The position numbers and the translations under genes are program-made. Below the pieces are notes generated by a model. It was given only the letters and a program-made list of their open reading frames with translations. It was not told where the DNA came from and did not search any database. Positions 1 through 64,000 of a stretch of 64,000 nt of DNA are shown piece by piece. Every line of letters starts with the position of its first letter. Positions within the stretch are counted from its first letter, which is position 1. This stretch comes from Acidaminococcus hominis (GTDB taxonomy: Bacteria; Bacillota; Negativicutes; Acidaminococcales; Acidaminococcaceae), in the NCBI RefSeq assembly GCF_900291475.1, contig NZ_OLMM01000004.1, positions 560,873-624,872 of the forward strand. The letters are read 5' to 3'.

Positions 1-142
1 ATACGCTGAACCAGCGCCCACGTCGTGTTTTGGGCTACCATACGCCGTCAGAGCTATTTGATGCATTCCTCGATGAAGTTTATGCTATTGAGTGTGTTTC
101 TTGATTATAGTTGTTCAAATTCAACTTGCAATTTACCATTAT
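1..142 (+). mobile_element. Right end of an IS30-like insertion sequence
   Basis: The transposase tail stops 38 bases before the likely element end. The A/T-rich stretch at about 112-140 (TTCAAATTCAACTTGCAATT) resembles the terminal inverted repeat of IS30-type elements. The other end and the target duplication are outside the window, so the exact boundary is a guess. Confidence 0.6.
3..104 (+). CDS. IS30-family transposase, C-terminal end (cut by window start)
   Basis: The frame beginning at base 3 runs open from the window edge to a TGA at 102-104 and encodes the tail of a transposase. Its LNQRPRRVLGYHTPSELF segment is the signature end of the IS30-family DDE integrase domain, where LN-RPR-LGY-TP-E-F is conserved. 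Only 33 residues are in the window, so the catalytic residues cannot be judged and intactness is unknown. The family moves IS elements by cut-and-paste or circle intermediates. What follows it looks like an IS end, not a host gene. Confidence 0.85.
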   Translation, partial: TLNQRPRRVLGYHTPSELFDAFLDEVYAIECVS

Positions 143-226
143 AAGAATTGGGTCCCTCTTTTGATTATAGCAAGCCCACTCCCGTCCGTAAAAGTCGTAA
201 TCTTATATACTCGTATAACCCACAGC

Positions 227-268
227 TTATAGCTCCAGGAAAATTTTCAAGTTTTCCTGGAGCTATAA
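227..268. terminator. Perfect 17-bp inverted repeat, likely bidirectional terminator
   Basis: Arms at 227-243 and 252-268 are perfectly complementary around an 8-base loop and begin and end in A/T runs. It lies between the IS end and the LysR-like ORF. It could instead be a protein-binding palindrome. Confidence 0.55.
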
Positions 269-342
269 ATAAATTCATATAAGTACATACCAAAATATCA
301 TTTCGCCAAAATTTCAGATTTTTGCTATGATAAGAGCAAGAC

Positions 343-412
343 AAAACGCTGGCTCCAGTACCGTTCAAAACCTTCACCCTCTGACGGTCTCCAGACTGGA
401 GCAGCGTTTTTT
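343..412 (+). promoter_or_regulatory. Long stem-loop with T run upstream of the LysR-like ORF
   Basis: The arms 343-359 and 395-410 pair with a single bulged base, an inner pair of arms (360-364 with 384-388) extends the structure, and six T residues follow at 407-412. That is the shape of an intrinsic terminator, and it sits about 50 bases upstream of the ATG at 462. It could act as an attenuator for that ORF or as the terminator of something lost when the IS element inserted. Confidence 0.5.
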
Positions 413-461
413 CCAACATTTCAGGACCGTGCCCAGCAAAGGGCAGAAAGGAAGGCTTAGC

Positions 462-719
462 ATGGAAAAAGATCTGGTTGAAACCTTTTTGGCTGTGGCT
501 GAGGTCAAAAACATCAGCAAAGCCTCCCGCCTGCTCTACGTATCCCAGGCCACCGTCAGCTACCGGCTAAAGCAGCTGGAACGCCAGGTGGGCGCAGACC
601 TGATTGCCCGCCGCCAGGGCGCCCGGGAAACCAGCCTGACCGACAGCGGCCGCCGCCTGCTTCCCCTGGCCCAAAGCTGGCTCACCGCCAATCTGGCCCT
701 GGAAAACTTCCAGCCCTGA
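462..719 (+). CDS. LysR-type DNA-binding domain protein (HTH only)
   Basis: This 85-residue protein is just the winged helix-turn-helix of a LysR regulator: residues 1-60 carry the NISKASRLLYVSQATVSYRL core typical of LTTRs, which bind promoter DNA as dimers or tetramers. The effector-binding domain (normally another 200 residues) is absent; the frame stops at 717-719 and is followed at once by a terminator. ATG 462 is chosen because GAAAGGAAGG lies just upstream; the longer frame from 327 would cross the stem-loop. It may be a truncated remnant or a free-standing mini-regulator of the convergent lactonase/carrier genes. No neighbouring sequence restores the missing domain. Confidence 0.6.
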   Translation: MEKDLVETFLAVAEVKNISKASRLLYVSQATVSYRLKQLERQVGADLIARRQGARETSLTDSGRRLLPLAQSWLTANLALENFQP

Positions 720-755
720 AGGCCCGCCGTCCAGGAACAATTGTCCGCTAAAAAC

Positions 756-802
756 AAAAGCAGCCTTGTGAACGCCGCTTCCGTTCACAAGACTGCTTTT
801 TT
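756..802. terminator. Bidirectional intrinsic terminator
   Basis: Arms 756-773 and 783-800 pair almost perfectly, with an A run on the left and a T run on the right, so it can serve both the LysR-like ORF (+) and the lactonase gene (-). Confidence 0.8.
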
Positions 803-811
803 CTTGTTGCT

Positions 812-1852
812 TTAGGCCTGCCACCACACGCACACCGGCGAACCCGCAGGAATTTCCTCCGTTTTCTTTACCAGCGTTCCAGCTTTTTGGACAGCAAACC
901 GGCTAAGGGTATGGGTCAGCTCGTTGGCCGCCACCAGCTCCGTACCCTCCGGATTCAGCCCGATGAAACGGGGCTGACGGCCCCCGGTCAGCACGTTCTG
1001 GACATAGGTCATCCGGCCAGTTTCCGGCTCCAGGGCATACACCGTCACCGAGTCGTGGGTCCGGTTGGACACGTACAGTGCCTGGCCCCCTTTCCCCATA
1101 ACGATTCCGCTGGCCCAGCCGGGACCAAAGTAATCCTCCGGCAGGCTGGTAAGCAGCTGCTGGGGTTCCAGACTCCCCGTTTCCGGGTCAAAGTGGAAGA
1201 ACAGCACCGTGCTGTCCTTTTCGTTCACCAGGTACACAAACTTCCCATTGGGATGGAAGGCCATATGCCGGGGTTCTGCACCAGGCCGTGCCTGCCAGAA
1301 GAAACGGGCTTCCAATTCTTCCGTTTCCGGATGAATGGCGTACACCGTTACCCCGCCCACCCCGTGGTCCCGGCCCTGGGCCGGTACCAGCAGCCAGCGG
1401 CCACTGGGATCCAGACATACTTGGTGGGGATGGGAAACGTACCCATGGCCGGGCTGCCCGGGCACAAAGGTCAGCTGCCGAACAGCGCCCAGACTCCCGT
1501 CCGCTTCCACCGCCACCTGGGCCACACTGCCGGTTTCCAGGCTGGCCACGTACAGGGACGTTTCCTTGGGGCTCAGCACCAAATGCACAGGGTTAGTGCC
1601 GTACACCGGCACCGTGTTCAGTTCGGTCAGCGTGCCGTCCTTGGCTCTTGCCAGAGCAGTGGCCGTGCACCCATCCCCATGGATGGCGTACAGCCGGCTG
1701 CCCGCCCGGTTGCCGCAGAAATAGGACGGATTTTCCAGACAGGGCAGCGTTTGGAACTTCTGCCAGCTCCCGCCTTTTTCTTCGTATACTGTAATCCCTT
1801 CTCCCTCCGCCTTTCTGGCTTTGGTAGTCCGGGAACCTACATAAATGGTCAT
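812..1852 (-). CDS. Lactonase family protein (6-phosphogluconolactonase / YbhE type, seven-bladed beta-propeller)
   Basis: The 346-residue product has the recurring blade motifs of the Lactonase (PF10282) family, for example NPVHLVLSPKETSLYVA, HQVCLDPSGRWLLVPA, RHMAFHPNGKFVYLVNE and QPRFIGLNPEGTELVAANE. Members hydrolyse sugar lactones or related cyclic esters in the cytosol; length is normal for the family. The start at 1852 follows AGGAGGAAACGCT; the upstream in-frame extension has no better site. It begins 12 bases after the MatC-like carrier gene ends, so the two are almost certainly cotranscribed, suggesting a carrier plus lactonase for an organic acid or lactone. The true substrate cannot be told from sequence; 6-phosphogluconolactone is only one possibility. 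Confidence 0.85.
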   Translation of the reverse strand: MTIYVGSRTTKARKAEGEGITVYEEKGGSWQKFQTLPCLENPSYFCGNRAGSRLYAIHGDGCTATALARAKDGTLTELNTVPVYGTNPVHLVLSPKETSLYVASLETGSVAQVAVEADGSLGAVRQLTFVPGQPGHGYVSHPHQVCLDPSGRWLLVPAQGRDHGVGGVTVYAIHPETEELEARFFWQARPGAEPRHMAFHPNGKFVYLVNEKDSTVLFFHFDPETGSLEPQQLLTSLPEDYFGPGWASGIVMGKGGQALYVSNRTHDSVTVYALEPETGRMTYVQNVLTGGRQPRFIGLNPEGTELVAANELTHTLSRFAVQKAGTLVKKTEEIPAGSPVCVWWQA

Positions 1853-1863
1853 AGCGTTTCCTC

Positions 1864-3111
1864 CTAGGACAAGAATTTCAGACCGCCAGCCAGGGTGAAG
1901 GCAAAAACAATCACCACGCACAGGGCGGACAGGCCAAACAATTTAGCAAACAAACCAGCTTCTTCCGCTTTTCCCCGTTCTTCCTGGGCCACCCCGGCCA
2001 TAATCAGGGAACCGCCGGTGGACATGGGACTGATGCCCGCCACAGTAGCCGAGCACACAATGGCTGCCACCATCTGGATAAGAGATGCCCCGCCTACATT
2101 GGCTGCCACCTTGGACACCGTAGGAATCAGCGTGGGGAACACCACTCCGTTGGCGCTGGAGAACCAGGACATAATACCCCCGGTCATCCCCATAAAGGCT
2201 GCCGCCGTATATTGGTTCATAAAGTAGGCCAGACCCTTGGCCATCAAATCGATACCCCCCAGCAGCTTCACCAGGTTCATCAGCACGCTGATGCCGCAGA
2301 TGAGGATCAACGTATTCCAGGGCAGCCGCTTCACCGCCGCCTTCTCGTCCACCTTGCCCGTCATCAGCAGCACAAAAGCCAGGGTAAAGCAGACAAAGCC
2401 CACATCCTGGGAGAAGCCTACCACAGCCACAAACAAAATGGCAATCAGCAGCAGGCTGAATTTCTGAATGCCGTCAAAAGCAATGGCTTCCTGGCTTTGG
2501 GTACTTTCCCCCCGGAGCTTCCAGCCCTTAAACAGCAGATACACCACCAGGGCGCACATCACGTTGGCCGCGGTTACCCCCAGGAAAATGGCATTGCCCG
2601 GCATGGCCACGTTCATTTCGCTGAGCAAATCCCCCACAATGATTCCCGTCAGGGCAATGGGAGACGCCGTACCGCCCACAGCACCCAGAATGGCCATGAC
2701 TCCCATAAGAATGGGGCTTACCCCCAGCTGGAAGGCCAGCGGCACTGCAAACAGCACCATCACCGTCTGGACACTGATGGCTCCAGGTCCAATGGCCGAG
2801 AGAATATAGCTTACCAGATAAATCACAATGGGCACCAGGAACACCTTGGTACCGCACAGCCGGGTCAGTTTCTTGGAAGCCTTTTCCAAGGTACCGTTTT
2901 CCTGAAGCAGGCTAAAGAAAAACATAGTTCCCAGCAGGGTCAGGAACAACTTTCCCGGAAACCCACCGTACATTTTGCCCAAGGGAATATTCCCCAGCCG
3001 GCCCAAAATCACCGTAAGTCCCAAACAGATCAATCCCACATTGGACTTTTTCACAAAGCCCAGCACAATGGCTCCCAGAAGAAACAGGAGCGCCACCAGC
3101 GCCATTGACAT
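1864..3111 (-). CDS. MatC-like dicarboxylate carrier (ion transporter superfamily)
   Basis: A 415-residue, highly hydrophobic protein with about 11-12 membrane segments and two SLC13/IT-like halves. The N-terminus (VALLFLLGAIVLGF, then VGLICLGLTVILG) matches the MatC N-terminal domain found in malonate/dicarboxylate carriers, and re-entrant-loop-like segments (AIGPGAISVQ, GAVGGTASPIALTG, GISPMSTGGSLIMAG) recur in both halves. It should import a C3-C4 dicarboxylate or similar acid across the inner membrane. It is first in a two-gene unit with the lactonase. The ATG follows a GGAGGAAG site. Substrate is inference. Confidence 0.8.
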   Translation of the reverse strand: MSMALVALLFLLGAIVLGFVKKSNVGLICLGLTVILGRLGNIPLGKMYGGFPGKLFLTLLGTMFFFSLLQENGTLEKASKKLTRLCGTKVFLVPIVIYLVSYILSAIGPGAISVQTVMVLFAVPLAFQLGVSPILMGVMAILGAVGGTASPIALTGIIVGDLLSEMNVAMPGNAIFLGVTAANVMCALVVYLLFKGWKLRGESTQSQEAIAFDGIQKFSLLLIAILFVAVVGFSQDVGFVCFTLAFVLLMTGKVDEKAAVKRLPWNTLILICGISVLMNLVKLLGGIDLMAKGLAYFMNQYTAAAFMGMTGGIMSWFSSANGVVFPTLIPTVSKVAANVGGASLIQMVAAIVCSATVAGISPMSTGGSLIMAGVAQEERGKAEEAGLFAKLFGLSALCVVIVFAFTLAGGLKFLS

Positions 3112-3243
3112 GATACTTCCTCCTTCATTTGTTCAGAGTTTTCCGAATCTATTTATGTATTTATTATAAGATTCGAAGGGTATGCTGAAAAATGAAGAAA
3201 AATAACCTTTTCCCATTCCCATTAGGAATAGTATGCAACAAAA

Positions 3244-3283
3244 AAAATGGATTCCCCGCCGTTCAGAGGAGAATCCAGTTTTT
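3244..3283 (-). terminator. Intrinsic terminator after the SDR gene
   Basis: The 7-bp core (248-254 in this block, i.e. 3248-3254, with 3271-3277) is flanked by an A run at 3240-3247 that becomes a T run on the minus strand, placed just after the SDR stop codon. Confidence 0.65.
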
Positions 3284-3293
3284 ACAAAAGCTC

Positions 3294-4088
3294 TTAATAC
3301 GCCTTGGTCATGGCGCCATCCAGCAGAATGGTCTGTCCGGATACGTAGCTGTTGGCCTCGCTGCACAGAAAGGCAGCCAACCGGCCGTATTCTTCCGTGG
3401 TGCCGTAGCGGCCCAGGGGGAAGTTCACCATATCGTCTTCTTCCACCTTTTCCAGGGACAGTCCCTGCTTTTCAGCACGAATTCTATTCAGCTGGTCAAT
3501 ACGCTTGGTAGCTACCCGCCCCGGTCCAATCACGTTCACCAGGATGTTGTCAGGCCCCACTTCCCGGGCCAGGGTCTTGCTCATCCCCACCACACCCATG
3601 CGCATGGTATTGGACAGCAGCAGATTATCCAGGCAGTCCTTTACCGAGGAGGACGTGCTGTTGAGAATCCGGCCGCCGCCCAGGCGCTTCATGGAAGGCA
3701 GTACCGCCCGAATGGTGCGCACATAGGACAGCAGGCACAGGTGGAAGGCCTCCTCCCAGTCCTCATCGCCAAACTTGTCAAAGGTGCCGGGCTTGGGCCC
3801 AGGGCATACATTCACCAGCGCCCAGATATCCCCCACCTGGCTGACCACCTGATCCACCAAACGGGTAATTTCTTCCGGGTGCAGCAGGTCGCACACAAAC
3901 CCTTCCGGCCGGTTGCCGGTCTTTTGGGCAATTTCTTCCTGCACGTCCCGCATCCGCTGTTCGTAGGGCCCGGAAGTAGCCAGCACCACTTTGGCCCCTT
4001 CCCTGGCCATTTCCGTGGCAATTCCCTTGCCCAAGCCAGAAGCCGAATGCATCACCAAAACCACTTTATCTTTTAAACCTAAATCCAT
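3294..4088 (-). CDS. SDR-family protein lacking the catalytic Tyr and Lys
   Basis: The 264-residue product has a Rossmann fold of the short-chain dehydrogenase/reductase family: a glycine motif SASGLGKG at 15-22, an active-site-region NSTSSS at 143-148, and the C-terminal GRVAT and GQTILLDG segments. Where classical SDRs have YxxxK followed by GxxKxLA, this one reads SNTMRMGVVGMSKTLA, so Tyr is replaced by Ser159 and Lys by Arg163; the NNAG motif is also changed (NVCPG). That pattern is known in the 3-oxoacyl-reductase-like subgroup of SDRs with uncharacterised activity. It may bind NAD(P)(H) yet use another chemistry. It is monocistronic, with a terminator after it and 490 bases of non-coding DNA upstream. 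Confidence 0.85.
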   Translation of the reverse strand: MDLGLKDKVVLVMHSASGLGKGIATEMAREGAKVVLATSGPYEQRMRDVQEEIAQKTGNRPEGFVCDLLHPEEITRLVDQVVSQVGDIWALVNVCPGPKPGTFDKFGDEDWEEAFHLCLLSYVRTIRAVLPSMKRLGGGRILNSTSSSVKDCLDNLLLSNTMRMGVVGMSKTLAREVGPDNILVNVIGPGRVATKRIDQLNRIRAEKQGLSLEKVEEDDMVNFPLGRYGTTEEYGRLAAFLCSEANSYVSGQTILLDGAMTKAY

Positions 4089-4584
4089 AGTATCCCTCCT
4101 TAGAAAAACACCTGCAAACGATGGGTTACGCGGACTGGACCCTGGCGGCCCACTGCCGCCGTCCTGCCCTTACCTTGATTATACGGCGAAGGCCCCCCTT
4201 TGTAAAAGGCAGGAATTCGTACACCAAGATAAACTGGGGCTTATACCTATCCTCAATTTTTTCTCGCTGGCCAAAAACCATACTCCCCTGTAGGTCACTC
4301 CTTGTGCCTGCAAAAACTGACGGTTTTTTCGCCATTTTTGCGTCCAATTGCATGCAAAAACCGTATTTTTTTCTGACCTACAAGTCCAGTCTCCATGCGG
4401 GTTTTCGGTTTTTATAACTTTCTTATGCATTTAACGTTTTGCTAAATTAGCAATTTTAATACATTTTGTGGTATAATTAGTTATTATGTATGATAATTTG
4501 TATCAAAACACGCATATTTTTGAAAGCGAAAACGCATGTTTTTTGTCATTCTAAACAAACGCATTTCCAAAAGGGGGAATCCTA
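4089..4584. other. 496-bp non-coding divergent promoter region
   Basis: No credible gene. It holds the divergent promoters of the SDR and BCCT genes. A 9-bp inverted pair, TGTAGGTCA (4289-4297) and TGACCTACA (4374-4382), encloses two further hairpins built from A/T runs (GCAAAAA with TTTTTGC, and a CAAAAACCG repeat), so an 85-base structured element is present. A TATAAT-like box at 4482-4487 could drive the carrier gene. Confidence 0.5.
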
Positions 4585-6597
4585 TTGAGCACATGGGAAA
4601 AATTGAAAAAGTATACTTCGTTTGATCCGGGAATTACCCTTCCCAGCATCATCATTATTTTCACCGTAGTATTTGGCTGTGCAGCCTTTCCAGAAATCAC
4701 CGAAACCTATCTGACCCAGGCCCGGCATTGGATTACCAGCTCTACCGGCTGGCTGTTCATCCTGGGAGCCTCTTTCTTCGTGATTTTTCTGCTGATTCTC
4801 TGCGTCAGCAACCTGGGGAATATTCGTCTGGGCAACGATGATGACGAACCGGAGCACTCCTTCTTCTCCTGGCTGGCCATGCTGTTTGCGGCCGGCATGG
4901 GCATTGGGCTGATGTTCTTTGGGGTAGCGGAACCCATTTCCCATTTTGCCCAGCCCCTTCACGCCGGTCTGTCTGTCAATGACCAGGCCAAAACCGCCAT
5001 GCTGAATACCTTCTTCCATTGGGGCATCCACGCCTGGGCCATTTATGGCGTCCTGGGCTTGGCCCTGGCCTACTTCGGGTTCCGTTACCACGTGCCCCTG
5101 ACCGTACGCCGGGCCTTCTTCCCCATCCTGAAAGATAAGGTCAACGGCCCCATCGGCCGCTTCATCGACGTGGTGGCCCTGTCCTGTACCATTTTCGGTA
5201 TCACTACCACCCTGGGCTACGGTGCCCTGCAGCTGGCGGCGGGCTTTAAGGAAATCCACCTGATCGATTCCGTCCAGCCCTCCACCCTGGTACTCATCAT
5301 TCTGGTCTGCACCAGTTGCTCCATTCTGTCTGCAATTTCTGGCGTCAGCAAAGGCGTCCGGTATCTGAGTGAAATCAATTTGCTGCTGGCCTTTGGCCTG
5401 ATGCTGTTTGTTCTGCTGGCCGGTCCCACGGTTTTCACCTTGAATGCATTTACGGAAAACCTGGGCGCCTACATTGCCAACCTGGTTCCCCTGAGCTTCC
5501 GGACCTTTGCCTACGACCCCCAAAACGAGGGTTGGTTCACTTCCTGGACCGTTATGTACTGGGCTTGGTGGATTACCTGGTCCCCCTTTGTGGGCATGTT
5601 CATCGCCAAGATTTCCAAGGGCCGCACCATCCGGGAATTTATCCTGGGCGTACTCCTGGTGCCCACGGTATTTAACCTGCTGTGGATGACGGTTTTCGGC
5701 AACACCGCCATTTGGGTGGACCTGACCCACAAGGGCATCCTGTCCGGCCTTACCGGGCAGACCGAAAGTATGCTGTTTGCCTTCCTGCACCAGCTGCCCT
5801 TCAGCCAGATTACCTCCTTTCTGTCCATTGTGGTCATTACCCTGTTCTTTGTAACCTCCGCCGACTCAGGGATTTTCGTGGTAAACGGCATTGCCTCCTC
5901 CGGCGGTACCCAATTCCCCCGTTGGCAGAGCATTCTCTGGGGCGCCGTACTGGCAGCCCTGGCCATCCTGCTGCTGTACACCGGCGGTCTGGACGCCCTC
6001 CAGGCCATGAATATGGTTATGGCCCTGCCCTTCCTGCTGATTCTCCTGCTGCTGTGCTTCTGCCTGTTCAAAGGCCTCCTGGTAGACGAAGACTACTTTG
6101 GCCGCGGCCTGTCCGCCTGCACCTCCTATTGGACCGGCTCCGCCTGGCAGGACCGGCTGCATTCCATGGCCATTTCCCCGGACCTGAATCACGCCCGGGA
6201 CTTTATCCGGAACACCGCTGTTCCTGCCTTTAAGGAACTGGCCCAAGAAATGGAAAACTATGGAGTCAAAGCCACGGTAAAGATGAACGGCCCCTACAAT
6301 ATGCCCAGGGCCGAATTTACCATTGTCCAAAGCACCATGCGGAACTTTACCTACGGTGTCATGTGCCAGGAAACCGACGTATCGGAATTTGCTACCGAAA
6401 ACCCGGCCATGCCCCAAATCAACCGGGAAGTCATGTACGTGCCCGTCAGCTACTTTGCCGATGGCCGCATTGGCTACCCCGTCCGCTATATGAAAAAAGA
6501 AGAACTGATTGTAGACGTACTGCGGCAATATGACCGGTTTACCAAACTGGCCACCGACAAACGCCACCGCCTGTTCCTGTTTGATCCGGAAGACTAA
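4585..6597 (+). CDS. BCCT-family betaine/carnitine/choline transporter (BetT-like)
   Basis: A 670-residue membrane carrier with 12 predicted helices and a C-terminal cytosolic domain of about 150 residues. Family signatures are clear: GMGIGLMFFGVAEP in TM3 and the tryptophan-rich TM8 segment MYWAWWITWSPFVGMF, followed by KGRTIREF. The Gly-rich TM3 (GMGIGL, without the Asp of the Na+-coupled BetP type) and the SGVSKGVRYLSEINLL segment fit proton-coupled BetT-like choline/betaine uptake. The long C-terminal domain may sense osmolarity as in BetT/BetP. The start is TTG at 4585, supported by AAGGGGG eight bases upstream. It is a single-gene unit ending in a strong terminator. In an anaerobe it may serve osmoprotection or methylamine-precursor uptake; the substrate is inferred. 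Confidence 0.92.
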   Translation: MSTWEKLKKYTSFDPGITLPSIIIIFTVVFGCAAFPEITETYLTQARHWITSSTGWLFILGASFFVIFLLILCVSNLGNIRLGNDDDEPEHSFFSWLAMLFAAGMGIGLMFFGVAEPISHFAQPLHAGLSVNDQAKTAMLNTFFHWGIHAWAIYGVLGLALAYFGFRYHVPLTVRRAFFPILKDKVNGPIGRFIDVVALSCTIFGITTTLGYGALQLAAGFKEIHLIDSVQPSTLVLIILVCTSCSILSAISGVSKGVRYLSEINLLLAFGLMLFVLLAGPTVFTLNAFTENLGAYIANLVPLSFRTFAYDPQNEGWFTSWTVMYWAWWITWSPFVGMFIAKISKGRTIREFILGVLLVPTVFNLLWMTVFGNTAIWVDLTHKGILSGLTGQTESMLFAFLHQLPFSQITSFLSIVVITLFFVTSADSGIFVVNGIASSGGTQFPRWQSILWGAVLAALAILLLYTGGLDALQAMNMVMALPFLLILLLLCFCLFKGLLVDEDYFGRGLSACTSYWTGSAWQDRLHSMAISPDLNHARDFIRNTAVPAFKELAQEMENYGVKATVKMNGPYNMPRAEFTIVQSTMRNFTYGVMCQETDVSEFATENPAMPQINREVMYVPVSYFADGRIGYPVRYMKKEELIVDVLRQYDRFTKLATDKRHRLFLFDPED

Positions 6598-6609
6598 CCT
6601 AAAATAGAC

Positions 6610-6645
6610 AAAGCCCTGAAGCATCTGCTGATGCTCCAGGGCTTT
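6610..6645. terminator. Intrinsic terminator between BCCT and glutaredoxin-like genes
   Basis: AAGCCCTG/CAGGGCTT and GCATC/GATGC arms with a TTTTT tail on the plus strand; probably serves both convergent genes. Confidence 0.85.
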
Positions 6646-6658
6646 TTGCTGCCGTTTT

Positions 6659-6970
6659 TTATCTTTTCTCCACGTGTTCCGCTTCCGTCATAGGCGGCTG
6701 GCCAATCCAGGACAGCGCTTCGTCCTCGCTTAACGTCAGCGTTCCATCTTCCTTCTGGAAGGCCGGAATCCCGATGCCGCTTTCCGGCTCCCGGGTCCGT
6801 ACCCCTGCAAAGACCGGCTGATGATCCCGCAGGGTCAAAAACCGCTTCATATTGGTGGTATTTTCCGTAATATCTACCAGTTGGAACTCCTTTTCCAGCT
6901 TCCGGCTGGCCATGAGCGCCAGGAAATTCCGGCAATCGATGCAAATGCGGCTTCCATACATTGTAATCAT
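6659..6970 (-). CDS. Glutaredoxin-like thiol protein
   Basis: A 103-residue cytosolic protein with a thioredoxin fold: beta-strand MITMYGS, active-site CIDC at residues 10-13, and the cis-proline loop GIGIPAF near residue 70. Such proteins carry out thiol-disulfide or deglutathionylation reactions. The start at 6970 has AAAGGAGG eight bases upstream, preferred to an upstream Met with no site. The acidic, charged C-terminus (EAEHVEKR) is unusual but short. It stands alone between the BCCT terminator and the duplicated cyuA region; no partner reductase is adjacent. Redox role is family-level inference. Confidence 0.75.
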   Translation of the reverse strand: MITMYGSRICIDCRNFLALMASRKLEKEFQLVDITENTTNMKRFLTLRDHQPVFAGVRTREPESGIGIPAFQKEDGTLTLSEDEALSWIGQPPMTEAEHVEKR

Positions 6971-7044
6971 AGGATATTCCTCCTTTGGGTTTCTACAGGT
7001 ATTATAGCACGCAGGCACAAACCCGACAGTTCCCCCATGAATCT

Positions 7045-7166
7045 TTAGTTTTTGTTCTCCAGCGGCTTAATCTTATCCAGCATAATGTTCAGAATCTCCA
7101 CATCCGTGGATTTCATTCCCACCCGGCCCATATCACCAATGGCCACAATGATTTTTTCTACTACAG
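7045..7166 (-). pseudogene. Fragment of a second cyuA copy (C-terminal ~37 codons)
   Basis: Read on the minus strand, 7166-7045 encodes a tail (AIGDMGRVGMKSTDVEILN then IMLDKIKPLENKN-stop) nearly identical to the end of the full cyuA at 7526-8830, differing mostly at silent positions. Upstream of it the homology stops abruptly and a non-coding element begins. It is best read as the leftover of a tandem cyuA paralogue or a partial duplication. Confidence 0.75.
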
Positions 7167-7525
7167 GCTCCTCCAGTGGTTCGCGGCTCGCTGCGCAGCT
7201 TCACCCTACGGGTTCGCTTTGCAGGCCGCTATCACATGGCTCATATTAACCAATTCTCTGCGGCTTACAGCCTTGATAATTGGATATGAGCGCAAAGCGT
7301 TGGAGGAGGTGGCAGCCACTACCTTCCACGTTTGGGAGTCGCATCCGGTCGTCCACATCAAGGCAGCAATGGAGGACCGGCTAATGCGACCTCTGTGATA
7401 GCATTCCAAGAAGCAAGCTCGAAGAGCGCGGCTGATTGGTACAATGCGAACCACTCGGGGAAGGGGAACCGCCCAAAGGGTGGTGGAAAGGGGGCTGACG
7501 GAGAAAGTTTTCCTCTGCTAGTCCT
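7167..7525. repeat. Non-coding ~360-bp element between the cyuA fragment and cyuA
   Basis: No frame here has a ribosome site or recognisable product. It is richer in G and C than nearby intergenic DNA, contains a short hairpin (ACCGCCC at 7469 pairing with GGGTGGT) and resembles the dispersed intergenic repeats common in gut Firmicutes, although that likeness is from memory and not measured. It is flanked by the two copies of the cyuA 3' end. Confidence 0.4.
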
Positions 7526-8830
7526 TTATCTCTTGTTCTCTAGTGGCTTGATTTTATCCAGCATAATGTTCAGAATCTCCACGTCCGTGGATTTCATCCC
7601 CACCCGGCCCATATCACCGATGGCCGCAATGGTCTCCTCTACATTATCTTTCACCAAGCCTTCGCCGCTCTTGAAAGCCCGTTTCTTCCGGGCCATATGG
7701 ATGGCCACCGTAGCACATTCCACTGCGGCCGCAATCTTAGCCGCACAGGAAGACTTGGCACCATCGCAGGCCATGCCACCGATGGTGGCAATGCTGTTGG
7801 TGATGACTTCACTGATTTCCTCGTAGTTCATGCCCATCATGTACGCAATGCCGGCCCCGCTGCCGCAGGCCGCACTGGTAGCCCCGCAGTAGGCGGACAG
7901 GCTGCCGATATACCGTTTCTGGTGAATAGAAATCAGGTTGCTGACAATCAGCGCCCGGTACAGTTTCTCTTGGGGAATATGGTAGTATTTGGCATACACC
8001 ACCACCGGCATGGTCACCGTAATCCCCTGGTTGCCGCTGCCGGAGTTGATTACCACCGGCATGGGGCAGCCGCTCATCCGGGCATCGGAGCCCGCCGCAG
8101 CCAGCGCTTTGGCCTGGACTTCCACCTTGCTGGTATCAAAGTCTTCCATCAAAGTCCGTCCGATTTCAGCCCCGTAGGGATGCTTCAGTCCTTCTTCAGA
8201 GATGGCCGTATTGTATTCAATCTGCCGTTCCAGTACGTCCTGAACCTCTTTCAGATCCACCGTATCAGCAAATTCCAAGATATCCTTTACGTTCAGCAGG
8301 CTCTTGTCCGGTCCCACCGGTGCAGCTTCCTTGCCGGCGGCATTGTCCCGGTTCAGCAGCACCTGGTCGTCCTTGACGATTTTCGTAATGTTGGAATGGT
8401 AATCCTGGATTTCCACTTCTGCAGAATGTTCCCCTGCGGTAGCTTTGATATCAATATAAAGATTAGCCACATTTTCTACCAGGTTACAGTCTACAAAATC
8501 TGTTTTTAAAAGCGCTTTGCATTTTTCAATATCCGCCGGTTTTACCGCTTCCAACACCGCCAGTTCCTGGGAAGCATCTCCTCCGATAACACCCATGGCA
8601 GCTGCAGCCTGAATCCCCCGCTGGCCGCCGGAATTGGGCACCGTTACCGCCTTCACGTTCTTGACGATGTTGCCGCTGCAGCCCACTTCCAAATGCTCGG
8701 GCATCTGACCCAGCACTTCCCGGACCTTGGCCCCTGCGTAGGCAATGGCAATGGGTTCCGTGCAGCCCAGGGCAACCTTCAATTCATTTCTTAGAATCTG
8801 TACATACGTATCATAGACTTTCTTTTCCAT
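7526..8830 (-). CDS. cyuA: L-cysteine desulfidase (CyuA / UPF0597 family)
   Basis: A 434-residue cytosolic enzyme of the [4Fe-4S] L-cysteine desulfidase family, distantly related to the alpha chain of L-serine dehydratase. It converts L-cysteine to pyruvate, ammonia and sulfide. Conserved cysteines are in ALGCTEPIAIAYA (Cys23), MSGCPMPVV, SAACGSGAG and GMACDGAKSSCAAK; the last group matches the iron-sulfur ligands known from the archaeal enzyme. The start at 8830 (MEKKVYDTYV) has a GGGAG-type site; an earlier Met gives an untypical extension. It lies downstream of the YfcC carrier and M20 genes but behind a terminator, so it likely has its own promoter too. A second full paralogue lies at 47382-48686 and a fragment at 7045-7166. 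Confidence 0.9.
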   Translation of the reverse strand: MEKKVYDTYVQILRNELKVALGCTEPIAIAYAGAKVREVLGQMPEHLEVGCSGNIVKNVKAVTVPNSGGQRGIQAAAAMGVIGGDASQELAVLEAVKPADIEKCKALLKTDFVDCNLVENVANLYIDIKATAGEHSAEVEIQDYHSNITKIVKDDQVLLNRDNAAGKEAAPVGPDKSLLNVKDILEFADTVDLKEVQDVLERQIEYNTAISEEGLKHPYGAEIGRTLMEDFDTSKVEVQAKALAAAGSDARMSGCPMPVVINSGSGNQGITVTMPVVVYAKYYHIPQEKLYRALIVSNLISIHQKRYIGSLSAYCGATSAACGSGAGIAYMMGMNYEEISEVITNSIATIGGMACDGAKSSCAAKIAAAVECATVAIHMARKKRAFKSGEGLVKDNVEETIAAIGDMGRVGMKSTDVEILNIMLDKIKPLENKR

Positions 8831-9044
8831 GTGAACGCTCCCACTCTCTTTGCGATTGAATACCAAGCCTTCCCGGTTACCAGCGCGGTGAACTCCCTTG
8901 CTGCCCTGCTGCCAGTCCCGCCATCGACCAGAAATACCTGTTATTCGATTGTATTTAAGCTATGCTGCATATTTTCTCTCTAACTCTTATTATACCAAAA
9001 AGGAATCATAGGAAAAGCAGGTTTTCTCGCTTTTTGTGCACAAA

Positions 9045-9072
9045 AAAATCCGGAGTTTGCACTCCGGATTTT
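9045..9072 (-). terminator. Intrinsic terminator after the YfcC carrier gene
   Basis: Perfect 12-bp arms AAAATCCGGAGT / ACTCCGGATTTT around a TTGC loop, with an A run at 9042-9048 giving the T tail on the minus strand. Confidence 0.88.
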
Positions 9073-9080
9073 CTATATGC

Positions 9081-10484
9081 TTATAGTCCCGTCCAACCAG
9101 CAACCTGTAAGACTCCCAGCGCAATGGAGGCCAGGATGCTCTGCAGCAGCAGGAAAGGAGCAAACCATTTGGCATACCGATTGTAGGCAATGCCTGCAAT
9201 CCCCAGGGAGCCCATGATGGTCCCTGCCGTAGGAACGATACAGTTGGACAAGCCATCACCAAACTGGAAGGCCTGCACAGCTACCTGCCGGGTAATTCCC
9301 GTCAGGTCGGCCAGCGGCACCATCAGCGGCATTACCGCAGCAGCCTGGCCGGAACCGGAAGGAATGAACAGGTTGATGAACAGGTTGGCCCAGAACATCA
9401 GAATGGCGCCCACCACCGGGCCGAACATCCCAATGGGAATGGACAAATAGTACACAATGGTATTCAGGATGTGCCCGTCTTTCAGGATAACGGAGATGCC
9501 ATTGGCAAAGCCGATGATGAAAGCCGCATTCAACATGGGTTTGCACCCTTCGATAAATTCCTTGGTGGTACCGTTGACCCCCAGCTTTTGGGCAGCCCCC
9601 TGAAGGATTACCGCCAGGAACATAATGGCCGCAATCTGCTGGTTCCCCCACTTGGCGACTACTGCACCGGTCATGATAGCCACAATGGCCAGAATCATAG
9701 TACCCATGCAGAATTTCTGTACTCCAGTCATTTTACCGGAGCTTTCCACGGTTTCGCCCAGCTTATCCCCCATAACGTCAGCTTCTGCCATGCCGTCATA
9801 GTAGCAAAGACTGGTGGTGTAGTTCTTTTGAATCCCCTTGATATACCGCATAACAAACAGATAGTTCAAGACGAAGTTCACCGCATGGAACACAAACCTC
9901 ACGGACATCCCGGAGAACACCGGCAATTCCGCAATAGGATGCGCAACCCCTAGGGTGGACGGATTGGCCCAGCCTACGTTGAAGCCGGAATAGGCACCCA
10001 GGTAAATCATCATAAAGCCGGCCGCTGCATCCAATCCCATGGTCTTGGCTACCACCATGCCGATAGGGATCAACGCTACCGTAGGATTGGCAAATACGCC
10101 GGTGGCGCCGCCTACGGACATGAAGGCCATGATTACGAAAATAATGGCACCCAGGTTGGCTGTTTTGCCGCCCGTGGTCAAAGATTTAAAAGCTACTTCT
10201 ACAGCCCCGCTTTTTTGCATCATGTGCACCGCGGAGCCCGTAAACAGCACCATGGCAAACAGCACAGCCGCTCTTTGGAAACCGATAACTACCGCATTCA
10301 GTACCGCAAAGGGTCCCTGAGGCGTCTGCTTAACAGCATGATACGTACCTGCTACTACCCGGGTTACATTCCCCACCTTCTGGGTATCAAACTCCCCTGC
10401 CGGCAGGATCCAGGTCAATACGGCCGCAAAACAAATCAAGAAAAACAAAAGTGCAACTGTTTGTGGAAATTCCTTCGCTTTCAT
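9081..10484 (-). CDS. YfcC-family carrier (DcuC/AbgT-like, PF03606)
   Basis: A 467-residue protein with about 12-13 membrane helices. Typical YfcC features are the start (LTWILPAGEFD), VGGATGVFANPTVALIPIG, GANPSTLGVAHP-like WANPSTLGVAHP, a second-half FINLFIPSGSGQAAAVMPL and AFQFGDGLSNCIVPT. The family is annotated as C4-dicarboxylate or basic-amino-acid/peptide carriers, but few have been tested. It follows the M20 amidohydrolase gene by 27 bases and precedes cyuA, suggesting uptake of an amidohydrolase substrate. GGGGGAGG precedes the ATG. A related carrier at 45956-47350 has the same two partner genes. Confidence 0.88.
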   Translation of the reverse strand: MKAKEFPQTVALLFFLICFAAVLTWILPAGEFDTQKVGNVTRVVAGTYHAVKQTPQGPFAVLNAVVIGFQRAAVLFAMVLFTGSAVHMMQKSGAVEVAFKSLTTGGKTANLGAIIFVIMAFMSVGGATGVFANPTVALIPIGMVVAKTMGLDAAAGFMMIYLGAYSGFNVGWANPSTLGVAHPIAELPVFSGMSVRFVFHAVNFVLNYLFVMRYIKGIQKNYTTSLCYYDGMAEADVMGDKLGETVESSGKMTGVQKFCMGTMILAIVAIMTGAVVAKWGNQQIAAIMFLAVILQGAAQKLGVNGTTKEFIEGCKPMLNAAFIIGFANGISVILKDGHILNTIVYYLSIPIGMFGPVVGAILMFWANLFINLFIPSGSGQAAAVMPLMVPLADLTGITRQVAVQAFQFGDGLSNCIVPTAGTIMGSLGIAGIAYNRYAKWFAPFLLLQSILASIALGVLQVAGWTGL

Positions 10485-10511
10485 TGGCTTCCTCCCCCTG
10501 TTTTCAGTGAC

Positions 10512-11690
10512 TTAGCCCAGATAGTCCCGGGTAAACTGCACCAGGACTTTCACCCCTGTGGCCAAAGCCTTTTCATCGAATACGTTTTTCGGATTATGCA
10601 GTCCCCAACGGGTATTGCTGTCCTCATTGTTGCCCGTGCCTAAACGGAATTGGGCTCCCGGACACAGCTTGGGGAACATCCAGGAAAAGTCGTCGGACCC
10701 GGTGGAAGGATAGGGAATGGGTTTTACGTTCTCCGCTCCAATGGTCTCCCCGGCAGCCTTCACCACAGCATCAATGACCTTATCATCGTTAATCAGCGGC
10801 GGCATACCATCGTCCCATTTTACCGTTCCTTTGCCCCGAAAGGCCGCAGCCCCATGTTCCACAATCCGGTTGATTTCTTCATGCATCAGTTTCCGGCTAT
10901 TGGGTTCCAGGGAACGCAGAGTTCCCACCATTTCCACCTTTTCCGGCACCACATTGCCAGCCTTGCCCCCATGAATGGAGCCAAAGGTCAGCACTGCCGG
11001 AAATACCGGCCGGTTCACCCGGGATACCACCGTTTGGAGTTCCGCCAGCAGATACCCGCTGATCATAATGGGATCCACAAAGTTTTCCGGGTGGGCCCCG
11101 TGCCCAGCCTTACCGGTTACCGTCACCGTAAGAAAATCTGAAGACGCATTGGCCGGTCCTTTGATGACCCCAATGGTTCCTGCATCCCATTCTGGAGAGC
11201 AGTGCAGCCCCAGCAGCACGTCCGGATGAACCTTTTCGTAGAACTTCGTTGCCAAGGTTTCCAAAGCACCATACAGCGCTTCTTCAGCCGGCTGGAAGAT
11301 AAACAGCACATCACCAGCCAATTCGTCCTTGATTTCGGACAAGGCCTTGGCCGTGTACATCAGCACCGTCTGATGGATGTCGTGACCGCAGGCATGCATT
11401 ACCCCTTCCTCACAGGAGGCAAAAGGCAGCCCTGTCTGTTCCACAATGGGCAGGGCATCAATATCTTCCCGCAGGCCCACTACCTTGCCGGGTTTGCCGC
11501 CCTTTAAGAGCCCGATGCAGCCCGTCTTCATGCCCACCTCCAGCACCTCAATGCCACAGTCTCTGAGGAACTTCTCAATCCGTTTGGTGGTCTCAAACTC
11601 CTTGTTGCTTAGTTCCGGATGCTGATGAATCGTGCGCCGCACCCCAATCATCTCTTGCTCATACTTCTCTACCAATGTGTTGGTATCCAT
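10512..11690 (-). CDS. M20-family amidohydrolase (IAA-amino-acid hydrolase / AbgB-like)
   Basis: A 392-residue zinc amidohydrolase of the M20D group. Metal-site motifs are present: REDIDALPI, HACGHDIHQ, QPAEEALYG and LLGLHCSPEW, plus the dimerisation-domain GKAGHGAHPENFVDP and the C-terminal STGSDDFSWM. Such enzymes cleave N-acyl or N-aroyl amino acids and similar conjugates. The start at 11690 (MDTNTLVEKY) sits seven bases after GGAGG, better than the upstream Met. It is cotranscribed with the YfcC carrier 27 bases downstream and lies 35 bases after a GntR regulator, which may control it. The acyl group and amino acid are unknown; cyuA nearby hints at cysteine. Confidence 0.9.
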   Translation of the reverse strand: MDTNTLVEKYEQEMIGVRRTIHQHPELSNKEFETTKRIEKFLRDCGIEVLEVGMKTGCIGLLKGGKPGKVVGLREDIDALPIVEQTGLPFASCEEGVMHACGHDIHQTVLMYTAKALSEIKDELAGDVLFIFQPAEEALYGALETLATKFYEKVHPDVLLGLHCSPEWDAGTIGVIKGPANASSDFLTVTVTGKAGHGAHPENFVDPIMISGYLLAELQTVVSRVNRPVFPAVLTFGSIHGGKAGNVVPEKVEMVGTLRSLEPNSRKLMHEEINRIVEHGAAAFRGKGTVKWDDGMPPLINDDKVIDAVVKAAGETIGAENVKPIPYPSTGSDDFSWMFPKLCPGAQFRLGTGNNEDSNTRWGLHNPKNVFDEKALATGVKVLVQFTRDYLG

Positions 11691-11725
11691 ATTCCAGCCT
11701 CCCATCCATTATTGCTTGACGGACC

Positions 11726-12433
11726 TTATTCCCGGTTCTTGTAGCTGGTCCGGTACTTCCAGTCCGCTGTCAGTACATAAAATCGTACGTATTCAACCAA
11801 TCTGCCATCTTGCCCATACGTTTTCCGGCTTACCTGCATCACCGGAGTTCCCTCCGGCACCTGCAGCTGCTTTGCCGCTTCTCCCTGGGCCCCTACGGCT
11901 TCCAAGACTTCCGCCGTCTGCCCAATGGCCCGATGGTACTTATCATACAAGGCCAGCATGGAAGCAAAATTTCCTTCCTGCTGAATCAGCTCCCGTTCCA
12001 ACCCGGCCACATAATGGTGCAAATAGTACAGGGGCTTGCTTTTATAATACCGAACCCGGGTTACCCCTGTAATGGTCAAGCAGTTTTCCAAACCCGGTTC
12101 TCCTTGTAAAAAGGCAGGCAGGGGTTCTTCCTCTACCTTTAAGGTTCTGCAATAGATCAGCGCCGACTTCTCGGAAAACTCCTGTCCAAAGCCCCCCAGA
12201 TTTAAATGGGGCCAGGCCTGATGAACGGCTACATAAGTGCCTTTGCCCGGCCGGCGGACGATAAAACCTTCCAGTCCCAATTTTTCCAACGCCTGGCGTA
12301 CCGGCGCCTTGCTGCTTTGAAAGAAATCGCTCAGCTCACTTTCCGTGGGCAGCTTTTCTCCTTCCTCGTATTCATGCTTTTGTATTTTTTGATACAGATA
12401 TTGATAGATTTTTTCATGCAATGGTTCTGCCAT
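11726..12433 (-). CDS. GntR/HutC-type transcriptional regulator with UTRA domain
   Basis: About 235 residues: an N-terminal GntR winged helix (KLPTESELSDFFQSSKAPVR then QALEKLGLEG and RPGKGTYV), then a UTRA ligand-binding domain (YYKSKPLYYLHHYVA, PVMQVSRKTYGQDGRLVEYV). HutC-type regulators are usually repressors released by a small ligand of the pathway they control. It lies inside the M20/RraA/SLC13 and M20/YfcC run, so those genes are the likely targets. The ATG at 12433 is used; an in-frame GTG at 12442 is also possible since the GAAGGCGAG site fits neither perfectly. Confidence 0.9.
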   Translation of the reverse strand: MAEPLHEKIYQYLYQKIQKHEYEEGEKLPTESELSDFFQSSKAPVRQALEKLGLEGFIVRRPGKGTYVAVHQAWPHLNLGGFGQEFSEKSALIYCRTLKVEEEPLPAFLQGEPGLENCLTITGVTRVRYYKSKPLYYLHHYVAGLERELIQQEGNFASMLALYDKYHRAIGQTAEVLEAVGAQGEAAKQLQVPEGTPVMQVSRKTYGQDGRLVEYVRFYVLTADWKYRTSYKNRE

Positions 12434-12517
12434 ATGTTCCACTCGCCTTCTTGGGTTATCCCCTTTGGAAAAAGGGTGCGCCGGAAAACCTTACATTTTC
12501 CTGCGCACCTCATTATA

Positions 12518-13714
12518 TCATTTTTCCAGATAGGCAAGGGCAACAGAAGTCATTGCCGTAATACCCGTAGGCAGAGCTTTTTCGTCAAAAATAATGGCCG
12601 GATTGTGCATCCCCAGTTTGGACTGGGGATTGTCATTGGCCGTGCCCAAACGGTACAGCACCCCAGGAATCCGTTCCTGGTAGGCAGAGAAATCCTCACT
12701 TCCCAGGGAGGGTTCTGCCAGCTCGCTGACCTGTTCTTCGCCTAAGGCAGCCTTTACCGCGTTCCGAGCCAAATCCGTCAGTGCCGCATCATTCATAACC
12801 GGAGCCGGCCCCTTGGTGTAGGTAATCTTGGCTTCGCAGCGATACCCTGCAGCAATGGAAGTAATAATTCGGCGCAGCCGTACTTCCATGCTGTTGCGCA
12901 CCTCCGTATCCGTGGTACGCACCGTTCCCTGCAAAGTAACGGAAGGCGCAATCACGTTCCGAGCCGTACCGCCCTGGATTACGCAGAAGGAAACCACCGC
13001 GCCCTTGGTAGGCGGCAATTCCCGGGAGACAATGCTCTGCACCCCTTGGATAACCGCAGCTGCAGCCACAATAGGATCCACACAGTTGTCTGGATGGGCC
13101 GCATGACCGGATTTTCCTTCGATAACCACATCTAAAGAATCCGCCGAAGCCATAAAGGAACCAGCTTTAAAGCCAATGGTACCTGCCGGCAGGAAAGGCC
13201 AAGTATGAAGCCCAAAAATAGCGTCTGGCTTAGGGTCGTCCAGGACACCCCGTTCAATCATGCTTTCGGAACCACCCAAAGCTTCTTCCGCACATTGGAA
13301 AATAAACTTCACTGTACCTGGCAGATTTTCCCGGACCTGGCTCATTGCCCGGGCCGTACCCAACAGTACAGAAGTATGCAGGTCATGGCCACAGCTATGG
13401 GCCACCCCGGACTCCAAGGAGTGGAAAGGCAGTCCGGATTTTTCGGTCATGGGCAGAGCATCGATGTCCGCCCGCAGAGCCAACACCTTACCGGGTTTAC
13501 CACCTTTCAGAACACCCATTACTCCGGTTTTTCCTTCCCAGGTAGTTACTTCCACACCTGGCAGTTTTTCCAATTCTGCAGCAATCCGCTGGGTTGTTGC
13601 AAATTCCTTATAACTCAGCTCCGGATGCTGATGCATATTCCGGCGGAAAGACCGGATATACTCCTGATCTTGTTCTATAAAGGCTTTCGCCTCTACTTCT
13701 AATAACGCTTCCAT
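12518..13714 (-). CDS. M20-family amidohydrolase (second of the pair)
   Basis: A 398-residue M20D peptidase-like amidohydrolase with the full metal set: RADIDALPMTEKSG, HSCGHDLHTS, QCAEEALGG and IFGLHTWPF, followed by GKSGHAAHPDNCVDP and SLGSEDFSAY. Expected activity is release of an amino acid from an N-acyl conjugate. It is related to, but clearly different from, the enzyme at 10512-11690, so the two probably take different substrates. It overlaps the end of the RraA-like gene (TGA of that gene lies inside the GTG at 13721-13723), implying translational coupling; either that GTG or the ATG at 13714 could be the start. An 84-base gap separates it from the GntR gene. Confidence 0.9.
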   Translation of the reverse strand: MEALLEVEAKAFIEQDQEYIRSFRRNMHQHPELSYKEFATTQRIAAELEKLPGVEVTTWEGKTGVMGVLKGGKPGKVLALRADIDALPMTEKSGLPFHSLESGVAHSCGHDLHTSVLLGTARAMSQVRENLPGTVKFIFQCAEEALGGSESMIERGVLDDPKPDAIFGLHTWPFLPAGTIGFKAGSFMASADSLDVVIEGKSGHAAHPDNCVDPIVAAAAVIQGVQSIVSRELPPTKGAVVSFCVIQGGTARNVIAPSVTLQGTVRTTDTEVRNSMEVRLRRIITSIAAGYRCEAKITYTKGPAPVMNDAALTDLARNAVKAALGEEQVSELAEPSLGSEDFSAYQERIPGVLYRLGTANDNPQSKLGMHNPAIIFDEKALPTGITAMTSVALAYLEK

Positions 13715-13719
13715 CCCGC

Positions 13720-14373
13720 TCACGCTTTCTCAAAATATTTGTAGTTTCCGTTGATATGGGGCAGGCTTTCTCCAGCGTCAATGCGCTTTTTGGTAGCCGG
13801 TTCGCCATTTTGTTTGGCAATGGCCCGTTCGCCGTATTCCTTGGCAAACTTGGGATCCACTACGAAAATGCCATCATCATCAGCCACCACCAGGTCACCA
13901 GGTTTTACCACTACATTCTGGATAGCAATGGGTACATTGATCATGCCTTCAATACCCAGGCTGCGGGTAGTCAGGGCGCTGACGCCATAGGAATAAATCA
14001 AGAGTCCCATTTCCTTCAAGGCTTTCACGTCTGTAATGCAGCCATCAATAATAACCCCAGCCACGCCTTTGGTCTTATAGGCATAGCCCACCAGTTCGCC
14101 CAAAGGAGCCCGGTCGTATTCACTGCAAGTATTGACGCACAGCACATCTCCCGGTTTTACCACATCCACGGCCTTATGGATGGCAATGGAATCCATATGG
14201 GGCAGCTGCACCGTTACCGCATTGCCCACAAAATGGAAGTTGCTCTGGAAGGGCTTTAGCCCGGTAATGAAACCAAAGTCAGTCATATGACCAATGGTAG
14301 AAGGACAAACCTTTTCATACAAATCCAATAGTTCCGGAGTCACACCTTGTACACGTTCATTCAGCAAAAACAT
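13720..14373 (-). CDS. RraA-like protein (HMG/CHA aldolase family) with altered active-site Arg
   Basis: A 217-residue protein of the RraA / 4-hydroxy-4-methyl-2-oxoglutarate aldolase fold, usually a trimer that binds Mg2+ and cleaves or decarboxylates 2-oxoacids. The LGELVGYAYKTKGVAGVIID stretch supplies the Gly-Glu and the Asp of the active site. In aldolases this is followed by an Arg-Asp pair (DGxxRD); here it is DGCITD, so Arg is Thr114. The change argues against standard aldolase activity, and a non-enzymatic or different lyase role is open. It sits between the SLC13 carrier (28 bases upstream) and an M20 amidohydrolase (overlapping), so it is part of that catabolic unit. GAGGAGG precedes the ATG. 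Confidence 0.82.
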   Translation of the reverse strand: MFLLNERVQGVTPELLDLYEKVCPSTIGHMTDFGFITGLKPFQSNFHFVGNAVTVQLPHMDSIAIHKAVDVVKPGDVLCVNTCSEYDRAPLGELVGYAYKTKGVAGVIIDGCITDVKALKEMGLLIYSYGVSALTTRSLGIEGMINVPIAIQNVVVKPGDLVVADDDGIFVVDPKFAKEYGERAIAKQNGEPATKKRIDAGESLPHINGNYKYFEKA

Positions 14374-14401
14374 TTTTCAAGACCTCCTCAAATTTTCTTC
14401 T

Positions 14402-15652
14402 TTATTTCATAAATTCGTAAAAATACCAGATAATGGTGGAAGCTACCAGCCAAGCCAGGGTTACCAGCGGCAGGCCCACCTTGAAATAATCCTTGATTTC
14501 ATAGCCGCCGGGTTTCCACACCAGCAGGTTGGGCCCAGTGCCAAAAGGTGTGCAGAACGCCAAGGAAGATGCCACGGCAATGGCCATAACCACACCCCGA
14601 GGATCCAAGTTCAGGGATTGGGCGTACACAATGCCCAAGGGCAGCATAATAGCGGACAAGGACGTGCCCATCATAAACTGGGTCAGGAAAGCCGTCAGGC
14701 CGGAAATCAAAAGGATTCCCACATAGGGGCTTACGGAAGAGGTATATTGACCCAGGAAACCAATCAGCATTTGGGTTACACCCGTCTTTGCCATAGCGCC
14801 GCTCAAGGGGAACACACCGGCTACCAGGAACAGGGTAGGCATACTAAAAGAAGAAATGGCATCATCTACGGTAATGCATTTGGTAACTACCACAATGATA
14901 CTGCCCAATACAGCAGCCAAATGGAAAGGCATAATCTTGGTAGCCATAGCTACCACCAAAATAATGAAGACCAGAGACGTAATCACCATGCCCCGTTTAT
15001 CCTTCTTGGCTACCGGCGGTACATCGTCATAACTGGTTTCTACTTCAGGGAGCATTTTGCTGCCAATAAAGTACATATACAGCCCGCCGATAATGGTAAT
15101 GGGGAGACCTACTTTGGTAAATTCAAAGAAGCCATAGCCTTGATACCCGGCTTTTTCCAAGAGGCCGCTGGCAATGATATGGGGTGTGGTACCCACAAGA
15201 GTGATAGTACCGCCCATGGAAGCAAAGAAAGCCAAGGTCATGTAAATCCGGGACAGCTTCACATGGGCCTTTTGGGCCATAGCCCCTACAATGGGCATCA
15301 GGCACCCGGTGGTCCCTGTATCGTTCAAAAAGGCGCTCATGCTGGCAGAAACTACCGCCACACTCAGGGTCAGCCGTCTTTCCGTCCTGCCAATCAGGTT
15401 AATGATGGTACTGCCGATGGTGTCTGCCAGGCCGGTTTTCATAATGGCCCGTCCAATGACAAACATACTCATAAAGAACATACAGGTTGAATTGGAAAAA
15501 TCCGAAAAAGCCGTTGCCGGATTCAAAATCCCGGTCAGCGCAAGTATTGTAGGAATCGAAATCCCCACGATAATCGGATCAGCAATCTTCCAATTCAGGG
15601 CAATAAACACCCAGAAAAACAATCCAATTACCAACCACATTTGCCAAGTCAC
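14402..15652 (-). CDS. SLC13/DASS-family anion carrier
   Basis: A 416-residue carrier with 11-12 helices and the two symmetric halves of the divalent-anion:Na+ symporter family. Each half has the Ser-Asn-Thr-like clamp: FLNDTGTTGCLMPIV near residue 110 and CTPFGTGPNLLVWKPGGY near residue 385. It should import a di- or tricarboxylate, sulfonate or acyl amino acid with Na+. The start is GTG at 15652, supported by GGAGGAG six bases upstream. It heads the operon with the RraA-like protein and M20 amidohydrolase, so the substrate is likely a negatively charged conjugate. Its promoter lies in the AT-rich 357-base gap before it. Confidence 0.9.
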   Translation of the reverse strand: MTWQMWLVIGLFFWVFIALNWKIADPIIVGISIPTILALTGILNPATAFSDFSNSTCMFFMSMFVIGRAIMKTGLADTIGSTIINLIGRTERRLTLSVAVVSASMSAFLNDTGTTGCLMPIVGAMAQKAHVKLSRIYMTLAFFASMGGTITLVGTTPHIIASGLLEKAGYQGYGFFEFTKVGLPITIIGGLYMYFIGSKMLPEVETSYDDVPPVAKKDKRGMVITSLVFIILVVAMATKIMPFHLAAVLGSIIVVVTKCITVDDAISSFSMPTLFLVAGVFPLSGAMAKTGVTQMLIGFLGQYTSSVSPYVGILLISGLTAFLTQFMMGTSLSAIMLPLGIVYAQSLNLDPRGVVMAIAVASSLAFCTPFGTGPNLLVWKPGGYEIKDYFKVGLPLVTLAWLVASTIIWYFYEFMK

Positions 15653-16010
15653 TGCAATCTCCTCCCTATTTTCAGCGTTGCTGAAACATTATAATATTAT
15701 AATATTATATGCTATAAACCTGTTTCAACTTTTTCCTTCTATAGGGAAATGTTCGTATTTTCCTTGTTATTTTTCGTTTTATTTTATACACTCATGTACC
15801 TGTTATTTTGTGTATTCTTTTGTTACAGTGCTTTTACACGCGTACTTTTGTCTTTTTAAATTTTACTTTTCTCATTTTCGACACATATAAGTTCGTTTAT
15901 ATGGACAAATATTTATTTCTTTCCTCCCTTTATTTTATTCTTTGCACTTCTCCTATTCTACACTATAATAAAATTGTCTATTTTTTTATTCCCTGTTACG
16001 GAGGCCCCCT
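15653..16010. other. 358-bp AT-rich divergent promoter region, no gene
   Basis: Strikingly A/T rich. It contains a palindromic run of TATAAT-like boxes (15690-15710) near the SLC13 gene that could be its promoter, and no open frame with a ribosome site. The threonine aldolase gene begins at its right edge after CGGAGG. Confidence 0.6.
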
Positions 16011-17057
16011 ATGATTGATTTGCGCAGCGACACCTTAACCCAGCCTGACCTGCCCATGCTGGAAACCATCCTCACCGCCCCGGTAGGCGATGACGGACGC
16101 ATTGACGAAAATGGCCGGGGCGAGGACCCCACGGTAAACAAACTGGAAGACCTGGCAGCTTCCCTTACCGGCAAGGAAGCGGGGCTGCTCTGCTGTTCCG
16201 GCAGTATGACCAATCTGACGGCCCTGCTTACCTGGTGCCGGCCAGGAGACCGTGTACTGGTCAACAATCTCCAGCACCTGGACAAAAGCGAGAAAACCGC
16301 TTTTTCTCCCCGCTTTGGCCAGCTCCAGCGGGCTACGTACCCTCTGGATGAAGATTTCCAGCCGGACCTGAATGTCATTGAAGACCAATTGAAAAAAGGC
16401 GGTATTTCCCTGCTCTGCCTGGAAAATACGCATAATTTCTCTGGCGGCACCTGCATTACGGAAGAAAGCCTGAAACAGATCTACACATTGGCCCAACAGT
16501 ACCACGTGCCCGTCCACACCGATGGCGTGCGGATTTTTAATGCCGCCCTGCACCTTAAAACCACCGTGGCCCGGCTGTGCCAGTACACGGATTCCGTAGA
16601 TTTCAGCCTGTCCAAGAGCCTGGCGGCCCCCATTGGCTCCCTGCTCTGCGGCACCAATGCCTTCATCCGGGAGGCCCGGGATACCCGGAAAATGATTGGC
16701 GGCGGTATGCGCCAGGCCGGCATCATTGCAGCCCCCGGCATTTATGCCCTGGAGCACAACCGGGACCGGCTCCAGGAGGACCACGACCACTGTGCCCTGT
16801 GCGCTTCCCTGCTCCAGGATTTGAACGCCATCGTATCCCCGAACCCCAAAGCCGTCCAGACCAATATCCTGCTGCTGGATGTCACCCCCACCGGCCTGTC
16901 CAACCACGAATTCTGCCGCAAGGCCAAGGAACAAGGCCTCCTGATTAACCCCATTTTGGACAAATTCGTCCGGATGATTTTCTACAAGGGCATTACCACC
17001 GAGGATGTCCGGGCTGCCGCCCAAATCCTCCATACCATGGATAAAAAGTACCGCTAA
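16011..17057 (+). CDS. ltaE: Low-specificity L-threonine aldolase family (PLP, beta-eliminating lyase fold)
   Basis: A 348-residue cytosolic fold-type I PLP enzyme. It shows the MIDLRSDTLTQP start, GEDPTVNKLE, the ENTHNFSGG segment, VHTDGVRIFNAA and the Schiff-base Lys202 in FSLSKSLAAPIGS. The expected reaction is cleavage of L-threonine or L-allo-threonine to glycine and acetaldehyde. Compared with the usual CLSKGLGAP, the Lys loop reads SLSKSLAAP, and the substrate loop around residue 85-95 (NNLQHLDKSEK) lacks the usual His-Ile-Glu spacing, so a different beta-hydroxy amino acid is possible. The ATG follows CGGAGG. It is monocistronic, ending in a strong bidirectional terminator. Confidence 0.85.
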   Translation: MIDLRSDTLTQPDLPMLETILTAPVGDDGRIDENGRGEDPTVNKLEDLAASLTGKEAGLLCCSGSMTNLTALLTWCRPGDRVLVNNLQHLDKSEKTAFSPRFGQLQRATYPLDEDFQPDLNVIEDQLKKGGISLLCLENTHNFSGGTCITEESLKQIYTLAQQYHVPVHTDGVRIFNAALHLKTTVARLCQYTDSVDFSLSKSLAAPIGSLLCGTNAFIREARDTRKMIGGGMRQAGIIAAPGIYALEHNRDRLQEDHDHCALCASLLQDLNAIVSPNPKAVQTNILLLDVTPTGLSNHEFCRKAKEQGLLINPILDKFVRMIFYKGITTEDVRAAAQILHTMDKKYR

Positions 17058-17060
17058 GAC

Positions 17061-17106
17061 AAAAAAACTGCGTGACACGAAGCCTGTTCGTGCCACGCAG
17101 TTTTTT
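17061..17106. terminator. Bidirectional intrinsic terminator
   Basis: Long arms (AAACTGCGTG / CACGCAGTTT and CACGAA / TTCGTG) flanked by A and T runs, serving the convergent ltaE and lipoprotein reductase genes; it overlaps the stop codon of the latter. Confidence 0.88.
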
Positions 17107-18067
17107 AATACCAATCGTGTTTCTCGTTCCGATTCAGTGCCGCAATTTGCGCCATTTCCTCGTCCGTCAGGCTAAAGCCCAACAAATCCAGATTTTCCCT
17201 GATATGCTTGGGATTGCTGGAACCGGGAATCACCACCACGCCCCGCTGGAGATTCCACCGGAGAATCACCTGGACAGGCGTAACCCCGTGGGCTTTGGCA
17301 ATGGCCGCCAGGGTCTTATCCCCCAGCAGTTCCTGGTTATGCCCCCGGCCGCCCAACGGATACCAGCCCTGGACCGTAATACCCAGTTTCTGGATATAGG
17401 GCACCACGTCCGGCTCCTGGTAATAGGGATGGATTTCGTTTTGCACCAGGGCCGGCGTAATCTGCACCTGGGGCAGGAATTTCTCCAGCTCCGCCTGGTA
17501 CCAGTTGGACAAGCCAATGGAGTGGATTTTCCCCGCTGCCACCGCCTTTTCCATGGCCTGGTAGGCTTTCACATCCCCTTCCCCGGGATGGTGCAGCAGC
17601 AGCATGTCGATATAACCGATATTCAGGGTATTGAGCGCCTGGGTAATGGCCGCCTCAGGGTCCCCATACTGGCTGGGATACAGCTTGGTAATCACAAAGA
17701 TTTCCTCCCGGGGCACCCCGCTGTCCCGGATGGCCCGACCCACTGCGGCCTCGTTGTTGTAGGCGTAGGCCGTGTCGATCAGCCGCCCTCCCGCTTTGAG
17801 GAAAGTAGTAATGGAATCGTAGCACACCTGGTCGCTGAGGGAATAGGTCCCCATACCCATAATGGGCATTTTATAGCCGCTGTTGAGCGTCACCGTGCCA
17901 GCTTTCAAATCAAAATGGCCGGGATTGGTTTCCCCAGCCGCCGTCTTTTCTCCGACCGCAGGCGCAGCCGCCTTGCTGCCAGCCGAATTACCCTGGGTCG
18001 TTTGGCCGCAGGCCGTCAGCCCCAGCACCAGCAGCAGCGTCAGGGTCATCGTTAAGAGTTTTTTCAT
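17105..18067 (-). CDS. Aldo/keto reductase with a lipoprotein signal peptide
   Basis: A 320-residue protein. Residues 1-20 form a clear type II signal (MKKLLTMTLTLLLVLGLTAC, lipobox LTAC) followed by a Ser/Ala/Gly-rich linker, then a complete aldo/keto reductase barrel: MGTYSLSD, DTAYAYNNEAAVG (catalytic Asp and Tyr), VITKLYPSQY (Lys), LLLHHPGEGD (His), SIGLSNW, QNEIHPYYQE and the NADPH-binding IPGSSNPKHI. The catalytic tetrad is intact. Secretion is odd because AKRs need NADPH, which is not expected outside the membrane; it may be retained partly in the cytosol, use another cofactor, or bind ligands. A second AKR gene lies 67 bases upstream on the same strand. Confidence 0.9.
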   Translation of the reverse strand: MKKLLTMTLTLLLVLGLTACGQTTQGNSAGSKAAAPAVGEKTAAGETNPGHFDLKAGTVTLNSGYKMPIMGMGTYSLSDQVCYDSITTFLKAGGRLIDTAYAYNNEAAVGRAIRDSGVPREEIFVITKLYPSQYGDPEAAITQALNTLNIGYIDMLLLHHPGEGDVKAYQAMEKAVAAGKIHSIGLSNWYQAELEKFLPQVQITPALVQNEIHPYYQEPDVVPYIQKLGITVQGWYPLGGRGHNQELLGDKTLAAIAKAHGVTPVQVILRWNLQRGVVVIPGSSNPKHIRENLDLLGFSLTDEEMAQIAALNRNEKHDWY

Positions 18068-18134
18068 GCTATGCCTCCCATAAATGACTTGTCAGCCCAA
18101 GACGACCGAGATTCTGCCCGGCCCGTCAAGGTCC

Positions 18135-18935
18135 TTAATACCACCCAAACAAGGAACGGCCTTCGTTCAACGTGCTAAGCTGGGCCATATCCTCCGGCGT
18201 CAGTTGGAAATCCAAACAATGCAGGTTCTCCTCCATACGCTCCCGGTGCACCGATTTGGGAATTACAGCAATCCCGTTCTGAAGCAGATAGCGCAGCGCC
18301 GTTTGGCCGGCCGTCTTGCCGTATTTTTCCCCAATCTGGTTCAGCAGCGGCTGGGCAAAGATATTATGCCGCCCCTCGGTAAAAGGCCCCCAGGACTGCA
18401 TCTGCGTGCCCTGGCGGTCCAGCTGCGCCTTGAGTTCCAGCTGCGGATAATACACATGGGCTTCCACCTGATTGACCGCAGGCACCAGCCCACACTGTTT
18501 CAGGAACCAGTCGTAAGCTTTAGGTTCAAAATTGGATATGCCAATGGCCCGAACTTTGCCTGCTGCATAGGCTTCCTTTAGGGCTTCGTACATTTCCAGC
18601 GCCTGCTCGTAGGGTTCATGAATCAGCAGCAGATCAAGATAGTCCGTTTGCAGCGCTTCCAGGGATTTGGCAATGCCCTCCTTGGCCTTTTGGTAGCTGC
18701 AGCTGGGACGATAGAGCTTGGTAGTAATAAAGACGTCTTTCCTGGCAAGGCCGCTTTCCCGTACCGCCTGCCCCACAATTTCCTCGTTCCCGTACATTTG
18801 GGCCGTATCGATTAGACGATAGCCCACCTCCAGCGCCGTTAGAATCACCTGTTTGCCGGCCTCACCCCGTACATCCCAGGTTCCAAATCCCACCGCTGGC
18901 AGCTTCACCCCATTATTCAGCGTAAAATATTCCAT
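18135..18935 (-). CDS. Aldo/keto reductase (2,5-diketo-gluconate reductase-like)
   Basis: A 266-residue cytosolic AKR. The catalytic tetrad is visible: Asp and Tyr in LIDTAQMYGNEEIVGQAV, Lys in FITTKLYRPS and His in LLLIHEPYEQ; NADPH-site residues are in VIPKSVHRERMEENL. It should reduce small aldehydes or 2-keto acids/sugars with NADPH. The start at 18935 follows AAAGGGG; the longer frame upstream has no site. It probably shares a transcript with the lipoprotein AKR just downstream, to which it is related but without the signal peptide. The substrate is unknown. Confidence 0.9.
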   Translation of the reverse strand: MEYFTLNNGVKLPAVGFGTWDVRGEAGKQVILTALEVGYRLIDTAQMYGNEEIVGQAVRESGLARKDVFITTKLYRPSCSYQKAKEGIAKSLEALQTDYLDLLLIHEPYEQALEMYEALKEAYAAGKVRAIGISNFEPKAYDWFLKQCGLVPAVNQVEAHVYYPQLELKAQLDRQGTQMQSWGPFTEGRHNIFAQPLLNQIGEKYGKTAGQTALRYLLQNGIAVIPKSVHRERMEENLHCLDFQLTPEDMAQLSTLNEGRSLFGWY

Positions 18936-19151
18936 TCCTGCCCCTTTCCCGGCAACCCTGAAAGCGTTGCCGCCGTTTTGCACGCAGCTGCCGGGAGAGC
19001 CAAACCCGCTCCCAGGCGCCAGCGCACAATTCTAATTCCATTATAAAACCCACTCTGCAAAATGCAAAATAGCAATCCGTCATTTTTCATTATGCTTTTT
19101 TCGAATGATAATACCAAAAGCCCCAACTGCGTCCCGCTCCCAGCAGCCGAC

Positions 19152-19200
19152 AAAAGAGACTGCCTGGCACGAAAAACTTTCTGCCAAGCAGTCTCTTTTT
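19152..19200. terminator. Intrinsic terminator
   Basis: AAAAGAGACTGC.TGGCA pairs with TGCCA.GCAGTCTCTTTTT; placed just downstream of the 2-hydroxyacid dehydrogenase gene and reading best on the minus strand. Confidence 0.85.
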
Positions 19201-19229
19201 ATAAAGGAGGAGTGTTTTTTATTTCAAGC

Positions 19230-20192
19230 TTACTTTGCCGGATTCACCACGTACTTCGGTGCTTCTCCATTCGCCAGCCGCTTCAGATTTTCTACAATCA
19301 TGGGCATAATAGAATCGGAGATATCATTGGTGGTGCCGCCAATATGGGGCGTTACCACAATGTTGGGGTCGTGGAGCAGCGGGTTCTCCTTGGAAATGGG
19401 GGATTCCTCGGTGCAGTCCAGACCAGCGCCATTCAGTTTACCGCTCTTTACAGCTTCCACAAGCACGCTGTCGTCCACAATGCCGCTCCGGGCAGTATTG
19501 ATGACAATGGCGCCGTCCTTCACCTGCTTGATATTGTCGGCGTTCAGCATATGCTTGGTGCCGTCAGTCAGGGGCACATGGTAGGTAATCACATCGGAAG
19601 TGGCCAGCAGGGTATCATAATCCACATAGGTCATATGAAAGGCCTTTTCCATTTCTGCCGGCAGCCGGAACGGATCATAGTACTGGGTGGTGGCACCAAA
19701 GGCCTGTACCTTCTGAGCCACCTGACGGCCGATGTTGCCGCCGCCTACAATCCCCACCACCTTGTGGTTCAGGGAGCTGCTTTGGGCCGTGTACAGTTCC
19801 CGGCTCCAGACCCCTTCCTGGAGCTTCCGTTCATGGCAGATCAATTTCCGGCCCACCGCCAGCATCAGTATCACTGCCAGTTCGCTGACCGCATAGGCAT
19901 TGGCCCCCGGCGTATTGCAGACGTCCACGTTCTTTTCCCGGGCTGCTGCCACGTCTACGGCATCATAGCCCACGCCCCAGCGCATAATCATTTTCAGCCG
20001 GGAAGAGAAACGCTCGATCACCGGCCGCGGCATCTTCAAAATCCGCAGCACAATGGCGTCCACGTCATTTTCCTTGGCAAATTCTTCTTCGGTCACCACG
20101 GCCCGGATGTTGATGTCCGTACCCTTTACCATAGCCTGCATTCTTTCCAAAGTCCCTGCAGGGAACGTCCCTGCCAGCAATACTTCAAACAT
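19230..20192 (-). CDS. D-isomer-specific 2-hydroxyacid dehydrogenase (phosphoglycerate dehydrogenase-like)
   Basis: A 320-residue NAD-dependent enzyme. It has the substrate-domain RWGVGYDAVDVAAA, the Rossmann motif VGIVGGGNIGRQVA near residue 145, the catalytic Arg in NTARSGIVDD, Glu in the LDCTEESP region and the His-Gly pair in TPHIGGTTND. It should interconvert a 2-oxoacid and a D-2-hydroxyacid. It lacks the ACT regulatory domain of biosynthetic SerA, and no other serine gene is near, so a catabolic role is more likely. The gene follows the MhpE-like aldolase by 25 bases (one operon), and AAGGAGG precedes its ATG. A divergent LysR regulator may control both. Confidence 0.88.
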   Translation of the reverse strand: MFEVLLAGTFPAGTLERMQAMVKGTDINIRAVVTEEEFAKENDVDAIVLRILKMPRPVIERFSSRLKMIMRWGVGYDAVDVAAAREKNVDVCNTPGANAYAVSELAVILMLAVGRKLICHERKLQEGVWSRELYTAQSSSLNHKVVGIVGGGNIGRQVAQKVQAFGATTQYYDPFRLPAEMEKAFHMTYVDYDTLLATSDVITYHVPLTDGTKHMLNADNIKQVKDGAIVINTARSGIVDDSVLVEAVKSGKLNGAGLDCTEESPISKENPLLHDPNIVVTPHIGGTTNDISDSIMPMIVENLKRLANGEAPKYVVNPAK

Positions 20193-20217
20193 TCCATTTA
20201 CCTCCTTAGCCCTTGGC

Positions 20218-21219
20218 TTATGCCTTGATTTCCCCAGCCACCTTGCGAATCAGGTCTTCAGACGGATTCTTCCGGTCAATAACCGCCGTATGCACCATCA
20301 GCTGGTACAGGTTAACGCCCGTTTCTGCTGCCACCTTCTTGAACAAAGCGCTCTTGGAGGAGTGCAGGCCGGTAATGCCCAGTACCAGGTCAAAGGGCGT
20401 AATGGGGTTATGGTAATCATGGTCCTTCTTCATGATGGGTTCCAAGTCATCGTTGATGAATTGCAGCAGGCTGTACAGGTTGATGTGTTTCAGTTCCCCG
20501 TATTTTTGCAGCACCGCAATGCCCGCTTCCGTAGGCAGGTTCCCAGCGCTTCTGGCCATCCCCATGAGACCCCCGTCCAGTACGGAAGCGCCGCCCCGGT
20601 AGGCAGCCAAGGCATTGGCCGCAGACAGGGCCAGGTTGTTATGACAATGGAAGGCGATGGGAATGCTTACGCTCTTGGTCAGCAGTTCCACGGTCTTTTC
20701 CACTTCGTCCGGCAGCATGCAGCCTGCAGAGTCCATAATGGTAAATTCATCCAGGCCGGCCGCTTCCAGTTTCTTGGCGGATTCTGCCAGTTCTTCCGGA
20801 GAAACGATGTACGCCTTCATAGCAGAATAAAACGCCTTCATGCCGTTCTTTTTGATGACCTTAATGGGTTCAATAGCCAGATCCGGTTCATCGGCATCCA
20901 CGCCCACCCGCAGGAAAGCCAGGTGATTGGCAGCAGCCAGTTCCACGTATTTTTGGCGATACCGTTTGGCGTTCAGGAACATCCCCACCTTGCCCGTAGC
21001 CGCATACGGCTGCATCAGCTCCAGGTACTTTTCATCCGTTTCCGCCTTGGTGAAACCAGCCACTTCGTAGGCCCCAATGCCGCCGGAGTTGCCCATTTCA
21101 ATATAGTCCACATTGCAGTCAATCAGTGCTTTCAGCATCATAGAAGTCAGATTGGCATCAAAGCCCTTGCCCACCACATTGCCGCCGTCACGTAACGTAC
21201 AATCCAAAATTTTCAACAT
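20218..21219 (-). CDS. HMGL-like DRE-TIM metallolyase (4-hydroxy-2-oxovalerate aldolase / MhpE-like)
   Basis: A 333-residue TIM-barrel aldolase. It starts with the LDCTLRDGGNVVG signature (catalytic Arg, metal Asp), and has the metal ligands FHCHNNLALS near residue 200 and the DGGLMGMARSAGNLPTE segment. MhpE/DmpG aldolases split 4-hydroxy-2-oxoacids to pyruvate and an aldehyde and normally form a complex with an acetaldehyde dehydrogenase; no such gene is present here. Instead it is paired with a 2-hydroxyacid dehydrogenase, and aldehyde-reducing AKRs follow. GGGAGG precedes the ATG. The short 116-base gap to the LysR gene is the control region. Confidence 0.85.
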   Translation of the reverse strand: MLKILDCTLRDGGNVVGKGFDANLTSMMLKALIDCNVDYIEMGNSGGIGAYEVAGFTKAETDEKYLELMQPYAATGKVGMFLNAKRYRQKYVELAAANHLAFLRVGVDADEPDLAIEPIKVIKKNGMKAFYSAMKAYIVSPEELAESAKKLEAAGLDEFTIMDSAGCMLPDEVEKTVELLTKSVSIPIAFHCHNNLALSAANALAAYRGGASVLDGGLMGMARSAGNLPTEAGIAVLQKYGELKHINLYSLLQFINDDLEPIMKKDHDYHNPITPFDLVLGITGLHSSKSALFKKVAAETGVNLYQLMVHTAVIDRKNPSEDLIRKVAGEIKA

Positions 21220-21335
21220 AGGAAATAGCCTCCCAGTACTTTTCTTTTATCTGTATTTACGGTATCATATTTTTAAACAATGATAAAACAGTATTTAATT
21301 GCAAAATCGACAGCTATCTGATTGTGGAGGAAAGT

Positions 21336-22313
21336 ATGAGCTTACTAGGTTTTGAGTATTTCGTAGAAGTTGCCAAAGAAGGCAATATTTCCAAGGCAGC
21401 AGAAAAGCTGTACATCAGCCAGCAATCCCTGAGTGCCCACATCAAACGCCTAGAAAATAAGTACGGAGTAACCCTATTTGAGCGGAAGCCCGCCTTCCGC
21501 CTGACCCCTGCCGGGGAAGCCATGCTGTTCTACGTCCAGCAGATGCTGCGGGAAGAAAAGGACATGACGGACCGCTTTGCAGACCTGGTCCAGGGCCACT
21601 ACGGCACCCTGCGCATTGGCGCCTCCCGCCAGCGCAGCGAAGCCTTTTTCGGGGACATCTGGGAACGGTACCAGGAAAAATATCCCCATATTGAAGTCCA
21701 GATTAAGGAATACAACAGCGACCAGCTCCTGGACATGCTGCGCACCCACCAGATTGACCTGTGCGTGGGCCTGAACGTGCCGGAGGCTCGGGATATCCAG
21801 GTGGAACCCCTGGTGGAAGAACACCTGTGCTGCGCCCTGAGCAAGTCCCTGCTGCTGCAGTACCGGCCGGAAACCGGAGAACAGGATTTCCAGCACTACC
21901 TGAAGGAAGGCGTGGACCTTCTGGAGCTCCAGGATCTCCCCTTCTTCCACCGGCCGGAAACCAACCAAATTCGCGTAGCCATTGACCAAATGTACGCCGC
22001 CCACTCCGTCTATCCCCACCACGTACTGGAAACCAACAACCAGCGCCTGATGCTGCGGCTGGCCTCCTATGGGGTCTGCCTTATTACCCCAATTTACCTA
22101 TACTTATGCTGGCAAAGCCAAAGTGTCGCTCTGGGCATGCCCCAGATTGTAAAACTCAAGGGAGACCTGCCTTCCACCATCGTTAGTATTGTCACCCTGA
22201 AGGATCAACAGCTTCCCCAGTATGCACAATTTATGCTGCAGCTGATCCGGGAAGAATTTAATCGATACAAACGAATCATTAACGACCTAGGAGATTTCCC
22301 CCTAATTTCCTAA
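21336..22313 (+). CDS. LysR-type transcriptional regulator
   Basis: A 325-residue full-length LTTR: HTH at residues 1-60 (GNISKAAEKLYISQQSLSAH, then RLENKYGVTLFER), followed by the two-lobed PBP2-like effector domain (GTLRIGASRQR, QIDLCVGLNV, SYGVCLITPIYLYLC). These proteins activate or repress a neighbouring divergent unit on binding a pathway metabolite. It is transcribed away from the aldolase/2-hydroxyacid dehydrogenase operon across a 116-base gap, which makes that operon its probable target. ATG 21336 is preferred to an in-frame GTG at 21324, because GGAGG falls between them at the right spacing for the ATG. Confidence 0.92.
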   Translation: MSLLGFEYFVEVAKEGNISKAAEKLYISQQSLSAHIKRLENKYGVTLFERKPAFRLTPAGEAMLFYVQQMLREEKDMTDRFADLVQGHYGTLRIGASRQRSEAFFGDIWERYQEKYPHIEVQIKEYNSDQLLDMLRTHQIDLCVGLNVPEARDIQVEPLVEEHLCCALSKSLLLQYRPETGEQDFQHYLKEGVDLLELQDLPFFHRPETNQIRVAIDQMYAAHSVYPHHVLETNNQRLMLRLASYGVCLITPIYLYLCWQSQSVALGMPQIVKLKGDLPSTIVSIVTLKDQQLPQYAQFMLQLIREEFNRYKRIINDLGDFPLIS

Positions 22314-22344
22314 TTACCCCAGCCGCTTATGCTAAAATCACTAT

Positions 22345-22389
22345 AAAAAATACAGCAGTAACGCCATTTTACGTAACTGCTGTATTTTT
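22345..22389. terminator. Bidirectional intrinsic terminator
   Basis: AAAAAATACAGCAGT pairs with ACTGCTGTATTTTT between the convergent LysR and LdhA/AllD-type genes. Confidence 0.85.
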
Positions 22390-22413
22390 ATGTTTATTTA
22401 TCACTAAACTTCC

Positions 22414-23451
22414 TTATTTTTTTGCATATTTTTGATAGCACTCTTTCACAGTATTCCAGGTCTTTGTCAAAATCTGAAGAGTATCTCCATAAACCTGCTG
22501 CTGTACCCTTTCCGGTTCCCCGGGAATCTGAATCTTCATTCCTGTACGAGGCCGGCTGTCCCGGATTTTATCAAACCAATTCTGTGCCCTTTGTTCAAAC
22601 TCTGCCACCGGCAGAAAATGAGCAATATCCACAGCGTAAAGGAAGTGTCCGATATCCGCTTTTCGGTTGGCATCCACCACCGAGACAGATTCGCAGCTTA
22701 AATTGGCTCCTGTCAGCAATCCGCACATAGCATCCACAGCCATAGCCAGTCCATACCCTTTATGTTCCCGCATGGGCAGCAGGATTCCCTTTAAGGCAGC
22801 GTGGGGATTATCTGTATCCTGCCCTTGGGCATCCAGCGCCCAGCCAAAGGGAATCTTCTTTTCTTCCTTGGCGTAAATCCGGATTTTCCCCTTGGCCACA
22901 GCACTGGTAGCCATATCAGCACAGAAGATTTCGTTCTTTGCAGGGAAACCTATGGATACGGGATTGGTGCCAAACAATCGGTCTAAGCCGCCATAGGGGG
23001 CTACAGTAGGGCCAGCATTAGTAGAACAAAAACCCAGGCAGCCCTGTTTCGCCATATACCGGGTATAATATCCTGCGGCGCCAAAATGGTTAGAATGATG
23101 AACAGCTGCAGCACCAATACCATATAACTTGGCCAATTTCACTGCCTCGTCAGCCGCTTTCATAGTAACTACCTGGCCCAGCCCATAACCACCATCAATT
23201 TGGGCAATAGCTCCCTGCTCATTGATTTTGATTTGAGGCACCGGTTCAATCTGCCCGCTTACCAGTCGGTCCACGTAATCCTTTAACCGGATTAATCCAT
23301 GGCTTTCTACCCCGCCAGCTTCTGTATCAATCAAGATTTCTGCGGTTATTTCCGCGTCCTTGGCAGGAACTCCCAGCCCTTCCAAAATGGAGACAGCCGT
23401 TTCTTTGGCTTCTTCCAGTGACACCGCTACCCGTTCTTCCATGCCTACCAC
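22414..23451 (-). CDS. Malate/L-lactate/ureidoglycolate dehydrogenase family (PF02615)
   Basis: A 345-residue NAD(P)-dependent L-2-hydroxyacid (or delta1-piperideine-2-carboxylate) dehydrogenase of the Ldh2 family, which has its own fold. Signatures are the catalytic ESHGLIRLKDYV segment, VHHSNHFGAAGYYT, APYGGLDRLFGTNP and the LPMREHKGYGLAMAVD loop. Substrate can be malate, sulfolactate, ureidoglycolate or an imino acid, not separable here. The GTG at 23451 is backed by GGGGGA eight bases upstream; ATG at 23442 is the alternative. It stands alone, with a convergent terminator after it and hairpins upstream. Nearest same-strand gene upstream is a nitrilase-family amidase. Confidence 0.88.
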   Translation of the reverse strand: MVGMEERVAVSLEEAKETAVSILEGLGVPAKDAEITAEILIDTEAGGVESHGLIRLKDYVDRLVSGQIEPVPQIKINEQGAIAQIDGGYGLGQVVTMKAADEAVKLAKLYGIGAAAVHHSNHFGAAGYYTRYMAKQGCLGFCSTNAGPTVAPYGGLDRLFGTNPVSIGFPAKNEIFCADMATSAVAKGKIRIYAKEEKKIPFGWALDAQGQDTDNPHAALKGILLPMREHKGYGLAMAVDAMCGLLTGANLSCESVSVVDANRKADIGHFLYAVDIAHFLPVAEFEQRAQNWFDKIRDSRPRTGMKIQIPGEPERVQQQVYGDTLQILTKTWNTVKECYQKYAKK

Positions 23452-23707
23452 ACGCCTTTCCCCCAGTTTTTTTTAGTCCATGCGGAGTCCAAGAGATGAT
23501 TCTCTGCTTCTTAAATCCTAGCATCTTCTATTTAAACCCACAAACAGTTTTTCCGAGGGAATTGCACAACCTAAAAATTGACGCTGCAGCAAAGAAAGCG
23601 GAACAGCAGCGTTCTTCGTATAATACCTGCCATAGCCAGCTTGGTTTACCATGTTATTTTTATAGATAACGAATTGGCATAGTTTCCAGCCTTCCTCAGA
23701 ATCCTAA

Positions 23708-23802
23708 GTTGAAATACAAAAAAACGCAATTTTTATCATTTCAACCGGGAAAGCGGCAGGTGAGAACCAAAAAAACGCAATTTTTTGATTCTCACCTGCC
23801 GC
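23708..23802. repeat. Two adjacent hairpins with different stems and near-identical 22-base loops
   Basis: Hairpin one: arms 23708-23715 and 23738-23745, loop 23716-23737. Hairpin two: arms 23753-23766 and 23789-23802, loop 23767-23788. Both loops are 22 bases and share a core of CAAAAAAACGCAATTTTT, while the stems are unrelated in sequence (8 bp and 14 bp). They lie in a 437-base gap that contains no gene. Confidence 0.7.
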
Positions 23803-23812
23803 CCAGCAATAG

Positions 23813-23860
23813 AAAAAAGCATCGCTGGAAAGGACTAGACCCTTCCGGCGATGCTTTTTT
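23813..23860 (-). terminator. Intrinsic terminator after the nitrilase-family gene
   Basis: AAAAAAGCATCGC pairs with GCGATGCTTTTTT, with an inner GGAA/TTCC pair; just beyond the stop of the minus-strand amidase gene. Confidence 0.85.
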
Positions 23861-23888
23861 ATTTATGCAGTTATCCAGCGTTTTCCGC

Positions 23889-24704
23889 TTATTTTACCAG
23901 ATATACGTCCGGTCTCCGGTTCTTGAAGGAGGGGAGCTTTTTCCGTACGCTCTTGATCCGGTCGGTATCAATCCGAACAGGAATCAATTCTTCTTCTTCA
24001 CTGCCGCCGCCCACGGATACGCCCATAGGATCTACGGCAATGCTTTCGCCCAGATAGGACGGGCCGCATTGGTCGCAGGCCAGCACGTACACCGTATTTT
24101 CTACGGCTCTGGAAGTAATCAGGGTCTTGAAATGCAGGCTCTTCAAATCCCCTTTAGCCCAGGCTGCCGGCATAATGATAATGTCAGCCCCTTTGGCCGT
24201 CTGGTCCCGGGCCACTTCCGGGAAACGGATTTCATAGCACAGGAACATCCCAATCTTGCCAAAAGGCGTCATTACCGGGTTGAACAGTTCATTCCCCGGT
24301 TTCGTGTCAGCAGATTCCTGGTGGCCAAAAGCATCATACAAATGGGTCTTTCTGTAGGTACCTTTGATTTCCCCGTTGTTGTCCACCATAACGCTGGTAT
24401 TGTAGTTCCGGTCATCATTGTCATCATGCACCGTTTCGTTCATGCCAAAGACCATCCAGACCCCGTATTCCTTGGCCAGCTTTCTCATAGCCGTAACAAA
24501 GGGACCATTGATAGGCTGGGATGCAGAAAGAATGGTCTTCCGATCCGTTCCTTCCGGATATTGGAACATAAACCGTTCCGGGAATACCATAAAGTCCGGG
24601 TTATATTGGGCTTTTGCATCTTTAATTGCCTGTTCTGCCTTCTCCAAATTATCTTTAGGATCTGGAAGCGCTTGTAATTGAGCCATCACAAATGTACTTT
24701 TCAT
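23889..24704 (-). CDS. Carbon-nitrogen hydrolase (nitrilase-superfamily amidase)
   Basis: A 271-residue cytosolic amidase. The catalytic triad is visible: Glu in VFPERFMF (about residue 43), Lys in GTYRKTHLYD and Cys in FLCYEIRFPE. These enzymes hydrolyse omega-amides, N-carbamoyl or other linear amides. The KTHLYD and CYEIRFPE segments are like those of omega-amidase/Nit2 types, which deamidate 2-oxoglutaramate or 2-oxosuccinamate. The ATG follows GGGAGGAAA. The next upstream gene on the same strand (DUF6282 hydrolase) is 329 bases away behind an imperfect terminator, so it has its own promoter. A second nitrilase-family gene lies at 31828-32616. Confidence 0.9.
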   Translation of the reverse strand: MKSTFVMAQLQALPDPKDNLEKAEQAIKDAKAQYNPDFMVFPERFMFQYPEGTDRKTILSASQPINGPFVTAMRKLAKEYGVWMVFGMNETVHDDNDDRNYNTSVMVDNNGEIKGTYRKTHLYDAFGHQESADTKPGNELFNPVMTPFGKIGMFLCYEIRFPEVARDQTAKGADIIIMPAAWAKGDLKSLHFKTLITSRAVENTVYVLACDQCGPSYLGESIAVDPMGVSVGGGSEEEELIPVRIDTDRIKSVRKKLPSFKNRRPDVYLVK

Positions 24705-25033
24705 ATCGTTAGCTTTCCTCCCTCAACGCGATTGATTTACGCCATCTTTCTTAATTTTTCCACACTTTTCCGGTTTCGTCAACCAATAAATTATTTATAT
24801 TTTGACTATTTGGAATAGACGTTTCCTATAAGAGAAGCTTTTCCTTCTTACCTGTACTCCTTAGCCCTTACGCCATACGTCCAGCTTGCAATACCAGCGT
24901 TTAAAACTCGTATGAAATGTAATAACTGTGACTTTTTTCACAGTAATAAAAGCTCCCCATGAGCCAGTGTTTCAAACGCTAGCCTATGAAGAGCTAAAAT
25001 AATTCAATTTTCAACAAGATGGTTTAACTGCGC
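24705..25033. other. 329-bp intergenic region with promoter and imperfect terminator
   Basis: No gene. A 7-bp hairpin ACTGTGA/TCACAGT (24926-24945) and a longer imperfect stem (about 24953-24998, AGCTC ends) lie after the DUF6282 gene; the latter, followed by a T run on the minus strand, may be its terminator. The left part carries the amidase promoter. Confidence 0.5.
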
Positions 25034-25861
25034 TTACGCAAGGCCCAGCAGTTTCTTTTGGTTAGTCTTGGTCATTACTTCCATATCGGCTTGAGAAATG
25101 CCATGCTCCAGCAAATATTTCATGAAAGTGAAGTAAGCATCGCTCCAGTCCAAGTTGTTGACCTGCCCCACATCTGTAGCCAGTATGGTACTGGCTGCAC
25201 CCACTTTTTGGATGTTTTCCAGGGCAATAGGCATATGCTGATGCATCGGATCCAGCATACCGAAGGTCCGTTCAAAGTATACGTCATACTGGGTAAGGTT
25301 CAGCTGCTGTTCTACCGTCAATTTTGTTCGGAACAATTCCGGATGGTTGACAATAATTTTCTTGACGCCCACTTCTTTTGCCTTGTCCACTACGGCAACC
25401 ATTTCCGTATAGTCGATATGCCCTGTAGCAAGAATTATATCGGCATCCGCAATAAGCTTTAAAATTTCGACCAACTCCGCCCGTACATGCCCCCAAGTAT
25501 CCAGGCAGTACAGACCTCCCCTCTTTCCCTTGCTTTCGCGATCATTTAAGGAAGACAGTGTGGGCAGCCAGACAATCTTACCACCCAAATGAATGGCTGC
25601 ATCCACTGCATAGGGATTAAAGCCGCCAACCCACTGGTTCAGCGTGATACCGCCAAACACATCCAGGTCATCATACTCCTTATTCACTAACTGGGCTCTT
25701 GCAGCCGTTTCCATCGCATGAGATTTAATCACAATGCAGCGAGCTTTATACTCATGGGTCTGCTTGGCAATCTCAAAATCATCAAAACGCCGTTTCGTAT
25801 AAGGATCCGGTGCCGTATGAATATGCGTATCAATAATACCGTTCAAAATCGACTTGTCCAT
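25034..25861 (-). CDS. DUF6282 metal-dependent hydrolase-like protein
   Basis: A 275-residue protein of the amidohydrolase (TIM-barrel) superfamily. The N-terminal IIDTHIHTAPD gives the HxH metal pair; further likely ligands are Lys/His in IVIKSHAMET, His in ILATGHIDYTE and IVNHPELFR, and Asp in ILATDVGQVNN near the C-terminus. Family members are uncharacterised. It is read 25 bases after the SLC13 carrier gene (stop 25887), so carrier and hydrolase form a pair; AAAGGAG precedes the ATG. A cyclic amide, lactone or ester substrate imported by the carrier is plausible but unproven. Confidence 0.8.
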   Translation of the reverse strand: MDKSILNGIIDTHIHTAPDPYTKRRFDDFEIAKQTHEYKARCIVIKSHAMETAARAQLVNKEYDDLDVFGGITLNQWVGGFNPYAVDAAIHLGGKIVWLPTLSSLNDRESKGKRGGLYCLDTWGHVRAELVEILKLIADADIILATGHIDYTEMVAVVDKAKEVGVKKIIVNHPELFRTKLTVEQQLNLTQYDVYFERTFGMLDPMHQHMPIALENIQKVGAASTILATDVGQVNNLDWSDAYFTFMKYLLEHGISQADMEVMTKTNQKKLLGLA

Positions 25862-25886
25862 TTTTTCTCCTTTGCCTGTCTTACGC

Positions 25887-27143
25887 TTAGAACCACTTCA
25901 GCGGAACAATAATCATCACCAAAATAAAGTTGATGATTGCAATAGGAAGGCCCACCTTAAAGAAGTCCGTAAACTTGTAATGGCCAGGTTCTGCAATAAC
26001 TGTCAGAGACTGGGTACCTACAGGAGTCAGGTACGCCGCGTTAACGCCTACAGCCACCACGATAGCCATAGCCAGCGGGTCAACATTTACGCTATTAGCA
26101 ATAGAAATAGCTATGGGAGCCATCAGTGCCATAGTAGAAATATTGGACAGGAACTGGGTCAAAGCCATGACCACTAGGAAGAAGACTGCCGTAATCACAT
26201 AGGGATTGGCATTGCCGCCAATTACACTTACTACCCAGTCAGCAATCAATTTGGCACCGCCGGTCTTGCTGACAGCACCGCTGACTGCCATCATGGCACC
26301 GCAGATTACCACCGTGGTCCAACTGATGCTGCTATAGGCCTGTTTAGTGGAAATACACCCCGTGAGAATCAGGATCAACGCTCCAATACTGGAAATCATG
26401 TATAGTGGGAAACTCTTGGGTGCAAAAGCCATGCCAATAACTACGGCAATCAGGATAATACCAGAAATCCACATCTTTTTGGTATCTGCCATGGTATCAT
26501 CCACGATTTCGATTTTGCTCATATCAATATCATAGTTGGGAATTAGCTTCTTGCCCAGGGTGACCATGTAAACCACCGTTGCCAGAGTCAGCGGTACACC
26601 AAGCCAAGCCAGTTCCACAAAGCCAATGCTCTTGCCAGTCATTTCATTCAGTACTGCGCTAGCTATAACAGAAGTTACCGTACCTACCAGCGTCAGCATA
26701 GCACCTACTGCAGCCCCATAGGACATGGGCATCAACAGCCGGGATGGAGAAATATGGCTGGTCTTGCACATACTTAAAACAATGGGCATCAAGGTCATAA
26801 CCACGCCGATATTGTTGCAGATGGAAGACAAGAGAGCCCCCAGCAGGGTAACCGTGATGATCAGGCCATTTTCCGAATCACCGGTAACCTTCAGAAACGC
26901 CATACTGATTTTTTTCGCCAAGCCAGTATAGAATAGAGATGAACCTACAACCATCATGCTTACCAACAGAATGGTGGAAGTTCCGCCAAAACCAATAAAA
27001 ATATCCGGGTACTTGATCAAACCCAGCAAGCCGCATGCAATTGCACCTGCCAGAGCAACCATATCGATGGGGAAACGGTCCCAAACCAATACAATCGCTA
27101 GAACTAAAATTACCAATAGTGACATCGCCGCCGCACTCATCAT
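25887..27143 (-). CDS. SLC13/DASS-family carrier
   Basis: A 418-residue membrane protein with about 11-12 helices. The half-site loops are SSICNNIGVVMTLMPIVLSM near residue 107 and YLTPVGTQSLTVIAEPGHY near residue 375, in the same places as the Asn-Thr clamps of the family (here Asn-Asn and Thr-Gln). It is related to the carrier at 14402-15652. GGAGG lies five bases before the first of two adjacent ATGs. It is cotranscribed with the DUF6282 protein. A FadR-type GntR regulator lies upstream on the same strand and may control it. Confidence 0.88.
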   Translation of the reverse strand: MMSAAAMSLLVILVLAIVLVWDRFPIDMVALAGAIACGLLGLIKYPDIFIGFGGTSTILLVSMMVVGSSLFYTGLAKKISMAFLKVTGDSENGLIITVTLLGALLSSICNNIGVVMTLMPIVLSMCKTSHISPSRLLMPMSYGAAVGAMLTLVGTVTSVIASAVLNEMTGKSIGFVELAWLGVPLTLATVVYMVTLGKKLIPNYDIDMSKIEIVDDTMADTKKMWISGIILIAVVIGMAFAPKSFPLYMISSIGALILILTGCISTKQAYSSISWTTVVICGAMMAVSGAVSKTGGAKLIADWVVSVIGGNANPYVITAVFFLVVMALTQFLSNISTMALMAPIAISIANSVNVDPLAMAIVVAVGVNAAYLTPVGTQSLTVIAEPGHYKFTDFFKVGLPIAIINFILVMIIVPLKWF

Positions 27144-27304
27144 AAACGCCTCCTCAAATAATTTTCTTCTATTTGCATTATAACGATATACCCATGGAAG
27201 AATCCAACAGTCTTTAGCGGCCAGATTAACAACGTTTTTGTTGTGTATATTCCAAATTATTACAGCAATTGTACGATTTGCGTATGCAATAGCTTTAGAG
27301 AGCG

Positions 27305-27343
27305 AAAAAAACAGCAGGGAAATCGCAAAGATTTTCCTGCTGC
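27305..27343 (-). terminator. Intrinsic terminator after the GntR gene
   Basis: GCAGG.AAAT pairs with ATTTTCCTGC (27314-27340); the A run at 27305-27311 is the T tail on the minus strand. Confidence 0.75.
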
Positions 27344-27364
27344 TTCCTATCTTTTCTTTTATTT

Positions 27365-28063
27365 CTATTCTGCCAAAGAAATAATATTGACCAACGTTCT
27401 CTTAAACGTATGCTTCATGTGATTCTTCATCGCGCGCTTGGCTTCTGTGGGATTCCGAGCTTCCATGGCATTCAAAATTTTAAGATGTTCTCCAAATACT
27501 TGTTTAGCCGCCGTGCGGGTAGCAAAAGCTCGTTGGGTTTCAATCCGCAGGAAATTTTCCCGCAATTTTACGTTCAATTCTTCCAGCCAGCTGTTTCCCG
27601 TTGCGGCAAAGATTAAGGCGTGAAATTTATAATCCAGCCGATACAGCACACTGGATTCACTATCTGCGCCAGCGTCCAACATCTCTTGATAAAGTTTCTT
27701 TAATTCGTCAAACTGCGCATCCGTGATTCGTTCTGCTGCCAAAGAAGCGCCAAAAATTTCTATTTCCTGCCGGAGTTCAATAATTCCCAAGGCCTCCTGG
27801 CGTGTAATCTCGACAACTTTAAACCCTCTGCCACGAACAAATTCAATAAAGCCCTCACTTTGCAGCTCTATAAGTGCTTCTCGTACTGGAGTGCGGCTAA
27901 TACCCAATTGACTGCAAATATCATCTTGAGAATAGACTACATCCAACTTCAACCGCCGATATAAGATAGCATCCTTAATTTGGCGATAGGCTTGGTTTTT
28001 TAAGCTATTGGTTTTTAGCGGGCCTTGATTTGTAAATAGAGACTGATCCGGTTTTTCCGTCAT
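27365..28063 (-). CDS. GntR/FadR-type (FCD) transcriptional regulator
   Basis: A 232-residue regulator with a GntR winged helix (QDDICSQLGISRTPVREALI, ELQSEGFIEFVRGRGFKVVE) and an all-helical FCD ligand domain with the likely metal ligands Asp and His (RLDYKFHALIF, FGEHLKILNAME). FCD regulators respond to organic acids. It lies between the SLC13/DUF6282 unit and the TRAP operon, so either may be its target. The ATG at 28063 has AGGGAG eight bases upstream; the longer frame would need a TTG start at 28090. Confidence 0.9.
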   Translation of the reverse strand: MTEKPDQSLFTNQGPLKTNSLKNQAYRQIKDAILYRRLKLDVVYSQDDICSQLGISRTPVREALIELQSEGFIEFVRGRGFKVVEITRQEALGIIELRQEIEIFGASLAAERITDAQFDELKKLYQEMLDAGADSESSVLYRLDYKFHALIFAATGNSWLEELNVKLRENFLRIETQRAFATRTAAKQVFGEHLKILNAMEARNPTEAKRAMKNHMKHTFKRTLVNIISLAE

Positions 28064-28238
28064 ACTGATAACTCCCTGTAAATATTCCAATTAGTGTTAC
28101 TATTATACAACAGAATCAGAAAAAATTCCGGGCGATAATTTTTTTACTCAACATATTGGTATTTTGTTTCTATGCCTCCCTATCGTAAAAATTCCTTATT
28201 TCTTGCTCTCCACTTTCTCTCCCGACCTTCATACACAT

Positions 28239-28273
28239 AAATAGGGTGCATCCAAAACGGACACACCCTATTT
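28239..28273 (-). terminator. Hairpin after the TRAP operon
   Basis: AAATAGGGTG pairs perfectly with CACCCTATTT, plus an inner GTCC/GGAT-like pairing; the T tail is weak, so termination may be partial. Confidence 0.6.
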
Positions 28274-28312
28274 ATATGACAAATTGTACGAAACGCTAGG
28301 TTTTGGCAGGAA

Positions 28313-29581
28313 TTACTTGAAGATACTGGGCAGGAACAGTGTCAAACCCGGAATGTAGGTTACCAAAAGCAGTACCACCAACAGAACACCCAGCATGGGC
28401 AGCAGATCATGCATCTGGTCCTTCAGCGAAATCTTGGCAATAGAACCCGATACGAACAGGCATACCCCCAAAGGAGGAGTACACATACCGATGGTCAGGT
28501 TCACCGCAATGATTAAGCCAAAATGTACCAAATCAATGCCCATAGCTTTTACCAGAGGGATAAACAGTGGAGCAAAGATTACGATGGCACTAGTAGTATC
28601 AATAAAGGTCCCCGCAATCAGCAGGATAATGTTAATAACCAGCAGCAATACATATTTGTTATGAATCGTTGCCTGTAGGAAGGCCGTTACCACTTGAGGC
28701 ACCTGGTTTACAGTGATTACCCAAGTAAACAAGGAAGCACAGGCTACTACAATCAGCACCTGACCGCTGCTCTTAGCACTGTTGACCAGGGCTTCCCAGA
28801 AGGTCTTCCAATTCATTTGGTGGTAAATCAATACGCTGACCACCAGAGCATAGAATACAGCAACTGCACCAGATTCAGTAGGGGTAAAAATACCGGTCAT
28901 GATGCCGCCAATAATGATGATGGGCATCAAAAGTGCGAGTACCGTATCTTTGCCTGTTGCCAAAATTTCTTTAAGCGTAGCAGCCTTTTCACGGCCTACA
29001 TAGTGTCTTTTCTTGCCAATAAAGTAGCAGAAAATCATCAGACCGATACCCATTAGGATACCAGGAACGACACCGCCGATAAACAGGGCACCTACGCTGA
29101 CATTCGCCAATGTGCCATATACCAGCAAAGGAATAGAAGGAGGAATAATCGGTCCAATAGATCCGCCACAAGCCAGCAGTGGTGAGCTAAAGGTATAATC
29201 ATATCCTTTTTCCTTCATGAGCGGAATCATAATCCCGCCAATGGCAGCCGTTGCTGCGATAGCAGAACCGGTAATTGCTGCAAAGAACATGCAGGCCAGG
29301 ATACTTACCATGGCCAGGCCGCTGGGCAAATGCCCCAAAAGGGTATCTGCAAAATCCACCAGGCGCTTAGACATCCCACCTCTGAACATCAATTCCCCGG
29401 AAAGCATAAACAAAGGAATTGCAATCAGGGCGATACTGTCCACCCCGCCAAACATCCGCTGAATTACAATCAACAGGTTAAAGTCTTGACCAGCCAGAAC
29501 CCCTACGGACACCAAGCCAAGGGCAAAAGAAATGGGAATACCAACCAAGAACAGGGCAAATAAAGCGAGGATAATACTCAT
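28313..29581 (-). CDS. dctM: TRAP transporter large permease (DctM)
   Basis: A 422-residue DctM-family permease, with 12-13 helices and Na+-site motifs typical of the family (GSAIAATAAIGGIMIPLM, GSIGPIIPPSIPLLVYG, GTFIDTTSAIVIFAPLFIPL, NLTIGMCTPPLGVCLFV). It provides the transport path of a Na+-driven tripartite carrier. Its ATG overlaps the DctQ stop (ATGA), so the two are translationally coupled. It is last in the nitrilase-DUF2848-DctP-DctQ-DctM operon. Confidence 0.95.
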   Translation of the reverse strand: MSIILALFALFLVGIPISFALGLVSVGVLAGQDFNLLIVIQRMFGGVDSIALIAIPLFMLSGELMFRGGMSKRLVDFADTLLGHLPSGLAMVSILACMFFAAITGSAIAATAAIGGIMIPLMKEKGYDYTFSSPLLACGGSIGPIIPPSIPLLVYGTLANVSVGALFIGGVVPGILMGIGLMIFCYFIGKKRHYVGREKAATLKEILATGKDTVLALLMPIIIIGGIMTGIFTPTESGAVAVFYALVVSVLIYHQMNWKTFWEALVNSAKSSGQVLIVVACASLFTWVITVNQVPQVVTAFLQATIHNKYVLLLVINIILLIAGTFIDTTSAIVIFAPLFIPLVKAMGIDLVHFGLIIAVNLTIGMCTPPLGVCLFVSGSIAKISLKDQMHDLLPMLGVLLVVLLLVTYIPGLTLFLPSIFK

Positions 29582-30072
29582 GCTTCTTCTCCTCCTTCCT
29601 TTAGCTCTTTAATCTGTGCCACAATATTTTGGATTACATAGAAAATCATGCAGATTGCAGAAAGAGGAATCCCTGCATAATAGTAAGTCATAGGCAGCAG
29701 CAAATATGAGGTAGTTTGGATATACCCCATCTGTGCAAAGGAAAAACCAAAGTTCACCAAGAAAATGAAGAATCCCATCAACACAAAATTGATAATGATT
29801 TCAACGATTTTCCGGTTTCTCTTGCTAAGCAAGGTCAGCAGCACATCCACGTTCAAATGAGAATTATCTCGAACACAATAGGCAGCACCAAAATAAATCA
29901 TATACGTGAAAGCCAACCGGATAACGTCCTGTGACCATGGCAATGGAGAATGCAGCACATATCTAAAGATAACAGCCAGAAACGTTACAACAAAGATGAC
30001 GCAGGAGGACAGCCCCAGCACAAAGCGAATCAACGCTGTGAGAATCCGATCAATTCCGGAAAGAATGTTCAT
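29578..30072 (-). CDS. dctQ: TRAP transporter small permease (DctQ)
   Basis: A 164-residue protein with four membrane helices and the family hallmark WSQDVIRLAFTYMIYFGAAY and VRDNSHLNVDVLL. It forms a complex with DctM in the inner membrane. The reading frame begins 15 bases after DctP ends (AAAGGAGGGG site) and overlaps DctM by four bases. Confidence 0.93.
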   Translation of the reverse strand: MNILSGIDRILTALIRFVLGLSSCVIFVVTFLAVIFRYVLHSPLPWSQDVIRLAFTYMIYFGAAYCVRDNSHLNVDVLLTLLSKRNRKIVEIIINFVLMGFFIFLVNFGFSFAQMGYIQTTSYLLLPMTYYYAGIPLSAICMIFYVIQNIVAQIKELKEGGEEA

Positions 30073-30087
30073 TTGTGCCCCTCCTTT

Positions 30088-31119
30088 TTAAGACTTCGGC
30101 ATGGTTTTAATGGCTTCTTTCACCATTTCCACCAATTCCGGTTTCACCAATTTAGCAACAGCCGGTTCTTTGTACAGATTTTCTGTAGCCTTCTTAAAGG
30201 ATTCAATATCGACTTCATCGACCTGCAAGCCAGCAGCTTTCATTTCTGCCAACATTGCCTGTTCTTTCCCGTTAATGTCAGCTCTTTGAGCATCCCTTGC
30301 ATAAATAGCTGCTTCATCCACAGCCTTTTGGTATTCCGAAGGCAGGCTGTCATAAAACTTTTTATTGATCAAGGCACTGCCTGCAGCATAGGTGTGGCCA
30401 TCTAAGCTCATATATTTCTGCACTTCATAGAATTTAGAACTGGCAATAGAAGCTATAGGGTTTTCTTCCCCATCAACCATGCCCTGCTGTAAAGCTGTAT
30501 ACAGTTCTGCAAACGGTACTGGCGTTGCCGTAGCATTTAAGTCGTGCATCAAGGCAAACCAAACCGGAGCTTCCTGTACACGGATTTTTAAGCCAGCCAT
30601 ATCAGCGGCTGTTTTTACAGGTCTTACGTTATTGGTGAAATGTCTGAAGCCCAGTTCAGCAAAAGCCAAATGCTTGGCACCTTTAGCTTCGAATTTGGGT
30701 TCCAAATAATTTTGTAAGGTATTATCCAATACGTAATAGGCTTCTTTTTTATTCGCAAACAAGTAAGGAATGGAGAGGATCTGCGTTTCAGGCACCCAGG
30801 AAGGCAGCGTGCCGTCAGAAGTAACACAGCACATTTCGATAGTTCCCATCAAAACAGATTCGGCCATTTCCCGTTCATTACCCAAGGCATTGTTGGGATA
30901 AATTTCCACTTTTACTTTACCATTGGTTAATTCTTCAACTCTCTGTTTGAAGTATTTTCCATAAACGGTGTACTGATGCTGGTCATTCCCGGTAGAACCG
31001 AACTTAATTGTATAAACACCGTCTTTATCCGGACCTTTTGGGCCACTATTGCACCCGGCAGTGAGCATCACCGTAAGAGAAAGTAGAGCCATGCCTAATA
31101 ATTTCAGTGTTTTACCCAT
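30088..31119 (-). CDS. dctP: TRAP transporter solute-binding lipoprotein (DctP)
   Basis: A 343-residue binding protein with a type II signal (lipobox LTAGC, Cys at about residue 23), as expected for an envelope lipoprotein. DctP motifs include EIYPNNALGNEREMAESVL, LGFRHFTNNVRPV, the conserved Arg in LKIRVQEAPV that salt-bridges the substrate carboxylate, and FAELYTALQQGMVDGEENP. The ligand is thus most likely a carboxylate. Two nitrilase/DUF2848 genes upstream suggest the acid carries an amide or is formed with one. GAGGAGGAA precedes the ATG. Confidence 0.94.
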   Translation of the reverse strand: MGKTLKLLGMALLSLTVMLTAGCNSGPKGPDKDGVYTIKFGSTGNDQHQYTVYGKYFKQRVEELTNGKVKVEIYPNNALGNEREMAESVLMGTIEMCCVTSDGTLPSWVPETQILSIPYLFANKKEAYYVLDNTLQNYLEPKFEAKGAKHLAFAELGFRHFTNNVRPVKTAADMAGLKIRVQEAPVWFALMHDLNATATPVPFAELYTALQQGMVDGEENPIASIASSKFYEVQKYMSLDGHTYAAGSALINKKFYDSLPSEYQKAVDEAAIYARDAQRADINGKEQAMLAEMKAAGLQVDEVDIESFKKATENLYKEPAVAKLVKPELVEMVKEAIKTMPKS

Positions 31120-31121
31120 CT

Positions 31122-31814
31122 TTACCGTTCCTCCTCACTAATTTCATGGACAGAGTATTGGCAGGTTAATTTTCTGTTCAAGATAGGATCAATCATCTCC
31201 CCTCTGAAATGTGTGCCGAATACGAAACCAGATTTCACAGGCACCGTACCGGAGAAAATAATGCTGCGGGGAATAGCTTCTACCCGTTTATGCATCTCTT
31301 CCAAAATCCGTTCCACCGGCAGGATGTCCTTTACGCCGCCCTCTTGATACAGGGTTTCCTTACCATCCACAACCTGGTAGGAGTTTAATTTAATGTCGTC
31401 CCAATGATCTTTTACATCATCATAGTCCCAAACCACACCGCCAATAGGCTTCGGGCATACCTGCTTGGCTTTGGGCACGCTTTCCCCTTCCAGCTTTCTA
31501 TCCGTATGGTCACTGCCAATACCGATATAAACCTTTTCACCTTGGGTAATAATGACATATTCCACTTCCCCACAGGTATCATGGCTGACAAAATGAATAT
31601 CCAAATCGTGAGTCAGCAACATATTGGACATTTGGAAAATCGTAGGAATCAGTTTGGGAGCAGGAACACCAAAACGTTCTTTCAGTTCCTGGATATGTTC
31701 TAACGTTTTTGCCATATTCCGGCCCGCATACCCAATTGCATACAAATCATCATAAACTATATCTAAATCACTTACTTTACCGCCTTTTTCCAATTGAAAC
31801 CGTACCATTGACAT
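31122..31814 (-). CDS. DUF2848 family protein
   Basis: A 230-residue protein recognised as DUF2848 by segments such as YAIGYAGRNMAKTLEHI, EYVIITQGEKVYIGIGSDHT and SGTVPVKSGFVFGTHFRGEM. The C-terminal part resembles the fumarylacetoacetate-hydrolase-like fold, so hydrolase or lyase activity is possible, but no family member is characterised to my knowledge. The ATG at 31814 follows AAGGAGG; the gene overlaps neither neighbour but lies 2 bases before dctP and 13 bases after the nitrilase-family gene, so it is plainly part of the TRAP operon. Confidence 0.85.
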   Translation of the reverse strand: MSMVRFQLEKGGKVSDLDIVYDDLYAIGYAGRNMAKTLEHIQELKERFGVPAPKLIPTIFQMSNMLLTHDLDIHFVSHDTCGEVEYVIITQGEKVYIGIGSDHTDRKLEGESVPKAKQVCPKPIGGVVWDYDDVKDHWDDIKLNSYQVVDGKETLYQEGGVKDILPVERILEEMHKRVEAIPRSIIFSGTVPVKSGFVFGTHFRGEMIDPILNRKLTCQYSVHEISEEER

Positions 31815-31827
31815 AGTTCCTGCCTCC

Positions 31828-32616
31828 TTAGAATTTTGCATATAAATCAGGGCGGCGATCCACGTATACGTTAATACTGGAACGAATCCCTTTTAAAATC
31901 TCAAAATCAAAATCACCAGAAATAATTTCTTCACTAGGCCCAGCTTCTTGAATAACCTCGCCCCAAGGATTCAGCAGGCAGGAAGTTCCTCCATATACAG
32001 TTTCACCTGCTTTTCCGCAAGAGTTGCAAGCTGCCAGGAAAACTTGATTCTCAATAGCACGTGCTTTAGTGAGAATTTGCCAATGGGTACGACGAACAGC
32101 TGGCCACTGAGCAGAAATAAAGAGGATATCAATACCTTTCACAGCCAAAGCCCGAGTCAATTCCGGGAAACGGATATCATAGCAAATAATCATCCCGCAA
32201 CGATGCCCATCCAGTTCAAATAAAGCCAGATGATCCCCCTTTTGATAGGCAACATCTTCCTTCATCGGAGTAAAGGCATGAATTTTATCATATTCCGCGA
32301 TGCAATTTCCCGAACGATTGAAAATAAAAGCTGTATTGTATACTTTTCCGTTTTTTACATTTGAGACAGAACCAGCCACAATATTTACATTCAATTCTTT
32401 GGCTAATCCACCGCATAATTCTTTCGTTTTTTCACCATTTTGATCACTTAATGATGCCAAATTCTTATCCGGGAAGAAACCCGTATTCCAGGTTTCCGGC
32501 AATACAATCACATCTGGTTTTTCTAGTGCAGCTTTTCTAATTAGTTCTTCTGCGTGTTTAAAGTTAAATTCAGGATCTGCAAATTTCATGTCCATCTGTG
32601 CAATGCTGACTTTCAT
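31828..32616 (-). CDS. Carbon-nitrogen hydrolase (nitrilase-superfamily amidase)
   Basis: A 262-residue amidase with the triad Glu (IVLPETWNTGF), Lys (EYDKIHAFTP) and Cys (MIICYDIRFPEL), the last two close to omega-amidase/Nit2 and YafV types. It begins the operon with DUF2848 and a TRAP carrier, so it probably acts on the imported carboxylate or its product. The start at 32616 follows AGGAGGGA and removes an untypical 29-residue AT-rich extension. Base composition in this stretch is more A/T rich than the 0-23 kb part. Confidence 0.9.
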   Translation of the reverse strand: MKVSIAQMDMKFADPEFNFKHAEELIRKAALEKPDVIVLPETWNTGFFPDKNLASLSDQNGEKTKELCGGLAKELNVNIVAGSVSNVKNGKVYNTAFIFNRSGNCIAEYDKIHAFTPMKEDVAYQKGDHLALFELDGHRCGMIICYDIRFPELTRALAVKGIDILFISAQWPAVRRTHWQILTKARAIENQVFLAACNSCGKAGETVYGGTSCLLNPWGEVIQEAGPSEEIISGDFDFEILKGIRSSINVYVDRRPDLYAKF

Positions 32617-33014
32617 AACTAACTTCCCTCCTAAATTAAAATGTAGTATGTAATATATTTCTAAATTCAACTTCATTGTATGTTCCTGTAAATATTTTGT
32701 CAATTACTTTTCTCATTTTACGAACAATTATATTATTATATCTATTAATGTTATGATATATACATAACATTCCTTGAATTGACTTCTGACGTTATATTTC
32801 TTGTTTTTACAGGCAGATTCTTCATATTTTTCAGTTATTATCTTTGTCATATGAGGAATTCTGCCGGTTATTCTGCAAACTTTTTTAATCCAGTAATCCT
32901 CTCTTCGTTCGGAAAATAATTGCTTCTCATTAAAGCTATCTTGATTAACTAAGCATGCAATTAATACTAAATGGCAATAAGGAGGCCTTTTTTTATAAAA
33001 TTTAAGGCAAAAAA
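32617..33014. other. ~400-bp AT-rich intergenic region
   Basis: No gene seen. It should hold the promoter of the nitrilase/TRAP operon; A/T-rich boxes near 32720-32765 are candidates. No repeat or known RNA motif was recognised. Confidence 0.5.
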
Positions 33015-33051
33015 GGCCGCTGGCAAAAGCACAATTCTTTTGCTAGCGGCC
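33015..33051 (-). terminator. Strong intrinsic terminator after the GntP gene
   Basis: Perfect but for one position: GGCCGCTGGCAAAAG with CTTTTGCTAGCGGCC; A run at 33009-33014 gives the minus-strand T tail. Confidence 0.9.
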
Positions 33052-33081
33052 AAAATTTCTCTATTCTCTTTTTGTATGCGT

Positions 33082-34413
33082 TTAGATAATCCCTACAAAG
33101 TACAGTACCAACGTAAAGGCCATGCAGAATACACCAGATACTGCAGAAACCAATCCTACACTGCGCATGCCTTGTTTGAAATTCAAATTTGCCAAAGAGC
33201 AAATCAGCCAAAAGCCAGAACTGTTGGCATGAGCAATTGCAATGGATCCGGAGCAAATGGCCAAATAAGCAGCCAAGTTGGAAATGCCCAAAATATCCAG
33301 CATCGGTCCACAAAGCGCAGCTGCTGTAGCAATTGCCAAGGTATTGGAACCTGCTGCCGTCCGAATCAGAAAACCGATGGCCATCGGCACAAAAATACCA
33401 GGAATATGTGCATCCACAATAGCGTGAGCCAAGATTCCGGCAACACCCGAACCTTTAATAAAGGAAGCCAGAGCACCGCCCAAGGCTGTGATGAATACAG
33501 GGCCTACGCAGTCAAGCAGAGCAGAATTTACCCATTTACCCCGAATATCCATATTGTGTACCCAATCCTTGACTTGGGTGAGCAGCGCATATAAGCAGCC
33601 GATAAACAACGCTGACATGGGGTCCCCAATAAACAGCATCAATCTTGCAAAGAAGCTGCCCTTCATAAAGGCTGCGCTCACAGTTTGCAGCACAATCAAG
33701 ATGACCGGAAGAATAATAGGAGCAATGGCTTTTTTAAAGTTCATATTCGGAACATTTTCCTGCTGATCTCCACCATCGCTCAAATAAACTTCATTAAGGG
33801 GAATTTGATCATTTTTTAAATAATAGGCATACAGCACTGTTGCAATGGTTCCTGGAACAGAAACTAGAATGCCCCAGGGAATCGCGATTCCTAACGGCAG
33901 GTTAAGGGCAGCGGCTGCCGCCACAGGCCCCGGTGTAGGCGGAACAAGGGAACTGGTAATCAACGCTGTCTGAATAGCCGCAATAAAGGCCATCATGGAA
34001 ATTCCCGTTTTCTTCGCTAAATTGGTGCACAGAGGAATCACCAAAAGGAAGACTGTATCTGGGAAAACAGGAACGCCCAAAATAAAGCAGCTGATACCCA
34101 AAGCCCAAAGGACCCGTTTCGAACCGAAAAACGACACCAAGGAATCCGTTAATTTAACAATGGCACCGGTCTTATTTAAAATAATACCCAACAAAGATCC
34201 CAGAAAAATGACCATAGCAATGCCTTTGCAGGTATTTCCAAAGCCATCATTAATCATCTTAGGGATTTTTTCCATTGGCGTACCGACCAAAATGGCAAGC
34301 AGCATGGAGGTTATATACAAGGAAATAGCGGCGTGCAGCTTAAATTTGCTGACCAAAACAATCAAAATGCTCACCGTAAGGACGATGATCAAGGCAATGT
34401 AACCAACTGACAT
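33082..34413 (-). CDS. GntP-family permease (gluconate/hydroxyacid:H+ symporter)
   Basis: A 443-residue carrier with 12-14 helices. GntP signatures include IFLGSLLGIILNKTGA, GVPVFPDTVFLLVIPL, SSLVPPTPGPVAAAAALNL and the C-terminal GSNTLAIATAAAL. Members take up gluconate, other sugar acids, D-serine or glycerate. AAGGGGG precedes the ATG at 34413. It follows an alpha/beta hydrolase gene by 25 bases on the same strand, and a LysR gene is divergent from that pair. An ester of a sugar or hydroxy acid would fit the pair. Confidence 0.92.
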   Translation of the reverse strand: MSVGYIALIIVLTVSILIVLVSKFKLHAAISLYITSMLLAILVGTPMEKIPKMINDGFGNTCKGIAMVIFLGSLLGIILNKTGAIVKLTDSLVSFFGSKRVLWALGISCFILGVPVFPDTVFLLVIPLCTNLAKKTGISMMAFIAAIQTALITSSLVPPTPGPVAAAAALNLPLGIAIPWGILVSVPGTIATVLYAYYLKNDQIPLNEVYLSDGGDQQENVPNMNFKKAIAPIILPVILIVLQTVSAAFMKGSFFARLMLFIGDPMSALFIGCLYALLTQVKDWVHNMDIRGKWVNSALLDCVGPVFITALGGALASFIKGSGVAGILAHAIVDAHIPGIFVPMAIGFLIRTAAGSNTLAIATAAALCGPMLDILGISNLAAYLAICSGSIAIAHANSSGFWLICSLANLNFKQGMRSVGLVSAVSGVFCMAFTLVLYFVGII

Positions 34414-34438
34414 ACTAGCGCCCCCTTTGCAGCAGATC

Positions 34439-35260
34439 TTATCGGATTTTAGCTAAAAATGCTTCCAACTGTGCATTGAAGCTTTCGCTTTCGCTCCAAA
34501 ACAGCATATGGCCGCCGTTTTCATAAATGTGATGCTCATGATAAGTGAGAATCAACGTTTCATAATATTTTCCCATGGAAGGTTTATGCCCCAGAGAACT
34601 GCCGCTGAAAATAATCACCGGCACTGTAAGTTCTTTTAAATAAGGGGTACAGTCCTGATGACACCAATCACTGTGGAGAGCAAAACCAATCCAAGGTGGG
34701 GTTTTTCTAATTTCTTCCCGCACCATGGCAGCAGCTTCCTCTGATAATGTCCCTTTTACCCGATTGCAGAAGTTATCGATATACTGTTCCGGATCTGCAT
34801 ACCACAACCGATATTTCTGATTCCAGCCGTCCATGTTATAGTTTTTTAAATTGTAGGAGTTCCAATCATCTGGGGAAAACGGGAATAAACAACAATCTAA
34901 AAGCCCCAACCCTTGTAGATTTTCGTCATGATAGCGATGTGCGTACGTAACCACCACACTGCCGGACAGGGACCAGCCAAGAAGCAGCACCTTCTTCAGT
35001 TGAAGATACTCGATGATTTCGTGAATATCCTCACTATGCCGAGCAATAGAGTTGCCCTGCAATGGTTTCGACGAATTCCCAAAACCCCGGCTGTCAATGC
35101 AGACTACCCGATGTTTTTTCTGCAATTCCACAACATTTCTTTGATAGAACTTGGTGGTACACATATGTCCTGGAATGAGCAAAATGGTATCATCACCCTG
35201 TTCCGTATCCTCGTAATAAATAAAGGCATGATCGCTAGTTTCCATATAGCCTTTTTTCAT
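34439..35260 (-). CDS. Alpha/beta hydrolase
   Basis: A 273-residue alpha/beta-hydrolase. The nucleophile elbow is LLGWSLSGSV (Ser about residue 98), the oxyanion-hole region follows LLIPGHMCTTKF, a likely acid Asp/Glu lies after VIIFSGSSLGHKP and the catalytic His is in YENGGHMLFW. It should cleave an ester, lactone or thioester in the cytosol; no signal peptide is present. GAGGTGAGG precedes the ATG. It is read first in the hydrolase-GntP unit, and a palindrome lies in the divergent gap towards the LysR regulator. Confidence 0.88.
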   Translation of the reverse strand: MKKGYMETSDHAFIYYEDTEQGDDTILLIPGHMCTTKFYQRNVVELQKKHRVVCIDSRGFGNSSKPLQGNSIARHSEDIHEIIEYLQLKKVLLLGWSLSGSVVVTYAHRYHDENLQGLGLLDCCLFPFSPDDWNSYNLKNYNMDGWNQKYRLWYADPEQYIDNFCNRVKGTLSEEAAAMVREEIRKTPPWIGFALHSDWCHQDCTPYLKELTVPVIIFSGSSLGHKPSMGKYYETLILTYHEHHIYENGGHMLFWSESESFNAQLEAFLAKIR

Positions 35261-35330
35261 TACTGCCTCACCTCTTTGTCTTATTTTTCTGTTTATCTGC
35301 TTATATTATGGCACGAGTTTATGTATATTA

Positions 35331-35355
35331 AAAATATATAAATATTATATATTTT
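35331..35355. promoter_or_regulatory. AT-rich palindrome in the divergent LysR/hydrolase gap
   Basis: AAAATATATA (35331-35340) and TATATATTTT (35346-35355) form a perfect inverted repeat with a five-base centre, as expected for an LTTR operator located between the regulator and its target. A/T-rich chance repeats cannot be excluded. Confidence 0.4.
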
Positions 35356-35411
35356 ATTCCTTTAGACTATATATTATAATAAAGATATCCCTAGAATGGA
35401 GATGAGGACAA

Positions 35412-36341
35412 ATGGACTTCCGTGATTTCACCTACGTTAAAGCCATTGCTGAATATCGCACCCTATCCAAAGCAGCAGAAATGCTATATGTGGCCCAGCC
35501 TTCCCTGACCAAATTTTTGCAAAAACTGGAACAAGAGATAGGTACGCCTCTTTTTGAGCGGATTAACAAGCAAATGCAGCCTACCTATGCAGGAAAAGAA
35601 TTCCTTCGGACCGGAGAACAAATCTTATTGCTGCAGGACAAACTCCGTTTCACCCTAAAACAAGCAGTCAATCATACGGAAGGAATTTTAAGTTTAGCCA
35701 TCACCCCTGTAAGAGGAGCCTACGTTCTGCCAGTAATACTGCCGCTGTTCAAAGAACGGTACCCTAATTACCATATTGAAATTTTCGAAAGACCTATCAG
35801 TGAAGCGGAAACTGCGCTGGAGAACGGTGCAGTAGATTTAGCCATTTATTCCCAGCCTACCCGCAATCGCAACCTTGATTATATCCATATCAATCAAGAG
35901 GAAGTCCTGCTGTGTATCCCCCAGGATTTTCCTTATCAAAAATATATACAACAGCGTGATGGTTTCTCCCACCCTTGGATTGATCTTTCCCTTTTTAAGG
36001 ATATGGTATTTTACAGCAATGACCCTCAGCAGGCCCAAGTTGCCCGTTTTGGGCAGCAGCTTCTTTCCACCTATCATCTGCATCCGCCTATGACCATCCT
36101 GCGCAGTTTAGATACCTGTCTGGCCTTAGCCAGCCGGGGCATGGGCGTAGCCTTCTGTTATGATATCTGCATTCGCTATTTCAAAAATTACGAGAAGTCT
36201 CCCGTCTACCTGTCCATCGGAAAGCAACCCAGCTACTCTGAATTTTTGATTGGCACCCGGTCAGGTTATGTATGTAACGAAGCCCAAAACTATTTTATTT
36301 CCCTTGTCAAAGAGTACTTTGGTGACAAGAAACCAGTATAA
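35412..36341 (+). CDS. LysR-type transcriptional regulator
   Basis: A 309-residue LTTR with the HTH (YRTLSKAAEMLYVAQPSLTK, then LEQEIGTPLFERI) and a PBP2-like effector domain (LSLAITPVRGAYVLPVILPL, ALENGAVDLAIYSQP, ALASRGMGVAFCYD). It is divergent from the alpha/beta hydrolase-GntP unit with 151 bases between, so it most likely regulates these genes. The ATG at 35412 has GAGG six bases upstream. A strong bidirectional terminator follows. Confidence 0.93.
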   Translation: MDFRDFTYVKAIAEYRTLSKAAEMLYVAQPSLTKFLQKLEQEIGTPLFERINKQMQPTYAGKEFLRTGEQILLLQDKLRFTLKQAVNHTEGILSLAITPVRGAYVLPVILPLFKERYPNYHIEIFERPISEAETALENGAVDLAIYSQPTRNRNLDYIHINQEEVLLCIPQDFPYQKYIQQRDGFSHPWIDLSLFKDMVFYSNDPQQAQVARFGQQLLSTYHLHPPMTILRSLDTCLALASRGMGVAFCYDICIRYFKNYEKSPVYLSIGKQPSYSEFLIGTRSGYVCNEAQNYFISLVKEYFGDKKPV

Positions 36342-36360
36342 ATCATCCTGTCACCATAGA

Positions 36361-36400
36361 GAAAAGCGCTGCAGCCTAATTTAACTGCAGCGCTTTTCCT
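36361..36400. terminator. Bidirectional intrinsic terminator
   Basis: Perfect 14-bp arms GAAAAGCGCTGCAG / CTGCAGCGCTTTTC between the convergent LysR and ATC-hydrolase-family genes. Confidence 0.9.
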
Positions 36401-36409
36401 TTATTTTTC

Positions 36410-36883
36410 TTATTTCTTCTTTTTTCTAAAACAGAAAGTGCAATGCCCATCTTTGTACATGATGTGGTCATGGATGCATTCCATATCCTCATTGTAGCCT
36501 TTGACAATGGCCGGATCGATATTCTCGCAGTAAATGCGGCCATATTTCTCCTCTCCGGCGTCTATCCAGGTTTGGGCAAATACGCAGCGGTCAAAATCCT
36601 GATGGATTTCATCCGGCGTATATTTGGTTTCAGCACCGAACAGCTCACTGCGTTCCATATCGTAACTGGGCAGATAAGCTTCCAGATCATTGGTTTTACC
36701 GCTTTGGGCTGCACGATGGGCAATATCCTTGCCTCTGGCAACGCCCCATTCAATGACGGTTTCTTTCAGTAAGTCCAGACCTTCTGCACCGTATTTCTTC
36801 TCCAGGTTTTTAGCCAGGATAGAGAAGAACCGGGCAAATAGGACAAACATATTCACGGGTTTGTCCACTTTTTCCATTGCCAT
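36410..36883 (-). CDS. L-2-amino-thiazoline-4-carboxylate (ATC) hydrolase family protein
   Basis: A 157-residue cytosolic protein of the ATC hydrolase family (PF14196), recognised by WIDAGEEKYGRIYCENIDPA followed by KGYNEDMECIHDHIMYKDGH and the C-terminal CTFCF. The founding member, AtcB of Pseudomonas, opens ATC to an N-carbamoyl-cysteine, but most of the family is untested. It is third in an Nramp-like carrier-ureohydrolase-ATC hydrolase unit (26 bases after the ureohydrolase), and a carbamoyl-amino-acid hydrolase lies in the divergent unit. GGGGGAG precedes the ATG. The C-terminal Cys pair and polybasic end are notable. Confidence 0.8.
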   Translation of the reverse strand: MAMEKVDKPVNMFVLFARFFSILAKNLEKKYGAEGLDLLKETVIEWGVARGKDIAHRAAQSGKTNDLEAYLPSYDMERSELFGAETKYTPDEIHQDFDRCVFAQTWIDAGEEKYGRIYCENIDPAIVKGYNEDMECIHDHIMYKDGHCTFCFRKKKK

Positions 36884-36909
36884 TTATACTCCCCCTATTA
36901 CAGTACTTC

Positions 36910-37896
36910 TTATTTCTTATGGTTCAAACGGTATTCCGCCAGCCCATTCATAAAGTACAGAGCAGCCCAGCAGCCCACATGAGAAGCGGTTTGCAGCGTA
37001 CCATTTTCCGGATAAATTTCCACAAAGTCCAGGGAAGAAGCACCTGCCAAGCCAGCTTCATGCACCATCATCAAAAGTTCAAAGCTGGTCAGGCCTGCCA
37101 TATCTTGCGGGCCTTGGGGCATAAAGGCAGCATCCAGGCTGTCAGCGCAAATAGTAACATACAGCACATCCGTATCTTTAGAAGCAATTTCAATGGCTTT
37201 CTTGATAGAGGCTTCCCAACCATTTTTCTTTACTTCAAAGCAGGGAATTACGGTAGCACCAAACTTCTTGGCATTTTCCCGTTCTTGTTGGTGATTTCTG
37301 GGTCCCCGGATACCAATATGCACAATCTTGGTGGCATCCATGTTAGGATCATTGTACAGACGGTAGAAAGGAGAACACCGGGACAGGTCATCGTCACCAA
37401 AAGCATTGTAGTTATCCAAATGGGCATCGAAATGCAGAACTCCTACACGTTTGGGATGGCGTTTGGCCAATTCACTGATGGCCGGATAAGCAATACCATG
37501 GTCGCCGCCAAACAAGATGGGAACAGCCCCTGCATCCACAATTTCACCGTACCGTTCCCGAATCTGTTGGAAGGTGAAGTCATAGTTACCGTTTTGTACA
37601 GCACAATCGCCATAATCTCCAGCCTTCAATACGGATAAGGAATCCAAATCGAAGTCAGGCAGATAACCAGTGTAGCGGATAGAAGCTGTACGGATGGACT
37701 TGGGACCTTCTGTGCAGGAGGAATAGCCGCCAATGGTGCAGCCGCCTTCCCAAGGCACACCCAGGACTGCCACATCCACCTTCTTCAAGTCTTCTTTCTT
37801 TTCCAGAACGGACAGATTCAAAAAGGACGGAACCCCGCTATAGATATTGGTGGGCAAAAATGCAGGATCGTAGATACAAGGTTTGCTTTCTTTCAT
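36910..37896 (-). CDS. Ureohydrolase-family protein (agmatinase/arginase fold) with altered metal site
   Basis: A 328-residue ureohydrolase. Metal-ligand motifs GGDHG (His133) and HFDAHLD (Asp157, His159, Asp161) are intact. The last ligand motif, normally SxDxDxxDPAF, here reads TICADSLDAAF, so the first Asp is Cys250 and the second ligand Asp252 remains; the following Glu in FVEIYPENG is present. Family enzymes hydrolyse guanidino compounds to urea with two Mn (or Ni). The change suggests an altered metal or substrate. It is cotranscribed with an ATC-hydrolase-family protein and an Nramp-like carrier (60 bases after it), so it may act on a guanidino- or isothiourea-like compound. AAAGGAGATG precedes the ATG. 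Confidence 0.88.
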   Translation of the reverse strand: MKESKPCIYDPAFLPTNIYSGVPSFLNLSVLEKKEDLKKVDVAVLGVPWEGGCTIGGYSSCTEGPKSIRTASIRYTGYLPDFDLDSLSVLKAGDYGDCAVQNGNYDFTFQQIRERYGEIVDAGAVPILFGGDHGIAYPAISELAKRHPKRVGVLHFDAHLDNYNAFGDDDLSRCSPFYRLYNDPNMDATKIVHIGIRGPRNHQQERENAKKFGATVIPCFEVKKNGWEASIKKAIEIASKDTDVLYVTICADSLDAAFMPQGPQDMAGLTSFELLMMVHEAGLAGASSLDFVEIYPENGTLQTASHVGCWAALYFMNGLAEYRLNHKK

Positions 37897-37956
37897 CTAA
37901 GAACATCTCCTTTTATTAATAGAACACCATTCACAATATATGCAATGTGTTTTTAC

Positions 37957-39192
37957 TTACATCAGGCTGACCACACTGCTCAGACCTAGCACCAGGGAAA
38001 TTCCAAAGATGCCAACACCCAAGACCGTTTCCAGCTTGCTGTTAACAAATTGGCCCATAATCCCATGACGGCAGGTCAGATAGATGGTAACGCCTACCAC
38101 AACTGGCAGGACTATGCCATTGACCATTTGTGCTGCCATAATTAATGCAATCGGATTAAAACCCATACCAGCAACAACGATACCGGTAATCAGCACCAGG
38201 AAATTGGTGATGGTGTAACGTTTGTCAGAACGATCGGTTTTCCATTTGAATAGACCAGCCAATACGTAGGATACACCCATAGGAGTGCAGACTGCAGAAG
38301 AAACGCCGGCGGCCACCAGGCCAATAGCCATAAACGGTTCAGCCCAAACTCCCAAGGTAGGGCGCAGCTGAACAGCCATATCCATAGCATTCCGAACTGG
38401 CATGCCGTACATCACCGTAGCAGAAGTTACCATAATGGCACCGGTAACAATGCCGCCGATGATCATGGGAATGTTGGTACCAAAACGGCACAGTGGAAGT
38501 TCATCTGTAGAATGCCAAGTCCGTTTGGCAGAAGCTGCATGAAGGAACATGTTGTAGGGTACTACTGTAGTGCCAATCAGGGATAGGCAAGTCATCAGGC
38601 CACCCTGGGGAATATTAGGCACGCAGCCAGCCAGCAAATCTCCGACGTCTGGTCTCACCACAATCATGGTTACCAGGAACACCACAGCCATAATTACTAC
38701 GCAGATGCCCAGAAGCTTTTCCAGATACTTAACGGCATCACCGGCAAAGCTCAGAATCAACAAAATGCATAGGCCCCAAATAGGAGCAATAATGCGGGTA
38801 GAAACGCCGGTTAAGGCGCTGATGCCGATAGCGGTACCAGTCAAGTCGCCGCTCATATAGGCAAACCCACCAATGGTAATGGCTACGGCCACCAGGCCGC
38901 AAAGCAGATTCCGCAAAAGAGGGCGGTCTTCAAAATCTTTCACCAGGTTTTCTGCCAAGCCCATTTGGGTTACAATGCCCAGTCGGGCAGCCATTCCCTG
39001 CATGACCATAACTGCAATTACCGAGAAAATTACGCACCAGAACAAGCTTAAGCCGTAGTCCGCACCGGCTTTAGTAGAACTGGTAACCGTGCCCGGTCCA
39101 ATGAAGGATCCTACAATAAGGAACCCAGGTCCCAGTGATTTCATTTTGTCACTGAGCGTGTACTTCTTTGCTTCTGTTTGCATGTTCGTCAT
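37957..39192 (-). CDS. Nramp-fold (SLC11-like) carrier without the canonical metal-binding motifs
   Basis: A 411-residue membrane protein with 11 helices of the Nramp/SLC11 fold. In metal-importing Nramps, TM1 carries DPGN and TM6 carries MPH; here TM1 reads SFIGPGTVTSSTKAG (Gly32-Pro-Gly-Thr35) and TM6 reads GTTVVPYNMFLHA (Val211-Pro-Tyr213). The Asp, Asn, Met and His used to bind and move Mn2+/Fe2+ are thus all replaced, while the helix-breaking prolines stay. It is unlikely to be a normal Mn importer. It heads the ureohydrolase-ATC hydrolase operon, so an organic substrate is conceivable. The ATG at 39192 is used; another at 39183 is also in range of the AGGAGG. Confidence 0.88.
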   Translation of the reverse strand: MTNMQTEAKKYTLSDKMKSLGPGFLIVGSFIGPGTVTSSTKAGADYGLSLFWCVIFSVIAVMVMQGMAARLGIVTQMGLAENLVKDFEDRPLLRNLLCGLVAVAITIGGFAYMSGDLTGTAIGISALTGVSTRIIAPIWGLCILLILSFAGDAVKYLEKLLGICVVIMAVVFLVTMIVVRPDVGDLLAGCVPNIPQGGLMTCLSLIGTTVVPYNMFLHAASAKRTWHSTDELPLCRFGTNIPMIIGGIVTGAIMVTSATVMYGMPVRNAMDMAVQLRPTLGVWAEPFMAIGLVAAGVSSAVCTPMGVSYVLAGLFKWKTDRSDKRYTITNFLVLITGIVVAGMGFNPIALIMAAQMVNGIVLPVVVGVTIYLTCRHGIMGQFVNSKLETVLGVGIFGISLVLGLSSVVSLM

Positions 39193-39296
39193 GCCTCCTA
39201 CTCCCCTCGATTAACTACCTGCAACTCATAGTCATTCTCTCTGTTTTGACTACATTGTCGTTTTTTATGTTGCATTGTAGTTTATGGGTAGAGTTA

Positions 39297-39340
39297 TACC
39301 ACGAATGAAAATGATTTGTCAACAAATTTCATTCGTGGTA
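39297..39340. promoter_or_regulatory. Long interrupted palindrome, probable IclR operator
   Basis: Arms TACCACGAATGAAA (39297-39310) and TTTCATTCGTGGTA (39327-39340) are perfectly complementary over 14 bases around a 16-base spacer. It sits in the divergent gap between the Nramp-like carrier and iclR genes, 39 bases before the iclR ATG, where an operator for both would be expected. Confidence 0.65.
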
Positions 39341-39378
39341 CTCTAATAGCATCAAAACAGAAAGCAAAAGGAGCCATT

Positions 39379-40155
39379 ATGGAAAAGAAGTTACAAAAAC
39401 CCATCCAATCCGTAGAACGTGCCATCAAAATCTTAGATTGTTTTTCCCTTATTACCCCTAGTCTTTCCTTAGCTTCCATCAGTGAAATGACGGGACTCAA
39501 CATCAATACCACCCGAGGCCTGGTGAATACTTTGGTAGAAAATCAGCTGCTCCTGCGTGATGCTGATACAGGCAATTACAAGTTGGGATTTTATTTTGTT
39601 TCTAAAGCATCCATGATTCACGAGGACATTAACCGCTATATTAGATTATTCAAGCCACTTTTGGATGAAATTGCCACGAAATATCATTTTTCCACCAGCT
39701 TGCAGATGGTTTATCACAATCAAATATTTAGTATCTACTGTGCCTATCCTACCAAGGCCGCTTACTACATTGTCATGTCTGAATATACGGATTTGCCGCT
39801 TAGTGCTACCAGCTCCGGAAAATTATTGCTGGCCAATCAGATTTCTCAAGGCCGAAAAGATATATTAGACAATTTTGACTATCATGCTTACACCATTAAC
39901 ACCATCAAAACGAAGGAGCAACTGTTATGGCAGTTGGAGGACATTGCCCGCAAGGGCTACGCCACGGAGATTGAGGAATTTGTTTATGATGTGGGCAGCC
40001 TTGCAATTCCGTTATATGACGAACTAGGTCGGCTCAGCTTCACTGTGTCATCAACTTTTTTTGTTAAATATTTGCTGAATGTCAAAGATGATTTACTAAA
40101 GGATTTCCAGCGGGCTGTAGAAATCTGGAACACGACCCTGCATAAGGAGGTTTAA
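39379..40155 (+). CDS. IclR-family transcriptional regulator
   Basis: A 258-residue regulator: winged HTH at residues 8-70 (SVERAIKILDCFS, SLASISEMTGLNINTTRGLV) and an effector domain with the family LPLSATSSGKLLLA and KGYATEIEEFVYDVGSLAIPL segments. IclR proteins bind small ligands and often repress divergent catabolic operons. It is divergent from the Nramp-like/ureohydrolase/ATC-hydrolase operon and directly upstream of, and cotranscribed with, the carbamoylase. ATG 39379 follows AAAAGGAG; the earlier Met would pass through the palindrome. Confidence 0.93.
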   Translation: MEKKLQKPIQSVERAIKILDCFSLITPSLSLASISEMTGLNINTTRGLVNTLVENQLLLRDADTGNYKLGFYFVSKASMIHEDINRYIRLFKPLLDEIATKYHFSTSLQMVYHNQIFSIYCAYPTKAAYYIVMSEYTDLPLSATSSGKLLLANQISQGRKDILDNFDYHAYTINTIKTKEQLLWQLEDIARKGYATEIEEFVYDVGSLAIPLYDELGRLSFTVSSTFFVKYLLNVKDDLLKDFQRAVEIWNTTLHKEV

Positions 40156-40157
40156 GA

Positions 40158-41381
40158 ATGCTTTCTTTAGAAAAAATCTGGGAGGACCTGTTCTTCCCCC
40201 TTTCTCACTTTGGCTACACAGAAGGAAAAGGCACTACCCGTCTATCCTGGTCTCCAGCCTTTCAGGAGGCGCAAGGGTATCTAATGGATTATGCCCAAAA
40301 GATTGGTCTTACTGCCGTTCAGGATGCCTGCGGAAACCTATTTCTGACTGTCCCTGGCACCCAGGACCTGCCCCCCGTCTACACAGGTTCACACCTAGAC
40401 ACCGTACCCCAAGGCGGCAAATATGATGGTGCCTTGGGCATTACCGTTCCCCTGGCTATCGCTAACTATTGGCATCAGCTTGGCTATTGCCCAGTTCGGC
40501 CGCTTTGCATCATCGCCTTTGCCGAAGAAGAGGGAACCCGTTTTGGTAAGGTATGCTTTGGCAGTCAAGCTCTTACTGGCAAGCTGAAAGGCCTGGACCC
40601 AACAGCCTTGATGACTCGAGAAGGCAAAAACCTACCTGAACTTCTTCAAGCTTCCGGGCTTACTGGCAATCCCTTCACACCCCATTTCCCGCCTGGGAAA
40701 TGCTTTCTGGAGCTTCATATTGAGCAAGGCAACGCTTTGGAAACTGCGGGTTTTCCCTTGGGTATTGTCTCTGCCATTGTAGGCATCCGGCATTTCACCC
40801 TTACTTTTACAGGTAAAGCCAACCATGCCGGAACCACCTCTATGGATTTACGGCACGACGCTTTGGCCGCGGCGTCCTCCTTTATCACCCATGTGTATAA
40901 CAGTGCGCTAGCCTCTCAACGGCAGTATGTAGCCACAGTAGGCCATATCAAAGTAGAACCTGATGCCAACAACGTAGTTCCTGGCAAAGCTGAGATTTCT
41001 CTGGAAATCCGCAGCGAAACAGATACTCTGATGGATTCCGTTTTGGCTGGGTTTCAGAAATTTTTGGACCATACAGCTCAAAAATACGGTGTTACCTATG
41101 AAATTGCCAAGTTGGATCAAATTCCGCCTCTGCCAATGGATGCAGGCCTCAAAAATCTCATTGCTGAAGAAGCTCAAGCCCAGAATATTCCCTACCAAGT
41201 GCAGCCCAGTTGGGCCGGCCATGATGCGATGATTCTAGGCCACGAGCTGCCCACTGCCATGTTCTTTGTTCCTAGTAGAGGTGGCATCAGCCACTCCCCG
41301 GAAGAATTTACTCCGTCCCACGACATTGGCCAAGCCGCTCAGGTTCTGGAAAAAGTACTGCGTCGCGTCAGTGCAGAATAA
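40158..41381 (+). CDS. Zn-dependent N-carbamoyl-L-amino-acid hydrolase / allantoate amidohydrolase family (M20)
   Basis: A 407-residue amidohydrolase of the HyuC/AllC/beta-ureidopropionase group. All features are present: YTGSHLDTVPQGGKYDGALG, AFAEEEGTRFG (catalytic and metal Glu), FLELHIEQG, the dimer-domain GKANHAGTT, and C-terminal WAGHDAMILG and RGGISHSPEEF. It releases CO2 and ammonia from an N-carbamoyl amino acid. AtcC, the N-carbamoyl-L-cysteine amidohydrolase of the ATC route, belongs here, which matches the ATC-hydrolase-family gene in the divergent unit. The ATG lies two bases after the iclR stop, with its ribosome site (GGAGG) inside iclR, so the two are coupled. Confidence 0.92.
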   Translation: MLSLEKIWEDLFFPLSHFGYTEGKGTTRLSWSPAFQEAQGYLMDYAQKIGLTAVQDACGNLFLTVPGTQDLPPVYTGSHLDTVPQGGKYDGALGITVPLAIANYWHQLGYCPVRPLCIIAFAEEEGTRFGKVCFGSQALTGKLKGLDPTALMTREGKNLPELLQASGLTGNPFTPHFPPGKCFLELHIEQGNALETAGFPLGIVSAIVGIRHFTLTFTGKANHAGTTSMDLRHDALAAASSFITHVYNSALASQRQYVATVGHIKVEPDANNVVPGKAEISLEIRSETDTLMDSVLAGFQKFLDHTAQKYGVTYEIAKLDQIPPLPMDAGLKNLIAEEAQAQNIPYQVQPSWAGHDAMILGHELPTAMFFVPSRGGISHSPEEFTPSHDIGQAAQVLEKVLRRVSAE

Positions 41382-41383
41382 GA

Positions 41384-41432
41384 AAAATCCCATTGTTATG
41401 AGATTGAATTATATCTCATAACAATGGGATTT
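41384..41432. terminator. Bidirectional intrinsic terminator
   Basis: Perfect 19-bp arms AAATCCCATTGTTATGAGA / TCTCATAACAATGGGATTT, between the convergent carbamoylase and gltS genes. Confidence 0.9.
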
Positions 41433-41463
41433 CTATTTAGTTTTCATACACCCAACATTTCTC

Positions 41464-42699
41464 TTATTTCGCCTGCACAAAGAACTTAATAAAGGCGATG
41501 GTCTGGGGCTGGTAGATGATATCTACCAGAAAGGCGCCAACAATGGGCACAATCATAAAAGCTTTCCGGCTCATGCCGTATTTTTCCTTTACGGCGGTCA
41601 TGTTCACAATGGCAGAGGGGGTGGCGCCCAAGCCGTGCCCCATTAGTCCTGCACACATAACGGCTGCATCGTAGTTGCTGCCCAGCACCCGGAAGATGAT
41701 GAAGTAGCAGGCTGCGGCCAGGAAGATGACCTGTGCAGTCACAATCAGCAGTACGCCGCCCAGAAGGCCTGCCAGTTCCCACAGTTTCAGGGTCATCAGG
41801 GCAATGGCCAGGTAGTAGTTCAGCATGACGTCCCCAATAGAGTCCACCAGGGAGAAGCTGAAATTGTAGAAATGGAAGCTTTCGTTCAGGTTACGCAGGA
41901 TTACTGCGGTGAACATGGCACCCACATAGGTGGGGAAGCTCATATTGATCAGCTTGCCGATCCAGCCGGAAATCATTGTGCCAATGGCCATACACACCAC
42001 AATGGCGGTAACATTTTTGATGATATCCAAAGAGGACAGTTTTTCCTTTTGGTCGGCATTGACGTTCAGAACGTCCGTATCAAAGTTCTCGGATTCGTCG
42101 GGTTTTAATTGGTACTTTTCAATCAGGGCCCTAGCCAAAGGACCGCCTACCAGCACGGCAGAAATCAGCCCAAAGGTCGCTGCTGCCATCCCCACTTCCA
42201 TAGCTACAGGATAACCCATTTCTACGAAGGTCTTGCCATACGCGCCAGCAGCCCCGTGACCGCCAATCATGGAAATGGCACTGGCCAGAAGTGCATAGGG
42301 AGCTTCAATCCCCACCAGCTTGCTAAAGCCAATTCCGATGATATTCTGGAAAATGGAAACAATTCCCGCTACCAGCCAATAGACGATCAGCAAGAAGCCG
42401 CCTTTCTTCAAAAGGGTCAGGCTGGCACCCAAGCCTACGGTGGTGAAGAAGGCCAACATGAAGGGACTCATGTAGTAAGTGTCAAACTTGAAGGCAAAAG
42501 CCCCTGTCTGATGCCCAAAAAACGTGACGAACATAAACAGGAAGCCGCCCACTACAGGTGCGGGAATACAATACTTGCGCAGCGCAGCAATGTTGTTTTT
42601 GACCCAATACCCGATTAGAAGCATAATTGCCGCCAGCGCGGTGGTGAAAATTGCATCGGTCTTGATGGTAAGCACATTTTTGATCATTTCAATTGACAT
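41464..42699 (-). CDS. gltS: Sodium/glutamate symporter (GltS)
   Basis: A 411-residue carrier of the GltS (ESS) family with 10-12 helices. Typical stretches are CIPAPVVGGFLF, MLAFFTTVGLGASL, SAISMIGGHGAAGAYG and the C-terminal MGHGLGATPSAIVNM. It imports glutamate with Na+. The ATG at 42699 lies six bases after GGGGG; an ATG two codons earlier is adjacent to the site and less likely. It is a single gene, convergent with the carbamoylase and followed by a terminator. Glutamate uptake is important in Acidaminococcaceae, if that placement is correct. Confidence 0.93.
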   Translation of the reverse strand: MSIEMIKNVLTIKTDAIFTTALAAIMLLIGYWVKNNIAALRKYCIPAPVVGGFLFMFVTFFGHQTGAFAFKFDTYYMSPFMLAFFTTVGLGASLTLLKKGGFLLIVYWLVAGIVSIFQNIIGIGFSKLVGIEAPYALLASAISMIGGHGAAGAYGKTFVEMGYPVAMEVGMAAATFGLISAVLVGGPLARALIEKYQLKPDESENFDTDVLNVNADQKEKLSSLDIIKNVTAIVVCMAIGTMISGWIGKLINMSFPTYVGAMFTAVILRNLNESFHFYNFSFSLVDSIGDVMLNYYLAIALMTLKLWELAGLLGGVLLIVTAQVIFLAAACYFIIFRVLGSNYDAAVMCAGLMGHGLGATPSAIVNMTAVKEKYGMSRKAFMIVPIVGAFLVDIIYQPQTIAFIKFFVQAK

Positions 42700-42922
42700 A
42701 GCCATCCCCCTTTTCCTGGTCCTTTTTTCAATTTTGTCACATTTATACAGGGATGTCAATTTACTGCTGTCAAAGCAGTGTTTTTTTTCAATGCACAGTT
42801 GTATTTGCTAAAAAAGCAACAATCTAGAGTTATACTTGTTCCAAAATAGCAAACCTGACCTAACTCATCGTTAACCAAACTTTCAGTCCCCATTGCTGCC
42901 AACACTGCTTTTCTGCACAAAG

Positions 42923-42965
42923 AAGGACTTGTGAATCCCCTCTCAGCATGGGACACAAGTCCTTT
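42923..42965 (-). terminator. Intrinsic terminator after the cyclase-family gene
   Basis: AAGGACTTGTG pairs with CACAAGTCCTT; the tail on the minus strand is a modest T-rich run. Confidence 0.7.
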
Positions 42966-42983
42966 TCCGCTATGGATTTTTTC

Positions 42984-43724
42984 TTATTGCAGTGCCAAAA
43001 GTCTTACCCAAACGCCTGTGCCACCCTTCACATTGGCAAAGGTGCCTACGGTATAGCAGCGAGTTCCCTTAATGGACTCCAGATTGCAGACATTTTCCAA
43101 TACTGGAATTTCGTGGCTCAGCAGAACTTTATGGGAATTGGGGGCCGGACCATCGGGAGAAATGCTTTCCGTTCCTACAAAGCGAACCTTTTTGCTCACC
43201 AGGTATTCAGCGGCTTCCGGAGATACGGTGGTATAGCCGTTTTTGATATAGGCATCATAGCCTTTGCTCCAATTGGCATCATGGCCGGTATGGAACAGAA
43301 CGGCATCACCTGGTTTAATTTTTCCATTTTTCTTTTCCCAGGTAATGATATCTTCCTTGGAAATCACATAGGCACCGGGATGGCCGGTTTTGATGATAAC
43401 AGCTGGTCCCATGAGAACATCGGCCTTCCAGCCTTCGATGGCATGTTTGGTATTGTCGATGTGAAACGGGGCATCCATATGGGTTCCTGTGTGGGGGCAA
43501 TAGCTGATGGTTTCCAGATTATAATCGCTTTTTTGTCCCACTCGGGAAAAGAACTTCATGGAAGGCTGGGTCAGGGATGGATCAGCCGGCATTTGATTTT
43601 CCACGATTTCATGGGACAGGTCCACCACCTTGTCGTACTGGAGCTTGGCCATTTCTGCATTGGACGGGCATAGCAGAGTCCCCAAGGATAGCCCTGCTGC
43701 GCATAACAACCATGATGCTTTCAT
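42984..43724 (-). CDS. Cyclase-family protein (kynurenine formamidase-like, PF04199) with a signal peptide
   Basis: A 246-residue protein. Residues 1-23 look like a cleavable Sec signal (ASWLLCAAGLSLGTLLCPSNA). The mature part has the cyclase/arylformamidase metal motif HTGTHMDAPFHI near residue 79, LSHEI at the N-side, GDAVLFHTGHD and GTESISPDG. Such enzymes hydrolyse formamides, amides or lactones with bound Mn/Zn. Export of this family is less common and implies action on an extracytoplasmic substrate. It stands alone upstream of gltS; AGGAG precedes the ATG. Confidence 0.88.
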   Translation of the reverse strand: MKASWLLCAAGLSLGTLLCPSNAEMAKLQYDKVVDLSHEIVENQMPADPSLTQPSMKFFSRVGQKSDYNLETISYCPHTGTHMDAPFHIDNTKHAIEGWKADVLMGPAVIIKTGHPGAYVISKEDIITWEKKNGKIKPGDAVLFHTGHDANWSKGYDAYIKNGYTTVSPEAAEYLVSKKVRFVGTESISPDGPAPNSHKVLLSHEIPVLENVCNLESIKGTRCYTVGTFANVKGGTGVWVRLLALQ

Positions 43725-44369
43725 ACAATCATCTCCTATGCATATTTTTCTGATTTATGTGATTATTATCCCATGGTGAGACTTCTCCTGTCCAATGTAT
43801 ATTCTTGCAAGAATTGATGAATTATATTTATTAATGTATTTTTTTGTGGTACATATGCTAGATAAGAAGTGGGTGTGAAACAATACCTACTCCGAAAGAA
43901 TAAACTGCTTGCGAGCTCAAAAGAGTTTGCAAACGTTTTTTGCGGCATACCATCCATCTAGTGCTGTACTGGGTGCAGAAAATCATAGAACGTTGGCACC
44001 GAGTTTCTACAATTTTTAAAGGATAGTCAGGTTAGACATAACAACCTTTAGCAGTATTACCGGTTAGGAAACAGCAGTGCTTCCGAATCAGTATTCGTAA
44101 CGCTTTCGTCCAGTGGCTAATTAATCCCTAATTTTTCAGCAGACTGTTGGACAGCCCTGGTGGTTTCCCGGGACGCAATCTTGCTACGAGCAATATCGCG
44201 TTGACTTTCCCATGTTTAGCAGCATAAGAATTTTTCGGTAATCCGTCATTATGAAGACCCCCTATAGTAAAAGTCACACAAATTCAGTGTGCTAATTACA
44301 GTATGGGTACTCATGAATGATGTGGTAAGTATTTCCGGCAAGGTGGCTTAAATTCTGCGGTAAGGTGAA
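43725..44369. other. ~650-bp non-coding, decayed region
   Basis: No frame has both a ribosome site and a recognisable product. It contains the cyclase promoter at the left and, rightwards, pieces that look like degraded coding DNA leading into a transposase remnant. No terminal repeats were identified. Confidence 0.5.
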
Positions 44370-44598
44370 AAAAGCACCGTGCAGGTGGCCCTTAATCAGG
44401 CCGGAATATGCAACTTTGTAGGAACCGTATAATCCAAGCTGAAGATACATTGGGATTATTAAAGAAGACCGCTCCTATAAGAAACTGGTGCGAAGATGAC
44501 TGAAATTCGTCCAAATGGAGATATATCTGGTTTCTATTGGTTTCAACCTAAGTAAATACTACAGGAAAGCACAGCGAAACAAGCTGGCAGCTGCTTAA
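44370..44598 (+). pseudogene. Remnant of an IS1182-like transposase C-terminus
   Basis: Joining two frames around base 44475 gives NRIIQAEDTLGLLKK then DRSYKKLVRR, an in-frame stop, and KFVQMEIYLVSIGFNLSKYY, ending KAQRNKLAAA-stop at 44598. This matches the order of conserved blocks at the end of IS1182-family transposases (QxEGxFGxLK, then a late ExxLxSxxxNLxK). One frameshift and one stop make it inactive. A hairpin (44620-44664) with T run follows. Confidence 0.55.
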
Positions 44599-44619
44599 CT
44601 AAAGCTTACGCTTTCTTGA

Positions 44620-44664
44620 GAAAAGGAGAAGTCTGCCCTTTTTACAAGAATTTTTCTCCTTTTC
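44620..44664 (+). terminator. Hairpin after the transposase remnant
   Basis: GAAAAGGAGAA pairs with TTCTCCTTTTC; weak loop and tail, plus-strand reading. Confidence 0.5.
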
Positions 44665-44696
44665 AAAAGTTTACTGTGATTTTGGGGCACAAAAAA

Positions 44697-44734
44697 GGGG
44701 CTGTGAAAAATGATAACGCATTTTTCACAGCCCC
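44697..44734 (-). terminator. Strong intrinsic terminator after the third M20 gene
   Basis: Perfect 16-bp arms GGGGCTGTGAAAAATG / CATTTTTCACAGCCCC with an A run at 44691-44696 as minus-strand T tail. Confidence 0.92.
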
Positions 44735-44762
44735 CACAAAAAATGTGAAGCACCCATAAAAT

Positions 44763-45938
44763 TTATTCAGCTACTTCTTTTTCCCATTCCAGTACATACT
44801 GAACAAAATACCGGACGCCCAACCCCAAGGCTTTTTCGTCAATATCGAAATAGGGGCTATGCTGGGGATACCGTTTGGCTTCATCATCAAAGCCGCCGCC
44901 CAAGAGCAACAAACATTTGGGATTGTAATACTTGGCAAAGTCTTCTCCACCCATCTGCAGCTCCCAGTCGATGATCTTGTCTTTGTCGAAAACCTTTGCA
45001 CAGGCTCGGCGTCCCGTATCCACACAAGCGTCATCGTTGATCATAGGAGGTGGTCCGAAGTGATATTCGGTACGAATGGCAGCCCGAGTTGCGGTCCCGA
45101 CGCCTTGGGCCACCCGTTCCAAAATATGGGGATAGTCTTCCCGCAGTTCCTTGTTAAAGGTACGAGCGGTGCCGGACAGATGTGCTTCGCCTGGAATCAC
45201 GTTGGAAGTAGTACCGCTCTGGAAGGTGGTAACGCTGAGCACCGCCGGTTCCAAGGGATTGACTTCCCGGCTGACTACAGTCTGGAGGGTGGTGACAAAT
45301 TCAGAACCGGCCACAATGGGATCTATAGTCTGATGAGGCAGGGCTCCATGGCCCCCCTTTCCTTCCACATAGATATCGAAGGTATCGGCAGCACTCATCA
45401 CAGGGCCATAACGCAGGGAAACACAGCCTACTGGAATCTTACTCCAGATATGCAGCGCAATGAGCCGGTCACATTCCTTCACCAGGGGTTCTTCCTTCAT
45501 ATAGTAAGCCCCACTGTCCTCGATGAATTCTTCCGCAGGCTGGAACAGCAGCCGGACGGTAACTTTCAGTTGGTCTTTCATCCCCGCTAAAATTTTAGCC
45601 GTTCCTAGCAGGATGGTGATGTGGGTATCATGGCCGCAGGCATGCATGGTCCCTTCATTCTGGGATTTATAGGCTTCTGTTCCCAGTTCCGTGATGGGCA
45701 GGGCATCAATATCCGCACGAATACCGATAATCTTGTCCGAAGAATGGGGCCCCTTGATGGTGGCAATCACACCAGATTTGCAGGCCTTCACGTATGGGAT
45801 ACCCAATTTTTCCAGATATTCCATGATATATTTTTGGGTTTCAAATTCTTTCCAAGATCTTTCAGGATGCTCATGAAAATGTCTCCTCAGGGCAACCAGT
45901 TCTTCTTGGATTCCATTGACTCTTTCTTTTACATCCAT
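44763..45938 (-). CDS. M20-family amidohydrolase (third paralogue)
   Basis: A 391-residue M20D amidohydrolase. Metal motifs are RADIDALPITELG, HACGHDTHITI, QPAEEFIEDSG and ALHIWSKIP, with GKGGHGALPHQTIDP in the lid domain and QMGGEDFAKYY near the end. It should release an amino acid from an N-acyl conjugate. It is last in the CyuA-YfcC-M20 operon, 17 bases after the YfcC gene, with GGAGG before the ATG. Its partners point to a cysteine-type leaving product, but the substrate is unknown. Confidence 0.92.
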   Translation of the reverse strand: MDVKERVNGIQEELVALRRHFHEHPERSWKEFETQKYIMEYLEKLGIPYVKACKSGVIATIKGPHSSDKIIGIRADIDALPITELGTEAYKSQNEGTMHACGHDTHITILLGTAKILAGMKDQLKVTVRLLFQPAEEFIEDSGAYYMKEEPLVKECDRLIALHIWSKIPVGCVSLRYGPVMSAADTFDIYVEGKGGHGALPHQTIDPIVAGSEFVTTLQTVVSREVNPLEPAVLSVTTFQSGTTSNVIPGEAHLSGTARTFNKELREDYPHILERVAQGVGTATRAAIRTEYHFGPPPMINDDACVDTGRRACAKVFDKDKIIDWELQMGGEDFAKYYNPKCLLLLGGGFDDEAKRYPQHSPYFDIDEKALGLGVRYFVQYVLEWEKEVAE

Positions 45939-45955
45939 TGTTCAACGCCTCCAGA

Positions 45956-47350
45956 TTAAAATGGACCATAATTGATTTTTGTAGCAACCAGCAATGCAAT
46001 CACGCAAACAACGCTCAAGATCAGCAGCAGCGGAGTCACGAATTTCCACCATTTCTTCAGCGGAATTCCGGCAATAGTTAGGAAAATCAGTAGAGTACCG
46101 CTGGTGAACCATGCCGAGTTGGTCAACCCATCCCCAAACTGGAAGGCCAGGATCATGGTCTGACGGGTCATCCCTACCAAGTCTGCCAGAGGGATTAAGA
46201 TAGGCATAAGTGCCATCGCTTTGGCGGATCCAGAAGTAATTAACCCGTTGAACAAGGCAATAACAATCATGACGGCGATAGGAGTAAGGTATTTGGGCAT
46301 AGCCATTAGAGGCTTAGAGATACCGTTAATGATTGGGTCGATGATTGCAGAAGCTGTCAGTATCCATTGAATCCCTCTTGCCAAGCCGATGACAAGTGCC
46401 GGTGTCAGACCATCCTTGACCCCAGCGATAATCACATTAACAAGTTTCCCAGCCGGGATTCTGTTGATCACTCCAGCTGCAATAGCCGTGAACAGGAAGC
46501 AGGCAGACAGGTCATTCATGGACCATCCCTTGGTGGAAACCCCCACGATGGAAGCCACAAACGTTACCAGGAACACCACAAGAGAAATGCTCTGCCGCTT
46601 ATTCAGAGGCTCTTTCAATGTTTCGCTATAGTCGATGCGGAATTTGCTGTCATCCAAATCCGCTGTCAGGGACGCCCGTTTTCCGGATTTCACACCCCGG
46701 GCATAGCGCAGTACATAGATGGCCATGATAATGTTGGCGATGATCAGCAGCACCAGACGGAAAAGGAATCCGGAGAACATGGGCAGCTGAGCGATTTCAT
46801 CGGAAATGCCCACAGTGTACACACTGGTGGGAGAGAAGGAGAAACTGATCATATCCACCATGGCGGAACAGGTGACGCCGGTCATCAAATCATAGCCCAA
46901 CGCCAAGCAAAGGGATATGATGATGGGGATAAAGGGGACAATTTGTTCATTCCACCCCAGGAAACCGCCCAGGCAGCCAAAGACGAACATAATGGCGCAA
47001 AGGATTTTTTCAGATCCCATGGTATCTGATTTGGCCAGAACGCCTGCCATCGCCTTATCCAAAGTACCTGTCTGTTTGTAAACTTCAATGCACCCGGCCA
47101 CCAGCATAACCAGGAACATCATGCTGGCACTGGATACCAACCCGTTGGGGATGGCCTGGAATATAGCCTGAGGTCCCAGATAGACTTTTGGAACACTGTG
47201 GAAGGAATTGGGAACCACCACAGTCACTCCGTTCAAGACTGTCCGTTCAAAGGCGCCGGGAGAAATTAGAAATGATAGCAGCCAGCAACCTACGATGACG
47301 GCAAATACAATGACAAAGGCATTGATTGTGCCCACTTTCTTTTTTTCCAT
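45956..47350 (-). CDS. YfcC-family carrier (second copy)
   Basis: A 464-residue membrane protein with about 12 helices, related to the carrier at 9081-10484. Shared features are FLISPGAFERT near the start, LVAGCIEVYKQTGTLDKAM, NGLITSGSAKAMALMPILIP and LAFQFGDGLTNSAWFTSG. It is flanked in one operon by the cyuA paralogue (31 bases upstream) and an M20 amidohydrolase (17 bases downstream). ATG 47350 sits nine bases after AGGAG. The cargo is presumably the M20 substrate. Confidence 0.88.
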   Translation of the reverse strand: MEKKKVGTINAFVIVFAVIVGCWLLSFLISPGAFERTVLNGVTVVVPNSFHSVPKVYLGPQAIFQAIPNGLVSSASMMFLVMLVAGCIEVYKQTGTLDKAMAGVLAKSDTMGSEKILCAIMFVFGCLGGFLGWNEQIVPFIPIIISLCLALGYDLMTGVTCSAMVDMISFSFSPTSVYTVGISDEIAQLPMFSGFLFRLVLLIIANIIMAIYVLRYARGVKSGKRASLTADLDDSKFRIDYSETLKEPLNKRQSISLVVFLVTFVASIVGVSTKGWSMNDLSACFLFTAIAAGVINRIPAGKLVNVIIAGVKDGLTPALVIGLARGIQWILTASAIIDPIINGISKPLMAMPKYLTPIAVMIVIALFNGLITSGSAKAMALMPILIPLADLVGMTRQTMILAFQFGDGLTNSAWFTSGTLLIFLTIAGIPLKKWWKFVTPLLLILSVVCVIALLVATKINYGPF

Positions 47351-47381
47351 TTTTCTCATCTCCTGTTGCATCTGTACTCAG

Positions 47382-48686
47382 TCACTGCAATGCAGCATTT
47401 ACATCGACTTTCCCAATCATGGTCTTTAAGATTTCGATATCCGTCTGCTTCATTCCTACCTTTCCCAAATAACCGATATTTTTAATGGTCTCTTCGATAT
47501 TTTTGCCAACAAGACCTTCGCCTTCCTTGAAGACCTGGCCGTGCATGCTCATATAATGGCCCATCAGGGCTGCATGGACGGCAGCGGAGATTTTGGCGGC
47601 ACAGCTAGGTTTAGCACCATCGCAGACCATTCCGCCCACATTACACAAGGTATTGGTAATAGTATCTGCCACATGCTGGTAATCCCTAGTAGCCATCCAG
47701 GTAATGGCTGCTCCCGCTCCGCAGGCGGCATTGACTGCACCACAGAAAGCGGAAAGGGGGCCAATATAATGCTTGATGTAGACAGAAATCAAATCCCCTA
47801 CAATCAGTGCCCGTAGTGTCTCATCGTGAGAGAGCCCCCATTCCTTGGCATAGACCAAGATGGGCATGGTAACGGTGATTCCCTGGTTGCCACTCCCAGC
47901 ATTGATAACCACTGGTTTAGGGCATCCGCTCATCCGGGCATCACTCCCTGCTGCAGCAGCAGCCTCAGCCCTGGCCATGACGCTGTCCCCGATGGTCTCC
48001 CGGATAGTCCTTCCTACCTGGCTTCCCCAGGGATGATCAAGGCCTTCCTGGCTGATGGCTGTGTTGTCTTTGATTTCTGTGTCCAACACATCCCGCACTG
48101 TGTCTAGATTCACAGCAGTGGCGTATTCCAAGATTCCTTCTAGGGACATAAGGCTGCGATCAGCACCTTGGTGCTTTCCTTCCTTGGCTTCCAAGCTCTG
48201 GTCATAAAGGACTTGTCCATCCTGGACGACTTTATAGACATTGGTGTGGTTCCCAGAAAGAATCACTTCCGAACTATGTTTCTCGCCCCAGAGCTTCACA
48301 TCGATGTACAATCCTGGTACCCCTTCCACCAGTTCCACATCGCACACATTCCGAGCCACCAGTTTCCGGCAGGCTTCCCTCTGTGCGTCGTTGACGCCAG
48401 CAATGACTTCCAGAACCTTAGATGGGTCTCCGCCACAGATACCCAGTGCCGCAGCCGCTGGAATTCCCTTCTGACCGTTGGAATTGGGAACGGTGACACC
48501 TTTCACGTTCTTAATCATGTTTCCGGAACAATCCACCTCGTAACGGACCACTTCTTCCGGCAGGTAGCTTTTTGCCTTAGCTGCGGCATAAGCAATGGCA
48601 ATAGGTTCTGTACAGCCCATTGCGGGAATCAGTTCCTCATGTAAAATCCGCGAGTAATTATCCATGATTGCATCAGACAGTGCCAT
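47382..48686 (-). CDS. L-cysteine desulfidase family protein (second CyuA)
   Basis: A 434-residue CyuA/UPF0597 protein. Cysteines in AMGCTEPIAIAYA (Cys24), MSGCPKPVV, NAACGAGAA and GMVCDGAKPSCAAK match those of the other copy, including the [4Fe-4S] ligands. Length is identical to the first copy, but the sequences differ widely, so this is an old paralogue and not a recent duplicate. It leads the operon with YfcC and M20 genes behind a 256-base promoter region, with a GntR regulator gene upstream. AAAAGGGG precedes the ATG. A different thiol amino acid substrate is possible. Confidence 0.88.
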   Translation of the reverse strand: MALSDAIMDNYSRILHEELIPAMGCTEPIAIAYAAAKAKSYLPEEVVRYEVDCSGNMIKNVKGVTVPNSNGQKGIPAAAALGICGGDPSKVLEVIAGVNDAQREACRKLVARNVCDVELVEGVPGLYIDVKLWGEKHSSEVILSGNHTNVYKVVQDGQVLYDQSLEAKEGKHQGADRSLMSLEGILEYATAVNLDTVRDVLDTEIKDNTAISQEGLDHPWGSQVGRTIRETIGDSVMARAEAAAAAGSDARMSGCPKPVVINAGSGNQGITVTMPILVYAKEWGLSHDETLRALIVGDLISVYIKHYIGPLSAFCGAVNAACGAGAAITWMATRDYQHVADTITNTLCNVGGMVCDGAKPSCAAKISAAVHAALMGHYMSMHGQVFKEGEGLVGKNIEETIKNIGYLGKVGMKQTDIEILKTMIGKVDVNAALQ

Positions 48687-48895
48687 TTTGCTTACCCCTT
48701 TTCTTTAAACAATTTTAGATTATTATCCTTATTTTTAATATATCACTAATATGATTAGATTGCAAGAATTTTCTGAATACATAGTGTGCTACTATTAATT
48801 AACTAACAAGAGCAAAGAATTCTGCGGAGAATCTACTTTAGCGCTGTACTGCTTGCTAACTCCTAACGGCCATTGACCATTGAACGCTGACAAAA

Positions 48896-48938
48896 GAGGC
48901 TGCTGCACATGCTAAGGCCATACATGTGCAGCAGCCTC
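48896..48938 (-). terminator. Strong intrinsic terminator after the GntR gene
   Basis: Perfect 16-bp arms GAGGCTGCTGCACATG / CATGTGCAGCAGCCTC, A run to the left giving a short T tail on the minus strand. Confidence 0.88.
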
Positions 48939-48942
48939 CCTT

Positions 48943-49572
48943 TCATTTTAACAAGGTAAAATCTTTCAGATCCTGTTTCAGCATTTTCACTGCTTTGGCA
49001 CTATTTTTTTCCCGCAGAGCATCAAGGATGTCTTTGTGATGCCGGCAGTCGCAGGACATGTGAAGGTCCTGTTTGTCCACACCCCACCGGAACTGGGCGT
49101 AAGCCCGGGTCAGCCGTCTCATGCAGCCCTTCACCTGCTGATCGATATAATCATTTCCACAATCATGAATCAGTGTCACATGGAAAGCCAAGTTGGCCAT
49201 CCAGTGCTCCCGAGGTGTCACATCATCCCGCAGGCATTCCTGGTTCAGTTGCTCCAGTTCGTCAATCTGACGCTGGTTAAGGTGTTCGGCCCGGCTTTGG
49301 AGGATTCCACCTTCCAGATAATAGCGGAATTCCAACATTTCCCGGATATCATCTATGGTCAGCCGGGTTACTTCGTAGCCATACCGGGGTATGTTCCGGA
49401 GCACTTGGTTCTCACATAGGGCAATCAGGGCTTCCCGTACTGGGGATTTACTGCACTGATATTTTTCTACTAGAGTTCCCTCATTCAGGATGTCTCCCGG
49501 CTCATAGACACCGGCATAAATGTCTTCCATGATAGCATCATATACTATATCCTTAAGGTATTTTTTCTTCAT
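48943..49572 (-). CDS. GntR-type (FCD) transcriptional regulator
   Basis: A 209-residue regulator with a GntR winged helix (NEGTLVEKYQCSKSPVREAL, NQVLRNIPRYGYEVTRL) and an FCD domain with Asp/His candidates (ANLAFHVTLIHDCGNDYI, CDCRHHKDILDAL). It is encoded just upstream of the CyuA-YfcC-M20 operon on the same strand and separated by a terminator and a promoter gap, so it probably controls that operon. The ATG at 49572 is seven bases after GAGGG. A short inverted repeat, CTCTTTTT/AAAAAGAG, lies at about 49614-49642 in its own promoter. Confidence 0.92.
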   Translation of the reverse strand: MKKKYLKDIVYDAIMEDIYAGVYEPGDILNEGTLVEKYQCSKSPVREALIALCENQVLRNIPRYGYEVTRLTIDDIREMLEFRYYLEGGILQSRAEHLNQRQIDELEQLNQECLRDDVTPREHWMANLAFHVTLIHDCGNDYIDQQVKGCMRRLTRAYAQFRWGVDKQDLHMSCDCRHHKDILDALREKNSAKAVKMLKQDLKDFTLLK

Positions 49573-49680
49573 CCTGTCGCCCTCTTTCCCCCACAAAATC
49601 TCTTTTTATTATACTCTCTTTTTGGAAGGAATAAAAAAGAGATAGCGTAAAATATTTGTCTCTTAACGCAGCAGCATACA

Positions 49681-49710
49681 AAAAAGGCGATTCTCGCGAA
49701 TCGCCCTTTC
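49681..49710 (-). terminator. Intrinsic terminator after the citrate-carrier gene
   Basis: GGCGATTC / GAATCGCC with a TCGC loop and an AAAAAA run at the left (T tail on the minus strand). Confidence 0.85.
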
Positions 49711-49777
49711 TATCTACGCATTTTCGATTTTTCCTTATAGGAACTCTCACAGTTCAGCCTGAAGGAAGCGTCTCTTT

Positions 49778-51097
49778 TTAGATGTGTACAATACCCAGTA
49801 CCACTGCACAGGCCAGGGTAATCCAGCTCATGATCCACAGATACGGGGTGCAGAACTTCAAATGTTCTTTGATGGATACGCCGGTCAAGCCAATCAGTAG
49901 GAAGGTGGTAGCGTTGTGGGGGGTAACCAGGATGGTGAAGTCCTTACCAATCAGCATGGCCATGGCAATGTCATGGGCACTGGCCGCGAAGCGTTCGCCC
50001 ATGCCGAGAACCAGCGGCATGAAGCCGAAGAAGAAGGAGTCGGTGCCCAGCAGCATGCCGATAGGACCGGACAGCGCGCCGATAACGATGGGCAGGTGAG
50101 CGCCTACTGCCTGGGGCATCAGATCTACCAGGATGTTGGCAATGGAAGTCAGCATTTTGGTGCCGTTCAGGATACCCAGGAAAACACCGGTGGTCAGCAG
50201 GATCATCGGGGTGGTCAGAGCTGCAGAGGCATGGGAGGAAACGGCTTTCAGCTGTGCCTGGCCGCCTTTAAAGTTCACAGCCAGTACCAAAGCCAAGCCG
50301 ATCATGAAAGCGCCGTACAGAGGAATCTTGGTCAGGCACATCAGCAGGATAACACCAAGGGTAACCAAGGCGTTGAACCAAAGCAGATTTGGGCGCTTCA
50401 GCGCAGCTTTATCCGCAGCATTGCCGCTTTCTTCCATTTCCTCGGACAGTTCAGCAGCTTTGCCGGTAGGATTCAGGCCTGCACCGCGTTTCTTTTCCAT
50501 AATACCCAGGTAGGCGGCAAAAGCCAGAACCAGCACAATACCTACGCCCTGCAGGGGCAGCAGTTCCTGCCACAGTGCGTTCACGTCCGTGTTAGTAACG
50601 ATAGCCGTACGGGCCGTAGGACCGCCCCAGGGAACCAGGTTCATGATACTAATGGCTGCAGAGATGATGCAGCCCAGCACTACCGGGCGGATATGCAGCT
50701 TCTTATACAGCGGCAGCATAGCAGGAATGGTGATCAGCATGGTGCCGGCAGTAGTGCCGTCCAAGTGGGCTACGGTAGCGATAACGCCGGTGGCAACGGT
50801 GATCAGCACAATGTTGCTGCCAGCCCGTTTTACCAGGAATTTGATCAGAGGATCAAACAAGCCCACGTCGTTCATAATACCGAAGTATACAATGGAGAAC
50901 AGGAACAGCACAGCCGTGGACATGGTGGTGCCAACGCCCTTTTTCAGGAACTCGAAGATGACCGCAGGAGCAAAGCCGCAAAGCAGGGCTGCTATAATAG
51001 GGACAATAACGAAGATAACCATGGCGTTGGACTTGCCGGAAATCAGCAAGTACACAATCAAGAAAATCATTAACAAACCTACAATACCGAGAAACAT
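49778..51097 (-). CDS. citM: CitMHS-family citrate-metal:H+ symporter
   Basis: A 439-residue carrier with 12 or so helices. CitMHS signatures are the FGIMNDVGLFDPLI segment, THVAHLDGTTAGT-like ATVAHLDGTTAGTMLIT, LVPWGGPTARTA near residue 155, and GPIGMLLGTDSFFFGFMPL in the second half. The family takes up citrate as a complex with Mg2+, Ca2+ or other divalent metal. It is monocistronic here. AAAGGTGG precedes the ATG. No citrate lyase genes lie in the window. Confidence 0.9.
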   Translation of the reverse strand: MFLGIVGLLMIFLIVYLLISGKSNAMVIFVIVPIIAALLCGFAPAVIFEFLKKGVGTTMSTAVLFLFSIVYFGIMNDVGLFDPLIKFLVKRAGSNIVLITVATGVIATVAHLDGTTAGTMLITIPAMLPLYKKLHIRPVVLGCIISAAISIMNLVPWGGPTARTAIVTNTDVNALWQELLPLQGVGIVLVLAFAAYLGIMEKKRGAGLNPTGKAAELSEEMEESGNAADKAALKRPNLLWFNALVTLGVILLMCLTKIPLYGAFMIGLALVLAVNFKGGQAQLKAVSSHASAALTTPMILLTTGVFLGILNGTKMLTSIANILVDLMPQAVGAHLPIVIGALSGPIGMLLGTDSFFFGFMPLVLGMGERFAASAHDIAMAMLIGKDFTILVTPHNATTFLLIGLTGVSIKEHLKFCTPYLWIMSWITLACAVVLGIVHI

Positions 51098-51399
51098 AAT
51101 CTTACCACCTTTCGAATAGAGTACGAACCGTTTACTATGAGAGCTCGAATCTTTGTTGTCTTAATTTTAGAACCTTCTGTCAAAGAGTACAAAGACGGAT
51201 AAGTTATCTCTGAAATAAAAAAGAGTTATCGGAGAAATTTGCGTATTTTTGTACCTAGCAAAACAGGAAAAGCAGTTCCCGGAATTATACTATGTTATTT
51301 TTTGCGGACTTTTCCGGTACTTTGTCCACAAAGTCCCGGAGCCAGCGCCCTCCGGCCCTTCCAGCCCAAAAATCCTGCTGAAAATTTGCCGCAAAAAAT
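51098..51399. other. ~300-bp promoter region, no gene
   Basis: Holds the promoter of the citrate carrier gene on the right-facing side of the minus strand; nothing else was recognised apart from the larC terminator that adjoins it. Confidence 0.5.
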
Positions 51400-51450
51400 A
51401 AAAAGAATGGTTTTTGGGTTTATGGATAAAGCCCAAAAGCCATTCTTTTT
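51400..51450 (-). terminator. Intrinsic terminator after the lar operon
   Basis: AAAAGAATGG.TTTTGGG pairs with CCCAAAA.CCATTCTTTT; an A run at 51394-51404 supplies the T tail. Confidence 0.85.
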
Positions 51451-51463
51451 TAGAATTTTACTT

Positions 51464-52711
51464 TTACCCCAGCCGTTCCTTTACTTGCTCCAGACTCAGG
51501 TTCTGCTCCCGGGCAATCCGGGCCAGGTCTTCGTACTCCACCTTTTCCCGGGTAACGCCGTAGCCTGCCGCGGTTTTCACGTGCACCGGGCCAAACTCTG
51601 TAGGCTCCGTGCGGATGCTCCGTTCCAGGGTATACCGGCGGCTGATGGTTTCCCGAATGCCCAGGGTGGTGGTGTGCCGGAACAGCAGCTGCACCAGCTT
51701 TTCCTTGTCTTTTTCCTGGCACATCACGGACAGCAGCACCCCCGGCCGGGATTTTTTCATTTGGATGGGGGTGGTGTAGACCTCCACCGCCCCAGCCGCA
51801 AAGAACTGTTCCTGGGCAAAACCCAGGGCTTCGGCGGTCATATCGTCCAGGTTGCATTGGAGTTCCACAATCTGGTCCCCGGCGTTTTCCGTTTCTCCCA
51901 GCAGCACCCGGACGCAGTTGGCGGCAGGGAAGTCCTTCTTCCCCAGGCCGTAGCCAATGGCAGTGGTTTTCATCACAGGCATAGAGCCAAAACGGGTGGC
52001 AAAATGCTTCAGGAGGGCGGCCCCCGTAGGGGTGCACAGTTCTCCCTGGATACTGCCGCCGTACATGGGCACGTCTCGGAGAATCCAGGCCGTAGCCGGA
52101 GCCGGCACCGGCAGAATCCCATGGGCACAGCGGACCTGGCCGCTGCCCACGTGAATGGGGGAAACGATGACCTGTTCCGGAGCCAGCTTGGCCATCAGCA
52201 GGCACACAGCAGTAATGTCCGCCACAGCGTCCAGGGTTCCCACTTCGTGGAAGTGGATCTGGGTCACGGGAATGCCATGGCTGTGGCTTTCCGCTTCCGC
52301 AATCAGCTGGTACACCGCCAGGACGTCCTGTTTCACCCCTTCCGGCAGCTGAAGAGCCCCTACGATTTGGGCAATATCCGCCAGGCTGCTGTGGTGATGG
52401 GTGTGAGCATGGTCGTGATGGTGCTCGTGGTCATGGTCATGGTGGTGCTCGTGTTCAGGCTCCTGGTCATGGTGATGCATCTCACCGGGCCAGTCTTCCG
52501 ATTCTTCCTCCACCCCGTCCACCTTGACGGTGACGCGGGTGCCGCAGATGCCGCACTTGGCCGCGGCTTCCTTCTGTACCGTAACCTTGGGAATCCCCAG
52601 GCTATTCATTTCCTCAATAAAGCTGTCCGGATCCGGCAGCAGTTCCAAAAGGGCCGCCGTCAGCATATCCCCGGCGGCGCCCATGCCGCAGTCGATATAG
52701 ATTGTCTTCAT
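51464..52711 (-). CDS. larC: Nickel-pincer cofactor biosynthesis protein LarC (nickel insertion)
   Basis: A 415-residue LarC, the CTP-dependent cyclometallase that inserts nickel into the pyridinium dithiocarboxylate mononucleotide. It starts with IDCGMGAAGDMLTAALL, has the conserved HFHEVGTLDAVADI, LCTPTGAALLKHFA and the C-terminal-domain TIQMKKSRPG-like TTPIQMKKSRPGVLLSV. Residues 78-107 are a His/Asp/Glu-rich linker that should bind nickel. It is one continuous frame, unlike L. plantarum where LarC1 and LarC2 are joined by frameshifting. The ATG overlaps the larB stop by four bases. No larA gene is in the window. Confidence 0.95.
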   Translation of the reverse strand: MKTIYIDCGMGAAGDMLTAALLELLPDPDSFIEEMNSLGIPKVTVQKEAAAKCGICGTRVTVKVDGVEEESEDWPGEMHHHDQEPEHEHHHDHDHEHHHDHAHTHHHSSLADIAQIVGALQLPEGVKQDVLAVYQLIAEAESHSHGIPVTQIHFHEVGTLDAVADITAVCLLMAKLAPEQVIVSPIHVGSGQVRCAHGILPVPAPATAWILRDVPMYGGSIQGELCTPTGAALLKHFATRFGSMPVMKTTAIGYGLGKKDFPAANCVRVLLGETENAGDQIVELQCNLDDMTAEALGFAQEQFFAAGAVEVYTTPIQMKKSRPGVLLSVMCQEKDKEKLVQLLFRHTTTLGIRETISRRYTLERSIRTEPTEFGPVHVKTAAGYGVTREKVEYEDLARIAREQNLSLEQVKERLG

Positions 52712-53460
52712 CGTTTCGCCTCCATATGGTTGATGCGGCTGGCCAGAAACCCAGCCCCAAAGCCGTTGTCGATATTCACCACGGATACCCCGCTGGCGCA
52801 GGAATTCAGCATGGACAAAAGTGCCGACAGCCCGTGGAAGGACGCGCCGTAGCCCACACTGGTGGGCACTGCAATCACCGGACAGTCTGCCAGACCGCCA
52901 ATGACACTGGCCAGGGCCCCTTCCATGCCTGCCAAGGCAATGATCACGCTGGCATCCATAATTTCGTCCAAATGGGCCAGCAGCCGGTGGAGACCGGCCA
53001 CCCCCACGTCGTACAGCCGGGTGACCTGGTTGCCCAGCACCTCCGCCGTGAGAGCCGCTTCTTCCGCCACCGGAATGTCGCTGGTGCCGCCCGTAGCCAC
53101 CACAATGGTGCCCAGGCCGCTGGGCTGGGGCAGCTCCCCGATAATGCCCACCCGGGCGTCCGCATGGTAGTCCAGCTGCACCTGCCGGCCCACAGCTTCC
53201 GCCGCCTCCGGGGAAAGCCGGGTAATCAGGATGGGGTCCCCGCTCCGCTGCTGCAGCACCTGGACAATGGCCACCATCTGCTCCGCCGTTTTTCCGGCGC
53301 CGTAAATCACTTCTGCCGCCCCCTGGCGCAGTTTCCGGTGAAGATCCACCTTGGCAAAGCCAATATCTGCAAAGGGTGCTTCCTTTAGTTTTAGTTCCGC
53401 CTCTGCCACAGAAACCCGGCCGTCCCGGACCTCCCGAAGCAGTTTCCGTACGTCACTCAT
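52708..53460 (-). CDS. larB: Nickel-pincer cofactor biosynthesis protein LarB
   Basis: A 250-residue LarB of the AIR-carboxylase (PurE-like) fold, which carboxylates and hydrolyses nicotinic acid adenine dinucleotide at the first step of cofactor synthesis. PurE-like signatures are VVATGGTSDIPVAEEAALTA, IALAGMEGALASVIGGL, AVPTSVGYGASFHG and the C-terminal NIDNGFGAGF. It overlaps larE by eight bases and larC by four, so the three form one coupled operon. Confidence 0.95.
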   Translation of the reverse strand: MSDVRKLLREVRDGRVSVAEAELKLKEAPFADIGFAKVDLHRKLRQGAAEVIYGAGKTAEQMVAIVQVLQQRSGDPILITRLSPEAAEAVGRQVQLDYHADARVGIIGELPQPSGLGTIVVATGGTSDIPVAEEAALTAEVLGNQVTRLYDVGVAGLHRLLAHLDEIMDASVIIALAGMEGALASVIGGLADCPVIAVPTSVGYGASFHGLSALLSMLNSCASGVSVVNIDNGFGAGFLASRINHMEAKR

Positions 53461-54202
53461 GCCGGGCCTCCAGGTCCAGCAGCACGTCCGTGTACAGGGT
53501 CTTCAGCTGCTTCACAATGGCCAGCCGGTGCGCCAACAATTTTTCCAGCTGGTCCGCCGGCAGCTGGAGCTTGGCCGTATTCCCCAGACTCCGCACCCGA
53601 AAGTCCGTAAACCCCAGGGAGAACAGGTAGTTTTCCGCCTGTTCTGTCCGGGCCAGCTTTTCCGCCGTAATGGTCTCCCCAGTAGGAATCCGGGTGGCCA
53701 GGCAGGCGTAGGAAGGTTTGTCCCAGGTAAAGAGCCCGGCAGCCTTGGACCGCTTCCGGATTTCCGTCTTGGTGAGCCCGCACAGCCGCAGAGGGGACAG
53801 CACGGACAGCTCCTGCAAAGCCTTCATCCCCGACCGGTCCGCCGCATCGTCGGAGGCATTGGTGCCGTCCAACAGCGTGGTGTACCCGTCCTGGGCCGCC
53901 TGTTTGCCAATGCCCGTAAAGATGACCTGCTTGCAATAGTAGCAGCGGTTTTTCGGATTGGCCACGACCGTTTCATTTGCCAGCACATTCGCCTGCATAA
54001 TGGTCAGCTTGGCTCCCACCTGTTTCGCTAGTTTTTGCGCATCTTCTAGCTCAAACTGGGGCTGGAAAGCGGATTTTACGTAATAGGCATGGACATCTGC
54101 CCCATTTTGCAGGGCCGCGTACAGCAGATAGGAAGAATCCACCCCGCCGGAAAACGCCAGGGCCACCTTGGGATGGTCCTTAAAAAATTCAGCCAGTTCC
54201 AT
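53453..54202 (-). CDS. larE: ATP-dependent sulfur transferase LarE
   Basis: A 249-residue PP-loop protein (AFSGGVDSSYLLYAA, near residues 16-30) that adenylates the pyridinium carboxylate and donates sulfur. Cysteines occur in NPKNRCYYCKQ and KPSYACLATRIP; the latter is where the sacrificial Cys lies in L. plantarum LarE. The extra CxxC suggests the [4Fe-4S]-type LarE, which moves sulfur catalytically instead of consuming its own Cys (inference). It is first in the larE-larB-larC operon, with GAGGTG before the ATG. The membrane gene pair upstream ends 67 bases before it. Confidence 0.94.
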   Translation of the reverse strand: MELAEFFKDHPKVALAFSGGVDSSYLLYAALQNGADVHAYYVKSAFQPQFELEDAQKLAKQVGAKLTIMQANVLANETVVANPKNRCYYCKQVIFTGIGKQAAQDGYTTLLDGTNASDDAADRSGMKALQELSVLSPLRLCGLTKTEIRKRSKAAGLFTWDKPSYACLATRIPTGETITAEKLARTEQAENYLFSLGFTDFRVRSLGNTAKLQLPADQLEKLLAHRLAIVKQLKTLYTDVLLDLEARHE

Positions 54203-54268
54203 GTTTCACCTCATAAGATAGATAGCAAAGCGGGCAGCCATGCCTTTGGCACAGCCGCCCCACAAGAT

Positions 54269-54580
54269 TTATTTTTTCAAAAGTGACGCCCGAACTACGC
54301 CCTTGGGGTCTTTCACCAAGAGCCGCACCAGCCAGATGACCAGGCCCAGGGCCACCACCGACAGCCCCAAAAAGCTGTCGTTAAGCATGGCCTCCGGTGC
54401 CGGGGTAAAATACCCTGCACCTTCCTCCAGATACCCAAAAATAGCGTCCCCCAGCCACATGATGGAAGCGCCCCAGTACAGCCAGCACAGGGTGCTCACC
54501 TGCATGTCATCCTGAGGTGCCTGCCGGTACCAGACCACCGTGCTGATAATAGCCGCAAACACCGTAAGCAGCAGCGTCAT
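54269..54580 (-). CDS. Small membrane protein, function unknown
   Basis: A 103-residue hydrophobic protein with three predicted helices (residues 1-17, about 30-46, and about 68-88), separated by an acidic loop (GYLEEGAGYFTPAPE) and a basic C-terminus. I do not recognise the family. It begins three bases after the stop of the other small membrane protein, with AAGGAG overlapping that stop, so the two are made together. The lar operon is next downstream, so a role in metal handling is possible but without direct evidence. Confidence 0.7.
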   Translation of the reverse strand: MTLLLTVFAAIISTVVWYRQAPQDDMQVSTLCWLYWGASIMWLGDAIFGYLEEGAGYFTPAPEAMLNDSFLGLSVVALGLVIWLVRLLVKDPKGVVRASLLKK

Positions 54581-54583
54581 AGC

Positions 54584-55000
54584 TTACTCCTTGACCGTTA
54601 CCAGCTCCGCCTTGGGAGCCCGGCGTTCCAGCACGTGGCTGACCAGCAGCATACCGCACCAGACCAAAGTAATGAGAGCCGCCATGGTAACCCCTACCGT
54701 CGCCATTTCCTTCAGCATTTCCGCTGTGCTGGCCGGATCACTGGCCGCCGTCAGGAACGGGAACCAGGGCACCACTTCCCCGTGCCAGACATGTTCAAAA
54801 GCCAGCAGGGCAGAGCCGCCCCAGAGCATTTTATTCAGCCAGCCCAGTTTCTTGGAAAAGGGCACCATTTCCGCAGCCGCAAAATGCTGCCCGTCAGTAA
54901 CCACCTTTACTGCCTCCTGGGTTTCTTCTTTTCTTTTTGCCAAATGCGTCAGCGCCGTGGTTACCACAGCTTCCGTCATCGGAACAATAAAACATGCCAT
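54584..55000 (-). CDS. Small membrane protein, function unknown
   Basis: A 138-residue protein with two or three hydrophobic segments (residues 1-18 with ACFIVPMTEAVVTTALTHLA, one near residues 60-70, and a clear one at about 105-125). An early basic stretch (KRKEE) and a QHFAAAEMVPFSKKLGW segment separate them. Not recognised; the start at 55000 is fixed by GGGGAGG seven bases upstream, discarding a 74-residue upstream extension that lies in the leader RNA. It is the first gene after the structured leader at 55001-55187 and is coupled to the 103-residue membrane protein. Confidence 0.75.
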   Translation of the reverse strand: MACFIVPMTEAVVTTALTHLAKRKEETQEAVKVVTDGQHFAAAEMVPFSKKLGWLNKMLWGGSALLAFEHVWHGEVVPWFPFLTAASDPASTAEMLKEMATVGVTMAALITLVWCGMLLVSHVLERRAPKAELVTVKE

Positions 55001-55222
55001 ATTAAAGCCTCCCCTAACTAAAAATCTGCTTGGCCGCCTGGGAGCACCGCCCCCAAAGACAGAAAAAGGCATACAGCTTCTCGTCTGAAAAGCCGCATGC
55101 CTTCTTAGCATACAAATCATGGAAATTCCAACTGCTGCACAGCAGGACGCTTCTGCGTCCCAACCCCAGCTTCCTGCTGGAGAATACATAAAAATTATAC
55201 CGCAAGCCTTGGTATTCGTCAA
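55001..55222 (-). promoter_or_regulatory. Sigma-70 promoter and ~185-nt structured leader with terminator hairpin
   Basis: On the minus strand, TTGACG (55222-55217) and TATAAT (55199-55194) are separated by 17 bases. The RNA from about 55187 would fold as CCAGC/GCTGG (55180-55166, loop AGGAA), GGACGC/GCGTCC (55160-55145, loop AGAA) and TGCTG/CAGCA (55144-55133), then an intrinsic terminator (55103-55066) with a T run at 55067-55063, all before the ATG at 55000. This is the layout of a riboswitch or attenuator, or of a short RNA ending at the terminator. I did not match it to a known class. Confidence 0.6.
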
Positions 55223-55234
55223 CTTTTGGTTATA

Positions 55235-55639
55235 CTACTGCAAGGCTTTAATCTGCTCTACGGCACTTTGAATCAGATGGGCAGGAGAAAAGTCCGTCAC
55301 CCCTACAATCACATTGTCGCAGTGGTTGAAAGGAATCAGCACCCGCACCGCCTGACTTTGTCCTACCGCCCGAGCCATAACAGGCGTAATCTCCCCGTAG
55401 AGCGAATCCGCGATCACAATCCCCAAGGGACCCGCAATCACGTCCGCCTTCCGGCAGCCCACCACCACCGCATTCTCCCCGGTGGCCGCAATATCCGCTC
55501 CCGCCTTCAACATAGCCCCAGTGGCCGCACTGTTGGTGCCCACCGCCGTTACCTCTACTTCTGGCAGCTCCCGCTTGAGCGCATTCACCAGCTGCCGGCC
55601 AATCCCGCCCCCTTGGGCATCAATCACCAGTATCTTCAC
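55235..55639 (-). CDS. DUF3842 family protein
   Basis: A 134-residue cytosolic protein. It starts with a nucleotide-binding-like VIDAQGGGIGRQLVNAL and has TNSAATGAMLKAGADIAATG, GPLGIVIADSLYGEITPVMA and a CDNVIVGV segment, all recognisable as DUF3842. Function is unknown; the glycine-rich N-terminus suggests a Rossmann-like fold. The start is GTG at 55639 with GGAGG six bases upstream. It lies 105 bases after UxaA and 12 bases before the -35 box of the structured leader; it may be last in the UxaA transcript. Confidence 0.8.
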   Translation of the reverse strand: MKILVIDAQGGGIGRQLVNALKRELPEVEVTAVGTNSAATGAMLKAGADIAATGENAVVVGCRKADVIAGPLGIVIADSLYGEITPVMARAVGQSQAVRVLIPFNHCDNVIVGVTDFSPAHLIQSAVEQIKALQ

Positions 55640-55744
55640 GCCAATCCCTCCTGGCTGCTAAAATCGTATAAAAACTTGCTAGTCCTATTATACCTGTACA
55701 AGAGAGCGGAGACAACGAGGAGCGGCAAATCCCCAAACTCCGAA

Positions 55745-57265
55745 TCAGGTAATAGGCGCCGGGTTAAAGATACACAGGTCGTTGTGAAAGCCATAAATAT
55801 CGCTATAGGGCTGTTTAACGCCGCTGGCCACGTCCAAAATGAAGTTAAAGATTTCGGTTCCCACTTCCGGAATGGTCTTTTCACCAGTAGCCACACCGCC
55901 TGCAGAAATATCAATCAAATCAAACCATTTATCCTTCATTTCATTCCGGCTGCACACTTTAATGACAGGAGCCACCGAAAGGCCATAAGGTGTTCCCCGT
56001 CCCGTCGTAAAAACCTGCAAACCAATACCGGAAGCTAGTTGACAGGGACCACAGACAAAATCAGACGCAGGTGTTGCCGCATAGATCAACCCATGTTTTG
56101 TAGGTTTTTCCGCCGGTGAAAGCACTTCCACAATGGGGCTGCTGCCGCTTTTGGCAATAGACCCCATGGCCTTTTCGACGATATTGGCCAAACCGCCTTT
56201 TTTGTTGCCTGGGGTAGGATTGGCGTCCCGGTCCACGCCTCCCTGGGCCAGATAATTATCATACCATTTCATTTCTGCGGCCAGTTTGTCCCGCACCTGT
56301 GCATTCACGCAGCGGGCTGCCAGCATATGCACTCCATCCCGCACTTCCGTTACTTCGCTGAACATGGCCGTTCCGCCGCCTTTGACCAGCAAATCTGCCG
56401 CATAGCCAACGCTGGGATTAGCAGTTAAGCCAGAAAACGCATCGCTGCCCCCGCATTGCAGGCCAATAACCAATTCACTTAGGGGCAGTACTTCCCGCTT
56501 TCTTTGGTTCAGTCGTTCCAGTTTTTTCTGGGCCATGGCCAAAATAGCATTCATCATAGCCTCGTGCCCAGGATAATCCTGAAGGGTCAAACAATTGTCC
56601 CCATTGATTTCTTCCGGTTCCAGCAGCCGGTCATAGGTCAGCTTTTCACAGCCCAGCCCTACTAGCATGATTTCCCCGCCAAAATTCGGATGGCGAATCA
56701 GATTACGGACAGCACGAATGGGCAACACCGCCAAAGGCGCATTAATAGCTACCCCACAGCCGTAAGGATGATTTACCGCCACCACATCTTCCACATTGGG
56801 ATACAAAGGCAGCAGTTCCTGTTTAATTCTCTGCACAGCCGCATTTACCACACCCGCTGCGCATTGCACTGTGGTGACAATCCCCAGCAGATTACGGGTA
56901 CCCGCAGGACCAACTGCATTGCGGTACCCCAGCCAAGTAGTACGGGGCGGATCCGGCAACTGCTCCTTAGCCACAATATGAGTGGCATAGGGCATATGTT
57001 CCAGGCCTGGGCTTTCCGGGAGTTCCAGCATATGTTCATTAATCCAACTGCCCACTGGAATATCTTTGTTGGCATAGCCCAGCACCACACCATAGCGGAT
57101 AACAGGCTCCCCCTTGGGAATATCCACCAAAGCAATCTTATGAGACTGAGGAATGGGTTCCCGGGAAATCACTCCGGGAACGACTTCTGTACCCGCGGAT
57201 AAATCATGCACAGCAATGCCTACATTATCCTTATCCGTTACTTTAATAATTAAAGGAGCACTCAT
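55745..57265 (-). CDS. uxaA: UxaA-family altronate/galactarate dehydratase
   Basis: A 506-residue sugar-acid dehydratase with an N-terminal SAF domain (residues 1-95) and the C-terminal catalytic domain. Recognised segments: HPYGCGVAI near residue 172, GGEIMLVGLGCEKL, QCGGSDAFSGLTANP and TGRGTPYGLSVAPVIK. UxaA-type enzymes bind iron and remove water from altronate or related aldonates/aldarates to give 2-keto-3-deoxy acids. It lies next to a CoA-transferase-family protein (29 bases upstream) and the VOC/IlvD/Kor genes. No uxuA, uxaB or KDG kinase genes lie in the window, so the natural acid is uncertain. Confidence 0.92.
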   Translation of the reverse strand: MSAPLIIKVTDKDNVGIAVHDLSAGTEVVPGVISREPIPQSHKIALVDIPKGEPVIRYGVVLGYANKDIPVGSWINEHMLELPESPGLEHMPYATHIVAKEQLPDPPRTTWLGYRNAVGPAGTRNLLGIVTTVQCAAGVVNAAVQRIKQELLPLYPNVEDVVAVNHPYGCGVAINAPLAVLPIRAVRNLIRHPNFGGEIMLVGLGCEKLTYDRLLEPEEINGDNCLTLQDYPGHEAMMNAILAMAQKKLERLNQRKREVLPLSELVIGLQCGGSDAFSGLTANPSVGYAADLLVKGGGTAMFSEVTEVRDGVHMLAARCVNAQVRDKLAAEMKWYDNYLAQGGVDRDANPTPGNKKGGLANIVEKAMGSIAKSGSSPIVEVLSPAEKPTKHGLIYAATPASDFVCGPCQLASGIGLQVFTTGRGTPYGLSVAPVIKVCSRNEMKDKWFDLIDISAGGVATGEKTIPEVGTEIFNFILDVASGVKQPYSDIYGFHNDLCIFNPAPIT

Positions 57266-57294
57266 GCTATTTTCTTCCTTTCATTTCATACGCT

Positions 57295-58614
57295 TTAGCG
57301 AAACGTCTTGTCCGCATAAGCCTGGAGCTCTGCCCGGCAATCGGGATGGGCTACGGCAATCATGGCCTGGGCGCGTTCTTTCAGGGACAGACCGGTCAAA
57401 TGGGCCACGCCATACTCGGTAGCCACGTTCTGAACCAGGGCTCTGGGAGCGGAAATGGTGCTGCCTGCGGGGATGGTAGGCAAGATGTTGGAATGGCGGA
57501 CGCCCTGTTTATCCACCCGGGAGGACTCGATGCAGATGTAGCCTGCGCCGCCCCGGGACAGGAAGGCGCCTTCCAAAAAGTCCAGCTGGCCGCCGGTGCC
57601 GGAAAGCTGCCGGGTGCCCACGGATTCAGCATTTTCCTGACCCATCAGGTCCAGCTGCACGCCGCCGTTGATGCTGATATAATTGGAAATGTTTTCCATC
57701 ACCCGGGGATTATGGACGTAGTCCACTTCTGCCGGGTAGAACAGTTCGGGTTTTTCCTGAAGCCAATTATACAGCTCCTGGCTGCCGCTGGCCAGGTTCC
57801 AGGTGGACAGGCCGGTACGAACTTCCTTTTTGGCGTTGGTGAGCTTGCCGGCCTTATAGAGAGCCAGGAAAGCGTCACTGATGGTGCCAGTATGGCAGCC
57901 CAGGTTTTCCCGGTCGCTTTTGGCCAAGAGCTGAGCAATGGTAAAGGGAATGGTCCCTACCCCCAAACTCAGGGTAGCACCATTCGGAATCTCAGCCACT
58001 ACATTTTGGGCAATCTGGATATCGGCTGCAGAAGGCTGCCGGTAGCCGGAGGTGATTAACGGGCCGTGTTCCCCTTCCACCAGGTAATCAGCATCCTCAA
58101 TAGATACCCGGTGGGAACCGTCCACGCCCTGGAGGGTGGGCAGCTTTTCGTTGATTTCAAAGATAACGGTCCGAGCTTTTTGGATAATGGTTTTCCAGCA
58201 GTAGCTGGCAAGCCCCAGGCCGCAGTACCCATTGGCGTCGGGCCTAGAAACCGGCACAATGGCCACGTCCACTTGCAGGTAGTCCCGGTACATTTCCGGC
58301 AGCAGCCGCAGAATCATGGGCACAAAGTGCAGCCGCCCCTGGGTGAACAGCTTCCGTTCGTAGGCTCCCAAATGCCAGCTGTAGTACTGGAAATGCTTCA
58401 TTTCCGGGTCACAGTCCACGGTATGGATAATGGGCTGGTACACCAGTCCGCCCCGGATTTTTACGTCCGTCAGCTCATCCCGGCGATTCGCCAGGGCCTG
58501 GTCCATGAGCTCGGCAAAGCCGCTGCCGAAGCCAAAATCCACCCAATCCCCACTTTGGATTACTTTTGCCGCTTCTTCCGGTGTTTTCAGCTTATTTTGA
58601 TAGGTTGTAAGCAT
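57295..58614 (-). CDS. Acetyl-CoA hydrolase/transferase family protein lacking the catalytic Glu
   Basis: A 439-residue protein of the class I-type CoA-transferase fold (butyryl-CoA:acetate and 4-hydroxybutyrate CoA-transferase group). It has the GDWVDFGFGSG and LSLGVGTIPFTIAQLLA segments and the C-terminal GGQLDFLEGAFLSRGG. In known transferases the nucleophilic Glu lies in an HTEMxSD motif; here it is HTGTISD with Gly243, read without ambiguity from the DNA. Thus a thioester-forming Glu is missing from its normal place, and the protein may act as a hydrolase, use another residue or have a different activity. ATG 58614 follows AGAGG. It is 29 bases before uxaA, so likely one transcript. Confidence 0.88.
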   Translation of the reverse strand: MLTTYQNKLKTPEEAAKVIQSGDWVDFGFGSGFAELMDQALANRRDELTDVKIRGGLVYQPIIHTVDCDPEMKHFQYYSWHLGAYERKLFTQGRLHFVPMILRLLPEMYRDYLQVDVAIVPVSRPDANGYCGLGLASYCWKTIIQKARTVIFEINEKLPTLQGVDGSHRVSIEDADYLVEGEHGPLITSGYRQPSAADIQIAQNVVAEIPNGATLSLGVGTIPFTIAQLLAKSDRENLGCHTGTISDAFLALYKAGKLTNAKKEVRTGLSTWNLASGSQELYNWLQEKPELFYPAEVDYVHNPRVMENISNYISINGGVQLDLMGQENAESVGTRQLSGTGGQLDFLEGAFLSRGGAGYICIESSRVDKQGVRHSNILPTIPAGSTISAPRALVQNVATEYGVAHLTGLSLKERAQAMIAVAHPDCRAELQAYADKTFR

Positions 58615-58658
58615 ATACGGCCTCTTTTCCTTGTTGTTCTTTCCCTTCTCTAAAAGAA

Positions 58659-58698
58659 AACATACTGAATCCCTCTCATCAAAAGATTCAGCATGTTT
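58659..58698 (-). terminator. Hairpin between the VOC and CoA-transferase-family genes
   Basis: AACATACTGAATC pairs with GATTCAGCATGTT; the A-rich left side is a T-rich tail on the minus strand. It may end or lessen read-through from the Kor/IlvD/VOC unit. Confidence 0.65.
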
Positions 58699-58747
58699 AA
58701 GAGGGGTCATTCTATCTTAAGGAGTATTTATGTAATGAACGATTTTG

Positions 58748-59101
58748 TTATTCGGTCAAGTGGAAAGAGAAGCCTCCCCACTCACCTTGCAAATAAATAA
58801 ACTTGATTTTTCCATTCTCATTGCGACGGATGGTGTCTTCCTGAAAGGTAATACCTTTCTTGGCCAAGTCTGCCATAGCAGCTTCCACATTTTCCGTTTG
58901 CAGGGCGATATGACCATGGGTGCCCCGCCGGGGATTTTTCATCACTTCAAAAGCTGAGCCTACAAAAATATGGGAATCATTTTCAGCCCCCGGCTCCATA
59001 TTAAACAAACTGCATAATAGGGAAACCAGACTTTTGGCCTCAGCTTCATCGGCGCAATTGATTCCCACATGTTTTAACCGATAACTTACTTTTCCCTCCA
59101 T
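58748..59101 (-). CDS. VOC (glyoxalase/fosfomycin-resistance) superfamily protein
   Basis: A 117-residue VOC-fold protein. It starts with RLKHVGINCADEAEAKSLVS and has a HGHIALQTENVEAAMADLAK segment and FIYLQGEWGGFSFHLTE, giving metal-ligand candidates His14, His61-63 and the C-terminal Glu/His. Such proteins isomerise or cleave small molecules, for example in lactate or 2-keto acid metabolism; the exact reaction is unclear. It is read 10 bases after ilvD, with AAGGAGG before the ATG, so it belongs to the same transcript. Confidence 0.82.
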   Translation of the reverse strand: MEGKVSYRLKHVGINCADEAEAKSLVSLLCSLFNMEPGAENDSHIFVGSAFEVMKNPRRGTHGHIALQTENVEAAMADLAKKGITFQEDTIRRNENGKIKFIYLQGEWGGFSFHLTE

Positions 59102-59111
59102 GTGAACCTCC

Positions 59112-60806
59112 TTAGTCCTTCACTTCCAGGATTGCACCTTTATCGGCAGAAGATACCAAGGCAGAATATTTCTTCAAGAGAGGAGAGGTAGCTTTCACCA
59201 CTGGTTTAAAGTGCTTGCGACGCTTCTCCATTTCTTCTTCAGAAACATCTACCGTAAGGGAACGGTTGGGAATATCAATATGAATTACATCTCCATCTTC
59301 CAATAGGCCAATGGGACCGCCTGCAGCGGCTTCCGGAGAAATATGGCCGATACAGGGCCCACGGGTGGAGCCAGAAAAGCGCCCGTCCGTAATGAGGGCT
59401 GTACTCTCGTCCATACCCCGGCCTACCAGAAGTGCCGTTACCAGGAACATTTCCCGCATGCCGGGACCGCCTTTAGGCCCTTCATACCGCAGCACAATAA
59501 CTTCACCAGGATGGATATCTCCAGCTTCCAACGCTGTAATGGAATCTTCCATACTGTCAAAGACCCGTGCCTTCCCAGTAAACTGGTGCATGGAGGGTTT
59601 TACCCCGCTGGCTTTCACCACAGCTCCATCAGGGGCTAGATTACCATGGAGAATGGCAATACCGCCCTGCTTGTTTTTGGGTTTGCTTCTGGGGAAAATT
59701 ACATCATTTTCCACCAACGGCTGGGCTTCCAAAATTTCTTTAATGGTATGCCCGGTTACCGTCAGTTGGGAATCATCAATCTTATCTTGGATGGCCTTCA
59801 GTACTGCAGGAATACCGCCAGCATCATGGAGTACATCCACCGCATATGCGCCAGAAGGACGCAGATTGCACAGATAAGGCACATCCCGGCTGATCTGGTC
59901 AAAATCCTTCAGATCCAAATCCACCTTGGCTTCATGGGCGATGGCCATCAAATGCAGTACCGAGTTGGTAGAAGCCCCCAGGGCCATAACGGCTTTAACC
60001 CCATTCAGCAGCGCCTGTTTGGTCAGTATCTTTCGGGAGTTCAGATTTTCCCGGACTTCTTCCACAATGCGTCTGCCACTGGCCCGTGCCAGCCGTTTCT
60101 TTTCGGAAGATACGGCTGGAGCTGTTCCCATTCTAGGCAAGGTCAAACCCAATACTTCTGCCAACGCAGACATAGTATTGGCCGTACCAAACATGGAGCA
60201 GGAACCCACCGTTGGCAGGGAAGCCATTTCCATTTTCTGCAACTCTTCAAAAGACATTTTTCCCACCTGATACTGGCCTACGAATTCCCGCAGATTGCTC
60301 AGGCAGATATTGTCCTTGCCGCAGCCCTTGCCTGCCAGCATAGGGCCGCCAGTTACCACAATGGCCGGAATATCCAGCCGCGCAGCAGCCATCAGCATGC
60401 CGGGGACAATTTTATCACAGGAAGCAATCAGCACAACCCCGTCCAGCTGGTTGCCTTCCACCACTGCTTCCACCGAATCAGCAATCACTTCCCGGCTGGG
60501 CAGAGAATACCGCATCCCACAGTGACCTTGGCACAGGCCATCGCACAAGGCAATGGTGTCAAATTCCCGGGGCAGGCCGCCTGCCGCCAAGATACCATCG
60601 CTGACTTCCCGGGCGATTTCCCGCAGATGAATATGACCGGGGACCAGTTCGCTAAAGGAGTTGGCAATACCAATCATAGGCTTGTGGAAGTCTTCTTCTT
60701 CCAGGCCCATGCTATATAGTAGGGCCCGGTTGCCGCTGCGGTCCACTCCGTTGACCAGAATGCCGCTGCGGTTGTGTTTATAAATCATATCATTTTTATC
60801 ACTCAT
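59112..60806 (-). CDS. ilvD: Dihydroxy-acid dehydratase family (IlvD)
   Basis: A 564-residue IlvD/EDD enzyme. The Fe-S ligands fit the [4Fe-4S] type found in archaeal and clostridial IlvD: Cys88 in [12 protein letters not shown], Cys130 in [11 protein letters not shown] and Cys203 in [32 protein letters not shown] has PGH where bacterial [2Fe-2S] enzymes have PCN. IlvD makes the 2-oxoacid for valine and isoleucine, but sugar-acid dehydratases share the fold. It is not with other ilv genes; it lies between korC (45 bases upstream) and a VOC gene, with uxaA near. A sugar-acid role is an alternative. ATG 60806 follows AAGGTG. Confidence 0.85.
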
Positions 60807-60851
60807 GGAGACACCTTCTTCCATTCATATCATTTAAATTTATCGATGCTC

Positions 60852-61379
60852 CTAAAGTTCCAGGCCTTTTTCGAAAGCCTTTTGGTTGCTGTCAATAACC
60901 TTCTGTTTCCCGCCAAAACGGGCAATGATGCCCTGCTTGACGCTTTCCGGCTTCAGCAGCCCGGTCTTCTTCATCATGGCACCCAAGGCAATAAAGTTGG
61001 CACTTTGGATGCTCCCCAGTTCTACAGCCAGCTGGCGGAAAGGATAACCCAGCGCTGTGCCTTTGGCACCTGCCTTGGGTTTTACTTCGTCAGAATCGTA
61101 GAACACCAGGGTATCATCTGTAAAGCTGTCCACATACCGGTCATAGGCCACTTGGGCCAGGCACAGGATAATGTCGGGCACCGCAATGTTGGGATAGCCA
61201 ATCAGTTCATCGCTTAAGATAACATCCGTCTTGGTAAAGGTCCCGCGGGCTTCTGAGCCGTAGGAAGCACTCATGGTTGCGTTCAGGCCTTCTTCATGCA
61301 GGGAGGCTTGGCCCATGACTTCACCCACGGACACAACCCCCTGGCCGCCTACACCGGACAATACGATTTCTTTTTTCAT
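60852..61379 (-). CDS. korC: 2-oxoacid:ferredoxin oxidoreductase gamma subunit (KorC)
   Basis: A 175-residue gamma subunit with the SGVGGQGVVSVGEVMGQA start and ATMSASYGSEARGT segment typical of 2-oxoglutarate/2-oxoacid:ferredoxin oxidoreductases. With KorA, B and D it oxidises a 2-oxoacid to the acyl-CoA and CO2, reducing ferredoxin. Its ATG is three bases after the korB stop. Confidence 0.93.
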   Translation of the reverse strand: MKKEIVLSGVGGQGVVSVGEVMGQASLHEEGLNATMSASYGSEARGTFTKTDVILSDELIGYPNIAVPDIILCLAQVAYDRYVDSFTDDTLVFYDSDEVKPKAGAKGTALGYPFRQLAVELGSIQSANFIALGAMMKKTGLLKPESVKQGIIARFGGKQKVIDSNQKAFEKGLEL

Positions 61380-61381
61380 CT

Positions 61382-62197
61382 TTATCCCTCAACTTCCTGC
61401 GCATCGATAATCTTCTTGTAGCTGGTATAGTAGTCTTCCCGGGGCGCATTCTTCAGGCAGCCTACCACCAGTTTCCCAGCCAGTTCTTCTTCCGTCATTT
61501 TGGCGGCCTGGGCCACCGTGACGCTCTGGTCGTTCATCAGTTTCATCATCTTGGAAGCTTCGCCCAGCTTGTTGAACTTGCCATAGTGGGTGGGGCAGTC
61601 GGACATGACCTCAATCAGGGAGAACCCTTGTACCTGCATCCCTTCCTTGATCAATTTACGGATCAGTACGGGATTGTAGACAGTAGCACGGCCTACATAG
61701 GATGCACCTGCCGCAATGGCCAGCTTGCAGATATCGAAATTCTGTTCTACATGGCCGTAGGGAGAGGTTTGGGTAATGCTGTGGGTAGGGGTGGTAGCGG
61801 AATACTGGCCGCCGGTCTGCCCATAGTTGTAGTTGTTGGAGATAATGGCCGTTACGTTGATGTTACGCCGGGCTGCATGGATCAGATGGTTGCCGCCGAT
61901 GGTGGTGCCGTCCCCGTCGCCCATGGTGCACAGCACGTGCAGGTCCGGGTTGCCCAGGGCTACGCCCGTAGCGGCTGCCAGGGCACGGCCATGGGTTACG
62001 TGCATGCAGTTGATGTCCAGATAGTCGTCCACACGGCCAAAGCAGCCGATGCCGCTGACCAGGGCAATATCATGCTTGTCCAGGTCCAGATCCGCCATGA
62101 CCTGGGCAATGGATTGCAGGACAATACCGTGCCCGCACCCGGCACACCAGGTATGGGGCAATTTATTGAACAGCATATAATCCTTATACGATTTCAT
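61382..62197 (-). CDS. korB: 2-oxoacid:ferredoxin oxidoreductase beta subunit (KorB)
   Basis: A 271-residue TPP-binding beta subunit. HTWCAGCGHGIVLQS near residue 16, ALVSGIGCFGRVDDY, THGRALAAATGVALG and the TPP-Mg GDGDGTTIGGNHLIHAARRN motif, followed by NYNYGQTGGQYSATTP, are clear. Its ATG overlaps the korA stop by one base (TAATG). GGGAGG precedes it. Confidence 0.95.
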   Translation of the reverse strand: MKSYKDYMLFNKLPHTWCAGCGHGIVLQSIAQVMADLDLDKHDIALVSGIGCFGRVDDYLDINCMHVTHGRALAAATGVALGNPDLHVLCTMGDGDGTTIGGNHLIHAARRNINVTAIISNNYNYGQTGGQYSATTPTHSITQTSPYGHVEQNFDICKLAIAAGASYVGRATVYNPVLIRKLIKEGMQVQGFSLIEVMSDCPTHYGKFNKLGEASKMMKLMNDQSVTVAQAAKMTEEELAGKLVVGCLKNAPREDYYTSYKKIIDAQEVEG

Positions 62198-63345
62198 TAT
62201 TTCGTACCTCCCTTGTAAGCATCCACAATCTGCTGAGGAGTAATCAGCACGCCATCCGTCCGGTTGGCTTGGATTACCTGGCAGCCATAGTCGTTGAACT
62301 TCCGGACTTCACCGGCCAATTGGCCCATGTTCAGTTCGGCAACCACCACGGTCTTGGCTTGTTTCAGGGCTTCCCGGATTTCCTTTTCCGGCATGGGCCA
62401 TACGGTTACCAGCTGCAGCAGCCCGGCCTTGATGCCCTGCTTGCGCAGCAGCTGTACGGCGTTCAGGGAGCTCCGCACAGAGCAGCCAAAGGAAATCAGG
62501 ATTACGTCAGCATCTTCCAACTGGTATTTCCGGGTGATGGTAATGTCATCCACGTGTTTTTCAATCTTGTCCAGCAGGTAATGGGTTACCCGGTTGATGT
62601 TTTCCGGGGAGGGGTTGAATTCACCCTTTTCGTTATGGGTAGAACCGGTGGTGCGCATCAGGAGGTTTCTGTCCCCTACAGCCACCATGGGCGCCACTTC
62701 CGCGTTTTCATAGTTGTACGGCCGGAAGTCCTTTTGGGCAGTGCCAGGAGCCGGGGCCTTGCGGTTTACGATTTCTTCCGGTTTTACCGGGTGGATGGTC
62801 AGGGTTTCCCGCAGGTGCCCCACCACTTCATCGGCCAGGAAAATTACCGGGGTACGGTATTTTTCGGCCAGGTTGAAGGCCGTAATGGACAGGTCGTAGC
62901 AATCCTGTACGGAGGAAGGAGCCAGGGCAATGATGCTGTGGTCCCCATGGGCTCCGTACCGGGCCTGCATCAGGTCGCCCTGGGCCGGTTTCGTAGCAGC
63001 ACCGGTGGACGGGCCGCTACGCTGCACATCGTATACCACGCAGGGCAGTTCGGACATGATGCCCAGGCCCAGGTTTTCCTGCATCAGGGAGAAGCCAGGA
63101 CCGCTGGTAGCGGTGAAGGCCTTCTTCCCAGCCAGGGAAGCACCCAAAAGTGCTGCCATGGAGCTCAGTTCATCTTCCATCTGGATGTAGATGCCGCCGT
63201 GGCGAGGCAGTTCCTTGGCTGCGCTTTTGGCAACTTCTGAACTGGGAGAAATAGGATAGCCTGCGAAAAAGCGGGCTCCGGCAGCAATGGCACCGGCGGT
63301 CATTGCTTCGTTACCTTCCATGAATTTCTTTTCTTCTTTAGCCAT
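62197..63345 (-). CDS. korA: 2-oxoacid:ferredoxin oxidoreductase alpha subunit (KorA)
   Basis: A 382-residue alpha subunit beginning EGNEAMTAGAIAAGARFFAG, then YPISPSSE, MEDELSSMAALLGASLAGKK, ATSGPGFSLMQENLGLG and the SGPSTGAATKPAQGDL segment. The C-terminal domain has VSFGCSV-like ILISFGCSVRSSLNAV. The KorDABC order and these motifs fit 2-oxoglutarate or a branched/aromatic 2-oxoacid; specificity cannot be fixed. It begins one base after the korD stop. Confidence 0.95.
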   Translation of the reverse strand: MAKEEKKFMEGNEAMTAGAIAAGARFFAGYPISPSSEVAKSAAKELPRHGGIYIQMEDELSSMAALLGASLAGKKAFTATSGPGFSLMQENLGLGIMSELPCVVYDVQRSGPSTGAATKPAQGDLMQARYGAHGDHSIIALAPSSVQDCYDLSITAFNLAEKYRTPVIFLADEVVGHLRETLTIHPVKPEEIVNRKAPAPGTAQKDFRPYNYENAEVAPMVAVGDRNLLMRTTGSTHNEKGEFNPSPENINRVTHYLLDKIEKHVDDITITRKYQLEDADVILISFGCSVRSSLNAVQLLRKQGIKAGLLQLVTVWPMPEKEIREALKQAKTVVVAELNMGQLAGEVRKFNDYGCQVIQANRTDGVLITPQQIVDAYKGGTK

Positions 63346-63346
63346 T

Positions 63347-63544
63347 CTATTTGACCTCCACTTCTATAGCAAAATCAGGACAGCGCATCTGACACAGTTT
63401 GCAGCCAATGCAGTCCTCCGGACGGGCAACTACCGGATAGTCCCCGTACTTTTGATCAAACACCTGTTTGGGGCACAGTGCCGAGCAGATTCCGCACTGT
63501 TTGCAAAGCTTATCAGTGATGATAACGTCAAATTTCCCTTCCAT
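63347..63544 (-). CDS. korD: 4Fe-4S ferredoxin-like delta subunit (KorD)
   Basis: A 65-residue ferredoxin with two clusters: CKQCGICSALCP and CIGCKLCQMRCP, each a CxxCxxCxxxCP set. It passes electrons from the Kor complex. GGAGGG precedes the ATG. It follows the 2-hydroxyacid dehydrogenase gene by 47 bases. Confidence 0.95.
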   Translation of the reverse strand: MEGKFDVIITDKLCKQCGICSALCPKQVFDQKYGDYPVVARPEDCIGCKLCQMRCPDFAIEVEVK

Positions 63545-63591
63545 GGTATCCCTCCAAATATGACCTGATTTCAGCAGGTTAAGTAATGTCG

Positions 63592-64000
63592 TTATCCCTT
63601 ATGGGGATGGTTGATAATATATAAAGGTTCTTTGCCTTGCAGCAGATCATCTATAGCCTGAGCGCAATTCATAGCTACAGCCGTTACTGCTTCTTCACTG
63701 AGCGCAGCCGTATGCGGCGTCCCGATAAAGTTGGGCAAGGTAAACAGCGGATTATCCGAAGTTGGCGGTTCTTTTTCATATACATCCGTTCCAGCAGCGG
63801 CAATCTTATGGTTTTTCAAAGCTTCATAAACAGCTTCTTCATCCCAAATAGCACCCCTGGAAACATTTAATAAAATGCCTGTTGGCTTCATATGGGAAAT
63901 GGATTCCGCATTCAGAATATGAAACGTGCCCTGATTTAACGGCAGATGGGGTGAAACGATATCAGCCTGTTCCATCAGTTCGTCCAAAGTATCTACAAAT
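63592..64000 (-). CDS. D-isomer-specific 2-hydroxyacid dehydrogenase, C-terminal part (cut by window end)
   Basis: The frame is open to the right edge and has 135 codons here. It has the NAD-domain DIVSPHLPLN, catalytic-Arg LLNVSRGAIWDEEAVYEAL, Glu region VYEKEPPTSDNP and catalytic-His GTPHTAALSEEAV, so the visible part is intact. The N-terminus and substrate are outside the window. It lies just upstream of korD and may share its transcript, so a 2-hydroxyacid to 2-oxoacid step feeding Kor is a reasonable guess. Confidence 0.88.
   Translation of the reverse strand, partial: FVDTLDELMEQADIVSPHLPLNQGTFHILNAESISHMKPTGILLNVSRGAIWDEEAVYEALKNHKIAAAGTDVYEKEPPTSDNPLFTLPNFIGTPHTAALSEEAVTAVAMNCAQAIDDLLQGKEPLYIINHPHKG

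Follow-up and report, generated by a model that had tools for sequence, protein, structure and literature searches.

A GPG-type Nramp-related carrier linked to a ureohydrolase in Acidaminococcus hominis: a candidate carrier for small organic nitrogen compounds

Introduction

What does a carrier of the Nramp superfamily move when all four side chains that hold the metal in its canonical members are lost? This question is raised by a gene of Acidaminococcus hominis located in a stretch of 64,000 nucleotides (contig NZ_OLMM01000004.1, positions 560,873 to 624,872), which was analysed as a whole and is referred to as the window. For related carriers with Gly-Pro-Gly in TM1 (GPG-type), the published reports disagree. 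Overexpression of YcsG of Bacillus subtilis led to more cellular Mn, the protein was renamed MntG, and the earlier evidence for 5-oxoproline was regarded as possibly polar (PMC10448178), whereas pxpT of Corynebacterium glutamicum, whose PF01566 product is 50% identical to YcsG, was required for growth on 5-oxoproline and was complemented; metal transport by PxpT is not excluded in the available text of that report (PMC13274462). Furthermore, a mutant of mumT, a nitrogen-operon gene whose Nramp product has less than 25% homology to others, contained less Mn (PMC5050338).

Nramp-related proteins with neither the DPGN nor the MPH motif have been described as a group, forming a paraphyletic set, in a 2026 preprint, according to whose available text the groups are entirely uncharacterized save the NRMT-like group and that of MntG (PMC12873925), and a PF01566 outgroup devoid of the Mn and proton transport features has been reported as well (PMC9606685). 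A preliminary description of the present gene, in which known divergent Nramps were thought to change only part of the ligand set, is contradicted by the former groups. The subclade analysed here offers a clean test of the disagreement: it combines a different operon enzyme and a single charge change in the pocket with a counterpart in other genomes, where an amino-acid-type ABC importer lies beside the same kind of enzyme.

Results and Discussion

The carrier and its operon

The following features were located around the carrier gene:

37957..39192, minus strand: Nramp-related carrier, 411 aa (open reading frame, Pfam Nramp match and nine close relatives)
36910..37896, minus strand: ureohydrolase (arginase family, PF00491), next operon gene, 60 bp after the carrier
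36410..36883, minus strand: protein of the PF14196 'ATC hydrolase' family (83.2 bits), 26 bp after the ureohydrolase
39379..40155, plus strand: IclR-type regulator (PF01614 and PF09339), divergent from the carrier
40158..41381, plus strand: M20-type hydantoinase/carbamoylase-family amidase after the regulator (PF01546; TIGR01879, 322 bits at a cut-off of 204)
39251..39265, no strand assigned: 15-base conserved stretch between the carrier and the IclR gene, a possible operator or promoter (sequence comparison)

The carrier is a member of the PF01566 (Nramp) superfamily, matching above the gathering cut-off (272 bits versus 29.8) and across the whole domain (profile positions 1-356 of 357). It also passed the NCBIfam model NF037982 'divalent metal transporter' (76.2 versus a cut-off of 50) and stayed below the cut-offs of two NCBIfam Nramp/MntH models. 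The top sequence match among solved structures was 10ky (BfraNramp, carrying DPGN and MPH) with 115.6 bits. An AlphaFold2 model of the carrier, built from 8 rows, was discarded (pLDDT 35.8, pTM 0.27).

Nine close relatives with 72-85% identity were found, all of them carrying GPGT and VVPY, so that the GPGT/VPY combination is not unique. A scan of named genomes provided seven (L003-L009, likewise 72-85%) from two Acidaminococcus, Fournierella, another Oscillospiraceae, a Lachnospiraceae, an uncultured Clostridiales and Treponema vincentii. When 380 genomes were searched at class level, four of the eight other genomes of the window's genus proved to have an orthologue of more than 80% identity. 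Two of these four look identical to contigs of the scan, resulting in ten distinct carriers including that of the window. With both motifs and an open frame of similar length kept in nine relatives, the carrier is no frame or sequencing artefact.

In all ten cases, distributed over the window's genus, Clostridia and Treponema, the carrier is followed directly on its own strand by the ureohydrolase, with 70-87% identity to the window's enzyme and 51 to 260 bp between the aligned ends. A PF14196 homologue follows the ureohydrolase in five of the nine relatives (L008 included), and an IclR-type gene lies upstream in six of the seven relatives from the named scan and also in L108 and L111. The complete arrangement, i.e. 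M20 amidase and IclR gene divergent from carrier, ureohydrolase and PF14196 gene, is kept in all five carriers of the window's genus. The amidine- and amide-cleaving neighbours noted in the preliminary description are thus present. The 15-base stretch was found in all five carriers of the genus (the window, L003, L004, L108 and L111) and in none of L005-L009. Upstream of the IclR gene, a perfect inverted repeat of 14 bases (39297-39340) was set aside, occurring once in the genome and missing from the promoters of L003, L004, L108 and L111. The Rfam search gave no match in the window and just four tRNAs and a TD-2 RNA in the nine related loci; consequently, no riboswitch informs the cargo.

Replacement of the metal ligands

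In alignments, TM1 (SFIGPGTVTSST) and TM6 (IGTTVVPYNMF) of the carrier stand opposite the DPGN and MPH motifs, both in solved Nramps and in 18 canonical Bacillota sequences, in two of which the second motif reads MSH. Asp, Asn, Met and His are lost together and both prolines are kept. This had been recognized in the preliminary description, with the strand to be corrected to minus. For the site comparison 70 rows were aligned, 63 of which fall into four groups (canonical, YcsG-type, other GPGT and ureohydrolase-linked); L048 (GTGT, VVPYN, Asn in TM3) was kept ungrouped and the very divergent L121 (GPGT and VVPY, with unrelated neighbours) was excluded. The diagnostic positions are:

39088..39099, minus strand: TM1 Gly32-Pro-Gly-Thr35 replacing Asp-Pro-Gly-Asn (GPGT in 10/10 ureohydrolase-linked carriers, DPGN in 18/18 canonical rows)
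38845..38847, minus strand: TM3 Asp116, aligned with the conserved glutamate of canonical Nramps (E134 in DraNramp), from aligned rows
38554..38562, minus strand: TM6 Val211-Pro-Tyr213 replacing Met-Pro-His (Tyr213 in 45/45 GPG-type rows, His in 18/18 canonical rows)
38119..38121, minus strand: Asn358, common to GPG-type carriers (Asn in 45/45 GPG-type rows versus Leu in 18/18 canonical rows)

Residue 32 is Gly in all 45 GPG-type rows and Asp in all 18 canonical ones. Residue 116 separates the groups further: it is Asp in 10/10 ureohydrolase-linked carriers, Asn in the 35 other GPG-type rows (17/17 YcsG-type, 18/18 other GPGT) and Glu in 18/18 canonical rows. In comparison with canonical SLC11/MntH proteins such as DraNramp and BfraNramp (10ky), the carrier shares the fold family, the prolines of TM1 and TM6 and the His218 column, but it has neither DPGN nor M-P/S-H, and Asp takes the place of the TM3 Glu. 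Gly-Pro-Gly in TM1, Tyr in TM6 and Asn at position 358 place it among the GPG-type carriers. With the NRMT-like Mg2+ carriers it has PF01566 and the non-canonical motifs in common; these differ by DAGG in TM1 (GPGT in the carrier) and by their place on another branch (two NRMT-like rows compared).

For a carrier that still moved Mn2+ or Ni2+ and thereby loaded the neighbouring ureohydrolase, backbone carbonyls, Thr35, Tyr213 and Asp116 would have to serve as ligands. Such a role would suit Asp116, whose column is that of the TM3 glutamate contacting Mn2+ in BfraNramp (PMC12873925, available text), and the match to NF037982 points in the same direction, but all ten carriers have lost the four ligand side chains, which speaks against it.

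Phylogenetic position

In a 71-row tree the ten ureohydrolase-linked carriers form one branch (100/100), which nests in a 29-row GPGT branch (81/89, not starred). The canonical rows, the YcsG-type rows and the NRMT plus DTDAG rows each form a branch of their own (100/100), and several long branches meet. Holding the ten carriers together with the canonical rows cost 1.57 log units with a p-AU of 0.463 (69-row quick tree, L121 and L048 excluded). Hence, the subclade lies outside the canonical importers sampled, and a sister relation to canonical Nramps is not rejected. The tree position named in the preliminary description as a refutation, inside a clade of proven metal importers, was not observed, the 18 canonical rows forming a branch apart. 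The carrier subclade is a real and conserved part of the known, poorly understood GPG-type Nramp-related carriers. The change from Asn to Asp in TM3 sits on one branch and represents one event; since the ureohydrolase link shares this branch, the agreement between the two counts as a single event.

Neighbourhoods of related carriers

A carrier search of 299 Bacillota genomes gave matches in 73; nine loci with 36-41% identity ranked directly behind the window's own. Eight of the nine carry GPGT and VVPYN and are set among homologues of PxpA, PxpB/C and D-glutamate cyclase, i.e. in 5-oxoprolinase operons; the ninth, L048, lies outside 5-oxoprolinase genes. Haloarchaeal plasmid relatives (35-41% identical) have HyuA- and HyuB-type genes directly downstream in five of the seven loci opened, the exceptions being L054, without HyuAB, and L056, which extends to the end of the record with its downstream side beyond it. 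Both kinds share GPGT and the tree branch with the present carrier, and they differ by Asn in TM3 and by their partner enzymes, the haloarchaeal rows furthermore by VGY.

For comparison, 40 further Bacillota loci were selected from the matches of the 299-genome search. A pxp neighbour was observed in 14 of the 16 YcsG-type loci (15/17 counting the window genome's own; L078 and L079 have no pxp gene within the stretch retrieved) and in 0/18 canonical, 0/2 NRMT-like and 0/4 DTDAG-type loci; the rows being related by descent, no p-value is attached to these counts. A ureohydrolase of the carrier-linked kind was found neither in the 40 further loci nor in L040-L056. L051 has neither a pxp nor a hyu neighbour, and L112 and L113 have a D-glutamate-cyclase-like neighbour only; the GPGT relatives devoid of an oxoprolinase-type neighbour are L051, L054, L121 and L048.

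Together with PxpT, YcsG/MntG and the G-motif groups of PMC12873925 (as far as the available text of these reports goes), the carrier shows PF01566, Gly-Pro-Gly in TM1, Tyr in TM6 and the Asn358 column, and the PxpT/YcsG-type operons, like the carrier's own, encode hydrolases of small nitrogen compounds. It differs by a ureohydrolase in place of 5-oxoprolinase, by Asp instead of Asn in TM3 and by VPY instead of GGY, these motifs being drawn from Bacillota homologues rather than from PxpT or B. subtilis YcsG themselves.

With respect to this kinship, the carrier could be an ordinary carrier of 5-oxoproline or a similar lactam, whose link to the ureohydrolase reflects shared nitrogen regulation instead of a shared substrate. 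We regard this as improbable. The tree position inside the GPGT branch and the shared pocket residues favour it, but no pxp gene was found beside the carriers of L003-L009 or among the listed window genes, and the TM3 residue is different in 10/10. Furthermore, the genome of the window encodes another PF01566 protein, of YcsG type, whose gene is flanked by pxpA- and pxpB-like genes, so that 5-oxoproline is likely served elsewhere.

Several side observations were made in these loci. The haloarchaeal operons of L049, L050, L052, L053 and L055 consist of a CopG-type regulator, the Nramp-like carrier, HyuA and HyuB, with a gene of the Asp/Glu racemase family after HyuB in L050 and a maleate isomerase-like gene in L053. 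The carrier ahead of HyuA and HyuB bears an annotation as metal transporter. In L081, L082, L084 and L086, the PF01566 protein is of yet another type, reading DTDAGS in TM1 and IMPW in TM6, and its gene does not lie beside pxp genes.

The partner ureohydrolase and its ABC counterpart

Both by sequence and by Foldseek, the ureohydrolase matched guanidinase, metformin hydrolase and guanidinopropionase best. Its alignment to guanidinase 9fek starts only at residue 72 of 9fek, and the fold search, the sole use of the model, relied on a prediction with a pLDDT of 71.8 in which residues 1-24 and 50-73 fall under 50. Membership in the ureohydrolase family is supported by the Pfam score and by the fold. 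GGDH and DAHxD are present, and the third motif (DxD) is replaced by C-[AS]-D in 10/10 orthologues:

37147-37149, minus strand: codon of ureohydrolase Cys250 (Cys in 10/10 orthologues; Asp in guanidinopropionase)

Guanidinase, metformin hydrolase and 3-guanidinopropionase differ from the present enzyme in having Asp at this position. In arginase, the Asp of the third motif bridges two metals. Cys in its place suggests an unusual metal site of this ureohydrolase subfamily; a literature search combining ureohydrolase, cysteine, metal ligand and bridging returned no paper joining them. Plasmid-borne ureohydrolase relatives with 30-36% identity (two genes of L122, L123 and L124) keep the Asp and were rejected as members of the Cys type.

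In 398 Bacillota genomes, the ureohydrolase search unveiled three homologues besides its own (L118, L119, L120), which are 39-44% identical and read C-S-D in the third motif. In all three cases the gene either follows a set of Liv-type ABC importer genes or sits inside it. In L118 the binding protein belongs to PF13458, and the loci L119 and L120 were matched to L118; the remaining importer ORFs are presumably Liv components, judging from likeness. Importers of the Liv type, which use a binding protein, are known to take up amino acids and amides. A PF14196 protein (38%) and an M20 amidase (37%) are also encoded in the L118 cluster, and both families are present in the window as well; the pair might correspond to the PF14196 hydrolase and M20 carbamoylase of the ATC-to-cysteine pathway (AtcB/AtcC). 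A similar enzyme set is thus apparently supplied by the present carrier in some genomes and by an importer with a binding protein in others. Of all observations, this counterpart, seen in three genomes, argues most strongly for an organic cargo. A search for the ATC hydrolase on plasmids gave no match.

Ureohydrolases are metal-dependent enzymes, so that metal supply would also explain their linkage to the carrier, and the two best fold matches of the present enzyme are Ni or guanidine hydrolases. With the Mn results for YcsG/MntG (PMC10448178) and for MumT in nitrogen-metabolism operons (PMC5050338), precedents exist in the available texts, the likeness to MumT being one of family and operon. 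Against Mn2+ or Ni2+ as cargo, an amino-acid-type importer takes the carrier's place beside the same kind of enzyme, the nearest kin accompany lactam and ureide enzymes, a ZnuA-family metal-binding protein is encoded elsewhere in the genome, and no metal riboswitch was found in the window and nine related loci. We consider metal transport unlikely, and it retains this much weight because of the Mn reports and because metal transport is left possible in the PxpT study (PMC13274462, available text).

The replacement by an importer bears also on the direction of transport. Substrate/product exchange is common among APC-type carriers, and direction is not readable from sequence, which would allow an exporter or exchanger that clears the product of the ureohydrolase. 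This is very improbable in our view: the apparent replacement includes a periplasmic-type binding protein and is thus importer-like, and PxpT was required for growth on external 5-oxoproline (PMC13274462, available text).

Proposed cargo and mechanism

Cargo class, role of Asp116, direction, enzyme order and coupling ion are what we infer from these comparisons. Probably, the carrier is an Nramp-fold secondary carrier for a small organic nitrogen compound, likely amidine- or guanidine-bearing and amino-acid-like; for any one named compound the probability is much lower. It would move its cargo most likely inward and feed the ureohydrolase of its own operon, presumably by alternating access with TM1 and TM6 unwound at the prolines. 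The pocket would be lined by Gly and Thr of TM1, Tyr of TM6 and Asn358, which would suit a small molecule bearing a carboxylate. Carriers of the branch seem to serve cyclic lactam acids, e.g. 5-oxoproline, and Asp116 in place of the former Asn may pair with a positive amidine or guanidine group, resulting in a zwitterionic cargo. The preliminary description had proposed an organic cation or an amino-acid-like compound. An organic cargo is favoured by comparative genomics, and since experiments support 5-oxoproline as the cargo of the closest precedent, an amino-acid-like, probably zwitterionic compound fits better than a cation.

Candidates would be a guanidino acid or 2-aminothiazoline-4-carboxylate/2-iminothiazolidine-4-carboxylate, the last of which is close in shape to 5-oxoproline and comes into consideration given the PF14196 and M20 genes; creatinine, having no carboxylate, was dropped. 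Nitrogen and an amino acid would then be set free by the Cys-type ureohydrolase, joined in the window's genus by the PF14196 and M20 enzymes. A more specific scenario, possible but doubtful on the present genomic evidence, is that the subclade switched from neutral lactam acids to amidinium or guanidinium zwitterions via the change from Asn to Asp in TM3, where true Nramps have their proton/metal glutamate, and serves a ureohydrolase with a thiolate (Cys) metal ligand; if so, guanidino or amidine acids would for the first time have a known carrier of the Nramp fold.

As far as the literature search reaches, the Asp in TM3, the ureohydrolase as partner and the ABC importer as counterpart are new, and no 'nramp' paper was among the matches listed for Nramp with ureohydrolase, agmatinase, guanidine or hydantoin. 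If an organic cargo holds true, many bacterial and haloarchaeal genes annotated as divalent metal transporters are wrongly labelled, and the family shows one fold moving between organic and metal cargo.

Further clusters in the window

On the minus strand at 44763-48686, an M20 amidohydrolase, a DcuC-family carrier and an SDH_alpha-family protein are encoded, the last of which presumably resembles L-cysteine desulfidase. A cysteine-releasing path at this site, if real, would suit an ATC-type substrate of the carrier operon. At 28313-32703, three ORFs that look TRAP-transporter-like by eye are followed by a DUF2848 protein and a carbon-nitrogen hydrolase-like protein, forming a second cluster for small nitrogen compounds within the window.
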